DNA of 35,449 bases from Clostridia bacterium. Lineage in GTDB: Bacteria > Bacillota > Clostridia > Peptostreptococcales > Acidaminobacteraceae. The notes below the pieces were generated by a model. The model had not been told where the DNA came from, ran no database searches, and worked only from the letters and a program-made list of their open reading frames with translations. The position numbers and the translations under genes were made by a program. The stretch is taken from assembly GCA_016937975.1 (NCBI GenBank), contig JAFGVN010000017.1:1-35449 (forward strand), written 5' to 3'. Positions 1 to 35,449 of this stretch are shown in pieces (the stretch's first letter is position 1; every line of letters starts with the position of its first letter).

Positions 1-87
1 TTTACAGATTAAATTACCTAATACTGCCTAAATTTTATGCTCTAACTCACAACTAAAGTAACGAGTGTGCGAGCACTATTTATCAAA
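1..87. repeat. Left copy of 87-bp terminal inverted repeat
   Basis: Bases 1-87 are the exact reverse complement of 35363-35449. The match ends inside the 3' end of the metallophosphatase gene, whose reading frame stops (TAG) within the repeat. Reading outward from each flanking gene, the two copies are the same sequence, as expected if both window ends enter the same end of a repeated mobile element. No transposase is visible because the sequence stops here. Confidence 0.9.
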
Positions 88-630
88 AAAATCGTATTTT
101 AAAAACTTATTCTCATCCTTTTCAACGTCAAAGGATTTCTCATAGCCGCCATGGACAAAAATAAAATCATCGGTTTCCACAAATATAGGACGATTTCTCA
201 TGAACTCTAACTCATTTGAAAAACATTCTAAAAGCGTCAACCTAAAGGCTTCAGAATCTTGACTGCCATACAAATCATATGACATCTCTTTAGCCATATC
301 ATGAAGGGCAAGGGTATAGGGATCTTGTTTTAAGAAATCGTGCATATCTCTAAATTTATCTTTCATGTCCACATAATGGGTTACTAAAGATTCGTGATTG
401 CCTTTTAAAATATAAGTTCTTGGCCTATGACTTAAAGTCATCATCGCTCTAAGAGTTTCCAGATTCTCAGGTCCTTTGTTGATAAAATCCCCTATTATAA
501 TCAAATAATCTTCATCTCTTAATTGAAGGGATTTCATTAAATCATTAAATATATCTTTATGGCCATGTATATCACTTAGTGCTATTATTCTATAATCATC
601 ATCTAAAACTAATTGAATCTGCTTTTCCAT
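76..630 (-). pseudogene. Calcineurin-like metallophosphatase, C-terminally truncated
   Basis: This is a PPP-type metallophosphoesterase of the PrpA / diadenosine tetraphosphatase-like group, expected to be a cytosolic dinuclear-metal phosphatase. Visible motifs are SDIHGH (residues 19-24), GDFINKG (47-53), GNHES (77-81) and HGG (160-162). The later GHT motif, which supplies a metal-binding histidine in this family, is missing: the 184-residue frame ends FFDK at the border of the 87-bp terminal repeat, and family members usually run about 50 residues or more further. The ATG at 630 is preceded by a TAGGAGC ribosome binding site. I infer disruption by the element whose end forms the window edge. 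The protein is probably inactive if the break is real, but an assembly edge would look the same. Confidence 0.8.
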
Positions 631-720
631 TTATTGCTCCTACAACTTATCAATCTATAATTCTTTTTTATAGCTTTTCATCTGTTTTTCTTCAAATCAC
701 TTCAATTATTTAAAATAACA

Positions 721-763
721 AAGACACCTTTATCATTCTAACATGAAATGATAAAGATGTCTT
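721..763. terminator. Bidirectional intrinsic terminator
   Basis: Long hairpin with arms of about 17 bp (721-737 and 746-763, one internal mismatch) around an 8-nt loop. It lies just past the stop of the alpha/beta hydrolase gene and upstream of the metallophosphatase gene, so it should end the 3304-769 operon. Confidence 0.8.
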
Positions 764-768
764 ATTTG

Positions 769-1674
769 CTATGCTAAGATTTCTTTTAAATGTTCATCAA
801 AATCTTCAGGAAATTCATGATTTAAGTCTTCAAATATCAACAGTTCCACATCACAACCCTGTTTTTCCAAAGCTTTATGAAGATATTCACAACCTTCATA
901 ACAATCTTCATCTGCATCCCCAATTAAAATAGTGACTTTAGTATGATTAACTTTTAATTGTGGCAATAAATCATCCCAATCCTCAATATGAGGTAACCAT
1001 GGCGCTACCAATAATAAATGATCACATGCCATTTGATTTGTTAAAACTGACCATAAAGCAACTTGTCCCCCACCTGAGAAACCAGCCAAAATCATCTTTT
1101 CATTTTTATGAAATTCTTGAATTACCTTTGGCAATTTAAGTGCTGCGTCTTCATAATCTTCCCAGGTAAATGCATCATAAAATTCAACTTGATCAGACTG
1201 TAAAAATAAACCATTATAACCTAAGTCAAAAATACTCTTCCAATCGTCTTCCGCTATGGCCATATTTTCTTGATTGCCATGTAAAGCAACAAGAAGACCT
1301 TTTGAAACTTCAAGATCAGATTCCACATAGGTGTGTTTTAATGTACTTTGATACTTAGCGTCTTCATATCTCACTTTGCAAATATCCACTAGCTCATTAA
1401 AACCTTTAAAATTTCTAAAGCCTTCCAGATCTTGGTCTTCAAGGAGTAAGTCGGGATGGTACCAAAAACCATCATCCTTAATTGCCTTTTCAAGGAGAAG
1501 ATAGCCTTCTTCATTTTTATTCATTTTTCCAAGACAGCTGTATCTGAAGTTATCTATTTGGGCTAAATTACCTTTTACAAGATCTCTATAAGTTGTTAAA
1601 AGATCATACGCTTCTTCAAAGGCTTCATCTAAGTACAGCTGTATACCTTCATTGATTAATTGTTTATAATTCAT
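769..1674 (-). CDS. Alpha/beta hydrolase with helical N-terminal region
   Basis: The C-terminal two thirds look like an esterase/phospholipase-type alpha/beta hydrolase. An ALHGNQ oxyanion-region strand lies near 130, the nucleophile elbow GFSGGG carries Ser200, a GDADED segment near 252-257 holds the candidate acid, and His286 sits in LNHEFP. Residues 1-110 are helical and TPR-like and are not part of the usual hydrolase core. No signal peptide is seen, so it is probably cytosolic. It is the last gene of a three-gene operon, 8 bp after the VOC protein, with an AAGAGGT ribosome binding site and a strong terminator at 721-763. The substrate cannot be read from the sequence. Confidence 0.75.
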   Translation of the reverse strand: MNYKQLINEGIQLYLDEAFEEAYDLLTTYRDLVKGNLAQIDNFRYSCLGKMNKNEEGYLLLEKAIKDDGFWYHPDLLLEDQDLEGFRNFKGFNELVDICKVRYEDAKYQSTLKHTYVESDLEVSKGLLVALHGNQENMAIAEDDWKSIFDLGYNGLFLQSDQVEFYDAFTWEDYEDAALKLPKVIQEFHKNEKMILAGFSGGGQVALWSVLTNQMACDHLLLVAPWLPHIEDWDDLLPQLKVNHTKVTILIGDADEDCYEGCEYLHKALEKQGCDVELLIFEDLNHEFPEDFDEHLKEILA

Positions 1675-1682
1675 AATACCTC

Positions 1683-2054
1683 TTATCGATGCTGATCGAT
1701 CATAATTGGGTTGCCGTCGGGATCCATAATGATAAAGCTTCCTGGTCCACTGCCATTTTCGTCAACTTCATCAATGAAATCGACACCTTTTTCTTTCCAT
1801 GATTTCTGTAATGTTCTAATGTCTGTAAAAGGATCAACTGGATCTCCATTACTATCCCAACCTGGGTTAAAGGTTAAGATGTTCTTGTCAAACATGCCTT
1901 CGAATAAGCCAATTACGACATCTTCATTTTTCATAATCAGCCATTTTTGCTCAACTTCACCATGTATGGCTTCAAATCCCAATTTCTCATAAAATGCTTT
2001 TGACCTTAATAAGTCACTTACATTTAAACTTAAAGAAAACCCTCCAATTTTCAT
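1683..2054 (-). CDS. VOC (glyoxalase/bleomycin-resistance) family protein
   Basis: A 123-residue single-module VOC protein. The opening beta strand (FSLSLNVSD) is followed by the helix SKAFYEKLGFE typical of this fold, and it ends with the strand FIIMDPDGNPIMID, the usual C-terminal signature. VOC proteins of this size dimerise and serve as lyases, dioxygenases or drug-binding proteins; which one applies here is not visible. It sits between a lipoprotein gene (8 bp upstream) and an alpha/beta hydrolase gene (8 bp downstream) on the same strand, so the three are probably cotranscribed. Confidence 0.8.
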   Translation of the reverse strand: MKIGGFSLSLNVSDLLRSKAFYEKLGFEAIHGEVEQKWLIMKNEDVVIGLFEGMFDKNILTFNPGWDSNGDPVDPFTDIRTLQKSWKEKGVDFIDEVDENGSGPGSFIIMDPDGNPIMIDQHR

Positions 2055-2062
2055 AATGCCTC

Positions 2063-3304
2063 CTAATTTGCTATATAATAATTGACTTTAAATGATTTAA
2101 GTTGATTGTTTTCAAAGTTAAAGATCAAAACAGGACTATAGTTTTCTGTTGTCACAATCAATTCAGAACCCCCTGAATTCTGGTACAATACTGCCATTGG
2201 CTTTTGGGTTTCAATGTCATTGGTCTCTTTGCCATACAACATAATTTGAGTTTGATCCGTCACTTCAACTTCAGGATTAAAACGTTGAATAACATCCTTC
2301 ATTGCATCTCCAATTTTAATGTTTCTTGGTAAACCTACATTGATATCTTTTATGGTCAAGGTCCAAATTTCATCAGCAAACATTGTAAAAGTGTACTCCA
2401 TGTAACCCTTTTTATAGGATGGAAAAGCTTCGTCACCTAAATTTTCGTTCTCCTTAAAGTCGGAGAGCATTAAATCTGGCTGATACCAGTCAAACCCTTC
2501 AAGTTCATCCTTTGAAAATATGGATACTTCTGTTATTTCAACATTTAAATTTGGTCTTTCTATTAGAATAGGCAATTGACTCATATAGGTCTTAAGGAAA
2601 AGAGATTTATCTTCATATAAGGTTTCTTGGTAGTTGTCATCTAACCAATAGAGTAGTTCATAATTTAAAGTATCCTCTTCATAATCTATATTCACTACCT
2701 CTACATTGTCCTTAGCATCCATAACCATTCTTAGATCCCCAGTATTAATATTAATGAGGTAAACATCGCCACCTTCAGTAATGGTGCCTGAATCAAATCC
2801 TAAGATCACCAGTAATTCATCTCCAAACCATGTACAATCTTTCAAAGTTCTACTGTTGGATTCTTTCTCTTTCAATGCATTGGATGTGAGTTGATATATC
2901 TGACCATCGTATAAGTATAATTTACCAAAAGACTCAAAACCAACATTCTGAACAAAAGCGACTTGGCTTAAAGTGTCATTCATCACTGGAACACTACTTG
3001 GCAGATCTGACAATACAGTCGTATCATTATTGCTTTTGGCTATGATTTCACTGCAAATTTGTCTACTTTTATAAGGCTCGTCTAATTTGTAATAGATCTC
3101 TGTGCCATCATTCATGCTTCCCAGTAAGGTATAGCCATTCTCATTTTCCTGAGGAGGAACTTCACTTATCTGTTGGTCATTATTATTCCCATTTTCCTCA
3201 TTTAAAGCAACATTCACAACCTCGCCAGGGTTTTGTGGTGTAATTTGCTCATTATGACATCCCACAAGAGATAACAACATGATTCCCAATAAAAATTTTT
3301 TCAT
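2063..3304 (-). CDS. Secreted lipoprotein of unknown function
   Basis: A type II signal peptide is clear: MKK, a hydrophobic core, and lipobox LVGC with Cys16 as the lipidated residue. An Asn/Glu/Gln-rich linker follows (about 17-55). The body is rich in short beta strands and reads like a propeller- or sheet-type extracellular domain; the middle part may belong to the DUF4652-like group, but that is a weak guess. Near residue 335 a KIGDAMKDVIQRF segment resembles small repeats found in Clostridial lipoproteins. It is the first gene of the operon that continues with the VOC protein and the hydrolase. An extended -10 sequence (TGGTATAAT on the minus strand) lies about 45 bp upstream of the start. 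Confidence 0.75.
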   Translation of the reverse strand: MKKFLLGIMLLSLVGCHNEQITPQNPGEVVNVALNEENGNNNDQQISEVPPQENENGYTLLGSMNDGTEIYYKLDEPYKSRQICSEIIAKSNNDTTVLSDLPSSVPVMNDTLSQVAFVQNVGFESFGKLYLYDGQIYQLTSNALKEKESNSRTLKDCTWFGDELLVILGFDSGTITEGGDVYLININTGDLRMVMDAKDNVEVVNIDYEEDTLNYELLYWLDDNYQETLYEDKSLFLKTYMSQLPILIERPNLNVEITEVSIFSKDELEGFDWYQPDLMLSDFKENENLGDEAFPSYKKGYMEYTFTMFADEIWTLTIKDINVGLPRNIKIGDAMKDVIQRFNPEVEVTDQTQIMLYGKETNDIETQKPMAVLYQNSGGSELIVTTENYSPVLIFNFENNQLKSFKVNYYIAN

Positions 3305-3350
3305 ATCTTCTCCTCATTCTTTCTCTCACGTATATCATTATACCACAAAT

Positions 3351-3384
3351 TGAATCTCCCACGACTAAAGTCACAGGTATTCTC
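3351..3384. mobile_element. Possible IS200/IS605-type right-end remnant
   Basis: On the plus strand the text GAATCTCCCACGACTAAAGT followed by a decayed complement resembles the hairpin at the right end of IS200/IS605 elements, the region also used as the 3' end of the TnpB guide RNA. Only part of the stem (GACT/AGTC) is perfect. No TnpA or TnpB reading frame is near, so this would be a relic or a solo end. The identification is from memory of the family pattern and is tentative. Confidence 0.35.
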
Positions 3385-3420
3385 ATTTCGTTTCATAAAG
3401 TAGGTTAAAAGAGACTGATG

Positions 3421-4575
3421 TTACAGAACACCTGTTTTTAAAAAAGCATCTGCAATCAAGGCATACCATTTAGCACCATATAAAAGGATATCTTCATTCA
3501 CATCAAATTTGGGATGATGTAATGGGTAATTGTCTTTTTCCATGGATCCGATGAAGAAAAAAGCACCCGGTTTTTTTTGTAGATAAAAGGAAAAATCTTC
3601 ACCTGCCATAACGGGTGCTTCAAGTTCGACAACCTCATCAAAATATAATTGACCTTTTTCGATTAAGGACCTTGTGATCTCAGGATTATTCATGACAACA
3701 GGATAATAATTGTCAAACTTAAACTCATATTCTGCACCATGACATCTACAAATCCCTGATATAATTTTTTCCATTTTTTCTTCTATAAATTGAACAACTT
3801 CATTTTCGAGTGTTCTTACTGTTCCAGCAAGAAAAACTTGATCTGGGATGATATTATGGGTTGTCCCACCATGAAATTGAGTAATAGATAATACAGAAGC
3901 CTTGGTTGGATCAATGTTCCTGCTAACAATACTCTGTAAACCTTGATAGATATGAGTCCCAACAAGAATAGGATCATTGGTTTCATGTGGTGCCGCACCA
4001 TGACCACCTTTTCCAAATATTTTAATTTCAAACTTACTGGAAGAAGCCATTAGGGGACCTGCTTTAATTGCCATGGTATTACGCTTTAAACTTGGCCATA
4101 CATGTCCACCTAAAACTAAATCCACATCGCCAAGGACATCCTGTTCAATCATTTTTTTCGCACCTGCCAGTCCTTCTTCTGCAGGTTGGAATAGTAGTTT
4201 GACAGTACCATTTAGCGTGTTCTTTTGCTCAACCAATAGCATGGCTGCACCAAGCAACCAAGTCATATGCACATCATGACCACAGGCATGCATAATACCA
4301 CTATTTTTTGACTGATAACTTACTTGATTTTCTTCTTGGATCATCAAGGCATCCATATCACTTCTTAAAAGGACGGTTTTACCAGGTCTTCCATGGATAT
4401 AGCCTACAACACCTGTTGGCTCAACCAGTGAAATATCCTCCACTCCAATGGCTTCTAAATCATCCATAATGCGTTTTGAGGTTTCATACTCCTTAAAGCC
4501 AAGCTCAGGATGCGCATGTAGAATCCTTCTTATTTCACTCAGTTTCTTTTCTAATGCTTCGTTTATATTCATCAT
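3421..4575 (-). CDS. M20 family metal-dependent amidohydrolase
   Basis: This 384-residue protein has the architecture of the M20D group (hippurate hydrolase, N-acetyl-diaminopimelate deacetylase, indole-acetyl-amino-acid hydrolase). It carries LHAHPELGFKEYET (19-32), the SDMDA segment (72-76), HACGHDVH with metal ligands Cys98, His100 and His103, catalytic PAEEG (131-135), GGHVWP (156-161), the dimerisation-domain motif GKGGHGAAPHE (188-198) and the C-terminal MAGEDFS and HHPKFD. All expected ligands are present, so it should be an active cytosolic deacylase of N-acyl amino acids. The exact substrate is not readable. It is monocistronic, with a ribosome binding site GATGAGG upstream of ATG-ATG. 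Confidence 0.88.
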   Translation of the reverse strand: MMNINEALEKKLSEIRRILHAHPELGFKEYETSKRIMDDLEAIGVEDISLVEPTGVVGYIHGRPGKTVLLRSDMDALMIQEENQVSYQSKNSGIMHACGHDVHMTWLLGAAMLLVEQKNTLNGTVKLLFQPAEEGLAGAKKMIEQDVLGDVDLVLGGHVWPSLKRNTMAIKAGPLMASSSKFEIKIFGKGGHGAAPHETNDPILVGTHIYQGLQSIVSRNIDPTKASVLSITQFHGGTTHNIIPDQVFLAGTVRTLENEVVQFIEEKMEKIISGICRCHGAEYEFKFDNYYPVVMNNPEITRSLIEKGQLYFDEVVELEAPVMAGEDFSFYLQKKPGAFFFIGSMEKDNYPLHHPKFDVNEDILLYGAKWYALIADAFLKTGVL

Positions 4576-4632
4576 TTTGCCTCATCAATTTGTATTCACT
4601 TTATTTTAACATAGGTTGTGATACAAAAAGCA

Positions 4633-4657
4633 AAAAAGAACTATAAAAGTTCTTTTT
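4633..4657. terminator. Bidirectional intrinsic terminator
   Basis: Perfect 10-bp arms AAAAAGAACT (4633-4642) and AGTTCTTTTT (4648-4657) around a 5-nt loop, with T runs on both strands. It follows the stop of the truncated mannitol permease gene at once, so the fragment has its own 3' end. Confidence 0.85.
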
Positions 4658-4669
4658 CCACATGGTGTA

Positions 4670-5224
4670 TTAGATAGCTATATTGAATTTCTGAAAGAAT
4701 TCCGTGAGGTATTTTCTTACGCCAGATGCTAAAACATCATTTAGGGCCAATACCACTGGACCAATACCTACATAGCCAATAATCGCTAAGATCGTACCTA
4801 AGATACCTGCTGAAAAGTTGTTAATTAACATTTCAAAACCTGATGGTATTTTACCTTCAACTAAGCCATCAAATTTCTTCATGACATAACCAGCCAAAGG
4901 ACCCATGATCATTGCGCCTAAGAACATTGGAATGTCAGCGCCTACAATGATACCCATTGTTGCTACTGCACCAATAACCCCACCTCTAGAACCATGAACC
5001 ATCTTTCCACCTGTATAAGCAATTAAGATTGGTAACATGTTCATAATCATTGGACCTACCATAGAACTTAACTTCTCATTAGGTGTCCAACCTGTTGGAA
5101 TAAATAATGCTGTAATTAATCCCCAAGCGATAAAAGCGCCAATATTTGGCATTACCATACCACTTAAGAAACGACCAAATTTTTGAATTCGATCTCTTGT
5201 TGACATACGCGTTGATGTACTCAA
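4670..5224 (-). pseudogene. mtlA: Mannitol PTS permease (EIIC) N-terminal fragment
   Basis: The 184 residues align from the first turn with the N-terminal half of the mannitol-specific EIIC domain ([19 protein letters not shown], later [26 protein letters not shown], and the NNFSAGI segment). The intact protein is about 470-640 residues. Here it stops just before the region that in homologues reads EPAK...NNA, so the second half of EIIC and any EIIB/EIIA are absent, and nothing downstream restores them before the terminator at 4633-4657. It starts at TTG with an AGGAGGG site 7 bp upstream; an ATG six codons later is the alternative. The promoter and cre site look intact. It is most likely a non-functional 3' deletion. 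Confidence 0.8.
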
Positions 5225-5270
5225 AACAATCCCTCCTAAAATAATAATTCCGTGTTTTGTTGACGCTTAA

Positions 5271-5299
5271 AGTATAATTTTCAAAGACACAATCTACAA
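5271..5299 (-). promoter_or_regulatory. Sigma-A-type promoter of mtlA fragment
   Basis: On the minus strand a -35 TTGTAG (5294-5299) and a -10 TATACT (5271-5276) are 17 bp apart, about 46 bp before the TTG start. This is a prediction from consensus only. Confidence 0.5.
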
Positions 5300-5331
5300 T
5301 GTGCACTTCTCAAACATATGTCGTTATGATC

Positions 5332-5446
5332 TAGTGACAAAATTTATGAGCCAGTCGTGTAAACGTTTTCAGCGGCAAAGGATTTTAAATTTTTTTTAAA
5401 TTTTTCTGAATATTATATTTTTTCGAAAAGATAGTGACAAAAATTA
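5332..5446. promoter_or_regulatory. Direct repeats, candidate regulator half-sites upstream of mtlA
   Basis: TAGTGACAAAATTTA (5332-5346) and TAGTGACAAAAATTA (5432-5446) match at 14 of 15 bases and lie exactly 100 bp apart, with the cre site between them. The complementary TTTTGTCACTA resembles half of the GTCAC/TTGNCAC-type sites bound by mannitol activator MtlR in Bacilli; that link is inference. Confidence 0.4.
5358..5371. promoter_or_regulatory. Catabolite-response element (cre)
   Basis: TGTAAACGTTTTCA matches every position of the CcpA consensus TGWAARCGYTWNCW. It lies about 60 bp upstream of the predicted -35 of the mannitol permease fragment, which fits carbon catabolite control of a PTS gene. 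Confidence 0.75.
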
Positions 5447-5514
5447 GGACAAAATCATACTTCTGCTTCTCAATAATCACCTTTACAGAATGTCACGTTC
5501 CATGTAATAAGAAA

Positions 5515-5537
5515 AAGTCAACCTATTCGGTTGACTT
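5515..5537 (-). terminator. Terminator of the molybdenum-module operon
   Basis: Perfect 9-bp arms AAGTCAACC / GGTTGACTT with a 5-nt loop, followed on the minus strand by TTTTTC. The stem contains the stop codon of the acetyltransferase-fusion gene, so termination is placed right at the end of the operon. Confidence 0.85.
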
Positions 5538-6638
5538 CATCACAATTTCACTTTTAAAATACCTTTCAGTAAAATATACATTTTCGTAGATTTCACCTAA
5601 TGTTAACGCTGTATTACTGACAACCAGCTTTTCTTCCTCATCATCTTTACGCTTGATGATGGCTACCACTTCTCCAGAATAATATTCTAATGGCTTCTCT
5701 GGACCAATCACATAGGCATCAATTTCACAGCCGTCCATTGAAAGAGTAAAAGGTAGAAAACCATAATTAATGGGATAAATCATATCTTCATGTTTAGGAT
5801 GTACAGAGTGCATCGGACGATCAATTTTAACAAACACTCTGCACCCCAGATAATGATCTAAATGTTTCTGGGGTATAATTTTAAACAAGTCAATTTGTTC
5901 ATCTTCAGTTGCTTCAAATCCATATTTTGTATAAAGATGATGACCAGATAGATTTAACTGATCTGCCATTAAATAGGCTTTTTTAACATGGTGATTTGCA
6001 CCAACGGAAATGGCCATTTCCATTAATTGATGTCCATAACCTTTATTTTGCTCTTTTGGATCTACAGCGATTTCTCTAATCCATAGTGTTTCATTATAGC
6101 AAGCAACTAAAGCCAACCCCTTTATTTCCTCTTGATCTTTAATGACAATAATCTTCGTAATGAAATCCTTGTTTAAAAAACCTGCACCATTATCGAGCCA
6201 TGACTGAAACCACATGGGCTCATGACCAACAAAGCCTCTAGTTTGATACTGGCAGGCATATGAAATATATGAAAGTCTTTTAAAGTCTTCATCACTTGCA
6301 AAACCAATATCTTTTGTATAGGCATTCACATGATGCAAATGGTATTCCTTGAAATGACCATAAACTGCATATCCTTTTTCTTTTAATGCCATTACTTTAT
6401 CATTTGGGACAAAGGATATTAAATGACTTTCTTCTAATTTTACAAGATCCTTAAATATATCATCAAAAGTGTTGTAACTGAAATAAATTTCCTGTAACCC
6501 TATCGTTTCATTAAAGACTTTTATTAAACCCTTTGAACCCTTTACGACCTCACCATGACTTACATGCTCATAGGGTATGTACATAAGAGAATGGACTTTC
6601 CTAGTTTTAAAATGCTCATATATTTCTTTTTGAATCAT
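5523..6638 (-). CDS. GNAT acetyltransferase fused to pyrophosphatase-like domain
   Basis: Two recognisable parts are joined in one 371-residue frame. Residues about 110-255 form a GNAT fold: LWIREIAVDPKEQNKGYG (185-202) is motif A, the acetyl-CoA pyrophosphate loop, followed by a LYTKYGF motif near 235-241. Residues about 265-362 match a small pyrophosphatase-related domain: KIDRPMHSVHPKHED (271-285), YPINYGFL (288-295) and DGCEIDAYVIG (302-312). In Firmicutes that domain usually stands alone at about 110 residues. Residues 1-110 may be a degenerate second GNAT half. It is the last gene of the ModE-boxed operon, 49 bp after the NTPase, with a GGAGGG site before ATG. The role is unknown; the substrate of neither domain can be inferred. 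Confidence 0.75.
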   Translation of the reverse strand: MIQKEIYEHFKTRKVHSLMYIPYEHVSHGEVVKGSKGLIKVFNETIGLQEIYFSYNTFDDIFKDLVKLEESHLISFVPNDKVMALKEKGYAVYGHFKEYHLHHVNAYTKDIGFASDEDFKRLSYISYACQYQTRGFVGHEPMWFQSWLDNGAGFLNKDFITKIIVIKDQEEIKGLALVACYNETLWIREIAVDPKEQNKGYGHQLMEMAISVGANHHVKKAYLMADQLNLSGHHLYTKYGFEATEDEQIDLFKIIPQKHLDHYLGCRVFVKIDRPMHSVHPKHEDMIYPINYGFLPFTLSMDGCEIDAYVIGPEKPLEYYSGEVVAIIKRKDDEEEKLVVSNTALTLGEIYENVYFTERYFKSEIVMKSTE

Positions 6639-6687
6639 ATGCCCTCCGAAATCTATAATTGCATTTTAAAGGATTTTATTTCATTCT

Positions 6688-7191
6688 TCACGGCCGAGTT
6701 TGAATTAAAGCAATTATGTCTGAATAAATCTTTTCTCTATTTTCACTTGTTACATGATAAACCTTAGTCTCTTTTATTTCTAAAAGTGCTTTGAGAAAAA
6801 GATCTGGATGCTCTTTAACCACTGCCAATATCTTTTGCTCACTATTAAACAAGGAGATAATCTTATTTTTAAAAAGCATTGCATCAGACTCTAAAAAGCC
6901 AATTTCATCCATTACCATCCATGTTTGTGGGTCTAAATCCAAATGATTTAAGGCGAATGCATCAAAGTCATTTGGAAAAGAAATTCTGTTATTTTTTTCA
7001 AGAATAGCAACACATAAATGTTGATCCATATTCAAGGCTTCTAAATAAGGTGAAATGAACACTTTTGAATTAGAAATTAAATCAACTTTATTGGTCTTAA
7101 AGCCTACAGGTTTTAATGCTAATTCCTCTATGACCTTTTGAAGAATAGTGGATTTACCAACACCTCTTTCACCCGTTAATATGATTTTCAT
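6688..7191 (-). CDS. THEP1-like P-loop nucleoside-triphosphatase
   Basis: A 167-residue NTPase of the THEP1/DUF265 type: Walker A GERGVGKST (7-15) at the extreme N terminus, a segment WMVMDEIGFLES (91-102) serving as Walker B, and the family-typical spacing PVGFKTNKV (28-36). Relatives hydrolyse ATP/GTP, and several sit beside molybdenum-hydroxylase maturation genes. The start overlaps the XdhC stop by 4 bp (ATGA type), so translation is probably coupled. I infer an accessory role in molybdenum-enzyme maturation from this position only. Confidence 0.75.
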   Translation of the reverse strand: MKIILTGERGVGKSTILQKVIEELALKPVGFKTNKVDLISNSKVFISPYLEALNMDQHLCVAILEKNNRISFPNDFDAFALNHLDLDPQTWMVMDEIGFLESDAMLFKNKIISLFNSEQKILAVVKEHPDLFLKALLEIKETKVYHVTSENREKIYSDIIALIQTRP

Positions 7192-8213
7192 TTCACTATG
7201 CCCTGTTGGGTCGAGCGGTGTAAAATCATTTCTCCTGTAATACTGACTGCAATCTCAGCAGGTGTTTCTCCCTTTATAGGTAAACCAATGGGTGTATGAA
7301 TACGCTCTAGTTTACTTTCAGGAATGCCGATTGCCATTAATTTTTCAAAAGTATGTGCTTTTTTAGATTGACTTCCGATTACACCTACATAGCTACATTC
7401 ATGGTGCATCACTTGTGCTAAGACATCGTAATCCGATTGATGGCCTCTTGTCATAATAACAACATAATCTGATGAAGTAAGTTTAATCTGTTTATCAATT
7501 GATAAGTAATCTCCTACAATACGCGAATATGCAGAAGGAAATAAAGCTTCACTTGCAAATTGTTCACGATCTTCATAGACATTGACTTTAAAACCAACAT
7601 TTGTTAAAAGTGGTACCAATTCTTGAGAAACATGACCACCACCAAAAACATAAACCATTCCGGATTCCGTTAATGGCTCCACATAATAGGTATCAACATC
7701 TTTATATAACATCCCTTTACTTTTCAATAAAGGTTTTAAAAGTTGTTTATTAACGTCTCCAAAGACCAAGCCCTTATGCCTTTCATAAAGACCCATTTCA
7801 GCTTGCTGTTCGTTGTTCACTTTTGTAATCAACCAACTGTCTAGATTCTCTTTAAAAAGCATCGTGATATAGCGAATCATTGCCACTACTTTTTCATCCT
7901 CTGGTTTTATATATTGGAAATAAACCACCACTGCACCACCACAAACCATGCCAATGTCTGCAGTTTCATTGCTCGTTAGATTATAACTGTGTTGAAAGGC
8001 TCTTCTCTCTTTAAATGATTCTTTTGCCAGAAGTGTACTTTCATATTCAACTGCGCCACCACCAATGGTGCCATAAGTTGTACCATCTTGATAAACAAGC
8101 ATTTTCGCACCTTTTCCTCTTGGTGTAGATCCTGAACTCGCAATGATGGAGCATAAAACGACAGGTTCATGATGCTCTAATTTATCCAGTAGTCTTTTAA
8201 ATAAGTTTTCCAT
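7188..8213 (-). CDS. XdhC/CoxI family molybdenum-enzyme maturation protein
   Basis: The 341 residues contain both usual parts: an N-terminal XdhC/CoxI domain (ASSGSTPRGKGAKMLV at 25-40, then GTIGGGAVE near 48-56) and a C-terminal Rossmann-like domain (YVFGGGHVSQELVPLL near 188-203, MTRGHQSDYDVL, GVIGSQSKK, and the closing GETPAEIAVSI). XdhC proteins bind molybdenum cofactor and help insert the sulfurated form into xanthine-dehydrogenase-type hydroxylases; the two-domain form is common in Clostridia. No molybdoenzyme gene is inside this window. It is the fifth gene of the ModE-boxed operon, 10 bp after the binding-protein gene. Confidence 0.88.
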   Translation of the reverse strand: MENLFKRLLDKLEHHEPVVLCSIIASSGSTPRGKGAKMLVYQDGTTYGTIGGGAVEYESTLLAKESFKERRAFQHSYNLTSNETADIGMVCGGAVVVYFQYIKPEDEKVVAMIRYITMLFKENLDSWLITKVNNEQQAEMGLYERHKGLVFGDVNKQLLKPLLKSKGMLYKDVDTYYVEPLTESGMVYVFGGGHVSQELVPLLTNVGFKVNVYEDREQFASEALFPSAYSRIVGDYLSIDKQIKLTSSDYVVIMTRGHQSDYDVLAQVMHHECSYVGVIGSQSKKAHTFEKLMAIGIPESKLERIHTPIGLPIKGETPAEIAVSITGEMILHRSTQQGIVK

Positions 8214-8223
8214 AGAATCTCCT

Positions 8224-9267
8224 TTATTTCACATTGACAATTTGCTGAAACAGCTCTTCTGTTAAAGTACTGTGATAAAACAAATCAAAATACAATTGAA
8301 CTTCATCAAACAAAGTCTTATCCATTTCCTCTGGATATAAAATACTAATCATCCAATGAAGACCTAAATATCTTTGAACAGAAGGAGGAAATCCCATCCA
8401 ATTATAAGGTCCTTCCGGTACTTCATAATATTGATTATTTTGGATGGCTTTCAAGGTTTGCCATGCTGGATCCTTTTCTACTGTTGTATAAATACTATCA
8501 GGGGCAAAAAAAATCACATCTGGATTCCATTTAATAATTTGTTCCATATCCACTTCATTTCCTGTACCTTTGGAAACCGGCTGATCCACTATAGCTAAGT
8601 TATTGGTCATTAAATCAATGATTTCACCATGATAGGAATCTTTTGCAATAACATTTTGACCTTTGTCACCAAGACAATATAGCACATTGGCTTTTTCAAC
8701 TGAATTGGATATTTCCATAGCTTTATTGTAAACACGATTACAATAATCGGATAATTCCTTGCCTTCTTCCTTTTTATTTAATAATTCACCTAATTTTATG
8801 TAAGCTTCACCCATATTACTCATAGTGGTTGTTATATGAACAAAGGGTATGTTCGTTTGTTCTTGTAAATCATTTAAATCACTAACAATCGTGTCCTTAG
8901 GTTCACCAATATCAATTACAAGTTGTGCACCACTTTCCAGGAGTGTTTCAAGGTTCATTTCTCCCTTCCCGCCATAAAGTTGACCTAAAATTGGTAAGTT
9001 ATAATAGTCCTCATTCAGAATCATTTCAGAGGCTGGTGTCCATGGTACAGCTATGCCAACCATTTCATTCGGTGCAATGGAAAACACTACAATTTGCGCC
9101 AATGGCCCTGTTACAGCAATTTTAGTGATCTCCTTAGGAATTGTTACTTCCCTACCAACTGAATCCACAAAAATTCTCGTTTCGTCAACGGATTTTAAGT
9201 TTTCATTACAGCTTATGAAAATTAGACCAACCATTAAACTTAAAATTAATACAATAATTTTCTTCAT
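8224..9267 (-). CDS. ABC transporter substrate-binding lipoprotein (probable molybdate/tungstate)
   Basis: A type III periplasmic-binding-protein (FepB/BtuF fold) lipoprotein of 347 residues. It has a signal peptide with Cys20 at the end of GLIFISC, an opening DSVGREVTIPKEITKIAV strand pattern typical of the family, a long central helix, and near the C terminus GPYNWMGFPPSVQRYLG (286-302). That last segment resembles the NW-PPS-LG motif I associate with molybdate/tungstate-binding members such as MolA-type proteins. Fold assignment is firm. The metal-oxyanion substrate is inferred from the ModE-like operator and the XdhC neighbour; iron chelates remain the alternative. Confidence 0.8.
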   Translation of the reverse strand: MKKIIVLILSLMVGLIFISCNENLKSVDETRIFVDSVGREVTIPKEITKIAVTGPLAQIVVFSIAPNEMVGIAVPWTPASEMILNEDYYNLPILGQLYGGKGEMNLETLLESGAQLVIDIGEPKDTIVSDLNDLQEQTNIPFVHITTTMSNMGEAYIKLGELLNKKEEGKELSDYCNRVYNKAMEISNSVEKANVLYCLGDKGQNVIAKDSYHGEIIDLMTNNLAIVDQPVSKGTGNEVDMEQIIKWNPDVIFFAPDSIYTTVEKDPAWQTLKAIQNNQYYEVPEGPYNWMGFPPSVQRYLGLHWMISILYPEEMDKTLFDEVQLYFDLFYHSTLTEELFQQIVNVK

Positions 9268-9277
9268 TTCTCTCTCC

Positions 9278-9979
9278 TTAGTTCAACTCTGGTATATCTT
9301 TTGTTTTGACTTTTATGATTGCAATCGGTTTTAATACAGAATAAAAATATTGGAATTCTGTACCCTTTATTTGTTTTAAGCTACTTTTGATGACTTCCAA
9401 ATTCACAGGTTCATTAGGTTCTCTGTTGTACAAGTTAAAAAATACCTGTGCATCTTCCAGCGTTCTAAAAGGTTGTCCCATTTCCAATAAAATCTTATCA
9501 ACCCTATAGGGAATATTTAATTTTTCTAAAGTCCTTTTGGAGGTTTCAAAGGTATGTCCCTTATTCGGTTTTTGTTTCATGGTAAATCTATGAAAACTAC
9601 TGTCATTTTTAAAGAGTATCAATTGATCTTTGCACATTTTTTTCCCAATTCTTAAAGCCTCTTCTGTAGAACCAAAAAAACTAAAAACCATTTTATCGTA
9701 CATTTGCTCTGGCATATGATTGTTGATATTCTTTTCAATCACATTAATATTTGTGATATTTTCTTTTGTGATATTTGCGCGTAAAATTTCAAGTGGCGGT
9801 TGTGCTAAATCCACAGAATCTACCTTTGTACAGTGCTTTGCCAGAGCAAGACTCATATATCCAAGACCACAACCTGCATCACAGACATAATCCGTACTTT
9901 TAATTTCTTTTTTTATATACGACATTAACGCCAAATGTGTCTTATTGTATTCATAGGCGTCTGACATAAATTCAGCCAT
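9278..9979 (-). CDS. Class I SAM-dependent methyltransferase in transporter operon
   Basis: Motif I is VCDAGCGLGYMSLALA (residues 32-47 from the chosen start), with an acidic VDLAQPP loop after strand 2. The rest is Rossmann-like, with a C-terminal part that I do not recognise. The ATG at 9979 overlaps the ATPase stop by 8 bp (ATGGCTGA), giving 233 residues. The frame is open to 10066, but an earlier start would bury 95 bp in the ATPase gene. It is encoded between the ATPase and the binding protein of one ABC importer, so it probably acts on something handled by that importer. The substrate is unknown. Confidence 0.75.
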   Translation of the reverse strand: MAEFMSDAYEYNKTHLALMSYIKKEIKSTDYVCDAGCGLGYMSLALAKHCTKVDSVDLAQPPLEILRANITKENITNINVIEKNINNHMPEQMYDKMVFSFFGSTEEALRIGKKMCKDQLILFKNDSSFHRFTMKQKPNKGHTFETSKRTLEKLNIPYRVDKILLEMGQPFRTLEDAQVFFNLYNREPNEPVNLEVIKSSLKQIKGTEFQYFYSVLKPIAIIKVKTKDIPELN

Positions 9980-10775
9980 TTTGGGCTTCCACAAAAACAT
10001 CATTTTCTTGATCATCCTTTTTAGGTAGAAACATGGCATCATCTCCAATCCAATGAATGACCACATCAGTTTTATACAATTCTTTTAAAAGTGCTGCGTT
10101 GATCACAACTTTTGGTTCTCCTATGGCTACAATTCTTTGATCTGATAATGCAATGACAACATCTGCATACTTCATGGCATGTTGGGGATTATGTGTAGAA
10201 AGAATAATAGTATAACCTTCTCTGGATAAAGTCTCCACTTGATTTAAAACAAGTACTTGATTGCCATAATCTAAATTAGAGGTAGGCTCATCCAAAACTA
10301 AAATTGATGCCTTTTGAGCCAAGGCACGAGCTATTAGGACCATTTGCTTTTCGCCACCGGATAACTGATTGAAAATTCTATTCTTAAATGAAACCATTTT
10401 CAATTGTTCCAAGGCTAAAATGCCTGCTTCATAAGCCTCTTTATTGGGCGAAGCAAACCATGGAAATTGATGTGCGGTCCCCATAACAACCATGTCCATC
10501 ACGGAATAGTCAAATGTTAAAGGATGTGATTGAGGGATGTAAGCAATTTTTTTTGCTAATGCCTTGCAACTGAGTTTTTTTAGGTTTTCTCCTTCGATGG
10601 TAATTTCACCACCATATTGGTGCTCAAGTCCTAAAAGACATTTAAACAATGTGCTTTTGCCAACACCATTCGGTCCAAGGATAGCGACCTTCTGCCCTTG
10701 TTCTATGTGGAAATTAATATCTTGCAAGACCTTTCTTTTACCATAAGAAAAACTGAGATTTTTTACATCAATCAT
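9972..10775 (-). CDS. ABC importer ATPase, FepC/BtuD type
   Basis: A 267-residue ATPase with all motifs: Walker A GPNGVGKST (34-42), Q-loop Gln82 in YIPQSH, signature LSGGE (138-142), Walker B ILVLDEP (158-164) and switch His195 in STHNP. The length and the segment FDYSVMDMVVMG match ATPases paired with FecCD permeases (iron-siderophore, cobalamin, or MolC of the MolBCA molybdate importers). Its start overlaps the permease stop by 8 bp. It powers the importer made of this protein, the permease at 10768-11823 and the lipoprotein at 8224-9267. Confidence 0.9.
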   Translation of the reverse strand: MIDVKNLSFSYGKRKVLQDINFHIEQGQKVAILGPNGVGKSTLFKCLLGLEHQYGGEITIEGENLKKLSCKALAKKIAYIPQSHPLTFDYSVMDMVVMGTAHQFPWFASPNKEAYEAGILALEQLKMVSFKNRIFNQLSGGEKQMVLIARALAQKASILVLDEPTSNLDYGNQVLVLNQVETLSREGYTIILSTHNPQHAMKYADVVIALSDQRIVAIGEPKVVINAALLKELYKTDVVIHWIGDDAMFLPKKDDQENDVFVEAQNG

Positions 10776-11823
10776 GAATTGCGCCCTCTTTTCTAAGAAT
10801 TAAATATGCAAAGAATGGTGCTCCTATAAAAGCTGTTAAAATGCCAATAGGGATTTCTACAGATAAAAGATTTCTTGAAATATTATCAACAATCAACATA
10901 AAACCACCGCCGATTATTAAATTGCCAGGTATTAAATACTGATAATTATTACCAATTATTTTTCTAGTTAAATGTGGGATGACTAGCCCTACCCAACCAA
11001 TCATACCGCTGATAGAGACACTGGCAGCAGTAATCATTGTTGAAGCAACAATGACAATAAGGCGCATATGATCAGGGTTTATCCCAAGACTTTTTGAGAC
11101 ATCATCACCTAAAGTTAAAATATTGATTTTATACCGCATGAGAATCAAAGGTGTTAATCCTAAAAGCATAGGCAATGCAACAAAAACCACTTCTTTATTC
11201 TTTGCCCCTGATAAACTACCCATAAGCCAATATGTTATTGAAGGTAACTGATTCGTAGGATCGGCAACCAACTTTATAAGAGAAGTACCCGCTGTAAAAA
11301 GAGAACCAATCATAATGCCTGATAAAATTAAGTTCATCACAGAATTTCCTGAAGCCTTTTTGCCTATGAAATAAACGATTAGCACCGTTAGCAAACTAAA
11401 AATAAATGCTGACATAGAAATCATCATACTTGATCCACCAAGTAAAATAGCCAGTGCTGCGCCAAATGCAGCGCCAGACGTAGCACCTAGTAAATCAGGC
11501 GAAGCCATTGGATTTTGAAACACGCCTTGATAGGATACACCTGCTACTGATAAGCAACTCCCTACCAGAACTGCAAGTAAAATTCTTGGTACTCTAATAT
11601 TTAGAACAACAGATGCCATCTCACTAGACCAAGTTTCTTGAAGTGGTACTATTTCGTTGATTAAAATTCTAAAAACATTAATGATGGATACTTGATATCT
11701 TCCTAAACTTAAGGATATCAAAATTATCAATCCCAAAATTACTCCAAAAAAGAGCAAGCTTCTAAAGGGTTTGTTCACCCTAGAATGCTGCTCTTCCCAG
11801 TTGCGTTCATCATATATTGTCAT
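10768..11823 (-). CDS. FecCD-type ABC importer permease
   Basis: A polytopic membrane protein of 351 residues with about nine or ten hydrophobic segments after a short basic N terminus. FecCD hallmarks are NIRVPRILLAVLVGSCLSVAG, the QGVFQNPMASPDLLG segment, GWVGLVIPHLTR and the closing EIPIGILTAFIGAPFFAYL. It is the first gene of the seven-gene operon, with a GGGGTG ribosome binding site squeezed between the start codon and the palindromic operator. MolB of the MolBCA molybdate system belongs to the same family as the iron and B12 permeases, so sequence alone does not fix the substrate. The operator points to molybdate or tungstate. Confidence 0.88.
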   Translation of the reverse strand: MTIYDERNWEEQHSRVNKPFRSLLFFGVILGLIILISLSLGRYQVSIINVFRILINEIVPLQETWSSEMASVVLNIRVPRILLAVLVGSCLSVAGVSYQGVFQNPMASPDLLGATSGAAFGAALAILLGGSSMMISMSAFIFSLLTVLIVYFIGKKASGNSVMNLILSGIMIGSLFTAGTSLIKLVADPTNQLPSITYWLMGSLSGAKNKEVVFVALPMLLGLTPLILMRYKINILTLGDDVSKSLGINPDHMRLIVIVASTMITAASVSISGMIGWVGLVIPHLTRKIIGNNYQYLIPGNLIIGGGFMLIVDNISRNLLSVEIPIGILTAFIGAPFFAYLILRKEGAIHD

Positions 11824-11836
11824 TTCAACACCCCGT

Positions 11837-11872
11837 TTATGTCGTTATACTAATCTCAGTATAACGACATAA
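11837..11872. promoter_or_regulatory. ModE-type operator (15-bp-arm palindrome)
   Basis: Perfect inverted repeat: TTATGTCGTTATACT (11837-11851), 6-nt spacer, and its exact complement at 11858-11872. The core CGTTATA-N-TATAACG matches the known ModE box pattern (CGTTATATA...TATATAACG). It covers the -10 region of the importer promoter and sits next to a gene for a ModE-like DNA-binding protein. Repression by metal-loaded regulator is the expected mode. Confidence 0.8.
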
Positions 11873-11887
11873 GGTTTTTAAAGTCAA
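11858..11887 (-). promoter_or_regulatory. Promoter of the importer/XdhC operon
   Basis: On the minus strand, -35 TTGACT (11882-11887) and -10 TATACT (11858-11863) are 18 bp apart. The -10 is inside the right arm of the ModE-type palindrome, so a bound regulator would block polymerase. Confidence 0.7.
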
Positions 11888-11942
11888 CCATATACAACAA
11901 CATCTTTGTAAAATTTAGCGAATATTTACAATAGTATGACAA

Positions 11943-12275
11943 TTAAGTTTCCAAGAAAATTTCTTGGAACAGTTTTGAAATGGTGTCTTCTGACAACTTA
12001 ATAAGTTTCTCATAGCGTTTTACCATGTCTTTTCCTGCATTTGTTACAGTTGAACCACCACCACTTTTACCGCCTGTTTGTGTCTCTATCAATTTATAAC
12101 CTAATCTTTTTTCAATGTCTTTTAGAAGATGAAAAGCTTTATTATAGGACATATCCATGGATTTGGCTGCTCTACTGAGTGATCCAGTCTTCTCTACTGC
12201 TTTTAAAAGTTCATAAGGACCTTTCCCAAATATTTTGCCATCCTCTTCAATCCATATTTTACATTTCACTTCCAT
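11943..12275 (-). CDS. ModE-like winged-helix regulator without sensor domain
   Basis: 110 residues corresponding to the N-terminal DNA-binding domain of ModE: IFGKGPYELLKAVEKTGSLS (15-34), AAKSMDMSYNKAFHLLKDIE (36-55) and the wing TGGKSGGGSTVTNAG (67-81). The C-terminal molybdate-binding MOP/TOBE domains of E. coli-type ModE are absent and no such gene is adjacent. The start is placed at the ATG at 12275, which has an AAGGAG site; the frame is open further upstream to 12308 but would overlap the RlmA-like stop. It most likely binds the palindrome at 11837-11872. How it senses metal is not visible. Confidence 0.85.
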   Translation of the reverse strand: MEVKCKIWIEEDGKIFGKGPYELLKAVEKTGSLSRAAKSMDMSYNKAFHLLKDIEKRLGYKLIETQTGGKSGGGSTVTNAGKDMVKRYEKLIKLSEDTISKLFQEIFLET

Positions 12276-12288
12276 AAAAACTCCTTTT

Positions 12289-13179
12289 TTAAAACTTTGC
12301 AACAACAACCATATAATCTACCGTAACTTCCTTTAACTGATCGACGTAAGATGTTAAAACTTGATGATTCGTCAAAGGAGTCATTTCCATCAAGTGTTTT
12401 GCAAGTTCTGAAGTTAAGTTAAACTTATAATTGATTTCATAGGTCTCAATAATTTCCATTTTTTCTGACAAATGATTTAATACTGAAGCATTGGAGTAAC
12501 TTTTTTTATCAGACTCAATCAGTCCACGTATTTCTTTCAAATAATTTTTCCCAGGAATAACTTTTATTAAGCGTCCTTCTGTATTTAAAATCCTATGAAA
12601 TTCCTCATAACTAGCCGGTGATAATATGTTTAAAATAACGTCTACACTTTGATTTGACAACGGCATCTTTTTTAAATCCGCAACAAGCCACAAAAGTTCA
12701 GCAGTATCTCTTGTGGCAATCTGAATACTGTCTTTAGAAATATCTGAACCAATATATAAACCTTTTGATCCTAATCGATGAAACAATTGTGTCAAATGTG
12801 ATCCTTCACCACATCCAGCATCTAATATGACAGATTCTTTGGTGACACATTGTTTTAAAATTCTCTCCAAAGCTTCTAGCATAGGATTAAAGAAACCTGC
12901 CTTTGAAATGATATTTCTTGATTCAAACAAAGATTTGGTATAGATACCTTGATGATTGGTCGTTAATAAATTAATATATCCTTTTTTAGATATATCAAAG
13001 GTATGCTTTTTATCACACTTTAGCAGTTCATTGTCCACAAACATTGGGTTGTGACAGATTGGACATGAAAGTAAATTTTCATGTGATTTAATGGTATTGA
13101 TGACTTGATCTTTTTTCTTTACAGCTATATTCATATTGTTATTCATATCGTTCTCCATATTCTTCACATATTGTATCAT
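12289..13179 (-). CDS. RlmA-type 23S rRNA guanine-N1 methyltransferase
   Basis: The N-terminal zinc ribbon is clear: Cys39-x2-Cys42 in CPICHNPM, then Cys55 and His59 in CDKKH, followed by FDISKKGYINLL (61-72), a signature of the RlmA/TlrB family. Motif I is ILDAGCGEG (118-126). RlmA-type enzymes methylate G745 or G748 in helix 35 of 23S rRNA, and the TlrB branch gives tylosin resistance; which branch applies is not decided here. The first 15 residues are Met/Asn-rich, with alternative starts at Met8, Met12 and Met16. It lies 13 bp upstream of the ModE-like gene, so the two are probably cotranscribed. Confidence 0.82.
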   Translation of the reverse strand: MIQYVKNMENDMNNNMNIAVKKKDQVINTIKSHENLLSCPICHNPMFVDNELLKCDKKHTFDISKKGYINLLTTNHQGIYTKSLFESRNIISKAGFFNPMLEALERILKQCVTKESVILDAGCGEGSHLTQLFHRLGSKGLYIGSDISKDSIQIATRDTAELLWLVADLKKMPLSNQSVDVILNILSPASYEEFHRILNTEGRLIKVIPGKNYLKEIRGLIESDKKSYSNASVLNHLSEKMEIIETYEINYKFNLTSELAKHLMEMTPLTNHQVLTSYVDQLKEVTVDYMVVVAKF

Positions 13180-13310
13180 ATTCCCTTAGAAAATTAAATT
13201 TCCTAGGCGACTTTTCAACTTCAGTCTTGTTTTCTTTAAATATCCATAACTTCAGTGTATAATAAAACTATTAAAACACATCAGATTCATTACTCACAAG
13301 GAAGGTCTTT

Positions 13311-13793
13311 ATGTTCACAAAAATGCGTCGATTTAATCAAGAATTACCTATGGAAAGAAACATTCAAATACTCAAAGCGAAGACCAATGGCGTTCTTGCA
13401 GTTTCTGGAGAAAACAATTATCCCTATGCAGTGCCATTAAATTATGTTTATGATCAAGGAAAAATTTATTTTCACAGTGCAAAAGCAGGTCATAAAATCA
13501 CTGGTATTTCCAACAATCCTAGAGTTTCATTTTGTGTTGTAGATCAAGATAAAATCATTCAAGAAACATTTACTTCCCACTTTCGAAGTGTGATCGTTTT
13601 TGGCAAGGCAAAATTAGTACAAGAAGAAAATGAAAAAATCCACGCCCTTAGAAAACTCATTGAAAAATATTCTCCTGATTATATTCAAGCTGGTCATAAG
13701 GAAATAGAATCAGGTTTAAATCATGTTGCTATCTATGCTATTGAAATCGATCATATGACTGGCAAACAAGCGAAGGAACTCATAGAAGATTAG
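13311..13793 (+). CDS. Pyridoxamine-phosphate-oxidase-like flavoprotein (Nim-like)
   Basis: A 160-residue split-barrel flavin-binding protein. The layout MRRFNQELP, then NYPYAVPLNYVYDQGKIYFHSAKAG broken over residues about 37-62, and ISNNPRVSF is that of the Nim/PNPOx-like group, whose members bind FMN and in some cases reduce 5-nitroimidazoles. The start at 13311 has a CAAGGAAGG site; a second Met lies four codons on. It is transcribed alone, divergently from the RlmA gene, and ended by the hairpin at 13797-13827. A general FMN/heme-binding stress role is equally possible. Confidence 0.8.
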   Translation: MFTKMRRFNQELPMERNIQILKAKTNGVLAVSGENNYPYAVPLNYVYDQGKIYFHSAKAGHKITGISNNPRVSFCVVDQDKIIQETFTSHFRSVIVFGKAKLVQEENEKIHALRKLIEKYSPDYIQAGHKEIESGLNHVAIYAIEIDHMTGKQAKELIED

Positions 13794-13796
13794 AGT

Positions 13797-13827
13797 CAAA
13801 GGCATTGAAGCCTTTGGCTTTTTTTTA
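13797..13827 (+). terminator. Intrinsic terminator
   Basis: Perfect arms CAAAGGC (13797-13803) and GCCTTTG (13810-13816), then a run of eight T. It starts 4 bp after the stop of the Nim-like gene. Confidence 0.88.
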
Positions 13828-13897
13828 GAAAAACTTAATTAGACATTTTTGTCATTAACCTTTAAAGTATTGTATGAAGATAGAAATGGAGAAAACA

Positions 13898-14491
13898 ATG
13901 AAAAAAGACTTATACTTAGATTTTGATTCAACCATCGTAAATTCTGATAAAGCCATATGCCGTATTTACAATGAAACCTATAAAGATGATCCAGAGTTTG
14001 TTAAAGCAGAATGGAGAAAACACAGAAATTGGTCCTACAAATATGTATGTCCTTTAATTCATAAATATAATGACAATCCCGTACATGTAATTCAAGAATA
14101 TTATGGTTCTGAAATTTTTTTTGAATATCTAGAATTCTATGAAGGTGCAAAAGAAGTCATCTCTGAGTTGAAAGAACATTATAAACTGATTATCTGTACC
14201 TCTGCATTTCCGAAAAATGCTTCAAGAAAGGTCCTTTGGATTGAAGAACATTTGCCTGAAGTGGATGAAATTATCATCTTAATCGACAAGTCAGGTTATG
14301 GATATGGCAAGGAAAGAGTCGCGATGATGGAAGATCATTCCATTTTTATTGATGACCATCCAAAAAATTTAAAATCAACTAAGGCTTCAAAAAAATATCT
14401 ATTTAAGTTTAAGGAAACTGATTACAATGGTGACTGGAGCGGTGAAATCGTTGATTCTTGGCAAAAAATAAAAGAAGTATTACTTTCATAA
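13898..14491 (+). CDS. HAD-superfamily phosphatase
   Basis: A 197-residue HAD hydrolase of the 5'(3')-deoxyribonucleotidase / NT5C-like type. Motif I is LDFDST with nucleophile Asp8 and general acid Asp10; motif II is the ICTSA segment near 106; motif IV is IFIDDHPKN near 150. An all-helical cap is predicted between motifs I and II. The start at 13898 is chosen because TGGAG lies 6 bp upstream; the frame is also open to an ATG at 13874. The likely reaction is dephosphorylation of a nucleotide or small phosphate ester, with the substrate unproven. Confidence 0.78.
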   Translation: MKKDLYLDFDSTIVNSDKAICRIYNETYKDDPEFVKAEWRKHRNWSYKYVCPLIHKYNDNPVHVIQEYYGSEIFFEYLEFYEGAKEVISELKEHYKLIICTSAFPKNASRKVLWIEEHLPEVDEIIILIDKSGYGYGKERVAMMEDHSIFIDDHPKNLKSTKASKKYLFKFKETDYNGDWSGEIVDSWQKIKEVLLS

Positions 14492-14497
14492 TATCGA

Positions 14498-14549
14498 AAG
14501 CGTATAAACATTTTTTACATAAAGTCTGTTTATACGCTTCTTATTTTAT
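14498..14549. terminator. Bidirectional intrinsic terminator
   Basis: Perfect 13-bp arms AAGCGTATAAACA (14498-14510) and TGTTTATACGCTT (14527-14539), with a T-rich tail on both sides. It separates the converging HAD and arginase-family genes. Confidence 0.8.
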
Positions 14550-14622
14550 ATATTATTTTGTTCTCACAACTTACATTAACTAGTCAACAAAAGAAAATCA
14601 TTTAAGAGCCTACATATTAATC

Positions 14623-15621
14623 TTAAAATATATCTCCAAAGTCCAAATCATAACATTCAGCCAACTGTTGAACGGTATGAAAAACCAAAGTTGATGCTAG
14701 ATTTGCAGTGATATTATCTTGATCAAAACGAGGTGATACCTCAGCAATATCAAAAGTTGCCACACGATTGTTTCTAAGTAAATACTTTAACATGGAAATT
14801 ACAGGCCAAGGTTGCAACCCAAGAGGTTGAGCACTTGAAACACCTGGTGCATAGGCAGATGCAAAAACATCCATACATATTGTCACATGTAGTGCGTCTT
14901 TGTTTTTTGTAAATCGATCAATACGGCTAAAAATGTTTACCATATTTTCTTGTGTGATGTCACGGGCAAGAATATATGGTACCTCTAAAGATTTTGCCAA
15001 GTTGAACAACATTCTTGTATTGCCTCTTTGTTGTATCCCAATACAGCAATAATCAAAGTGATTGTTTTCAGCTTTTTTGATGTCCGCAATTTGATGAAAC
15101 ATGGTGCCAGAAGTGCCTGTTTTTTCATAGGGTCTTAAATCAAAGTGTGCGTCAAAGTTCACTATGCCTAAACGATTAAATTTTCTAGCAGCACCTAAAT
15201 GGTTTCCCAAAGCAACTTCATGACCTCCACCTAATACGATTGGAAATAAATTAAGATCTATGATTTTCTCTACGGCTTCTGCAAGGGCCATTTGAGAATC
15301 ATTTAAATTATCTTTTGCAATGATATCCCCCATATCAAAAAGTTTTAATTCTTGTTTAAAGTGACATGGTAAATTCATCAATTCTTTACGTATATGGATA
15401 GGGCCAGATGCAGCACCTTCTCTCCCTTTGTTTAATCTCACGCCTAAATCACTTTGAAAACCAATAATGGCTATTCCCAATATACCATCAAAAGGTTTCA
15501 AATCTTCCTTAAGATCCAAACATTCTATCCATTGATGCCATCTGAATGCATCAAAGTCAATCGTACTATCAATTCGTCCTGTCCAAAACTCTTTTTGTGT
15601 CGGTTGGTAATATGATAACAT
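14623..15621 (-). CDS. Arginase-family hydrolase (formimidoylglutamase/agmatinase-like)
   Basis: The ureohydrolase fold is clear: GGGHEVALG with metal ligand His134, NFDAHFD with Asp157, His159 and Asp161, and the last ligand segment TICMDVFASAYAPGVSSAQP with Asp251. In classical arginases that last motif reads S-D-x-D; here Cys249 replaces the first aspartate. The extended N terminus and overall length (332) resemble formimidoylglutamases (HutG-like) more than agmatinases, but no other histidine-degradation gene is near. It lies 72 bp after the DEAD-box gene with its own GGAGG site. The substrate is undetermined. Confidence 0.8.
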   Translation of the reverse strand: MLSYYQPTQKEFWTGRIDSTIDFDAFRWHQWIECLDLKEDLKPFDGILGIAIIGFQSDLGVRLNKGREGAASGPIHIRKELMNLPCHFKQELKLFDMGDIIAKDNLNDSQMALAEAVEKIIDLNLFPIVLGGGHEVALGNHLGAARKFNRLGIVNFDAHFDLRPYEKTGTSGTMFHQIADIKKAENNHFDYCCIGIQQRGNTRMLFNLAKSLEVPYILARDITQENMVNIFSRIDRFTKNKDALHVTICMDVFASAYAPGVSSAQPLGLQPWPVISMLKYLLRNNRVATFDIAEVSPRFDQDNITANLASTLVFHTVQQLAECYDLDFGDIF

Positions 15622-15693
15622 TTCTTTTCCTCCATATTCATATTTTTAAAAAAATATGTCATGAAATCGTCAAATATATTATGAATTTCTAAT

Positions 15694-16782
15694 TTATATA
15701 AGTTTATGATCCATAAATGCTTCGACGGCATGTAGACGATTATAATCCTTTTGTGTCAATAAAATGTATGATTTTCCGGTTTGTCCTGCACGACCTGTAC
15801 GACCAATTCTATGAACATAATTCTCAGGATCATCAGGGAGATTATAATTAATCACCGAATCCACACCTTTTATATCCAACCCCCTTGCAGCTACATCCGT
15901 TGCAACTAGATATTTAAATTCGTTGTTTTTAAAACCTTCCATTAAAGCTTCTCTTTTGCTTTGAGTTAAACCACCATGAAGTACTTCCACAGAATATTGA
16001 TCTGCTTTCATTGCTTCGCCAAGTGCTTCACTGCCTTTTCTAGAACGACAAAATATAATACTTTTATCTATATTTTCATTTACCAAAAGGGCTTTAAAAT
16101 CATCATATTTTTTACGATTAGAGGTTTGAATAACTTCTTGTGTAATTTCATCTAAAATCATCTTCTCCTTTGGTGCAACAACATGGACTGGTGATTTTAA
16201 ATAATGATCCTTAAATGAATTTACCCGGTGACTCAATGTAGCTGAAACACATATAATTTGATAATCCTTTTTAAAAAATTTCATGATTGCTTTCAACTCA
16301 TCTTTAAACCCTATATGAAAAAGTTGATCTGCTTCATCCACTACGAGAATTTTCATTTCATCCACTGAGAAGGAGCTTCTTTTTAAATGATCCAATAATC
16401 TCCCAGGTGTAGCAATAATCAAATGTATCTGATGATTCATTTTATGGAGTTGCGCATGAAAATCTTGCCCACCATAAACTGGTAAAATGGATACAGGCTT
16501 CATTTCAGTAAGTTTTTTTGCTTCAGCAGTAATCTGAATCGCCAGCTCTCTTGTTGGTGCTAAAACGATAGCTTGCAATCCCATTTCCAAATCTATTTGA
16601 TCCATCAAGGGCAATAAAAAAGCAAGAGTTTTGCCTGTACCTGTCTGGGCTTCTGCCATAACATCTTTTTTATTAAGAATTGGTGGAATGGCTAATTTCT
16701 GTATTATAGTAGGTTCCAATATATTTTGACACTCAAGGGCATATACCATCTCCCAAGATAATCCTAATTTATAAAATGACAT
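15694..16782 (-). CDS. DEAD-box RNA helicase, minimal core
   Basis: Both RecA domains are present: a Q-motif region with Gln28, motif I AQTGTGKT (45-52), Ia PTREL (76-80), Ib TPGRL (125-129), II DEAD (149-152), III SATLS, IV IIFCRSRKG, V ATDVAARGLDI and VI HRIGRTGR near 325. At 362 residues it ends soon after motif VI, so it has the catalytic core without the basic or RNA-binding tail of CshA, DbpA or DeaD. It should be an ATP-dependent RNA-unwinding protein. An AAGGAGAAGG site precedes ATG. Confidence 0.9.
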   Translation of the reverse strand: MSFYKLGLSWEMVYALECQNILEPTIIQKLAIPPILNKKDVMAEAQTGTGKTLAFLLPLMDQIDLEMGLQAIVLAPTRELAIQITAEAKKLTEMKPVSILPVYGGQDFHAQLHKMNHQIHLIIATPGRLLDHLKRSSFSVDEMKILVVDEADQLFHIGFKDELKAIMKFFKKDYQIICVSATLSHRVNSFKDHYLKSPVHVVAPKEKMILDEITQEVIQTSNRKKYDDFKALLVNENIDKSIIFCRSRKGSEALGEAMKADQYSVEVLHGGLTQSKREALMEGFKNNEFKYLVATDVAARGLDIKGVDSVINYNLPDDPENYVHRIGRTGRAGQTGKSYILLTQKDYNRLHAVEAFMDHKLI

Positions 16783-16806
16783 TTCCTTCTCCTTACATAC
16801 CTTCTC

Positions 16807-16834
16807 AGTATACGTAGATTTTAAAAAAATACAA
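16807..16834 (-). promoter_or_regulatory. Predicted promoter of DEAD-box gene
   Basis: On the minus strand, -35 TTGTAT (16829-16834) and -10 TATACT (16807-16812) lie 16 bp apart, 25 bp upstream of the start codon. Consensus match only. Confidence 0.5.
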
Positions 16835-16939
16835 GCTCTATCTTCTATTCCCTTTCATTTCATAATAATGCATGAAAAAGGAAAAGATTCTTGGTTTAAA
16901 ATCGTTTCATTCATTTGCTTTTAGATTCTGAAAGTAAGG

Positions 16940-16969
16940 ATTCCATAATATCCATTTATGGAATATAAT
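16940..16969 (+). promoter_or_regulatory. Promoter with overlapping palindrome
   Basis: ATTCCATAA (16940-16948) and its exact complement TTATGGAAT (16956-16964) flank a 7-nt spacer and run into a consensus -10 TATAAT (16964-16969). The -35 position (16941-16946) lies in the left arm. The arrangement suggests a repressor operator controlling the small membrane protein gene that follows. Confidence 0.5.
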
Positions 16970-16990
16970 GGCTATAATAGGAGGTGCTGT

Positions 16991-17269
16991 ATGTATATTG
17001 TTGCAATTGGTCTATTATTGGTCACCATTGGATTAGCAATCGATGAAGCTGATCGTGTAAAAAAGAATCCTAAATTATGGATCACATTGATTAAAATAGG
17101 TTTTGGAATTGCTATGTCTCTCTGGTTGCCTTCAGTTGTCTATTTTACGCTCACACGAAGCGATGTGCCTTTAAATGACCTAATATTATGGATTATCCTT
17201 TATCCTGCCACCTTTCTTGTAGGATTAGGCATGTTACTCATGCTCTATGGGAAGACTAATATAGATTGA
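16991..17269 (+). CDS. Small three-helix membrane protein, unknown
   Basis: 92 residues with three hydrophobic stretches (about 3-17, 33-53 and 62-86) separated by short charged loops (DEADRVKKNPK and LTRSDVP). I do not recognise a family. The ATG at 16991 is chosen because of the TAGGAGGTG site directly upstream; the frame is open 11 codons further but that stretch holds the promoter. It is a single-gene unit between the divergent DEAD-box gene and a terminator at 17367-17413. Confidence 0.65.
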   Translation: MYIVAIGLLLVTIGLAIDEADRVKKNPKLWITLIKIGFGIAMSLWLPSVVYFTLTRSDVPLNDLILWIILYPATFLVGLGMLLMLYGKTNID

Positions 17270-17366
17270 AAAAAAACATAGCAAAGATGAGATTCTCTAC
17301 CCGTGCAATTTATCGTTATAAAGGATTTTAATTCACATTAAGAATTTCAAACCATCAATAGGGACT

Positions 17367-17413
17367 CATCCTTTAAAGGTTATTTTATCTACCCTTTAAG
17401 GATGGTTTTTTTT
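17367..17413 (+). terminator. Intrinsic terminator
   Basis: Near-perfect 13-bp arms (17367-17379 and 17392-17404) followed by about nine T. It ends transcription from the small membrane protein gene about 100 bp downstream of its stop. Confidence 0.75.
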
Positions 17414-17421
17414 ATACAAAA

Positions 17422-17441
17422 AAAGGTGCATAAGCACCTTT
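17422..17441 (-). terminator. Intrinsic terminator
   Basis: AAAGGTGC / GCACCTTT arms with a 4-nt loop and a following T run on the minus strand. The stem overlaps the MFS stop codon. Confidence 0.8.
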
Positions 17442-18642
17442 AAGCAATTTGTTTGTCTTTCGTCTTCAAGATCAAGCCAAATGCAATTAAATATGCACTT
17501 GCTGTTACAATAAACGCTGAGCCAAATCCAATGAAATCAACAAATGCACCAACCATTAATGGGCCACTGATTGCTGCCAAAGAAGAGGCAAAATAATAAA
17601 GACCTGTATACGTACCTATGAATTTCTCTGAGGTTCTTTCCACAACCATAGGATAGGAATTAATATTAATCAATGCCCAGAAGAAACCACCAATAAACAT
17701 CGCCACCATCATGATTATTTTATTGTATGGAAAAAGAGTACCAATCATTGCAACAAAAACAAATACAACTGCATCACCTAAAATACCAATTAAAATAGTT
17801 TTTCTTTTTCCAAGGGCAGTTCCGATAAAACCTGCTGGAATGGCAAATACGAGAAAAGCTAATGCAAAGAAACTTAAAATAAAAGAAGCATCAGAAACAT
17901 CAACGTTCAAGTACAACTCACAGTAATTACTAAAAGTCGCTTCGATCCCTTGATAGCCAACAAACCAGAAGAATATTGCTAAGAGAACATATAAAATTGA
18001 CTTATCCTCATCAGATTTAATCGCATTTAAAGCATCTTTTAAATGTACTTTTTCTTCTTCTGAAGTAACCCCTACAGAAGGTTCTTTAATAAATTTTAAA
18101 AGCAGACTTAAAGCTACTACCATCATAATTGCAGTCAAAACAAAGGGATAATTATGATTTTCCTTATAGAGAAATGAACCGCCCATTAAAACAAACACTG
18201 AAGCCAAGCCGCCCATGAAGTTTATAATACCATTGGCTTTACTTCTTAAAGGTGGTGGTGTGATATCTGGCATCAACGCAACAGTAGGCGCTCTAAAGAT
18301 TGCCATGGCAAAGTTCAAAATCGTAATAACAAGAATCAAATGCCAGAAGCTCGTATAGTTTGGCAATAAGATAAACATCAGAGCAGATAATGGTATACCA
18401 ACCATTAAATAAGGCATTCTACGGCCAAACCTTGTTATAGTCTTATCACTAAGAGAAGCCACTATAGGAATTAAAAAGACTGCCAATATATTATCCAAAG
18501 TCATAATGGCGTTAATTTGAAATTGACTATCAAGAAAATCTCTCAAAAAAATTGGCACGTAAACATTATACAATGGCCATACAAGTGATACGGAGAAAAA
18601 ACCAAGACCTAATAAAAAGGTTTTTCTAACATCAAGCTTCAT
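17440..18642 (-). CDS. MFS transporter, SLC45/GPH-like
   Basis: A 400-residue twelve-helix transporter. The loop SDKTITRFGRRMPYLMVG between helices 2 and 3 and the segment RAPTVALMPDITPPPLRSKA are the signatures of the SLC45/sugar:cation branch, which includes disaccharide porters. No substrate residue can be read. It overlaps the upstream glycerophosphodiesterase gene by 11 bp, so the pair is translationally coupled; uptake of a glycerophosphodiester or its product is a possible link, but this is inferred from position only. Confidence 0.8.
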   Translation of the reverse strand: MKLDVRKTFLLGLGFFSVSLVWPLYNVYVPIFLRDFLDSQFQINAIMTLDNILAVFLIPIVASLSDKTITRFGRRMPYLMVGIPLSALMFILLPNYTSFWHLILVITILNFAMAIFRAPTVALMPDITPPPLRSKANGIINFMGGLASVFVLMGGSFLYKENHNYPFVLTAIMMVVALSLLLKFIKEPSVGVTSEEEKVHLKDALNAIKSDEDKSILYVLLAIFFWFVGYQGIEATFSNYCELYLNVDVSDASFILSFFALAFLVFAIPAGFIGTALGKRKTILIGILGDAVVFVFVAMIGTLFPYNKIIMMVAMFIGGFFWALININSYPMVVERTSEKFIGTYTGLYYFASSLAAISGPLMVGAFVDFIGFGSAFIVTASAYLIAFGLILKTKDKQIA

Positions 18643-19363
18643 TTATTACCTCATTTCTCATTTTTATCATATCTTCCAAACGATCTGTTATGATTGAATT
18701 CACATTTGATTGAACCAATATTTTACCTATATTAAGATCATTAACAGTATAGGGATTTATAAATATATTTTCCAACATCAGTTCCTTAATTGTTTTACCA
18801 TTTAAAGTTAAATAATGTGGATGATAATAATCTGCCTCAAGACGTTTTATATAATGCCATGGTTCTACTAATGCCGATGCAGTTAAAACACCTGTTTTTA
18901 TCTTGTTGTCAAGTGCCTTTAATTGAACAAGTGCATAATGATCAAAGGATGAATATATGATTTCCATTGGCCTTCTAATCTTTGAACAGATATTTAAGAC
19001 AGCTTGTTCAATGCCAGGATAATAATCACTTCCAGCCTTTAATTCAACATTTAAAACAAAAGAAGGTTTCAAATCACTCATGTTCAGTAGCATGATTACT
19101 TCATCTAAAGTTGGAATAGATTCACCCCGTTTAAATTTTATCGTCTTCAAAGCTTCCAATGTATATTCGCTTATTATTTTATGCTCACCGGTTAGAGAAA
19201 ACATATCAAAATCGTGATAGACCACTAATACCTGATCCTTTGTTAAATGTACATCTAATTCAATGCCGTCCGCTTCTAATTCAATGGCTTTCTTAAAAGC
19301 TTCAATGGTATTTTCCTGATAAAAGGTATGTTCTCCCCTATGGGCAATAATTCTGGTATACAT
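18632..19363 (-). CDS. Glycerophosphodiester phosphodiesterase (UgpQ-like)
   Basis: 243 residues with the full GDPD motif set: AHRGEHTFYQENT (7-19, His8 and Arg9), IELDVHLTKD (34-43) with metal-binding Glu35 and Asp37, catalytic VYHD (48-51), and NVELKA near 104-109. No signal peptide is seen, so it is the cytosolic type, splitting glycerophosphodiesters into an alcohol and glycerol-3-phosphate. The start has a GAGGGG site. It is the first gene of a two-gene operon with the MFS transporter. Confidence 0.88.
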   Translation of the reverse strand: MYTRIIAHRGEHTFYQENTIEAFKKAIELEADGIELDVHLTKDQVLVVYHDFDMFSLTGEHKIISEYTLEALKTIKFKRGESIPTLDEVIMLLNMSDLKPSFVLNVELKAGSDYYPGIEQAVLNICSKIRRPMEIIYSSFDHYALVQLKALDNKIKTGVLTASALVEPWHYIKRLEADYYHPHYLTLNGKTIKELMLENIFINPYTVNDLNIGKILVQSNVNSIITDRLEDMIKMRNEVINEA

Positions 19364-19428
19364 AATAACCCCTCTAATTTACTTTTATTTTAAAATTGGT
19401 TAAAATGAGAATATGAAGGGGAAAAACA

Positions 19429-20490
19429 ATGAAGAAATTTATTTTACCAATATTTGCTGTCCTATTGTATTTAACAACATGGCTTTTAAAACATTTTCCA
19501 AACCAGGTAAATACATTCTATTCGGAAGATTTTAATGCACCATTTGTTAAACTACTAAGTAAACTAACGGGTATATTTCCCGGATCTCTTGCAGAATGGA
19601 TTATATTAATTCATTTATTTTTACTGCCTATACTTCTCGTTACTTTCATTATATCTATTAAAAGTGGTTTTTATAAAGTCATTTTTCGTTATTTATTACA
19701 ATATTTATCTCTAATTTACATTCTGTTTATGTTTTTTTGGGGATTTAATTACTACAGAAGTTCTATTGGTGCCTTGCAAAATCTCGATGAAACAACCTAT
19801 TCATTAGAAAAATTAGAAGCTTTAACTTTGTATCTCATTGATGAAGCCAATACCCTTAGAAGTCAACTCAAGGAAGATGAAAATGGCATTTTCATGATTC
19901 CAGAAGGAAAAACTTGGATTCTTGAGAATGCTCATGTGGCTTACGATTTCCTTCAAGAAGATTATCCTATCTTTGAAGGTACTTATGGACAAGTTAAACC
20001 CATCCTGTTTTCAAAAGTCATGCTTTATACAGGGATTACAGGCTTTTATTTTCCATTTACCGGAGAAGCAAATGTGAACGTCAAAACAATGGATTTAATG
20101 TTTCCTGCAACAGTACTTCATGAAATGGCGCATCAAAGAGGTTTTGGTCCTGAGGATGAAGCAAATTACATTGCCTTTTTAGCATCACGCTATCATCCAG
20201 ATATGAACTTTAGATATTCAGGTACAATTCTAGCTTTAATCCACTCACAAAATGCCTTATATAAAATTAATTCACAAATGGTCAGAGAAAATCAGGAATT
20301 GTATTCTGAGGGTTTGTCTAGGGATTTAAAGGCACACCGTGAATTTTGGCAGCAATATGACGGTATCATTGAAAAGACATCTTCAAAAATCAACGATACT
20401 TATTTAAAAACGAATCATGTTTATGACGGCTTACAAAGTTATGGCAACATGGTCGATTGGGTATTATCCTATTATGAACAGCTGAAATAA
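19429..20490 (+). CDS. DUF3810-like membrane metallopeptidase-type protein
   Basis: The N terminus has three membrane segments (about 5-21, 55-76 and 86-107). The rest is probably extracytoplasmic and contains HEMAHQRGF (231-239) followed by PEDEAN (241-246), a gluzincin-style HExxH with a downstream glutamate. This combination is the DUF3810 pattern; to my knowledge members are uncharacterised. Zinc binding and proteolysis are inferred from the motif. The ATG has a GAAGGGG site 7 bp upstream. It is transcribed alone, divergently from the GDPD gene. Confidence 0.8.
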   Translation: MKKFILPIFAVLLYLTTWLLKHFPNQVNTFYSEDFNAPFVKLLSKLTGIFPGSLAEWIILIHLFLLPILLVTFIISIKSGFYKVIFRYLLQYLSLIYILFMFFWGFNYYRSSIGALQNLDETTYSLEKLEALTLYLIDEANTLRSQLKEDENGIFMIPEGKTWILENAHVAYDFLQEDYPIFEGTYGQVKPILFSKVMLYTGITGFYFPFTGEANVNVKTMDLMFPATVLHEMAHQRGFGPEDEANYIAFLASRYHPDMNFRYSGTILALIHSQNALYKINSQMVRENQELYSEGLSRDLKAHREFWQQYDGIIEKTSSKINDTYLKTNHVYDGLQSYGNMVDWVLSYYEQLK

Positions 20491-20502
20491 AGTCCATTTT
20501 AA

Positions 20503-20534
20503 AATAACACCTCATTTGAGGTGTTATTTATTTT
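20503..20534. terminator. Bidirectional intrinsic terminator
   Basis: Perfect 11-bp arms AATAACACCTC (20503-20513) and GAGGTGTTATT (20518-20528) with a 4-nt loop and U-rich tails on both strands, between the convergent DUF3810-like and EamA genes. Confidence 0.88.
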
Positions 20535-21423
20535 ATATATTCTTTTCTTTTTTTGTTTGAGTAACCATGACCACGCCAATTAAAATAATCAAGGTGGATA
20601 AAATCACTTCAAATGAAATCTTTTCATTTAATATCAGCCCACCTAAAATTACTGCTACGACTGGATTTACATAAGCATAAGTTCCAGCTACGGATGCAGG
20701 AAGATGCTTTAAAATATAAATATAACTACTGTAACCTATAATTGAACCGAAAATAATCAAATATAACCATGAAAACACACCACTTGCCTCTATACCCTGC
20801 AGCATTGCAAATTCATTTCTAGCCAAAGCAATGATCAATTGTCCAACGCCTCCTGCAAGCATCTGAAAGGCTATAACAGGTACAATGTCACCATTAACCT
20901 TGTTATATTTAGAATAAACAGAGCCAACAGCCCAAAACACAGGAGCAAGCAATCCTAAAGTCATACCTAAAGTATTAAAGTGTCCAAGATTTGAGTTTGA
21001 TACAACTAAAAATGCTACACCAGAGAAACCAATAATAGTACCAATAACTGCAGTCATTCTTATTTTGTAAGCTTTTAAAATTAATACTTCTATAATCATA
21101 ATCAAAAGCGGACATATGGCGATCATTAAGGAGACCATACCGGATTCAATGTATTGTTCAGAAAAGACAACCAAACCATTTGCTCCCGTTAAAAGAAATA
21201 ATCCTGTAATGAAGGTATGTATATAGTCTATTTTCTTCTCTGGGAATTTCAGACCTCTTACCTTTGCGTAGAATAGCATAGTGCCAGAAGCCATTATAAA
21301 TCGAGTGCCAGCAAATAACATAGGTGGTAAGGATTCAACGCCTATTCGAATAGCTAAATAGGTAGAGCCCCAGATAATACAAACCGATAGGTAAGCTAAA
21401 AATACTTTTTTATCTTTAAACAT
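20533..21423 (-). CDS. EamA/DMT family transporter
   Basis: A 296-residue ten-helix drug/metabolite exporter with two EamA repeats. It opens AYLSVCIIWGSTYLAIRIG, and the second half has VFWAVGSVYSKY and later AYVNPVVAVILGG, as in RhaT/YdcZ-type amino-acid or metabolite exporters. The ATG at 21423 has a perfect CGGAGG site. The frame is open about 50 codons further upstream, but that segment is the other frame of a tRNA-binding-domain relic. The substrate is unknown. Confidence 0.85.
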   Translation of the reverse strand: MFKDKKVFLAYLSVCIIWGSTYLAIRIGVESLPPMLFAGTRFIMASGTMLFYAKVRGLKFPEKKIDYIHTFITGLFLLTGANGLVVFSEQYIESGMVSLMIAICPLLIMIIEVLILKAYKIRMTAVIGTIIGFSGVAFLVVSNSNLGHFNTLGMTLGLLAPVFWAVGSVYSKYNKVNGDIVPVIAFQMLAGGVGQLIIALARNEFAMLQGIEASGVFSWLYLIIFGSIIGYSSYIYILKHLPASVAGTYAYVNPVVAVILGGLILNEKISFEVILSTLIILIGVVMVTQTKKEKNI

Positions 21424-21475
21424 AAATCCTCCGAGTATACAACTCTTGTGCCATGAGACACTTTTCTTTCTTGTT

Positions 21476-21625
21476 TCAAATTGCACGTTGAAATGTGCTA
21501 AAATCCACTTTGAATTGAACCAACTTATCTGAATCTTCAACTTCTCTAGCAAATAATATTTCACCGAGACGTACATCAATCATAACCAAATCTTTTAAAG
21601 AAATCGTTGTTTTTATTTCACTCAT
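21476..21625 (-). pseudogene. tRNA-binding (CsaA/MetRS-C type) domain fragment
   Basis: A 49-residue frame whose residues 10-43 (LKDLVMIDVRLGEILFAREV, then EDSDKLVQFKVDF) match the start of the tRNA-binding OB fold found in CsaA and at the C terminus of methionyl-tRNA synthetase (pattern DFxKVDIRVGxI...SDKLLKLxVDLG). The family needs about 105-110 residues; here TGA follows FQRAI and the remaining strands are not found in any frame before the EamA gene. Its ATG overlaps the stop of the GNAT gene (ATGAGTGA), so it may still be translated. Most likely a 3' deletion relic. Confidence 0.65.
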
Positions 21626-22094
21626 GACTTTTCTTCGTTCTGGATTTGAGTACTAGAACCTGTTGTGGCGCATTAAATGAAACAACCATTTCACTTTCTT
21701 GAAACCCAAAATTAAAATATAATTTTCTCGGAGCATCTCCTCTCGCATCATCTGCTCTAAAGGTTGTCACTGTTATTTCAGCGGTTTCATCAAATTCATT
21801 TATGACTGCATGTAATAATTTTGAAGCAATGCCCTTTTTTCTATATTTAGGATGTACAGCCAAAAAAGAGATTTTGTTAATACTCAAAGCATACAATAAA
21901 ACACCAACCAAGGTATCATCAATCCATGCTGATAAAGCAGTACTTCTCTCTTGATTTTTAATGAGTATTCTTCTATATCCAAATAAAGCAGATTCATCCT
22001 CTAGACCAGGAAATTCATCTTTTACCAGTCGTACAAGATTCATCCATCTATCAACTTCATTTGCCTTTAATTGTCTTACTTCTATGTCCATCAT
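21618..22094 (-). CDS. GNAT family N-acetyltransferase
   Basis: 158 residues with GNAT motif A at FLAVHPKYRKKGIASKLLHA (Q/RxxGxG/A acetyl-CoA loop RKKGIA) and motif B APRKLYFNFGFQ. It transfers an acyl group from acyl-CoA to an unknown amine or hydroxyl; an antibiotic or metabolite substrate cannot be told apart. The start is ambiguous: TTG at 22100, or ATG at 22094 or 22091; I take the first ATG. It is followed by the overlapping tRNA-binding-domain relic and then the EamA exporter. Confidence 0.8.
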   Translation of the reverse strand: MMDIEVRQLKANEVDRWMNLVRLVKDEFPGLEDESALFGYRRILIKNQERSTALSAWIDDTLVGVLLYALSINKISFLAVHPKYRKKGIASKLLHAVINEFDETAEITVTTFRADDARGDAPRKLYFNFGFQESEMVVSFNAPQQVLVLKSRTKKSHE

Positions 22095-22217
22095 AACCAA
22101 TCTTTCTGTATACTAAATATATTTCATAGTAAAATAATAGCCTTTTTTTACTAAGATATCAATAATTATAAATTTTACGAATTATAATTAAGGAATTATA
22201 AAATCACATGTTTTCTA

Positions 22218-22245
22218 TTGATAATGATTCTCATAATGATATACT
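22218..22245 (+). promoter_or_regulatory. Promoter with Fur box
   Basis: TGATAATGATTCTCA (22219-22233) matches the 7-1-7 Fur site TGATAATNATTATCA at all but one defined base. It overlaps a promoter with -35 TTGATA (22218-22223) and -10 TATACT (22240-22245), 16 bp apart. Iron repression of the following gene is the straightforward prediction. Confidence 0.7.
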
Positions 22246-22262
22246 TATTTAGGAGGTACATC

Positions 22263-22970
22263 ATGTCAGAAGAAAAAATCTATTCATTAAAACTCATTAA
22301 GATTATTTCAGAAACTGATGAAATTAAGACTTATCTATTTGAAAAGCCTGATTTCAGTTGGTCTGAAGGCACTAATATTCATGTAGCTTTCCACGATTAT
22401 AAAGCATATGACAAAAAACTCTATGTGAGACATTTTTCTATCATGAATCTTGAAAACGAATCCTATTTGAGCTTTACAACACGTTTATCAGATTCGCCCT
22501 TTAAAAAACGTTTAAAAGAAATGTCAATTGGCGATTGTTTACTCATTTATAAACCGAGTCAAAAAATGAAAATAAGAAAAGAAAACAGACCTATTGTCTT
22601 AATCTCTATGGGTGTAGGGTTAGCACCTATGCTGCCAATTATTGAAACTTTCAAAAATCAACCCGAAGGAATAACCAGTGTTATGAGTATCCATATTTCA
22701 AAAGATGAATACTTATTTAAATCTTTTTTTATTGATCATCCCATTAAGCATTACGTTCTACACAATCGTAATGAGTTCTACCAAACTATTGAAGATACCT
22801 ACAATAGTGACAATATCTATTACCTTGTTGGCAGTGATCCCTTTTTAGAGCATGTCACCCGCTTATTATTAAACAATGGGCATCATCCAAGGGATATTGA
22901 AATGGATAAAAAATCGGATAAGAAAGAACAAATCTTTCATGATTTTAAAACATCAAAAAGCAAGCCATAA
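22263..22970 (+). CDS. Ferredoxin-reductase-like flavoprotein, Fur-boxed
   Basis: A 235-residue FNR-superfamily reductase domain: RHFSIMN (about 57-63) replaces the RxYS flavin motif, LISMGVGLAPMLPII (about 117-131) is the NAD(P)H pyrophosphate loop, and YYLVGSDPFLEHV closes the fold. No 2Fe-2S cysteine motif is present, so electrons must pass to another protein or directly to an acceptor. The ATG at 22263 has an AGGAGGT site. The Fur box suggests a role when iron is scarce, such as ferric-chelate reduction; this is inference. Confidence 0.75.
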   Translation: MSEEKIYSLKLIKIISETDEIKTYLFEKPDFSWSEGTNIHVAFHDYKAYDKKLYVRHFSIMNLENESYLSFTTRLSDSPFKKRLKEMSIGDCLLIYKPSQKMKIRKENRPIVLISMGVGLAPMLPIIETFKNQPEGITSVMSIHISKDEYLFKSFFIDHPIKHYVLHNRNEFYQTIEDTYNSDNIYYLVGSDPFLEHVTRLLLNNGHHPRDIEMDKKSDKKEQIFHDFKTSKSKP

Positions 22971-22980
22971 GCTTGCTTTA
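22958..22980. terminator. Bidirectional terminator spanning two stop codons
   Basis: Perfect arms AAAGCAAGC (22958-22966) and GCTTGCTTT (22972-22980) with a 5-nt loop. The stem covers the last codons of both convergent genes, so neither has a separate 3' UTR. Confidence 0.82.
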
Positions 22981-23757
22981 GTCGTTTTTGATTGCTTCTT
23001 TTGCATATAAATCACATAAGGTATTCTCAAAGTGATTGTTGTGAGCTTTCACCCATTGAAACTCAATATATTTATGTTCTGACAACGAATTAAAATATTG
23101 CCACACTTCAATGTTCTTTGCCTTCTCACCATTAACAGTCATCCAATTATTCAGTTCCCAACAGGGAATCCATTCCGTTAATCCTTTTCTAACATACTGA
23201 CTATCTGTAATGATTCTGATACAATCTTGATCACGCAAATGTTCCAGTCCTTTAATTGCAGCATATAGCTCCAGTAAATTACTACTATTTCCTTTTACCA
23301 CTTCATGAAACAATTCATATTCACCTAGAGGATTTTCAATGATAAAAGCAATACCACCCTTGTTGTGTCCTTCTAAAAAAGAAGCATCCGTATATAATTT
23401 AAAGATATTTTCCATACCTTGATCTAAGACATAGTTTTTATAAGGCTTTTCTCTTTTATCCAGGACAATAATCTTGTTGCGGTCATTGTAACTCGCAATA
23501 TTTTTTCCTTCCATAAAAACAAACTGTAAATGAAAACCTATAAAATAAGTATCTGGTCTTTTATTGTGCAACATTTTTCTAAGTTGATATTCATTTTTTT
23601 TAAAAACCTTACTTAAGGGCGTTTCCTCTAAAAATATTAAATCCTTTTGAACAGAATTATAAAGAACATAACAAGAAGTTGCCTCATCTTTTAAAGCTAT
23701 TAAAAAGGAACTATTGATTTTTGCTTCAATAATCATATCATAAAGCGAACGCTTCAT
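22978..23757 (-). CDS. RNase H type 1 with unrecognised N-terminal domain
   Basis: Residues 118-256 form a complete RNase HI domain: Asp124 in YTDAS, Glu163 in LLELYAA, Asp185 in IITDSQYV and Asp249 in CDLYAKEA, with His239 in the KAHNNH loop. It should cut the RNA strand of RNA-DNA hybrids. Residues 1-117 are not the usual hybrid-binding domain (no cluster of exposed aromatics I can align) and I do not recognise them. It follows the Old Yellow Enzyme gene by 13 bp with a GAGG site, so it is probably the second gene of that operon, although a functional link is not apparent. Confidence 0.85.
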   Translation of the reverse strand: MKRSLYDMIIEAKINSSFLIALKDEATSCYVLYNSVQKDLIFLEETPLSKVFKKNEYQLRKMLHNKRPDTYFIGFHLQFVFMEGKNIASYNDRNKIIVLDKREKPYKNYVLDQGMENIFKLYTDASFLEGHNKGGIAFIIENPLGEYELFHEVVKGNSSNLLELYAAIKGLEHLRDQDCIRIITDSQYVRKGLTEWIPCWELNNWMTVNGEKAKNIEVWQYFNSLSEHKYIEFQWVKAHNNHFENTLCDLYAKEAIKND

Positions 23758-23770
23758 AGGACCTCGTTTA

Positions 23771-24874
23771 TTATCTCACAGTAGGGAGCCATCCCGCTTG
23801 ACTCAATAGAACCTTTTCCATTTTCTCAGGTATTGCCAAAGCTTCCCTCTTGGAAGCATCGTACTTTTCAAAGGCAACCCTATGATTAGCCCATTTGCCA
23901 ACCGTATGCGGATCTATCAATAATTGTCTACCCATTGCAACAAGTTCTACACCCATATCTAATAAATTTTCAGCATCTTTTAATGAATATATGCTACCAA
24001 CACCAATTAAGGGTTTTCTATGATTGATAACCTTCACTAAAATTGGCAATATGCTTTCGCTATTTTCTTCTCTAATAGAGGTCTGGGCATAATGACTCAA
24101 TGAAACATGCAAATAATCTATATTTGTAGCACACAACGCATCTAGCAGTACTGTTGTATCTTCTAAACAGATGCCTGGTGTATGATTTTCTTCAGGACTG
24201 AATCGATAACCAATAATGAAATCCTCATGATTCATATCTTTTCTGGCCTTTAGGGTTGCTTTAACAATTGCTAGTGGAAAAGTCAATCTTTTCTCTAGTG
24301 AACCCCCATAAATGTCTTCTCTTATATTGCTGTGAGGCGAAAAGAATTGTTGAATCAAATAGGTATTTGCACCATGTATCTCAATACCATCAAATCCCGC
24401 TTCATAAGCTCTAATGGTGACATCGTAAAAACTCTTTATTGTCTTTTGTATTTCTTCATCTGTCATTGCCTGGGGGATATTATCCTGTACTCTATTGCCA
24501 GGAACATTGGAAGCAGATCTAATGATACCATCAGGCATCATTTCCGGATGTGCTTTTCTTCCTGCATGAAAAACCTGTAAAATTGCTTTGGCACCTTGTT
24601 CTTTAATCGTATTTGAAAGTGCAGTTAGAGAATCTAAATAGGCATCATCACCACCAAAGAACTGTCCTTGAAACCCTTTTCCATGAGGCTCCATATAAGT
24701 TGTTGCGGTTATGACCATACCAACCTCTTTTGCTCTTTCACTATAGTATTTCAATTCATCAATATCAACTCTTCCATTGTCATGACTACTCCAGGTCGTC
24801 ATGGGTGCCATCACAAATTTATTTCTTAAAAATATATTATTTTTGATTTCAAATGTTTCAAATAAAGTATTCAT
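23771..24874 (-). CDS. Old Yellow Enzyme family NADH:flavin oxidoreductase
   Basis: A 367-residue TIM-barrel FMN oxidoreductase. It opens with RNKFVMAPMTTWSS, has QVFHAGRKA (100-108), IEIHGANTYLIQQFFSPHSN (164-183) with the substrate-binding His167/Asn170 pair, REDIYGGS, and the C-terminal FMN-phosphate segment GVGSIYSL...VELVAMGRQLLIDP. It lacks the C-terminal iron-sulfur and FAD domains of 2,4-dienoyl-CoA reductases, so it is the short enoate-reductase class (NamA/YqiG-like). The start has an AAAGGATG site. It leads an operon with the RNase H gene. Confidence 0.88.
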   Translation of the reverse strand: MNTLFETFEIKNNIFLRNKFVMAPMTTWSSHDNGRVDIDELKYYSERAKEVGMVITATTYMEPHGKGFQGQFFGGDDAYLDSLTALSNTIKEQGAKAILQVFHAGRKAHPEMMPDGIIRSASNVPGNRVQDNIPQAMTDEEIQKTIKSFYDVTIRAYEAGFDGIEIHGANTYLIQQFFSPHSNIREDIYGGSLEKRLTFPLAIVKATLKARKDMNHEDFIIGYRFSPEENHTPGICLEDTTVLLDALCATNIDYLHVSLSHYAQTSIREENSESILPILVKVINHRKPLIGVGSIYSLKDAENLLDMGVELVAMGRQLLIDPHTVGKWANHRVAFEKYDASKREALAIPEKMEKVLLSQAGWLPTVR

Positions 24875-25069
24875 CTTTCATCCTTTCTTGTCATTTTAAG
24901 GATATCTAAGTTCCTGTTTATTTTCTACTATTTTAGTAAATTTTAATAAATAATTTTCATAATAGTTTATTATTTTGCCAATCCTAAAAAAAACACCAAT
25001 AAATTATGGTATTTTCTTTAAGTGAGTCATATTAGGAAAATCGAAATTAATACAGTTATTTAATTTGTT

Positions 25070-25258
25070 TTAAAATTTCACATAGAAATGCAAAAACTCT
25101 TTGCCTGATTACTTGTATCCTTTGATTAATCTATCAATTGTTCTTCTAGTGCATTTAAGTTTAAAAGCGGCTCTGTTCTTGTTCCCGCTTGTATCAACTA
25201 ATTTCTTTATTATTTGATATTTTTCTTCTTCATTCATTCTTAGTCTAATCTTTCTCAT
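25070..25258 (-). pseudogene. Transposase N-terminal remnant (ISNCY-like)
   Basis: The frame from ATG at 25258 encodes 49 residues (MNEEEKYQIIKKLV, NKNRAAFKLKCTRRTIDRLI, KGYK) that match the helix-turn-helix start of ISNCY-type transposases, where the pattern NKKRAA-KL-CS-R-INRLIK-YK-KGK is typical. A TAA at 25109-25111 interrupts it at the point where homologues continue; the same frame resumes with SGKEF before a second stop at 25070-25072. The catalytic DDE domain is absent. It has a TGAGGT site before ATG. It is a decayed insertion sequence next to the tandem RNA repeats. Confidence 0.6.
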
Positions 25259-25385
25259 TTTATTACCTCATATAATTTGTCTTGAAATCATATAATACAT
25301 CTAAAGTGAGACAAAATCACTAACCGTTACTCAAGACATTATCAGAAACGAATTAGAGACACTACAATTATTTAATGAAAATCCC

Positions 25386-25414
25386 TTGACTTATGGTTTT
25401 GAGAAGCATATACT
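25386..25414 (+). promoter_or_regulatory. Near-consensus sigma-A promoter
   Basis: -35 TTGACT (25386-25391) and -10 TATACT (25409-25414), spaced exactly 17 bp, each one base from consensus. The start of transcription would fall near 25421, ten bases before the AGGAGG of the 42-codon gene. It is the best-matching promoter I see in the window. Confidence 0.75.
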
Positions 25415-25444
25415 TAGTATGATGTAAAAAAGGAGGAAAAGAGT

Positions 25445-25573
25445 ATGTTTAACCTAACTATGACTAAAAAACATAAACCAGTTAAAAATGCATATGCTTC
25501 GCATAATGCGTCTCTTTGTCCTGTTCATTTTCGAAATAGAATAACCAGTAAAGCACAAATCAAGCAAGTCTAA
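25445..25573 (+). CDS. Small basic protein, 42 residues, unknown
   Basis: A complete small gene: AGGAGG (25431-25436), 8-bp spacing, ATG, 42 codons, TAA, then two hairpins. The product starts MFNLTMTKKHKPVKNAYASH and ends AQIKQV; it is basic (about ten Lys/Arg plus several His), has one Cys, and no membrane segment. I do not recognise it. The strong promoter and ribosome site argue that it is really expressed. It lies between a transposase relic and the tandem RNA repeats, and its transcript would enter the repeats only by reading through the terminator at 25613-25644. Confidence 0.55.
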   Translation: MFNLTMTKKHKPVKNAYASHNASLCPVHFRNRITSKAQIKQV

Positions 25574-25579
25574 TTCTTC

Positions 25580-25599
25580 AATAACGTCAAGTTATTTTT
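25580..25599 (+). terminator. Weak hairpin after the 42-codon gene
   Basis: AATAAC (25580-25585) and GTTATT (25591-25596) with loop GTCAA, followed by only three more T. A weak terminator or 3'-end stabilising hairpin. Confidence 0.4.
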
Positions 25600-25612
25600 A
25601 AATTATTAATTC

Positions 25613-25644
25613 TACCCTTGCAGATTAGTGTAAGGGTATTTTTT
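25613..25644 (+). terminator. Intrinsic terminator before the tandem repeats
   Basis: TACCCTT (25613-25619) and AAGGGTA (25632-25638) with a 12-nt loop, followed by six T. It separates the 42-codon gene from the repeat array that begins 7 bp later. Confidence 0.75.
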
Positions 25645-25650
25645 ATGCAT

Positions 25651-26021
25651 TAAAGGTTGGGCATACTTCTATAAAGCCCTAGACGTTAGTCGAATATTGT
25701 GATGAGTGCAGTAAAAGGTTGGGCATACTTCTATAAAGTCCTAGACATCTGTCGAATACTGTGATGAGTGCAGTAAAAGGTTGGGCATACTTCTATAAAG
25801 CTCTAGATATCTGTCGAATACTGTGATGAGTGCAGTAAAAGGTCGGGCATACTTCTATAAAGCCCTAGACGTTAGTCGAATGCTGTGATGAGTGCAGTAA
25901 AAGGTCGGGCATACTTCTATAAAGTCCTAGACATCAGTCGAATACTGTGATGAGTGCAGTAAAAGGTCGAGCATACTTCTATAAAGCTCTAGACGAAAGT
26001 CAAATACTGTGATGAGTGCAG
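25651..26021 (+). ncRNA. Six tandem 62-bp units forming a structured RNA
   Basis: Units start at 25651 (61 bp), 25712, 25774, 25836, 25898 and 25960 (62 bp each), with no spacers. Each can form three hairpins. Hairpin 1 pairs GGGC with GCCC around a 13-nt invariant loop ATACTTCTATAAA. Hairpin 2 pairs GAC with GTC around a variable 4-nt loop (GTTA, ATCT, ATCT, GTTA, ATCA, GAAA). Hairpin 3 pairs TACTG with CAGTA around the invariant TGATGAGTG. Stem changes keep pairing: GGGC/GTCC and GGGC/GCTC (G-U), GAGC/GCTC (two-sided change), GAT/GTC, TATTG/CAGTA and TGCTG/CAGTA. The single changes would be A-C mismatches on the other strand, so the RNA should be the plus strand. No family is recognised. 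Confidence 0.7.
25651..26021 (+). repeat. Tandem direct repeat array, 6 x 62 bp
   Basis: Head-to-tail copies that differ at only a few positions, concentrated between unit positions about 28 and 48. The unit length is not a multiple of three and no reading frame crosses the array, so it is not a repeat-protein gene. Expansion by slippage or unequal crossing-over is the likely origin. Confidence 0.95.
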
Positions 26022-26095
26022 TACGATAAAAAGATTTTTTAGCAATATAAGGCGTACAAGAACCAACGACATATTTTGTAAGGTGGAAAATTGCG

Positions 26096-26167
26096 ATGAA
26101 TACAATCTATTTATTAAAAAGCATCCCTTTCTTATGTTGGGGATGTTTTTCATTTTCTCTACTATAG
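26096..26167 (+). CDS. Possible 23-codon ORF overlapping a terminator
   Basis: ATG at 26096 with AGGTGG 9 bp upstream, 23 codons (MNTIYLLKSIPFLCWGCFSF, then SLL) and TAG. The peptide is hydrophobic and would span a membrane once. The terminator at 26117-26150 lies wholly inside it, so translating ribosomes would disturb the hairpin, a leader-peptide-like layout. It may be a chance frame; nothing else supports it. Confidence 0.3.
   Translation: MNTIYLLKSIPFLCWGCFSFSLL
26117..26150 (+). terminator. Intrinsic terminator after the repeat array
   Basis: AAAAGCATCCC (26117-26127) pairs with GGGATGTTTTT (26140-26150), giving a GC-containing stem and a T run. It gives the tandem-repeat RNA a defined 3' end and isolates it from the ABC-F gene. 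Confidence 0.75.
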
Positions 26168-26188
26168 AATCATCGTAGAAAAAGTGAA

Positions 26189-26217
26189 TTGAATTTTAAT
26201 CTAAAAAGTGATATGCT
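26189..26217 (+). promoter_or_regulatory. Promoter of ABC-F gene
   Basis: -35 TTGAAT (26189-26194) and -10 TATGCT (26212-26217) with 17-bp spacing, about 35 bp before the ATG. It lies downstream of the repeat-array terminator, so the ABC-F gene should be transcribed separately. Confidence 0.6.
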
Positions 26218-26251
26218 ACCATAGAAAATAAGTTAGATAAAGGAAAAATTT

Positions 26252-27988
26252 ATGATAAAAGTAGAAAATATGTCGTTTTCATTCCCAAATAGAAATTTGT
26301 TCAATAAAGTTTCATTTGAGTTGAATCATACTGATCACTGTGCATTTATTGGATCCAGTGGTAGTGGTAAAAGTACTTTAATTGATATGATTATGCATCC
26401 AGATGATTATATGTTTGATGGTAAAATAGGCATCGATAATCATTTAAGATATGGCTACCTAAGCCAATTCTTAAATCTTGATAAACCTGAAGAAACATCT
26501 GTATTTAATTATATTGCGGAAGATTTCATACGCATAGAAAAGGAAATTGCTGAGATATGCTTATCTTTTGAAAATCCAGAAGATATGGAAGAAAAGCTTG
26601 AAGCCTATCAATACGCTCTCGATGCCTTTCAAGCCATTGATGGCGATGCTTATGAAAGTAAAATCGAAAAGAAATTAGGTGTTGCAGGTCTTACAAAGCT
26701 GAGAAATTTGAAAATTTCTGAGATTAGTGGTGGCGAGTTCAAACTTATACAAGTGATTAAAGAAATGCTACATCAACCGGATTTACTCATTATGGATGAA
26801 CCTGATGTTTTTTTGGATTTTGAAAATATCAATGCATTAATTCATCTCATTAATCAACATAAGAAAACCATACTCGTTATAACACACAATCGGTTCCTTT
26901 TAAATCATTGCTTTGATAAAATTATTCACTTGGAAAATAATGAATTGCAAACTTTCGATGGTCGTTACATGGACTATAATTTCAATTTGTTGCAAACAAA
27001 AATTGAATTGCTTGAAATGGCAGTAGCAGATGAAGAGGAAATCGAGCGAAACGCTCAAATGATAGAACGATTAAGACTGATTGCAACGATGTCTTCAGAA
27101 GCATCAAAAGGACGTACTTTAAAAGCCAGAGTTAAATACCAGGAGCGTTTGGAAGCACGTAAAGTAAAGGCACCCTTTATTAATGTAAAACAACCAATGA
27201 TTCGTATGAAGCAAGGTGAACCAGCAGAAAATGTTGTATTATCTGTACAAAACTTGAGTCTTGCCTTTGATGAAGCACTACTCGACAATGTAAATTTCGA
27301 AATTCTACCTGGTGAAAAAATTGCTTTAATTGGTTTAAATGGTACAGGTAAATCTACTTTATTTAGAGCTATATTCTCTAATGATAGTGAGCATATTCAA
27401 ATGGATGACTCTGTTAAACTCAGTTATTTATCTCAACATCAAGGGGAAAGTTTAAAAGAAACAAAAACAATTTTAGATGCTTTTTACGACCTTGGCTTTG
27501 AAACCTATGGGCAAATCAAATCTTATTTGTATGGTTATGGCTTTGATGAAAGTTATTTGAAACATAGGATTGGTGATTTATCCGGTGGTGAAAAAAATCT
27601 GCTTCAACTCGCAAAAGTATCTGCAGAAAAAGGCAATTTCATGTTGCTAGATGAACCTACCAGCCATTTAGATACTTATTCACAATTAGCTTTGGAACAA
27701 GCCATTATAGATTACGATGGTGCAATCTTAATGATCTCCCATGATTATTACATGATTACTAACTGTATGGATTCAGTGTTGTTTATCGATCAAGGGACTA
27801 TTCGTAAAATGAAAATGAAAAAATTCAAGAGAATGATTTTTGCAAATCATTTTAAGCGGGATTATCTTGAGAATGAGCAAATCAAAAAACAACTGGAAAT
27901 TAATATTGAAAAAGCTTTAAACTTCAATGATTTTGATTTAGCTAAAAAGCTCTCTGAAGACCTAAAAGAAATAATCAAAAAAATGTAA
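26252..27988 (+). CDS. ABC-F family ATPase (ribosome-associated type)
   Basis: Two ABC cassettes in one soluble 578-residue protein: Walker A GSSGSGKST (34-42) and GLNGTGKST (361-369), signatures ISGGE (158-162) and LSGGE (443-447), Walker B LIMDEPD (179-185) and LLDEPTSHLD (465-474), switch histidines in ITHN and ISHD. The inter-cassette linker is about residues 240-320 and strongly charged. ABC-F proteins bind the ribosomal E site and act in translation or antibiotic protection; the subfamily is not decided. The first cassette is divergent (MDEPDVFLDF in place of DEPTNHLD). A helical tail of about 60 residues follows the second cassette. It ends at a perfect-stem terminator. Confidence 0.88.
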   Translation: MIKVENMSFSFPNRNLFNKVSFELNHTDHCAFIGSSGSGKSTLIDMIMHPDDYMFDGKIGIDNHLRYGYLSQFLNLDKPEETSVFNYIAEDFIRIEKEIAEICLSFENPEDMEEKLEAYQYALDAFQAIDGDAYESKIEKKLGVAGLTKLRNLKISEISGGEFKLIQVIKEMLHQPDLLIMDEPDVFLDFENINALIHLINQHKKTILVITHNRFLLNHCFDKIIHLENNELQTFDGRYMDYNFNLLQTKIELLEMAVADEEEIERNAQMIERLRLIATMSSEASKGRTLKARVKYQERLEARKVKAPFINVKQPMIRMKQGEPAENVVLSVQNLSLAFDEALLDNVNFEILPGEKIALIGLNGTGKSTLFRAIFSNDSEHIQMDDSVKLSYLSQHQGESLKETKTILDAFYDLGFETYGQIKSYLYGYGFDESYLKHRIGDLSGGEKNLLQLAKVSAEKGNFMLLDEPTSHLDTYSQLALEQAIIDYDGAILMISHDYYMITNCMDSVLFIDQGTIRKMKMKKFKRMIFANHFKRDYLENEQIKKQLEINIEKALNFNDFDLAKKLSEDLKEIIKKM

Positions 27989-28017
27989 CGCTTTGCCATG
28001 CAAAGCGTTTCTTTTTT
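27987..28017. terminator. Bidirectional intrinsic terminator
   Basis: Perfect 10-bp arms AACGCTTTGC (27987-27996) and GCAAAGCGTT (28000-28009) with a 3-nt loop and a T-rich tail, overlapping the ABC-F stop and ending at the stop of the convergent membrane protein gene. Confidence 0.88.
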
Positions 28018-28534
28018 AAAATCTTTTATTTAAAATAATATGTTCATACACTTTATGTCCTAAAACAACACCTATCCATCCAAACAAGCTGCAAAATAGT
28101 CCAACAACTCCCATAGCGATTAATGTAATTTCTTGAAATATGCCCCCAATTAAATATTTTGATATCAATAAAGATACGAATCCTGTATAAAACGAAAAAA
28201 ATATCCCTGAGATAATCGGTGGTTGCCATCTTATGATCAACTGCGTTAAATAGGTCAACACTGTCGTAATAAAAATAGCTAATCCCATATAAAGATTTAT
28301 CACACTCATTAAAAAGGAAAAAGTTAGCCCGAATTTAAGGATTGTACTTTTTTTTGTAATTCTTCTTTGAAGAATATATATTGTTAAAGATAATAAGGGT
28401 GACAGCATGATATATTTAAAACCAGGTATGGGAATCATACTACTGGTTAGGTACAAAGCTAAGCCACCACCAATTACAGCAGCAATACTTATACTAATTG
28501 AAGTTATTTCTATTGTATTTTGTGATCTTTTCAT
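28016..28534 (-). CDS. Small polytopic membrane protein (possible ECF S-component-like)
   Basis: 172 residues with five or six hydrophobic segments: about 8-29, 38-54, 67-95 (possibly two), 105-125 and 131-160. It begins with the short basic N terminus MKRSQN. The pattern with glycine- and proline-containing helices (MIPIPGFKYIMLSPLL) recalls energy-coupling-factor substrate-binding subunits, which have six helices and about this length, but I cannot place it in a named subfamily. It stands alone with no ATPase or EcfT gene nearby. Confidence 0.55.
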   Translation of the reverse strand: MKRSQNTIEITSISISIAAVIGGGLALYLTSSMIPIPGFKYIMLSPLLSLTIYILQRRITKKSTILKFGLTFSFLMSVINLYMGLAIFITTVLTYLTQLIIRWQPPIISGIFFSFYTGFVSLLISKYLIGGIFQEITLIAMGVVGLFCSLFGWIGVVLGHKVYEHIILNKRF

Positions 28535-28751
28535 AATTTTTCTCCATATTTTATTTTACCATATTTCAATATCATCAGAAACAAAAGTAGATACTGATTC
28601 TATTAATATCTTTCCACATAAAACTGTCTATAAATTGATGTGATTTAAATAGAAAAACAATCTTGTGGGTACATGCTTTAATCCTTTGATAACACTAACA
28701 TAATGGATGGAATGTTTTAAAGCATTTCAATTCATCTTATTCTTTTTAAAA
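28535..28751. other. Non-coding stretch with one long inverted repeat
   Basis: No gene is seen. It holds the presumed promoter region of the membrane protein gene on the minus strand and an inverted repeat ATGCTTTAA (28673-28681) / TTAAAGCAT (28717-28725) with a 35-nt spacer of unknown meaning, next to the decayed PAP2 gene. Confidence 0.4.
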
Positions 28752-29071
28752 TCAATTTTTCAAATTAATAACCTTAGTCAGGTGACAAATCCCAAATACA
28801 ATGGAGAAAACAGAAAAATACTTTCTGTCTTTGACTGTCGTAATCAAATAATCTAATATAAACATAATAAATGCATTTGATGTATGTCCAGATTGAATGG
28901 ATTTCTTGTCTTTATTATTTGAAGGACCATTGACTGGATACAAGTATTTAGATTCATCCATGCTGGATATGGAACACATTCTGGGTCTTGCAAAGGACTT
29001 TCAACACATTGACAACCCTGATAGAACCCACTGATATTTCAATAAAAACAGAGCTGTCTTTCTTCCTTTCC
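28752..29071 (-). pseudogene. Decayed PAP2-family phosphatase
   Basis: Three PAP2 pieces survive in shifting frames on the minus strand: a hydrophobic GRKTALFLL-like stretch, then VGSIRVVNVLKVL in a second frame, then FARPRMCSIS and QSGHTSNAFIMFILDYLI in a third, ending IVFGICHLTKVINLKN and a stop. Intact relatives read LK-x-FARPRP and PSGHT-NAF, followed by a third motif SRVYLGVH-P-D that is lost here. At least two frameshifts separate the pieces and the C-terminal catalytic histidine is gone, so it is a pseudogene. The longest uninterrupted frame is 75 codons. Confidence 0.6.
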
Positions 29072-29204
29072 TTAGGTTCTCTTGTGATATTTTGTTAAAC
29101 CTACTCAAGTTGTGGCACAGAATTAAAAACAAATCTTAACATAATTTTGGAAAAAGTTCACAAGATAAGAATTTAAACCCATTATGCCATAGCATTATTC
29201 ACTG

Positions 29205-29226
29205 TCACCCCTTATAATAAGGGTGA
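29205..29226 (+). promoter_or_regulatory. Dyad around a TATAAT box upstream of chemoreceptor gene
   Basis: TCACCC (29205-29210) and GGGTGA (29221-29226) flank a 10-bp spacer containing TATAAT (29213-29218). It may be the -10 region with an operator, or a 5'-end hairpin. No good -35 is visible, so the assignment is weak. Confidence 0.35.
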
Positions 29227-29246
29227 TGAGTTTAAGGGGGTAATGA

Positions 29247-30701
29247 ATGTTTCAAAAGAAAAAAAATGGATTTAAAGAAATGCTTGATTTATACCATGCA
29301 TTTGATTATTTTGGTCTAAAAGATTATCAGGTTAAAGATGAGATATCACAATCTTACAAAGATATTTTGCTACTAGGATTATCTGAAGGCAGAACCATTG
29401 TTATGACAAATAACAAGCTTATACATACAGTACCAAAGACTGGTAATATTGCACTACAATTAGACTTATTTGCTGATAATTTTAAATATGATGCCAATAA
29501 GATCTCTGACTTGATGAGTAGTACCTTCACAGCAGTAAACAACACCAATAAAAATATTGGAGATATTGTTGCTATTGTCGAAGATCAAAGTAAAAAAATA
29601 GATCATATGGCTATTGCCGGTACTCGTGTTGCAGAAAATATGAACACTAATACTGCAAAATTAAATCAAATCAGCCACAACAACCAGCAAATCCTTAATA
29701 TCACCCACACTTTAGATGAGAACATGTCTTCTCTTCAAAAAATGTTAGGTGAAATCAGCTTCATTGTAAGCTCTGTTAACGATATTGCTGAGCAAACAAA
29801 TTTATTGGCATTGAATGCTTCTATTGAAGCAGCCCGTGCAGGTGAACAAGGTAGAGGTTTCGCAGTCGTTGCAGATGAAATCCGAAAATTAGCGGAAAAT
29901 ACAAAAGAACAATTGGATCGTATGAATCGATTCACACAAGAGATTGATGTTAAATCAATGAGTAGTACTCAAAGTGTTGAAGAAACAAGATTGGCAATTA
30001 CTCATTTAACCACAGATTATGATGTTATCTCCGGATCATTTGATGAAAGTCAAAAAATGGTTAATATGATGATTGAAGATATTCAAGGTGTTGCAGAATT
30101 TATGCAGGAATTAACAGCCTCTACTCAAGAAATCGGTGCTTCCATGAATATAATCACCCAAGAGACAGAAAACATCTCTAACTTTGGTGGTGTACTCGAA
30201 AACTATGCACAAACTTCAGAATCTATGAAAATTAATTTAGAAGGCATCGAAACAGAGTATGAAGAAATCGCCCGTATGCTCATTGAACCTTTAAATAACG
30301 GTAGTCATACGATTTCCAACAAAGATGTTTTATCCCATTTAAATTATTGTTTAAAAGTTCATGAAAAATGGATGTCTGAATTAAAAACAATGGTTAAAAC
30401 GTATCATATTTTACCCTTGCAAAACATTCACTCAAAAGGTGCATTTGGTTACTTCCATAATGCTATTCAACCAAGGCATCAAAGATTCTTATCCTTGTGG
30501 ACCAACGCCCATAAGCCATATATGGCAATGCACCAAAATTTAGATGGGATTATAACAAGTATTAAGAAAAAAGATCACAATCAAACTCAGTCTCATTTCG
30601 TTCAAATGGAGAAACTTTCATCTGAGTTTACAAAACAATTGCATCAATTGATTGAAATGGTCAGCGGTTTCTCAGATCAAGAAAATATTTTATGTGAGTA
30701 A
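29247..30701 (+). CDS. Soluble chemoreceptor-like signalling protein with CZB-like C terminus
   Basis: The methyl-accepting hairpin tip is almost perfectly conserved ([20 protein letters not shown] from 180, then [16 protein letters not shown] to 217), flanked by long coiled coils, so it should bind CheA/CheW. No membrane segment or HAMP domain is present; it is cytoplasmic. Residues about 358-475 resemble a chemoreceptor zinc-binding (CZB) domain: a His in KVHEKWM, AIQPRH, and the AHKPYMAMH pair. The cysteine of the canonical H-C-H-H set is not evident. Residues 1-90 are an unrecognised sensory part. The ATG is preceded by AAGGGGG. It is followed directly by a terminator. Confidence 0.82.
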
Positions 30702-30707
30702 AAATAA

Positions 30708-30735
30708 AAATCTTCCGAAATGGAAGATTTTTTTT
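30708..30735. terminator. Bidirectional intrinsic terminator
   Basis: Perfect arms AAATCTTCC (30708-30716) and GGAAGATTT (30722-30730), 5-nt loop and T tail. It ends the chemoreceptor gene and the convergent kinase gene. Confidence 0.85.
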
Positions 30736-31411
30736 AGGCTAAATGTTCTTCTAAATATTCAACTTGATTACACTTGTCATAGGCTTCTTGAACGGCATTT
30801 AGTATTCTTGCTTGAATAGCTTCTACAACTTCACCATTTTCATCTATAGCACTTTGATTTAAATCAATTCTAATTTTGGGACAAAGATTAAAAGCCTCAA
30901 ACCATTCTTCATAAGTTTCCTTTAAATCAATCATATAATCTTCAGGAATTGTATCGGCTTCTGTTCCCCTAGATCGTTGTTTAATACGATCCATTGCTGT
31001 ATCTATGCTAACATCCAAGTAAATTAACAATTTAGGTGGATTGATATGCTCTAACATATTATGTAACAACTCTTGATAAATAATCAATTCATCATCAGAC
31101 ATGTTACCGCGCTTATTAATGGTCTTTGCAAAAATTTCATCTCCATAGATAGAACGATCCATCACTGCAAACTGATTATTCTTTTCAATATCTTTCAAAT
31201 CTCTAAATCTCTCATTTAAAAACATGACTTGAATAATCGCACTCCATCTGCTTTGGTCTGAATAGAATTTATTGAGCATACGATGTTCCAATGTATTACC
31301 CAAGTCATCATTTTTCAATTCTTCAAACATAGGAATGTTCAAATGTTCTGATACCATTTTAGCAATGGTTGTTTTTCCTGCACCGATAATTCCATCTACT
31401 ACAATTGACAT
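30734..31411 (-). CDS. Deoxynucleoside kinase (dGK/dAK family)
   Basis: 225 residues from the chosen start. P-loop GIIGAGKTT (7-15), the catalytic/ERS-type segment MDRSIYGDEIF, and a LID region RIKQRSRGTEAD place it with bacterial deoxyguanosine/deoxyadenosine kinases, which salvage deoxynucleosides. The ATG at 31411 has an AAGGGGAA site and gives the usual N terminus (MSIVVDGIIGAG). A TTG at 31468, preceded by a strong GGAGGGGG site at optimal spacing, would add 19 residues; both starts may be used. It is a single gene, convergent with the chemoreceptor gene. Confidence 0.85.
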   Translation of the reverse strand: MSIVVDGIIGAGKTTIAKMVSEHLNIPMFEELKNDDLGNTLEHRMLNKFYSDQSRWSAIIQVMFLNERFRDLKDIEKNNQFAVMDRSIYGDEIFAKTINKRGNMSDDELIIYQELLHNMLEHINPPKLLIYLDVSIDTAMDRIKQRSRGTEADTIPEDYMIDLKETYEEWFEAFNLCPKIRIDLNQSAIDENGEVVEAIQARILNAVQEAYDKCNQVEYLEEHLA

Positions 31412-31468
31412 GTTGTTAAATTCCCCTTCATATAAATAATTTTTTCTATACGTACTTGCAAAAGACAA

Positions 31469-31821
31469 CGTTCCCCCTCCAAATCTTTCATTGAGACTAT
31501 ATTCATAGTATCATTTTCTAGTGGCTGAGTAAAGATAAAAACACTACATATAGTTTATTTTGTATAAGAAGCACAATATATAGTACAATATATCCTTGAA
31601 AATACCCCTGAATTTCTAAAAACTTCACTATTGCATTATCCTACAAAATATTTATTGTAGCTTTTTAAACTCAATACTACACTTTTAGCATATTTTTAAT
31701 ATTTACTTTCACCCATATTGTTAATTTTCGTGTTACCCTAATCATATAGACATTCTAGAAATGATTATAAATGTAAAGTTTTGGGTAAAATACATATACT
31801 ACCCAACAAAGGAGCAAAGTC
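31469..31821. other. Intergenic region between divergent kinase and EF-G paralogue genes
   Basis: About 350 bp of very A+T-rich DNA with no convincing gene. The only notable structure is an inverted repeat TTGGGTA (31781-31787) / TACCCAA (31800-31806) just before the EF-G paralogue ribosome site. A TATACT (31795-31800) within it could be a -10, although no good -35 is visible. Otherwise I see nothing assignable. Confidence 0.45.
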
Positions 31822-33855
31822 ATGAAAAGAAACCATCCACTTGATCAAATACGAAATATAGGCATAATGGCTCACATTGATGCAGGTAAAACTACGACTA
31901 CAGAAAGAATTCTTTATTTTACTGGCTTAACCCATAAAATAGGTGAAGTTCATGAGGGCTCTGCAGTTATGGACTGGATGACTCAAGAACAAGAGCGTGG
32001 TATTACCATTACCTCTGCCGCTACGACATGCCACTGGCATGACTTTAAAATAAATATCATTGATACACCAGGTCATGTCGATTTTACTGTAGAAGTTGAA
32101 CGATCTCTTAGAATTCTTGATGGCGCTATTTTCCTATTGGATGCAAAAGAAGGCGTTGAAGCCCAAACAGAAGCCGTATGGCATCAAGCAGAACATTATA
32201 ATGTACCAAGATTGGTTTTTATCAATAAAATGGATGTCATTGGTGCTGACTTCAATGATTCTTTAGAATCCATTCGGACTAGACTTAAAGGCAATCCAAT
32301 TGCTTTACAAATACCAATGGGATGTGAAAAAGATTTTGAAGGCGTGATTTCTTTAATTGACATGAAAGCTTATTACAATACAGGTGACAATGGTGAAATT
32401 ATAACCAAAAGTGAAATTCCAGAGCCCTATATACAAGAAGCAAAAGACAATAGACTGAAACTCTTGGAAACACTATCAGAGTACGATGATGAAATGATGA
32501 TGCTTTATTTGGAAAGCGAACTCATTTCCGAAGAAATCATCGTAAAAACTTTAAGACGCTTAACCCTAGAAAATATTCTAACGCCTGTTTTATGTGGTTC
32601 AGCTTATAAAAATAAAGGTGTACAGCTGCTTCTTGACAGCATTATAAACTTTTTACCATCTCCAATGGATCGTCCTGTTATTTCGGGTCATCAAAAGGAT
32701 GGTGAACCCTCAAGTCGTGATGCAGATGATCAAGCGCCATTTTCAGCCTTGATTTTTAAAGTGATGTCTGACCCTTATGTAGGACGTCTCTCCTATATGC
32801 GTGTTTATTCTGGTAAGATTTCAGTAGGCAATGCCCTATTAAATACAACAAAAGGCAAAAAAGAACGGTTAAGTAAAATCTTACAAATGCATGCCAATAA
32901 TCGAACTGAAATCGAAGAAGCACTAACGGGAGATATTGTTGCAGTGATCGGTTTAAAATTCTCTACCACCGGTGATACTTTAACAGACATGAATCATCCC
33001 ATTATCTTTGAAGCCATTGAATTTCCAGAGCCAGTAATATCCAGAGCTGTCGAACCCAAAACACCAGGTGATTTTGAAAAGATGGAAGATGCTTTGAAAC
33101 GTTTAACAGAAGAAGATCCAACTTTAACCACCTATAATCACCCAGAAACAGGACAGAAGCTCATCTCAGGAATGGGTGAACTTCATTTGGAGGTTATTTT
33201 AGATCGTTTGGAAAGAGAATTCAATGTGAAAGTGAATACTGGAAAACCTCAAGTTACTTACAAAGAAACCTTGCAAAGTAGCATTACTGTAGATTATGAA
33301 CTTAACAATCAAGCCGGCAATCAAGTTCTTTATGCCTATGTAAAATTAATGATCAAACCCAATGCAAGAGGTCAAGGACATACTTTCGAATGCACTTTTA
33401 AAGAAAGAAATTTTCCAAAAGCATTTATTGATGCCACCTATTTTGGCATTAAACAATCTCTTCAAAGTGGTTTTCTAGGCGGTTATGAAGTAGTAGATCT
33501 TCACATCAACATCTTAGATCTTCACATGAAAGATGATGTATCGACTGATATTGCCTTTATGACATCTGCCTCTCGTTGTATCACCAAAGCATTAAAAGAA
33601 GGTCAATCCGTATTACTCGAACCTATTTTCAATGTAGATATTCATGTCAGTGATAGTTATATTGGAGATGTCATCGATGACATCAATAAAAGAAATGGCA
33701 ATATCTTGGACATGAAGCCCTCACATACAGGAAACCTTGTCAAAGCTTCAGTTCCCCTTAGTAAATTATTCGGCTATGCCACAACCTTACGGTCCATTAC
33801 CCATGGTCATGGATACTATAGTATGATGTTCAGTCATTATGATGAAACAAAATAA
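31822..33855 (+). CDS. EF-G paralogue (FusA2-like translational GTPase)
   Basis: 677 residues, full five-domain EF-G length. G1 AHIDAGKT (17-24), G2 RGITITSAATT, G3 DTPGH, G4 NKMD and the GSA of G5 are intact, so it binds and hydrolyses GTP. Domain III has GMGELHLEV. Domain IV is divergent: after VTYKETL the usual RQSGGRGQYG motif is replaced (VDYELNNQAGNQ, later IKPNARGQGHTF), and the tip loop DVHPVDSS-type sequence is altered (LDLHMKDDVSTDIAF). This is typical of secondary EF-G copies rather than the str-operon EF-G; it is not next to rpsL, rpsG or tuf. Role unproven: recycling, stress translation or ribosome protection. The ATG has an AAAGGAG site. Confidence 0.85.
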   Translation: MKRNHPLDQIRNIGIMAHIDAGKTTTTERILYFTGLTHKIGEVHEGSAVMDWMTQEQERGITITSAATTCHWHDFKINIIDTPGHVDFTVEVERSLRILDGAIFLLDAKEGVEAQTEAVWHQAEHYNVPRLVFINKMDVIGADFNDSLESIRTRLKGNPIALQIPMGCEKDFEGVISLIDMKAYYNTGDNGEIITKSEIPEPYIQEAKDNRLKLLETLSEYDDEMMMLYLESELISEEIIVKTLRRLTLENILTPVLCGSAYKNKGVQLLLDSIINFLPSPMDRPVISGHQKDGEPSSRDADDQAPFSALIFKVMSDPYVGRLSYMRVYSGKISVGNALLNTTKGKKERLSKILQMHANNRTEIEEALTGDIVAVIGLKFSTTGDTLTDMNHPIIFEAIEFPEPVISRAVEPKTPGDFEKMEDALKRLTEEDPTLTTYNHPETGQKLISGMGELHLEVILDRLEREFNVKVNTGKPQVTYKETLQSSITVDYELNNQAGNQVLYAYVKLMIKPNARGQGHTFECTFKERNFPKAFIDATYFGIKQSLQSGFLGGYEVVDLHINILDLHMKDDVSTDIAFMTSASRCITKALKEGQSVLLEPIFNVDIHVSDSYIGDVIDDINKRNGNILDMKPSHTGNLVKASVPLSKLFGYATTLRSITHGHGYYSMMFSHYDETK

Positions 33856-33878
33856 ACACGTGATTACACGTGTTTTTT
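33854..33878. terminator. Bidirectional intrinsic terminator
   Basis: Perfect 9-bp arms AAACACGTG (33854-33862) and CACGTGTTT (33867-33875) with a 4-nt loop and T tail, between the EF-G paralogue and the convergent GGDEF gene. Confidence 0.85.
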
Positions 33879-34941
33879 ACATGATTGTATTTTTACCACT
33901 TCTTTTAGCTTTATACAAGTAACGATCTACGCGTTCCAATAAATCGTTTAACTCATCTTCTGGCATCTTGCCACAAACACCACCACTGACAGTGACTTGA
34001 AGATTATCAACAGACCATTTCAATTCAGAAATTTTGTTTTTCATGCTTAATGCTCTTGATCTGGCTTCTTCTTCTGTGGTGTCCATAAGGATGATTAAAA
34101 ATTCTTCTCCACCAATTCTTCCAACAACATCAATAGGTCTTACACAATGCTCCAGTGCTTTGCTAACGCCGACAATGACTTCATCACCTATACCATGACC
34201 AAAACGATCGTTAATCACTTTAAAATCATCAATATCAATCATAATCAGTGCAAATGGTGGGTTCACATCATCCTTTAATTTATTATCAATCTCTTGAATA
34301 ATATGCCTCCTATTAAAGATGCCAGTGAGTTCATCTGTAATAGAGAGATGCTTAAATTTAGCTTGCAACTCATTAAGTTCATCTATTCTAAGATGGTATT
34401 CAATCATAAGTTTCTTGATGATCAGAACTGAGAAAGAACCCATTAAAACAAAGGAAAACAACATGTCCAAAATATTGGCCAAATTTGAACTATAGCCAAT
34501 AATCCAACTGCGATGATAAATTTCAATGTAGCCAAGTATAAACAATACGAGAATTTGTAAAACATATAATTGATGTGCTGTTTTTTTATTACAAATAATC
34601 GTCAATAAAATGGTATTAAAGATAATAAAATAAGGTATGGAACCTTTTATACCGTTATTGTGAATCCAAAGACTTGGATAGATAAGTGCAATTAAAATAA
34701 TAAATCCAAATTTGGATGCCTTTTTATATTCATTTGTTTTGAAAGCATAGATGATTAAAATTAAACATAGCAAAGCTGTACCCATTGCACTAAAAACTGT
34801 AATGATACTTAGATTTAGAATAATATTTATAATGGTATTAATCACAGAAAAAAGAAAGCCCGACAGGACTAAAATATAAAAAACTTTCCCATTTAATTCT
34901 GCATTCAAGAATTTATTCTTCAAATAACGCAAAAGCAGCAC
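33877..34941 (-). CDS. Membrane-bound diguanylate cyclase (GGDEF)
   Basis: Six hydrophobic segments fill residues about 18-178 (an integral-membrane sensor without a large external loop), then a short coiled linker (180-198) and a GGDEF domain. The active site is GRIGGEEF (274-281) and the allosteric inhibition site RPID (268-271) lies exactly five residues before GGEEF, so product inhibition by c-di-GMP is expected. LTGIFNRR (205-212) and MIDIDDFK (234-241) with the metal-binding aspartates are intact. It should make c-di-GMP in response to an unknown membrane signal. No EAL domain or partner gene is in the window. Confidence 0.88.
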   Translation of the reverse strand: MLLLRYLKNKFLNAELNGKVFYILVLSGFLFSVINTIINIILNLSIITVFSAMGTALLCLILIIYAFKTNEYKKASKFGFIILIALIYPSLWIHNNGIKGSIPYFIIFNTILLTIICNKKTAHQLYVLQILVLFILGYIEIYHRSWIIGYSSNLANILDMLFSFVLMGSFSVLIIKKLMIEYHLRIDELNELQAKFKHLSITDELTGIFNRRHIIQEIDNKLKDDVNPPFALIMIDIDDFKVINDRFGHGIGDEVIVGVSKALEHCVRPIDVVGRIGGEEFLIILMDTTEEEARSRALSMKNKISELKWSVDNLQVTVSGGVCGKMPEDELNDLLERVDRYLYKAKRSGKNTIM

Positions 34942-35009
34942 CCCATAGTATAATCTTATTTCTAATTATATCAGAAATGTAACATCTAGGGATACACTAT
35001 TTTAACTAT

Positions 35010-35362
35010 TTATGGCATAAGTTGAATAATCACAAGTTCTGGTCTATTAAAAATTCGTGGTACCCTTGTTGATTCTCTTGCTAAACCTCTAGAAACAATC
35101 ATTTCCTTGTCAAAGAAACTATATCGACCACCAGCATACTTTGGAAACAAACCTTGATTAGGCGCTAGTAAACCATTTAAAAGTAAAGGAAGACGCCACT
35201 GACCGCCATGAGCATGACCTGCCAAAATCAAGTCAAAATCATATCTCTTATAAAGATCTATATACTCAGGTCTATGACTTAGTAAAATAGTATAATGATT
35301 AACCTTTTCAAGAGTGCCTAATAATTGTATGGTGCTTTCAAAGGAATTTGTCTCTTTTCCCC
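35010..35362 (-). pseudogene. YkuE-like metallophosphoesterase, N-terminally truncated
   Basis: The frame from about 35362 to the stop at 35010 encodes the last ~117 residues of a membrane-associated metallophosphoesterase: TILLSHRPEYIDLYK, then LILAGHAHGGQWRLP with the metal-ligand GHAHGG motif, LLAPNQGLFPKYAGGRY, and VSRGLARES. The N-terminal part with DxH, GDxxD and GNHE motifs would lie beyond 35362 but is replaced by the 87-bp terminal repeat, where the frame meets a stop (TAA). The only internal start codons would give a protein lacking the active site. Disruption by the element forming the window edge is the likely cause; an assembly edge is the alternative. Confidence 0.78.
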
Positions 35363-35449
35363 TTTGATAAATAGTGCTCGCACACTCGTTACTTTAGTTG
35401 TGAGTTAGAGCATAAAATTTAGGCAGTATTAGGTAATTTAATCTGTAAA
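35363..35449. repeat. Right copy of 87-bp terminal inverted repeat
   Basis: Exact reverse complement of bases 1-87. It begins where homology to the YkuE-like phosphoesterase ends. It includes a small palindrome GTGCTCGCAC (35374-35383) and two TTAGG motifs near 35426 and 35436. Identity over the full length to the last base implies the repeated element continues beyond the window. Confidence 0.9.

Follow-up and report, generated by a model that had tools for sequence, protein, structure and literature searches.

Sequence comparison establishes, in the window (the whole stretch of DNA that we analysed, 35,449 nt), a tandem array of modules whose predicted fold is conserved in three loci and which lies, in each of them, behind a segment made up of a promoter-like site, a small ORF and a terminator. 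We propose, with somewhat less than even confidence, that the array specifies a noncoding plus-strand RNA of repeated three-hairpin modules that would act as a multivalent platform or decoy for a putative partner.

The array and its units

TRF reported 6.0 copies of period 62, with 91% matches and no indels, at 25652-26023, in agreement with the six head-to-tail 62-nt units of the initial annotation, which had the right locus and limits (25651-26021) that were off by 1-2 nt. The six units share 91-98% identity over 55 core columns, and a DNA search of the genome to which the window belongs found the array sequence at this one place only. The features of the window referred to below are as follows.

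25386..25414, plus strand: promoter-like site P1, TTGACT-17-TATACT, opening the segment common to the three loci (from the alignment)
25445..25573, plus strand: ORF1, 42 aa, preceded by an RBS-like AAGGAGG (by eye)
25613..25645, plus strand: terminator or attenuator between ORF1 and the array, 10-bp stem and T tract (z -4.06)
25652..26023, plus strand: tandem array of six 62-nt units, predicted structured RNA (TRF, unit alignment and covariation)
25652..25713, plus strand: unit 1 (unit alignment), with the AAA linker at 25652-25654 and GGU at 25655-25657; H1, 25659-25662 with 25676-25679, loop 25663-25675; H2, 25682-25684 with 25689-25691, followed by GAA at 25692-25694; H3, 25695-25700 with 25708-25713, loop GAUGAGU at 25701-25707
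25714..25775, plus strand: unit 2 (unit alignment)
25776..25837, plus strand: unit 3 (unit alignment)
25838..25899, plus strand: unit 4 (unit alignment)
25900..25961, plus strand: unit 5 (unit alignment)
25962..26023, plus strand: unit 6, with the GAGC/GCTC compensation in H1 and a GAAA tetraloop in H2
26116..26150, plus strand: terminator-like hairpin after the array, AAAAAGCATCCC/GGGGATGTTTTT (from the fold)

The window holds no tRNA and no match to Rfam release 15 at gathering score, in line with the initial annotation, which could name no described family with this unit. At E up to 10, nine sub-threshold Rfam matches were obtained between 25600 and 26160, none of them inside the array; RF02637 (10.7 bits, gathering score 440) overlaps its last 28 nt, and RF00557 (L10 leader) reaches as far as its first base.

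Homologous arrays in two further genomes

The model search that had been suggested as a check on the initial annotation recovered homologous arrays whose substitutions keep all three stems. Covariance model R1, trained on the six window units and three units of genome G040, detected arrays in 3 of 41 genomes of the same bacterial family at E <= 0.001. The array of G029 (Clostridiales bacterium MAG21, same genus) has at least four units about 109 nt apart and was recovered although absent from the training set (E 2.5e-14 for the best unit), and that of G040, which belongs to another genus, consists of three diverged units at a spacing of about 90 nt. The DNA search found the array in two of the 41 family genomes, its own included, the one further locus being that of G040. 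Over the 55 core columns, mean identity between window units was 0.94, compared with 0.78 to G040 and 0.71 to G029; units of G029 had a mean identity of 0.83 among themselves and 0.78 to G040, and those of G040 a mean of 0.77 among themselves, which is not above their values to the other two arrays. The G029 array is split by a contig break between the end of contig C11 (locus L030) and the start of C49 (L031), which overlap by exactly 77 nt, so that one partial unit was present twice in the alignment and was removed. The true number of G029 units is at least four and may be larger, and the contig ends inside this array are a sign that assemblies break at arrays of this kind, whose number may be underestimated.

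Wider searches were made with R1 and with a second model, R2, over genome draws that overlap. At the level of the order, R1 gave 3 of 297 genomes with an array in a first draw and, at E up to 0.01, 5 of 393 in a second, these being the same three plus two weak matches. At the level of the class, R1 gave 2 of 356 genomes (that of the window and one weak match) and R2 gave 1 of 391 (that of the window only), as R2 did for the phylum (1 of 398, again that of the window only). Searches over more than 40 genomes used stricter filters, and in the large R1 draws 12-15 of up to several hundred candidates were scored per genome, so that distant members can be missed; R2 is the poorer model for searching, with more than 2000 first-look candidates in the genome of the window, 11-12 of which were scored. 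When E was relaxed to 1, the family search added four more genomes and another place in G040. Weak single matches were seen in G005, G009, G016 and G017 (E 0.19-0.53, rescored at 17.7-19.8 bits). We rejected four single matches that lie inside ORFs, namely those in G1119 (E 0.0045, ORF of 804 aa), G139 (E 0.0096, 308 aa), G441 (E 0.0057, 310 aa) and contig C15 of G040 (E 0.17, 217 aa).

Rfam at gathering score gave no match in the G040 locus (L010) or in the two G029 loci, and at E up to 5 the six sub-threshold matches in L030 3800-4895 all lay off the G029 array, the best of them (trpB, 27.2 bits, gathering score 59) falling on the upstream leader. Searches by blastn gave no match to the window array in phages or plasmids and none to an 876-nt G029 query in plasmids; in phages, four short matches fell at 195-240 of that query, before its array. 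Among viral contigs, one sequence pattern returned no stretches and a second returned six (L068-L073), all of which were scored with R1: H1 alone fitted in L069, L070 and L072, H1 and part of H2 in L068 and L071, and the whole model in L073 at 15.5 bits. L068, L069 and L073 were looked at in detail: the L068 stretch belongs to a family A DNA polymerase gene, and L069 encodes the same RAYTYKALN. We treated all six as chance. The same kind of pattern search over genome contigs gave three stretches, two from MAG21 (that is, G029) and one from Melainabacteria, which had no R1 match at E up to 0.1 and was discarded. With a support base of three loci, all in one bacterial family, the arrays look like a genuine family of structured RNA built from tandem modules, narrow in its known distribution.

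Comparative support for a three-hairpin fold

Units follow the layout GGU-N-(H1: GNNC, 13-nt loop, GNNC)-UA-(H2)-NAA-(H3: 6 bp, loop GAUGAGU). All four H1 variants named in the initial annotation (GGGC/GCCC, GGGC/GTCC, GGGC/GCTC and GAGC/GCTC) are present in the unit alignment. Its H2, GAC/GTC and once GAT/GTC, describes the window, where this arm has 3 bp and a tetraloop, but the arm can be a longer stem, with 5-7 contiguous pairs in the other arrays. For H3, the pairing of TACTG, TATTG or TGCTG with CAGTA stands, except that the stem has 6 bp, the sixth pair being U-G or U-A, and that the loop has 7 nt rather than 9 (GAUGAGU, or AAUGAGU in one G029 unit). The H1 loop, which had been called invariant, is so inside the window but varies across loci (CANACNNCUNYAAAG, closing C and G included).

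The window alone contains one two-sided compensation, so that the covariation first reported from it was suggestive; the homologues make the case strong. With the duplicated partial unit of G029 removed, we counted 13 distinct units (six from the window, three from G040 and four from G029) with 13 pairs each, and 168 of the 169 stem cells were paired (148 Watson-Crick and 20 G-U, with no A-C and one A.G), a pattern that upholds the original assignment to the plus strand. The states of H1 across units include GGGC/GCCC, GGAC/GTCC, GAAC/GTTC and GAGC/GCTC, those of H2 include GAC/GTC, GGC/GCC, AAC/GTT and AGC/GCT, and those of the outer five pairs of H3 include TACTG/CAGTA, CACCG/CGGTG, CATCG/CGATG and CGTTG/CGACG. 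Two tree-based nulls, generated with our own script and akin in idea to that of R-scape, retained the tree and the substitutions and moved the substitution positions. Two-sided changes were observed in 8 of the 13 pairs, compared with maxima of 5 and 6 in the two nulls, the covariation score was 0.605 (maxima 0.349 and 0.379) and the pairing fraction 0.994 (maxima 0.970 and 0.947); in each null, 0 of 1000 replicates reached the observed pairing, covariation score or two-sided count. When partner columns were slid by 1-3 positions, pairing fell from 99.4% to 28-43% (14 rows including one duplicate, 12 pairs). Among core columns, 21 of 29 unpaired ones are invariant versus 8 of 26 paired ones; conservation is thus much stronger in the loops than in the stems, as a functional RNA with binding surfaces would show. 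Because stem pairing is kept with G-U and without A-C pairs, and because of the two-sided changes and the conservation of the loops, the comparison supports the reading of the array as a plus-strand structured RNA. In addition, H1 may be an H-type pseudoknot in which GGU pairs with ACY of the H1 loop, so that L1 would be a single nt and the remaining 8-nt loop would end in AAA: 38 of 39 cells could pair across the 13 units, with one pair broken in one unit and no two-sided change.

Folding energy gives another picture. The six window units do not exceed shuffles in stability (z -0.35 to +0.70), and since two units folded on the minus strand gave similar values (z -0.73 and -0.06), folding energy picks out neither strand. 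For the array as a whole, stability is below that of its shuffles (z +2.3), all 100 of which fold at least as well. All three helices appear in the minimum-energy fold of three of the six window units, H1 and H2 being lost in units 2 and 3 and H2 in unit 4, and in five of the seven units of the other arrays (read by eye), for which z ranged from +0.50 to -3.01. The case for the predicted structure is therefore one of comparison between homologues, not of thermodynamics.

A common segment upstream and terminator-like hairpins downstream

The three loci have a common order: promoter-like site, RBS-like sequence, small ORF, terminator and array. The counterparts of P1 are TTGACT-17-TATACT in G029 and TTGACG-17-TATACT in G040 (10/12 matches), and support for P1 comes from this position common to three loci, not from the site count, promoter-like sites in the window stretch not being above shuffles (6 versus a mean of 6.5). 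The small ORF begins with MF in all three loci and, counted from the aligned ATG, has 59 aa in G029 and 49 aa in G040 (translated by hand); its three products had no Pfam match above cut-off and none in NCBIfam or PHROGs at E up to 1. The terminator that follows ORF1 likewise has counterparts in G029 and G040, and the window array starts about 7 nt 3' of it. Terminator-like hairpins also lie 3' of all three arrays, the one in the window having been missed by our terminator scan because its loop is too long for the scan rule. A second promoter-like site, TTGACA-18-TACGAT or TATGAT, precedes the arrays of G029 and G040 but was not found in the window, where the array would accordingly be transcribed by readthrough of the ORF1 terminator or from an unseen promoter. 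Since similar promoters and terminators surround the three arrays, a plus-strand array transcript is plausible.

The larger genes flanking this cassette differ across the three loci. In the window they encode an Oxidored_FMN protein and an ABC transporter ATPase (26252-27988) that we read as ABC-F, in G029 a cell-wall hydrolase and, downstream on the opposite strand, a GGDEF protein, and in G040 a solute-binding protein and, again downstream on the opposite strand, a phosphate transporter PHO4.

Several other elements were observed around the arrays. The leader from the end of the small ORF to its terminator (L030 4030-4175 in G029; L010 10532-10680, minus strand, in G040) is 78% identical over 146 nt across the two genera and is more stable than shuffles (z -5.2 and -5.0, terminator hairpin included), with no Rfam match at gathering score and no counterpart seen in the window. 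Hairpins of about 25 pairs and unrelated sequence precede the same two arrays (L030 4418-4500, z -9.6, about 100 nt before the G029 array; L010 10100-10200, minus strand, z -8.4, adjoining the G040 array); they are possible processing sites or insulators, and none was found in the window. Divergent from the ORF1 promoter, a 49-aa ORF on the minus strand of the window (25109-25258) has a helix-turn-helix match (HTH_8, E 0.00036) that at 20.7 bits falls short of the cut-off of 22, and is possibly a regulator or a transposase remnant. A 23-aa hydrophobic ORF on the plus strand (26096-26167), with AAGGTGG before it, overlaps the downstream terminator and is probably due to chance. Elsewhere in the window, genes on the minus strand at 6688-12308 were read by eye as serving metal or molybdate uptake and molybdenum-enzyme maturation.

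Alternative explanations

Several other roles for the array were weighed. The ORF1, terminator, array, terminator and ABC-F gene of the window follow one another on one strand, and ABC-F genes often have attenuating leaders, so that the array might be read as a cis-regulatory leader (an attenuator or tandem aptamer) of the gene at 26252. The homologues largely contradict this reading and leave it very improbable: ABC-F relatives in G029 (63% identity) and G040 (62% identity) lie on other contigs (C74 and C17), R1 detected no array in 3.8-4.6 kb around or upstream of the gene start in G029, G030, G040 and G031, and the other two arrays precede opposite-strand genes. Gene order around the ABC-F gene is not kept in the three regions whose ORFs were compared. 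With the ABC-F relatives of G029 and G040 on other contigs and no array in the upstream DNA covered there, the array appears to be an independent unit. A peptide reading, which we reject as extremely improbable, takes the array for tandem, translationally coupled micro-ORFs in which 20-aa peptides run from the H3-loop ATG to a TGA overlapping the next ATG (TGATG). Such coupling would fit the 62-nt period, the loops of units 1 to 5 do give MSAVKG(W/R)AYFYK(A/V)LD plus five partly variable residues with the stop/start overlap, and a partial resemblance to those of the window is seen in one of the three G040 peptides (MSAVIKGRTNLYKVLG..). The coupled frame is not conserved in G029 and G040, however: the same ATG gives 17, 26 and 26 aa in G040 and 8-9 aa in G029 (one cut by the contig end), and the TGA-closed frame, which stays open over 19-29 codons in units of the window, spans 2-12 codons in six of the seven other distinct units and 56 in one. 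The changes within the window also include W/R, A/V and V/I/E and are better explained by stem covariation. If instead the exposed H1 and H3 loops paired with mRNAs or sRNAs, the transcript would be a base-pairing sRNA or RNA sponge. We regard this as unlikely: loops more conserved than stems and multi-copy seeds, a known sponge design, speak for it, but in the H1 loop free positions break up the conserved ones, and the sequence of the loop is maintained from genus to genus. Csr sponges of the CsrB/CsrC/RsmZ type, in which repeated hairpins on one sRNA titrate CsrA, resemble the array in offering repeated hairpins as multivalent binding sites. The hairpin loops of CsrB-type sponges carry repeated GGA/ANGGA, whereas the 372-nt window array contains no GGA, which makes a CsrA sponge unlikely; in most G029 and G040 units GGA is found in the H1 stem, not in a loop.

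The main rival, to which we assign a rather small likelihood, is an orphan type III antitoxin-like RNA: pseudoknotted monomers cut from the array would inhibit an endoribonuclease whose gene lies at another place in the genome. Known type III antitoxins, as described in two papers, are tandem repeats processed to H-type pseudoknots, the monomers of which plug a nuclease; repeat lengths are 34-36 nt for ToxI and antiQ and 45 nt for CptI, and in CptI a one-base L1 is combined with a long A-rich L2 (PMC5086642, PMC4627078). The array shares with the ToxI, CptI and TenpI described there the tandem repetition of a structured RNA and, if GGU pairs with ACY, an H-type pseudoknot whose one-nt L1 and AAA-terminated 8-nt loop recall CptI. 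Its units, however, are 62-109 nt long and have two further hairpins absent from the antitoxins in those descriptions, no known toxin is encoded by the gene next downstream in any of the three loci, and the GGU/ACY pairing lacks two-sided change and is broken at one pair in one of 13 units. A search for ToxN_toxin (PF13958) gave no match in the three array genomes, but control genomes likewise gave none. A role as single- or double-stranded DNA, in nucleoid structure or as part of a mobile element, seems improbable to us. G-T pairs form in single-stranded DNA too, the three arrays have different neighbours, and a single-stranded DNA role has been discussed for STAXI (PMC2864571) and a nucleoid role suggested for the 52-nt Bacillus repeats (PMC8161180). 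Against it stand the single array locus in each of the three genomes, the strand-specific G-U versus A-C pattern, promoter-like sites and terminators that are all on the array strand, and the lack of blastn matches to the array in phage or plasmid records. STAXI and the 52-nt repeats are also nearest in kind to the array among the matches listed from the open-licence literature, in which we recognised no description of the array itself. STAXI is described as a tandem pseudoknot motif near ssb, integrase, topoisomerase or antirestriction genes (PMC2864571); it differs in being mainly a pseudoknot. The array has no Rfam match at gathering score, and no such neighbours were recognised here, genes beyond the flanking ones being judged by eye. 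The 52-nt repeats of Subirana and Messeguer keep length and not sequence and form several families per species (PMC8161180). Like the array, they are tandem repeats of constant length in Firmicutes that may be transcribed, but here there is one locus per genome, sequence and fold are conserved, and spacing varies.

A putative multivalent RNA platform

In the platform or decoy reading that we prefer, each module would present two conserved single-stranded surfaces, CANACNNCUNYAAAG in H1 and GAUGAGU in H3, held by stems that vary yet remain paired, together with an H2 arm of at least 3 bp. The repeated surfaces would each take up a copy of a single partner, for which an RNA-binding protein is the likeliest candidate, and the transcript would be a multivalent decoy, a scaffold or a precursor of monomers. 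We infer, as the initial annotation did, that it may act as a sponge, with a CsrA sponge unlikely and a type III antitoxin-like role as a rival. Unit number and spacing vary (6 x 62 nt in the window, at least 4 x ~109 nt in G029 and 3 x ~90 nt in G040), whereas the surfaces hardly do, a pattern to be expected if what counts is dose and multivalency and not the precise geometry.

A function is known for few structured RNAs with tandem repeats; type III antitoxins and Csr sponges are examples. An array that shows strong covariation, has no known toxin gene alongside, lacks GGA in its window copy and is without an Rfam match suggests a further use of RNA multivalency, and the three arrays together with the model can serve directly as test material for pull-down and probing. 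We tentatively suggest, at slightly short of an even chance, that these arrays represent a new modular RNA family, so far observed in one clostridial family, in which a conserved small-ORF cassette lies ahead of a multi-unit RNA platform for a putative protein. With the same reserve, the fold and the loop surfaces of this family would be its constant part, and unit number, spacing and stem sequence would be what varies between lineages.
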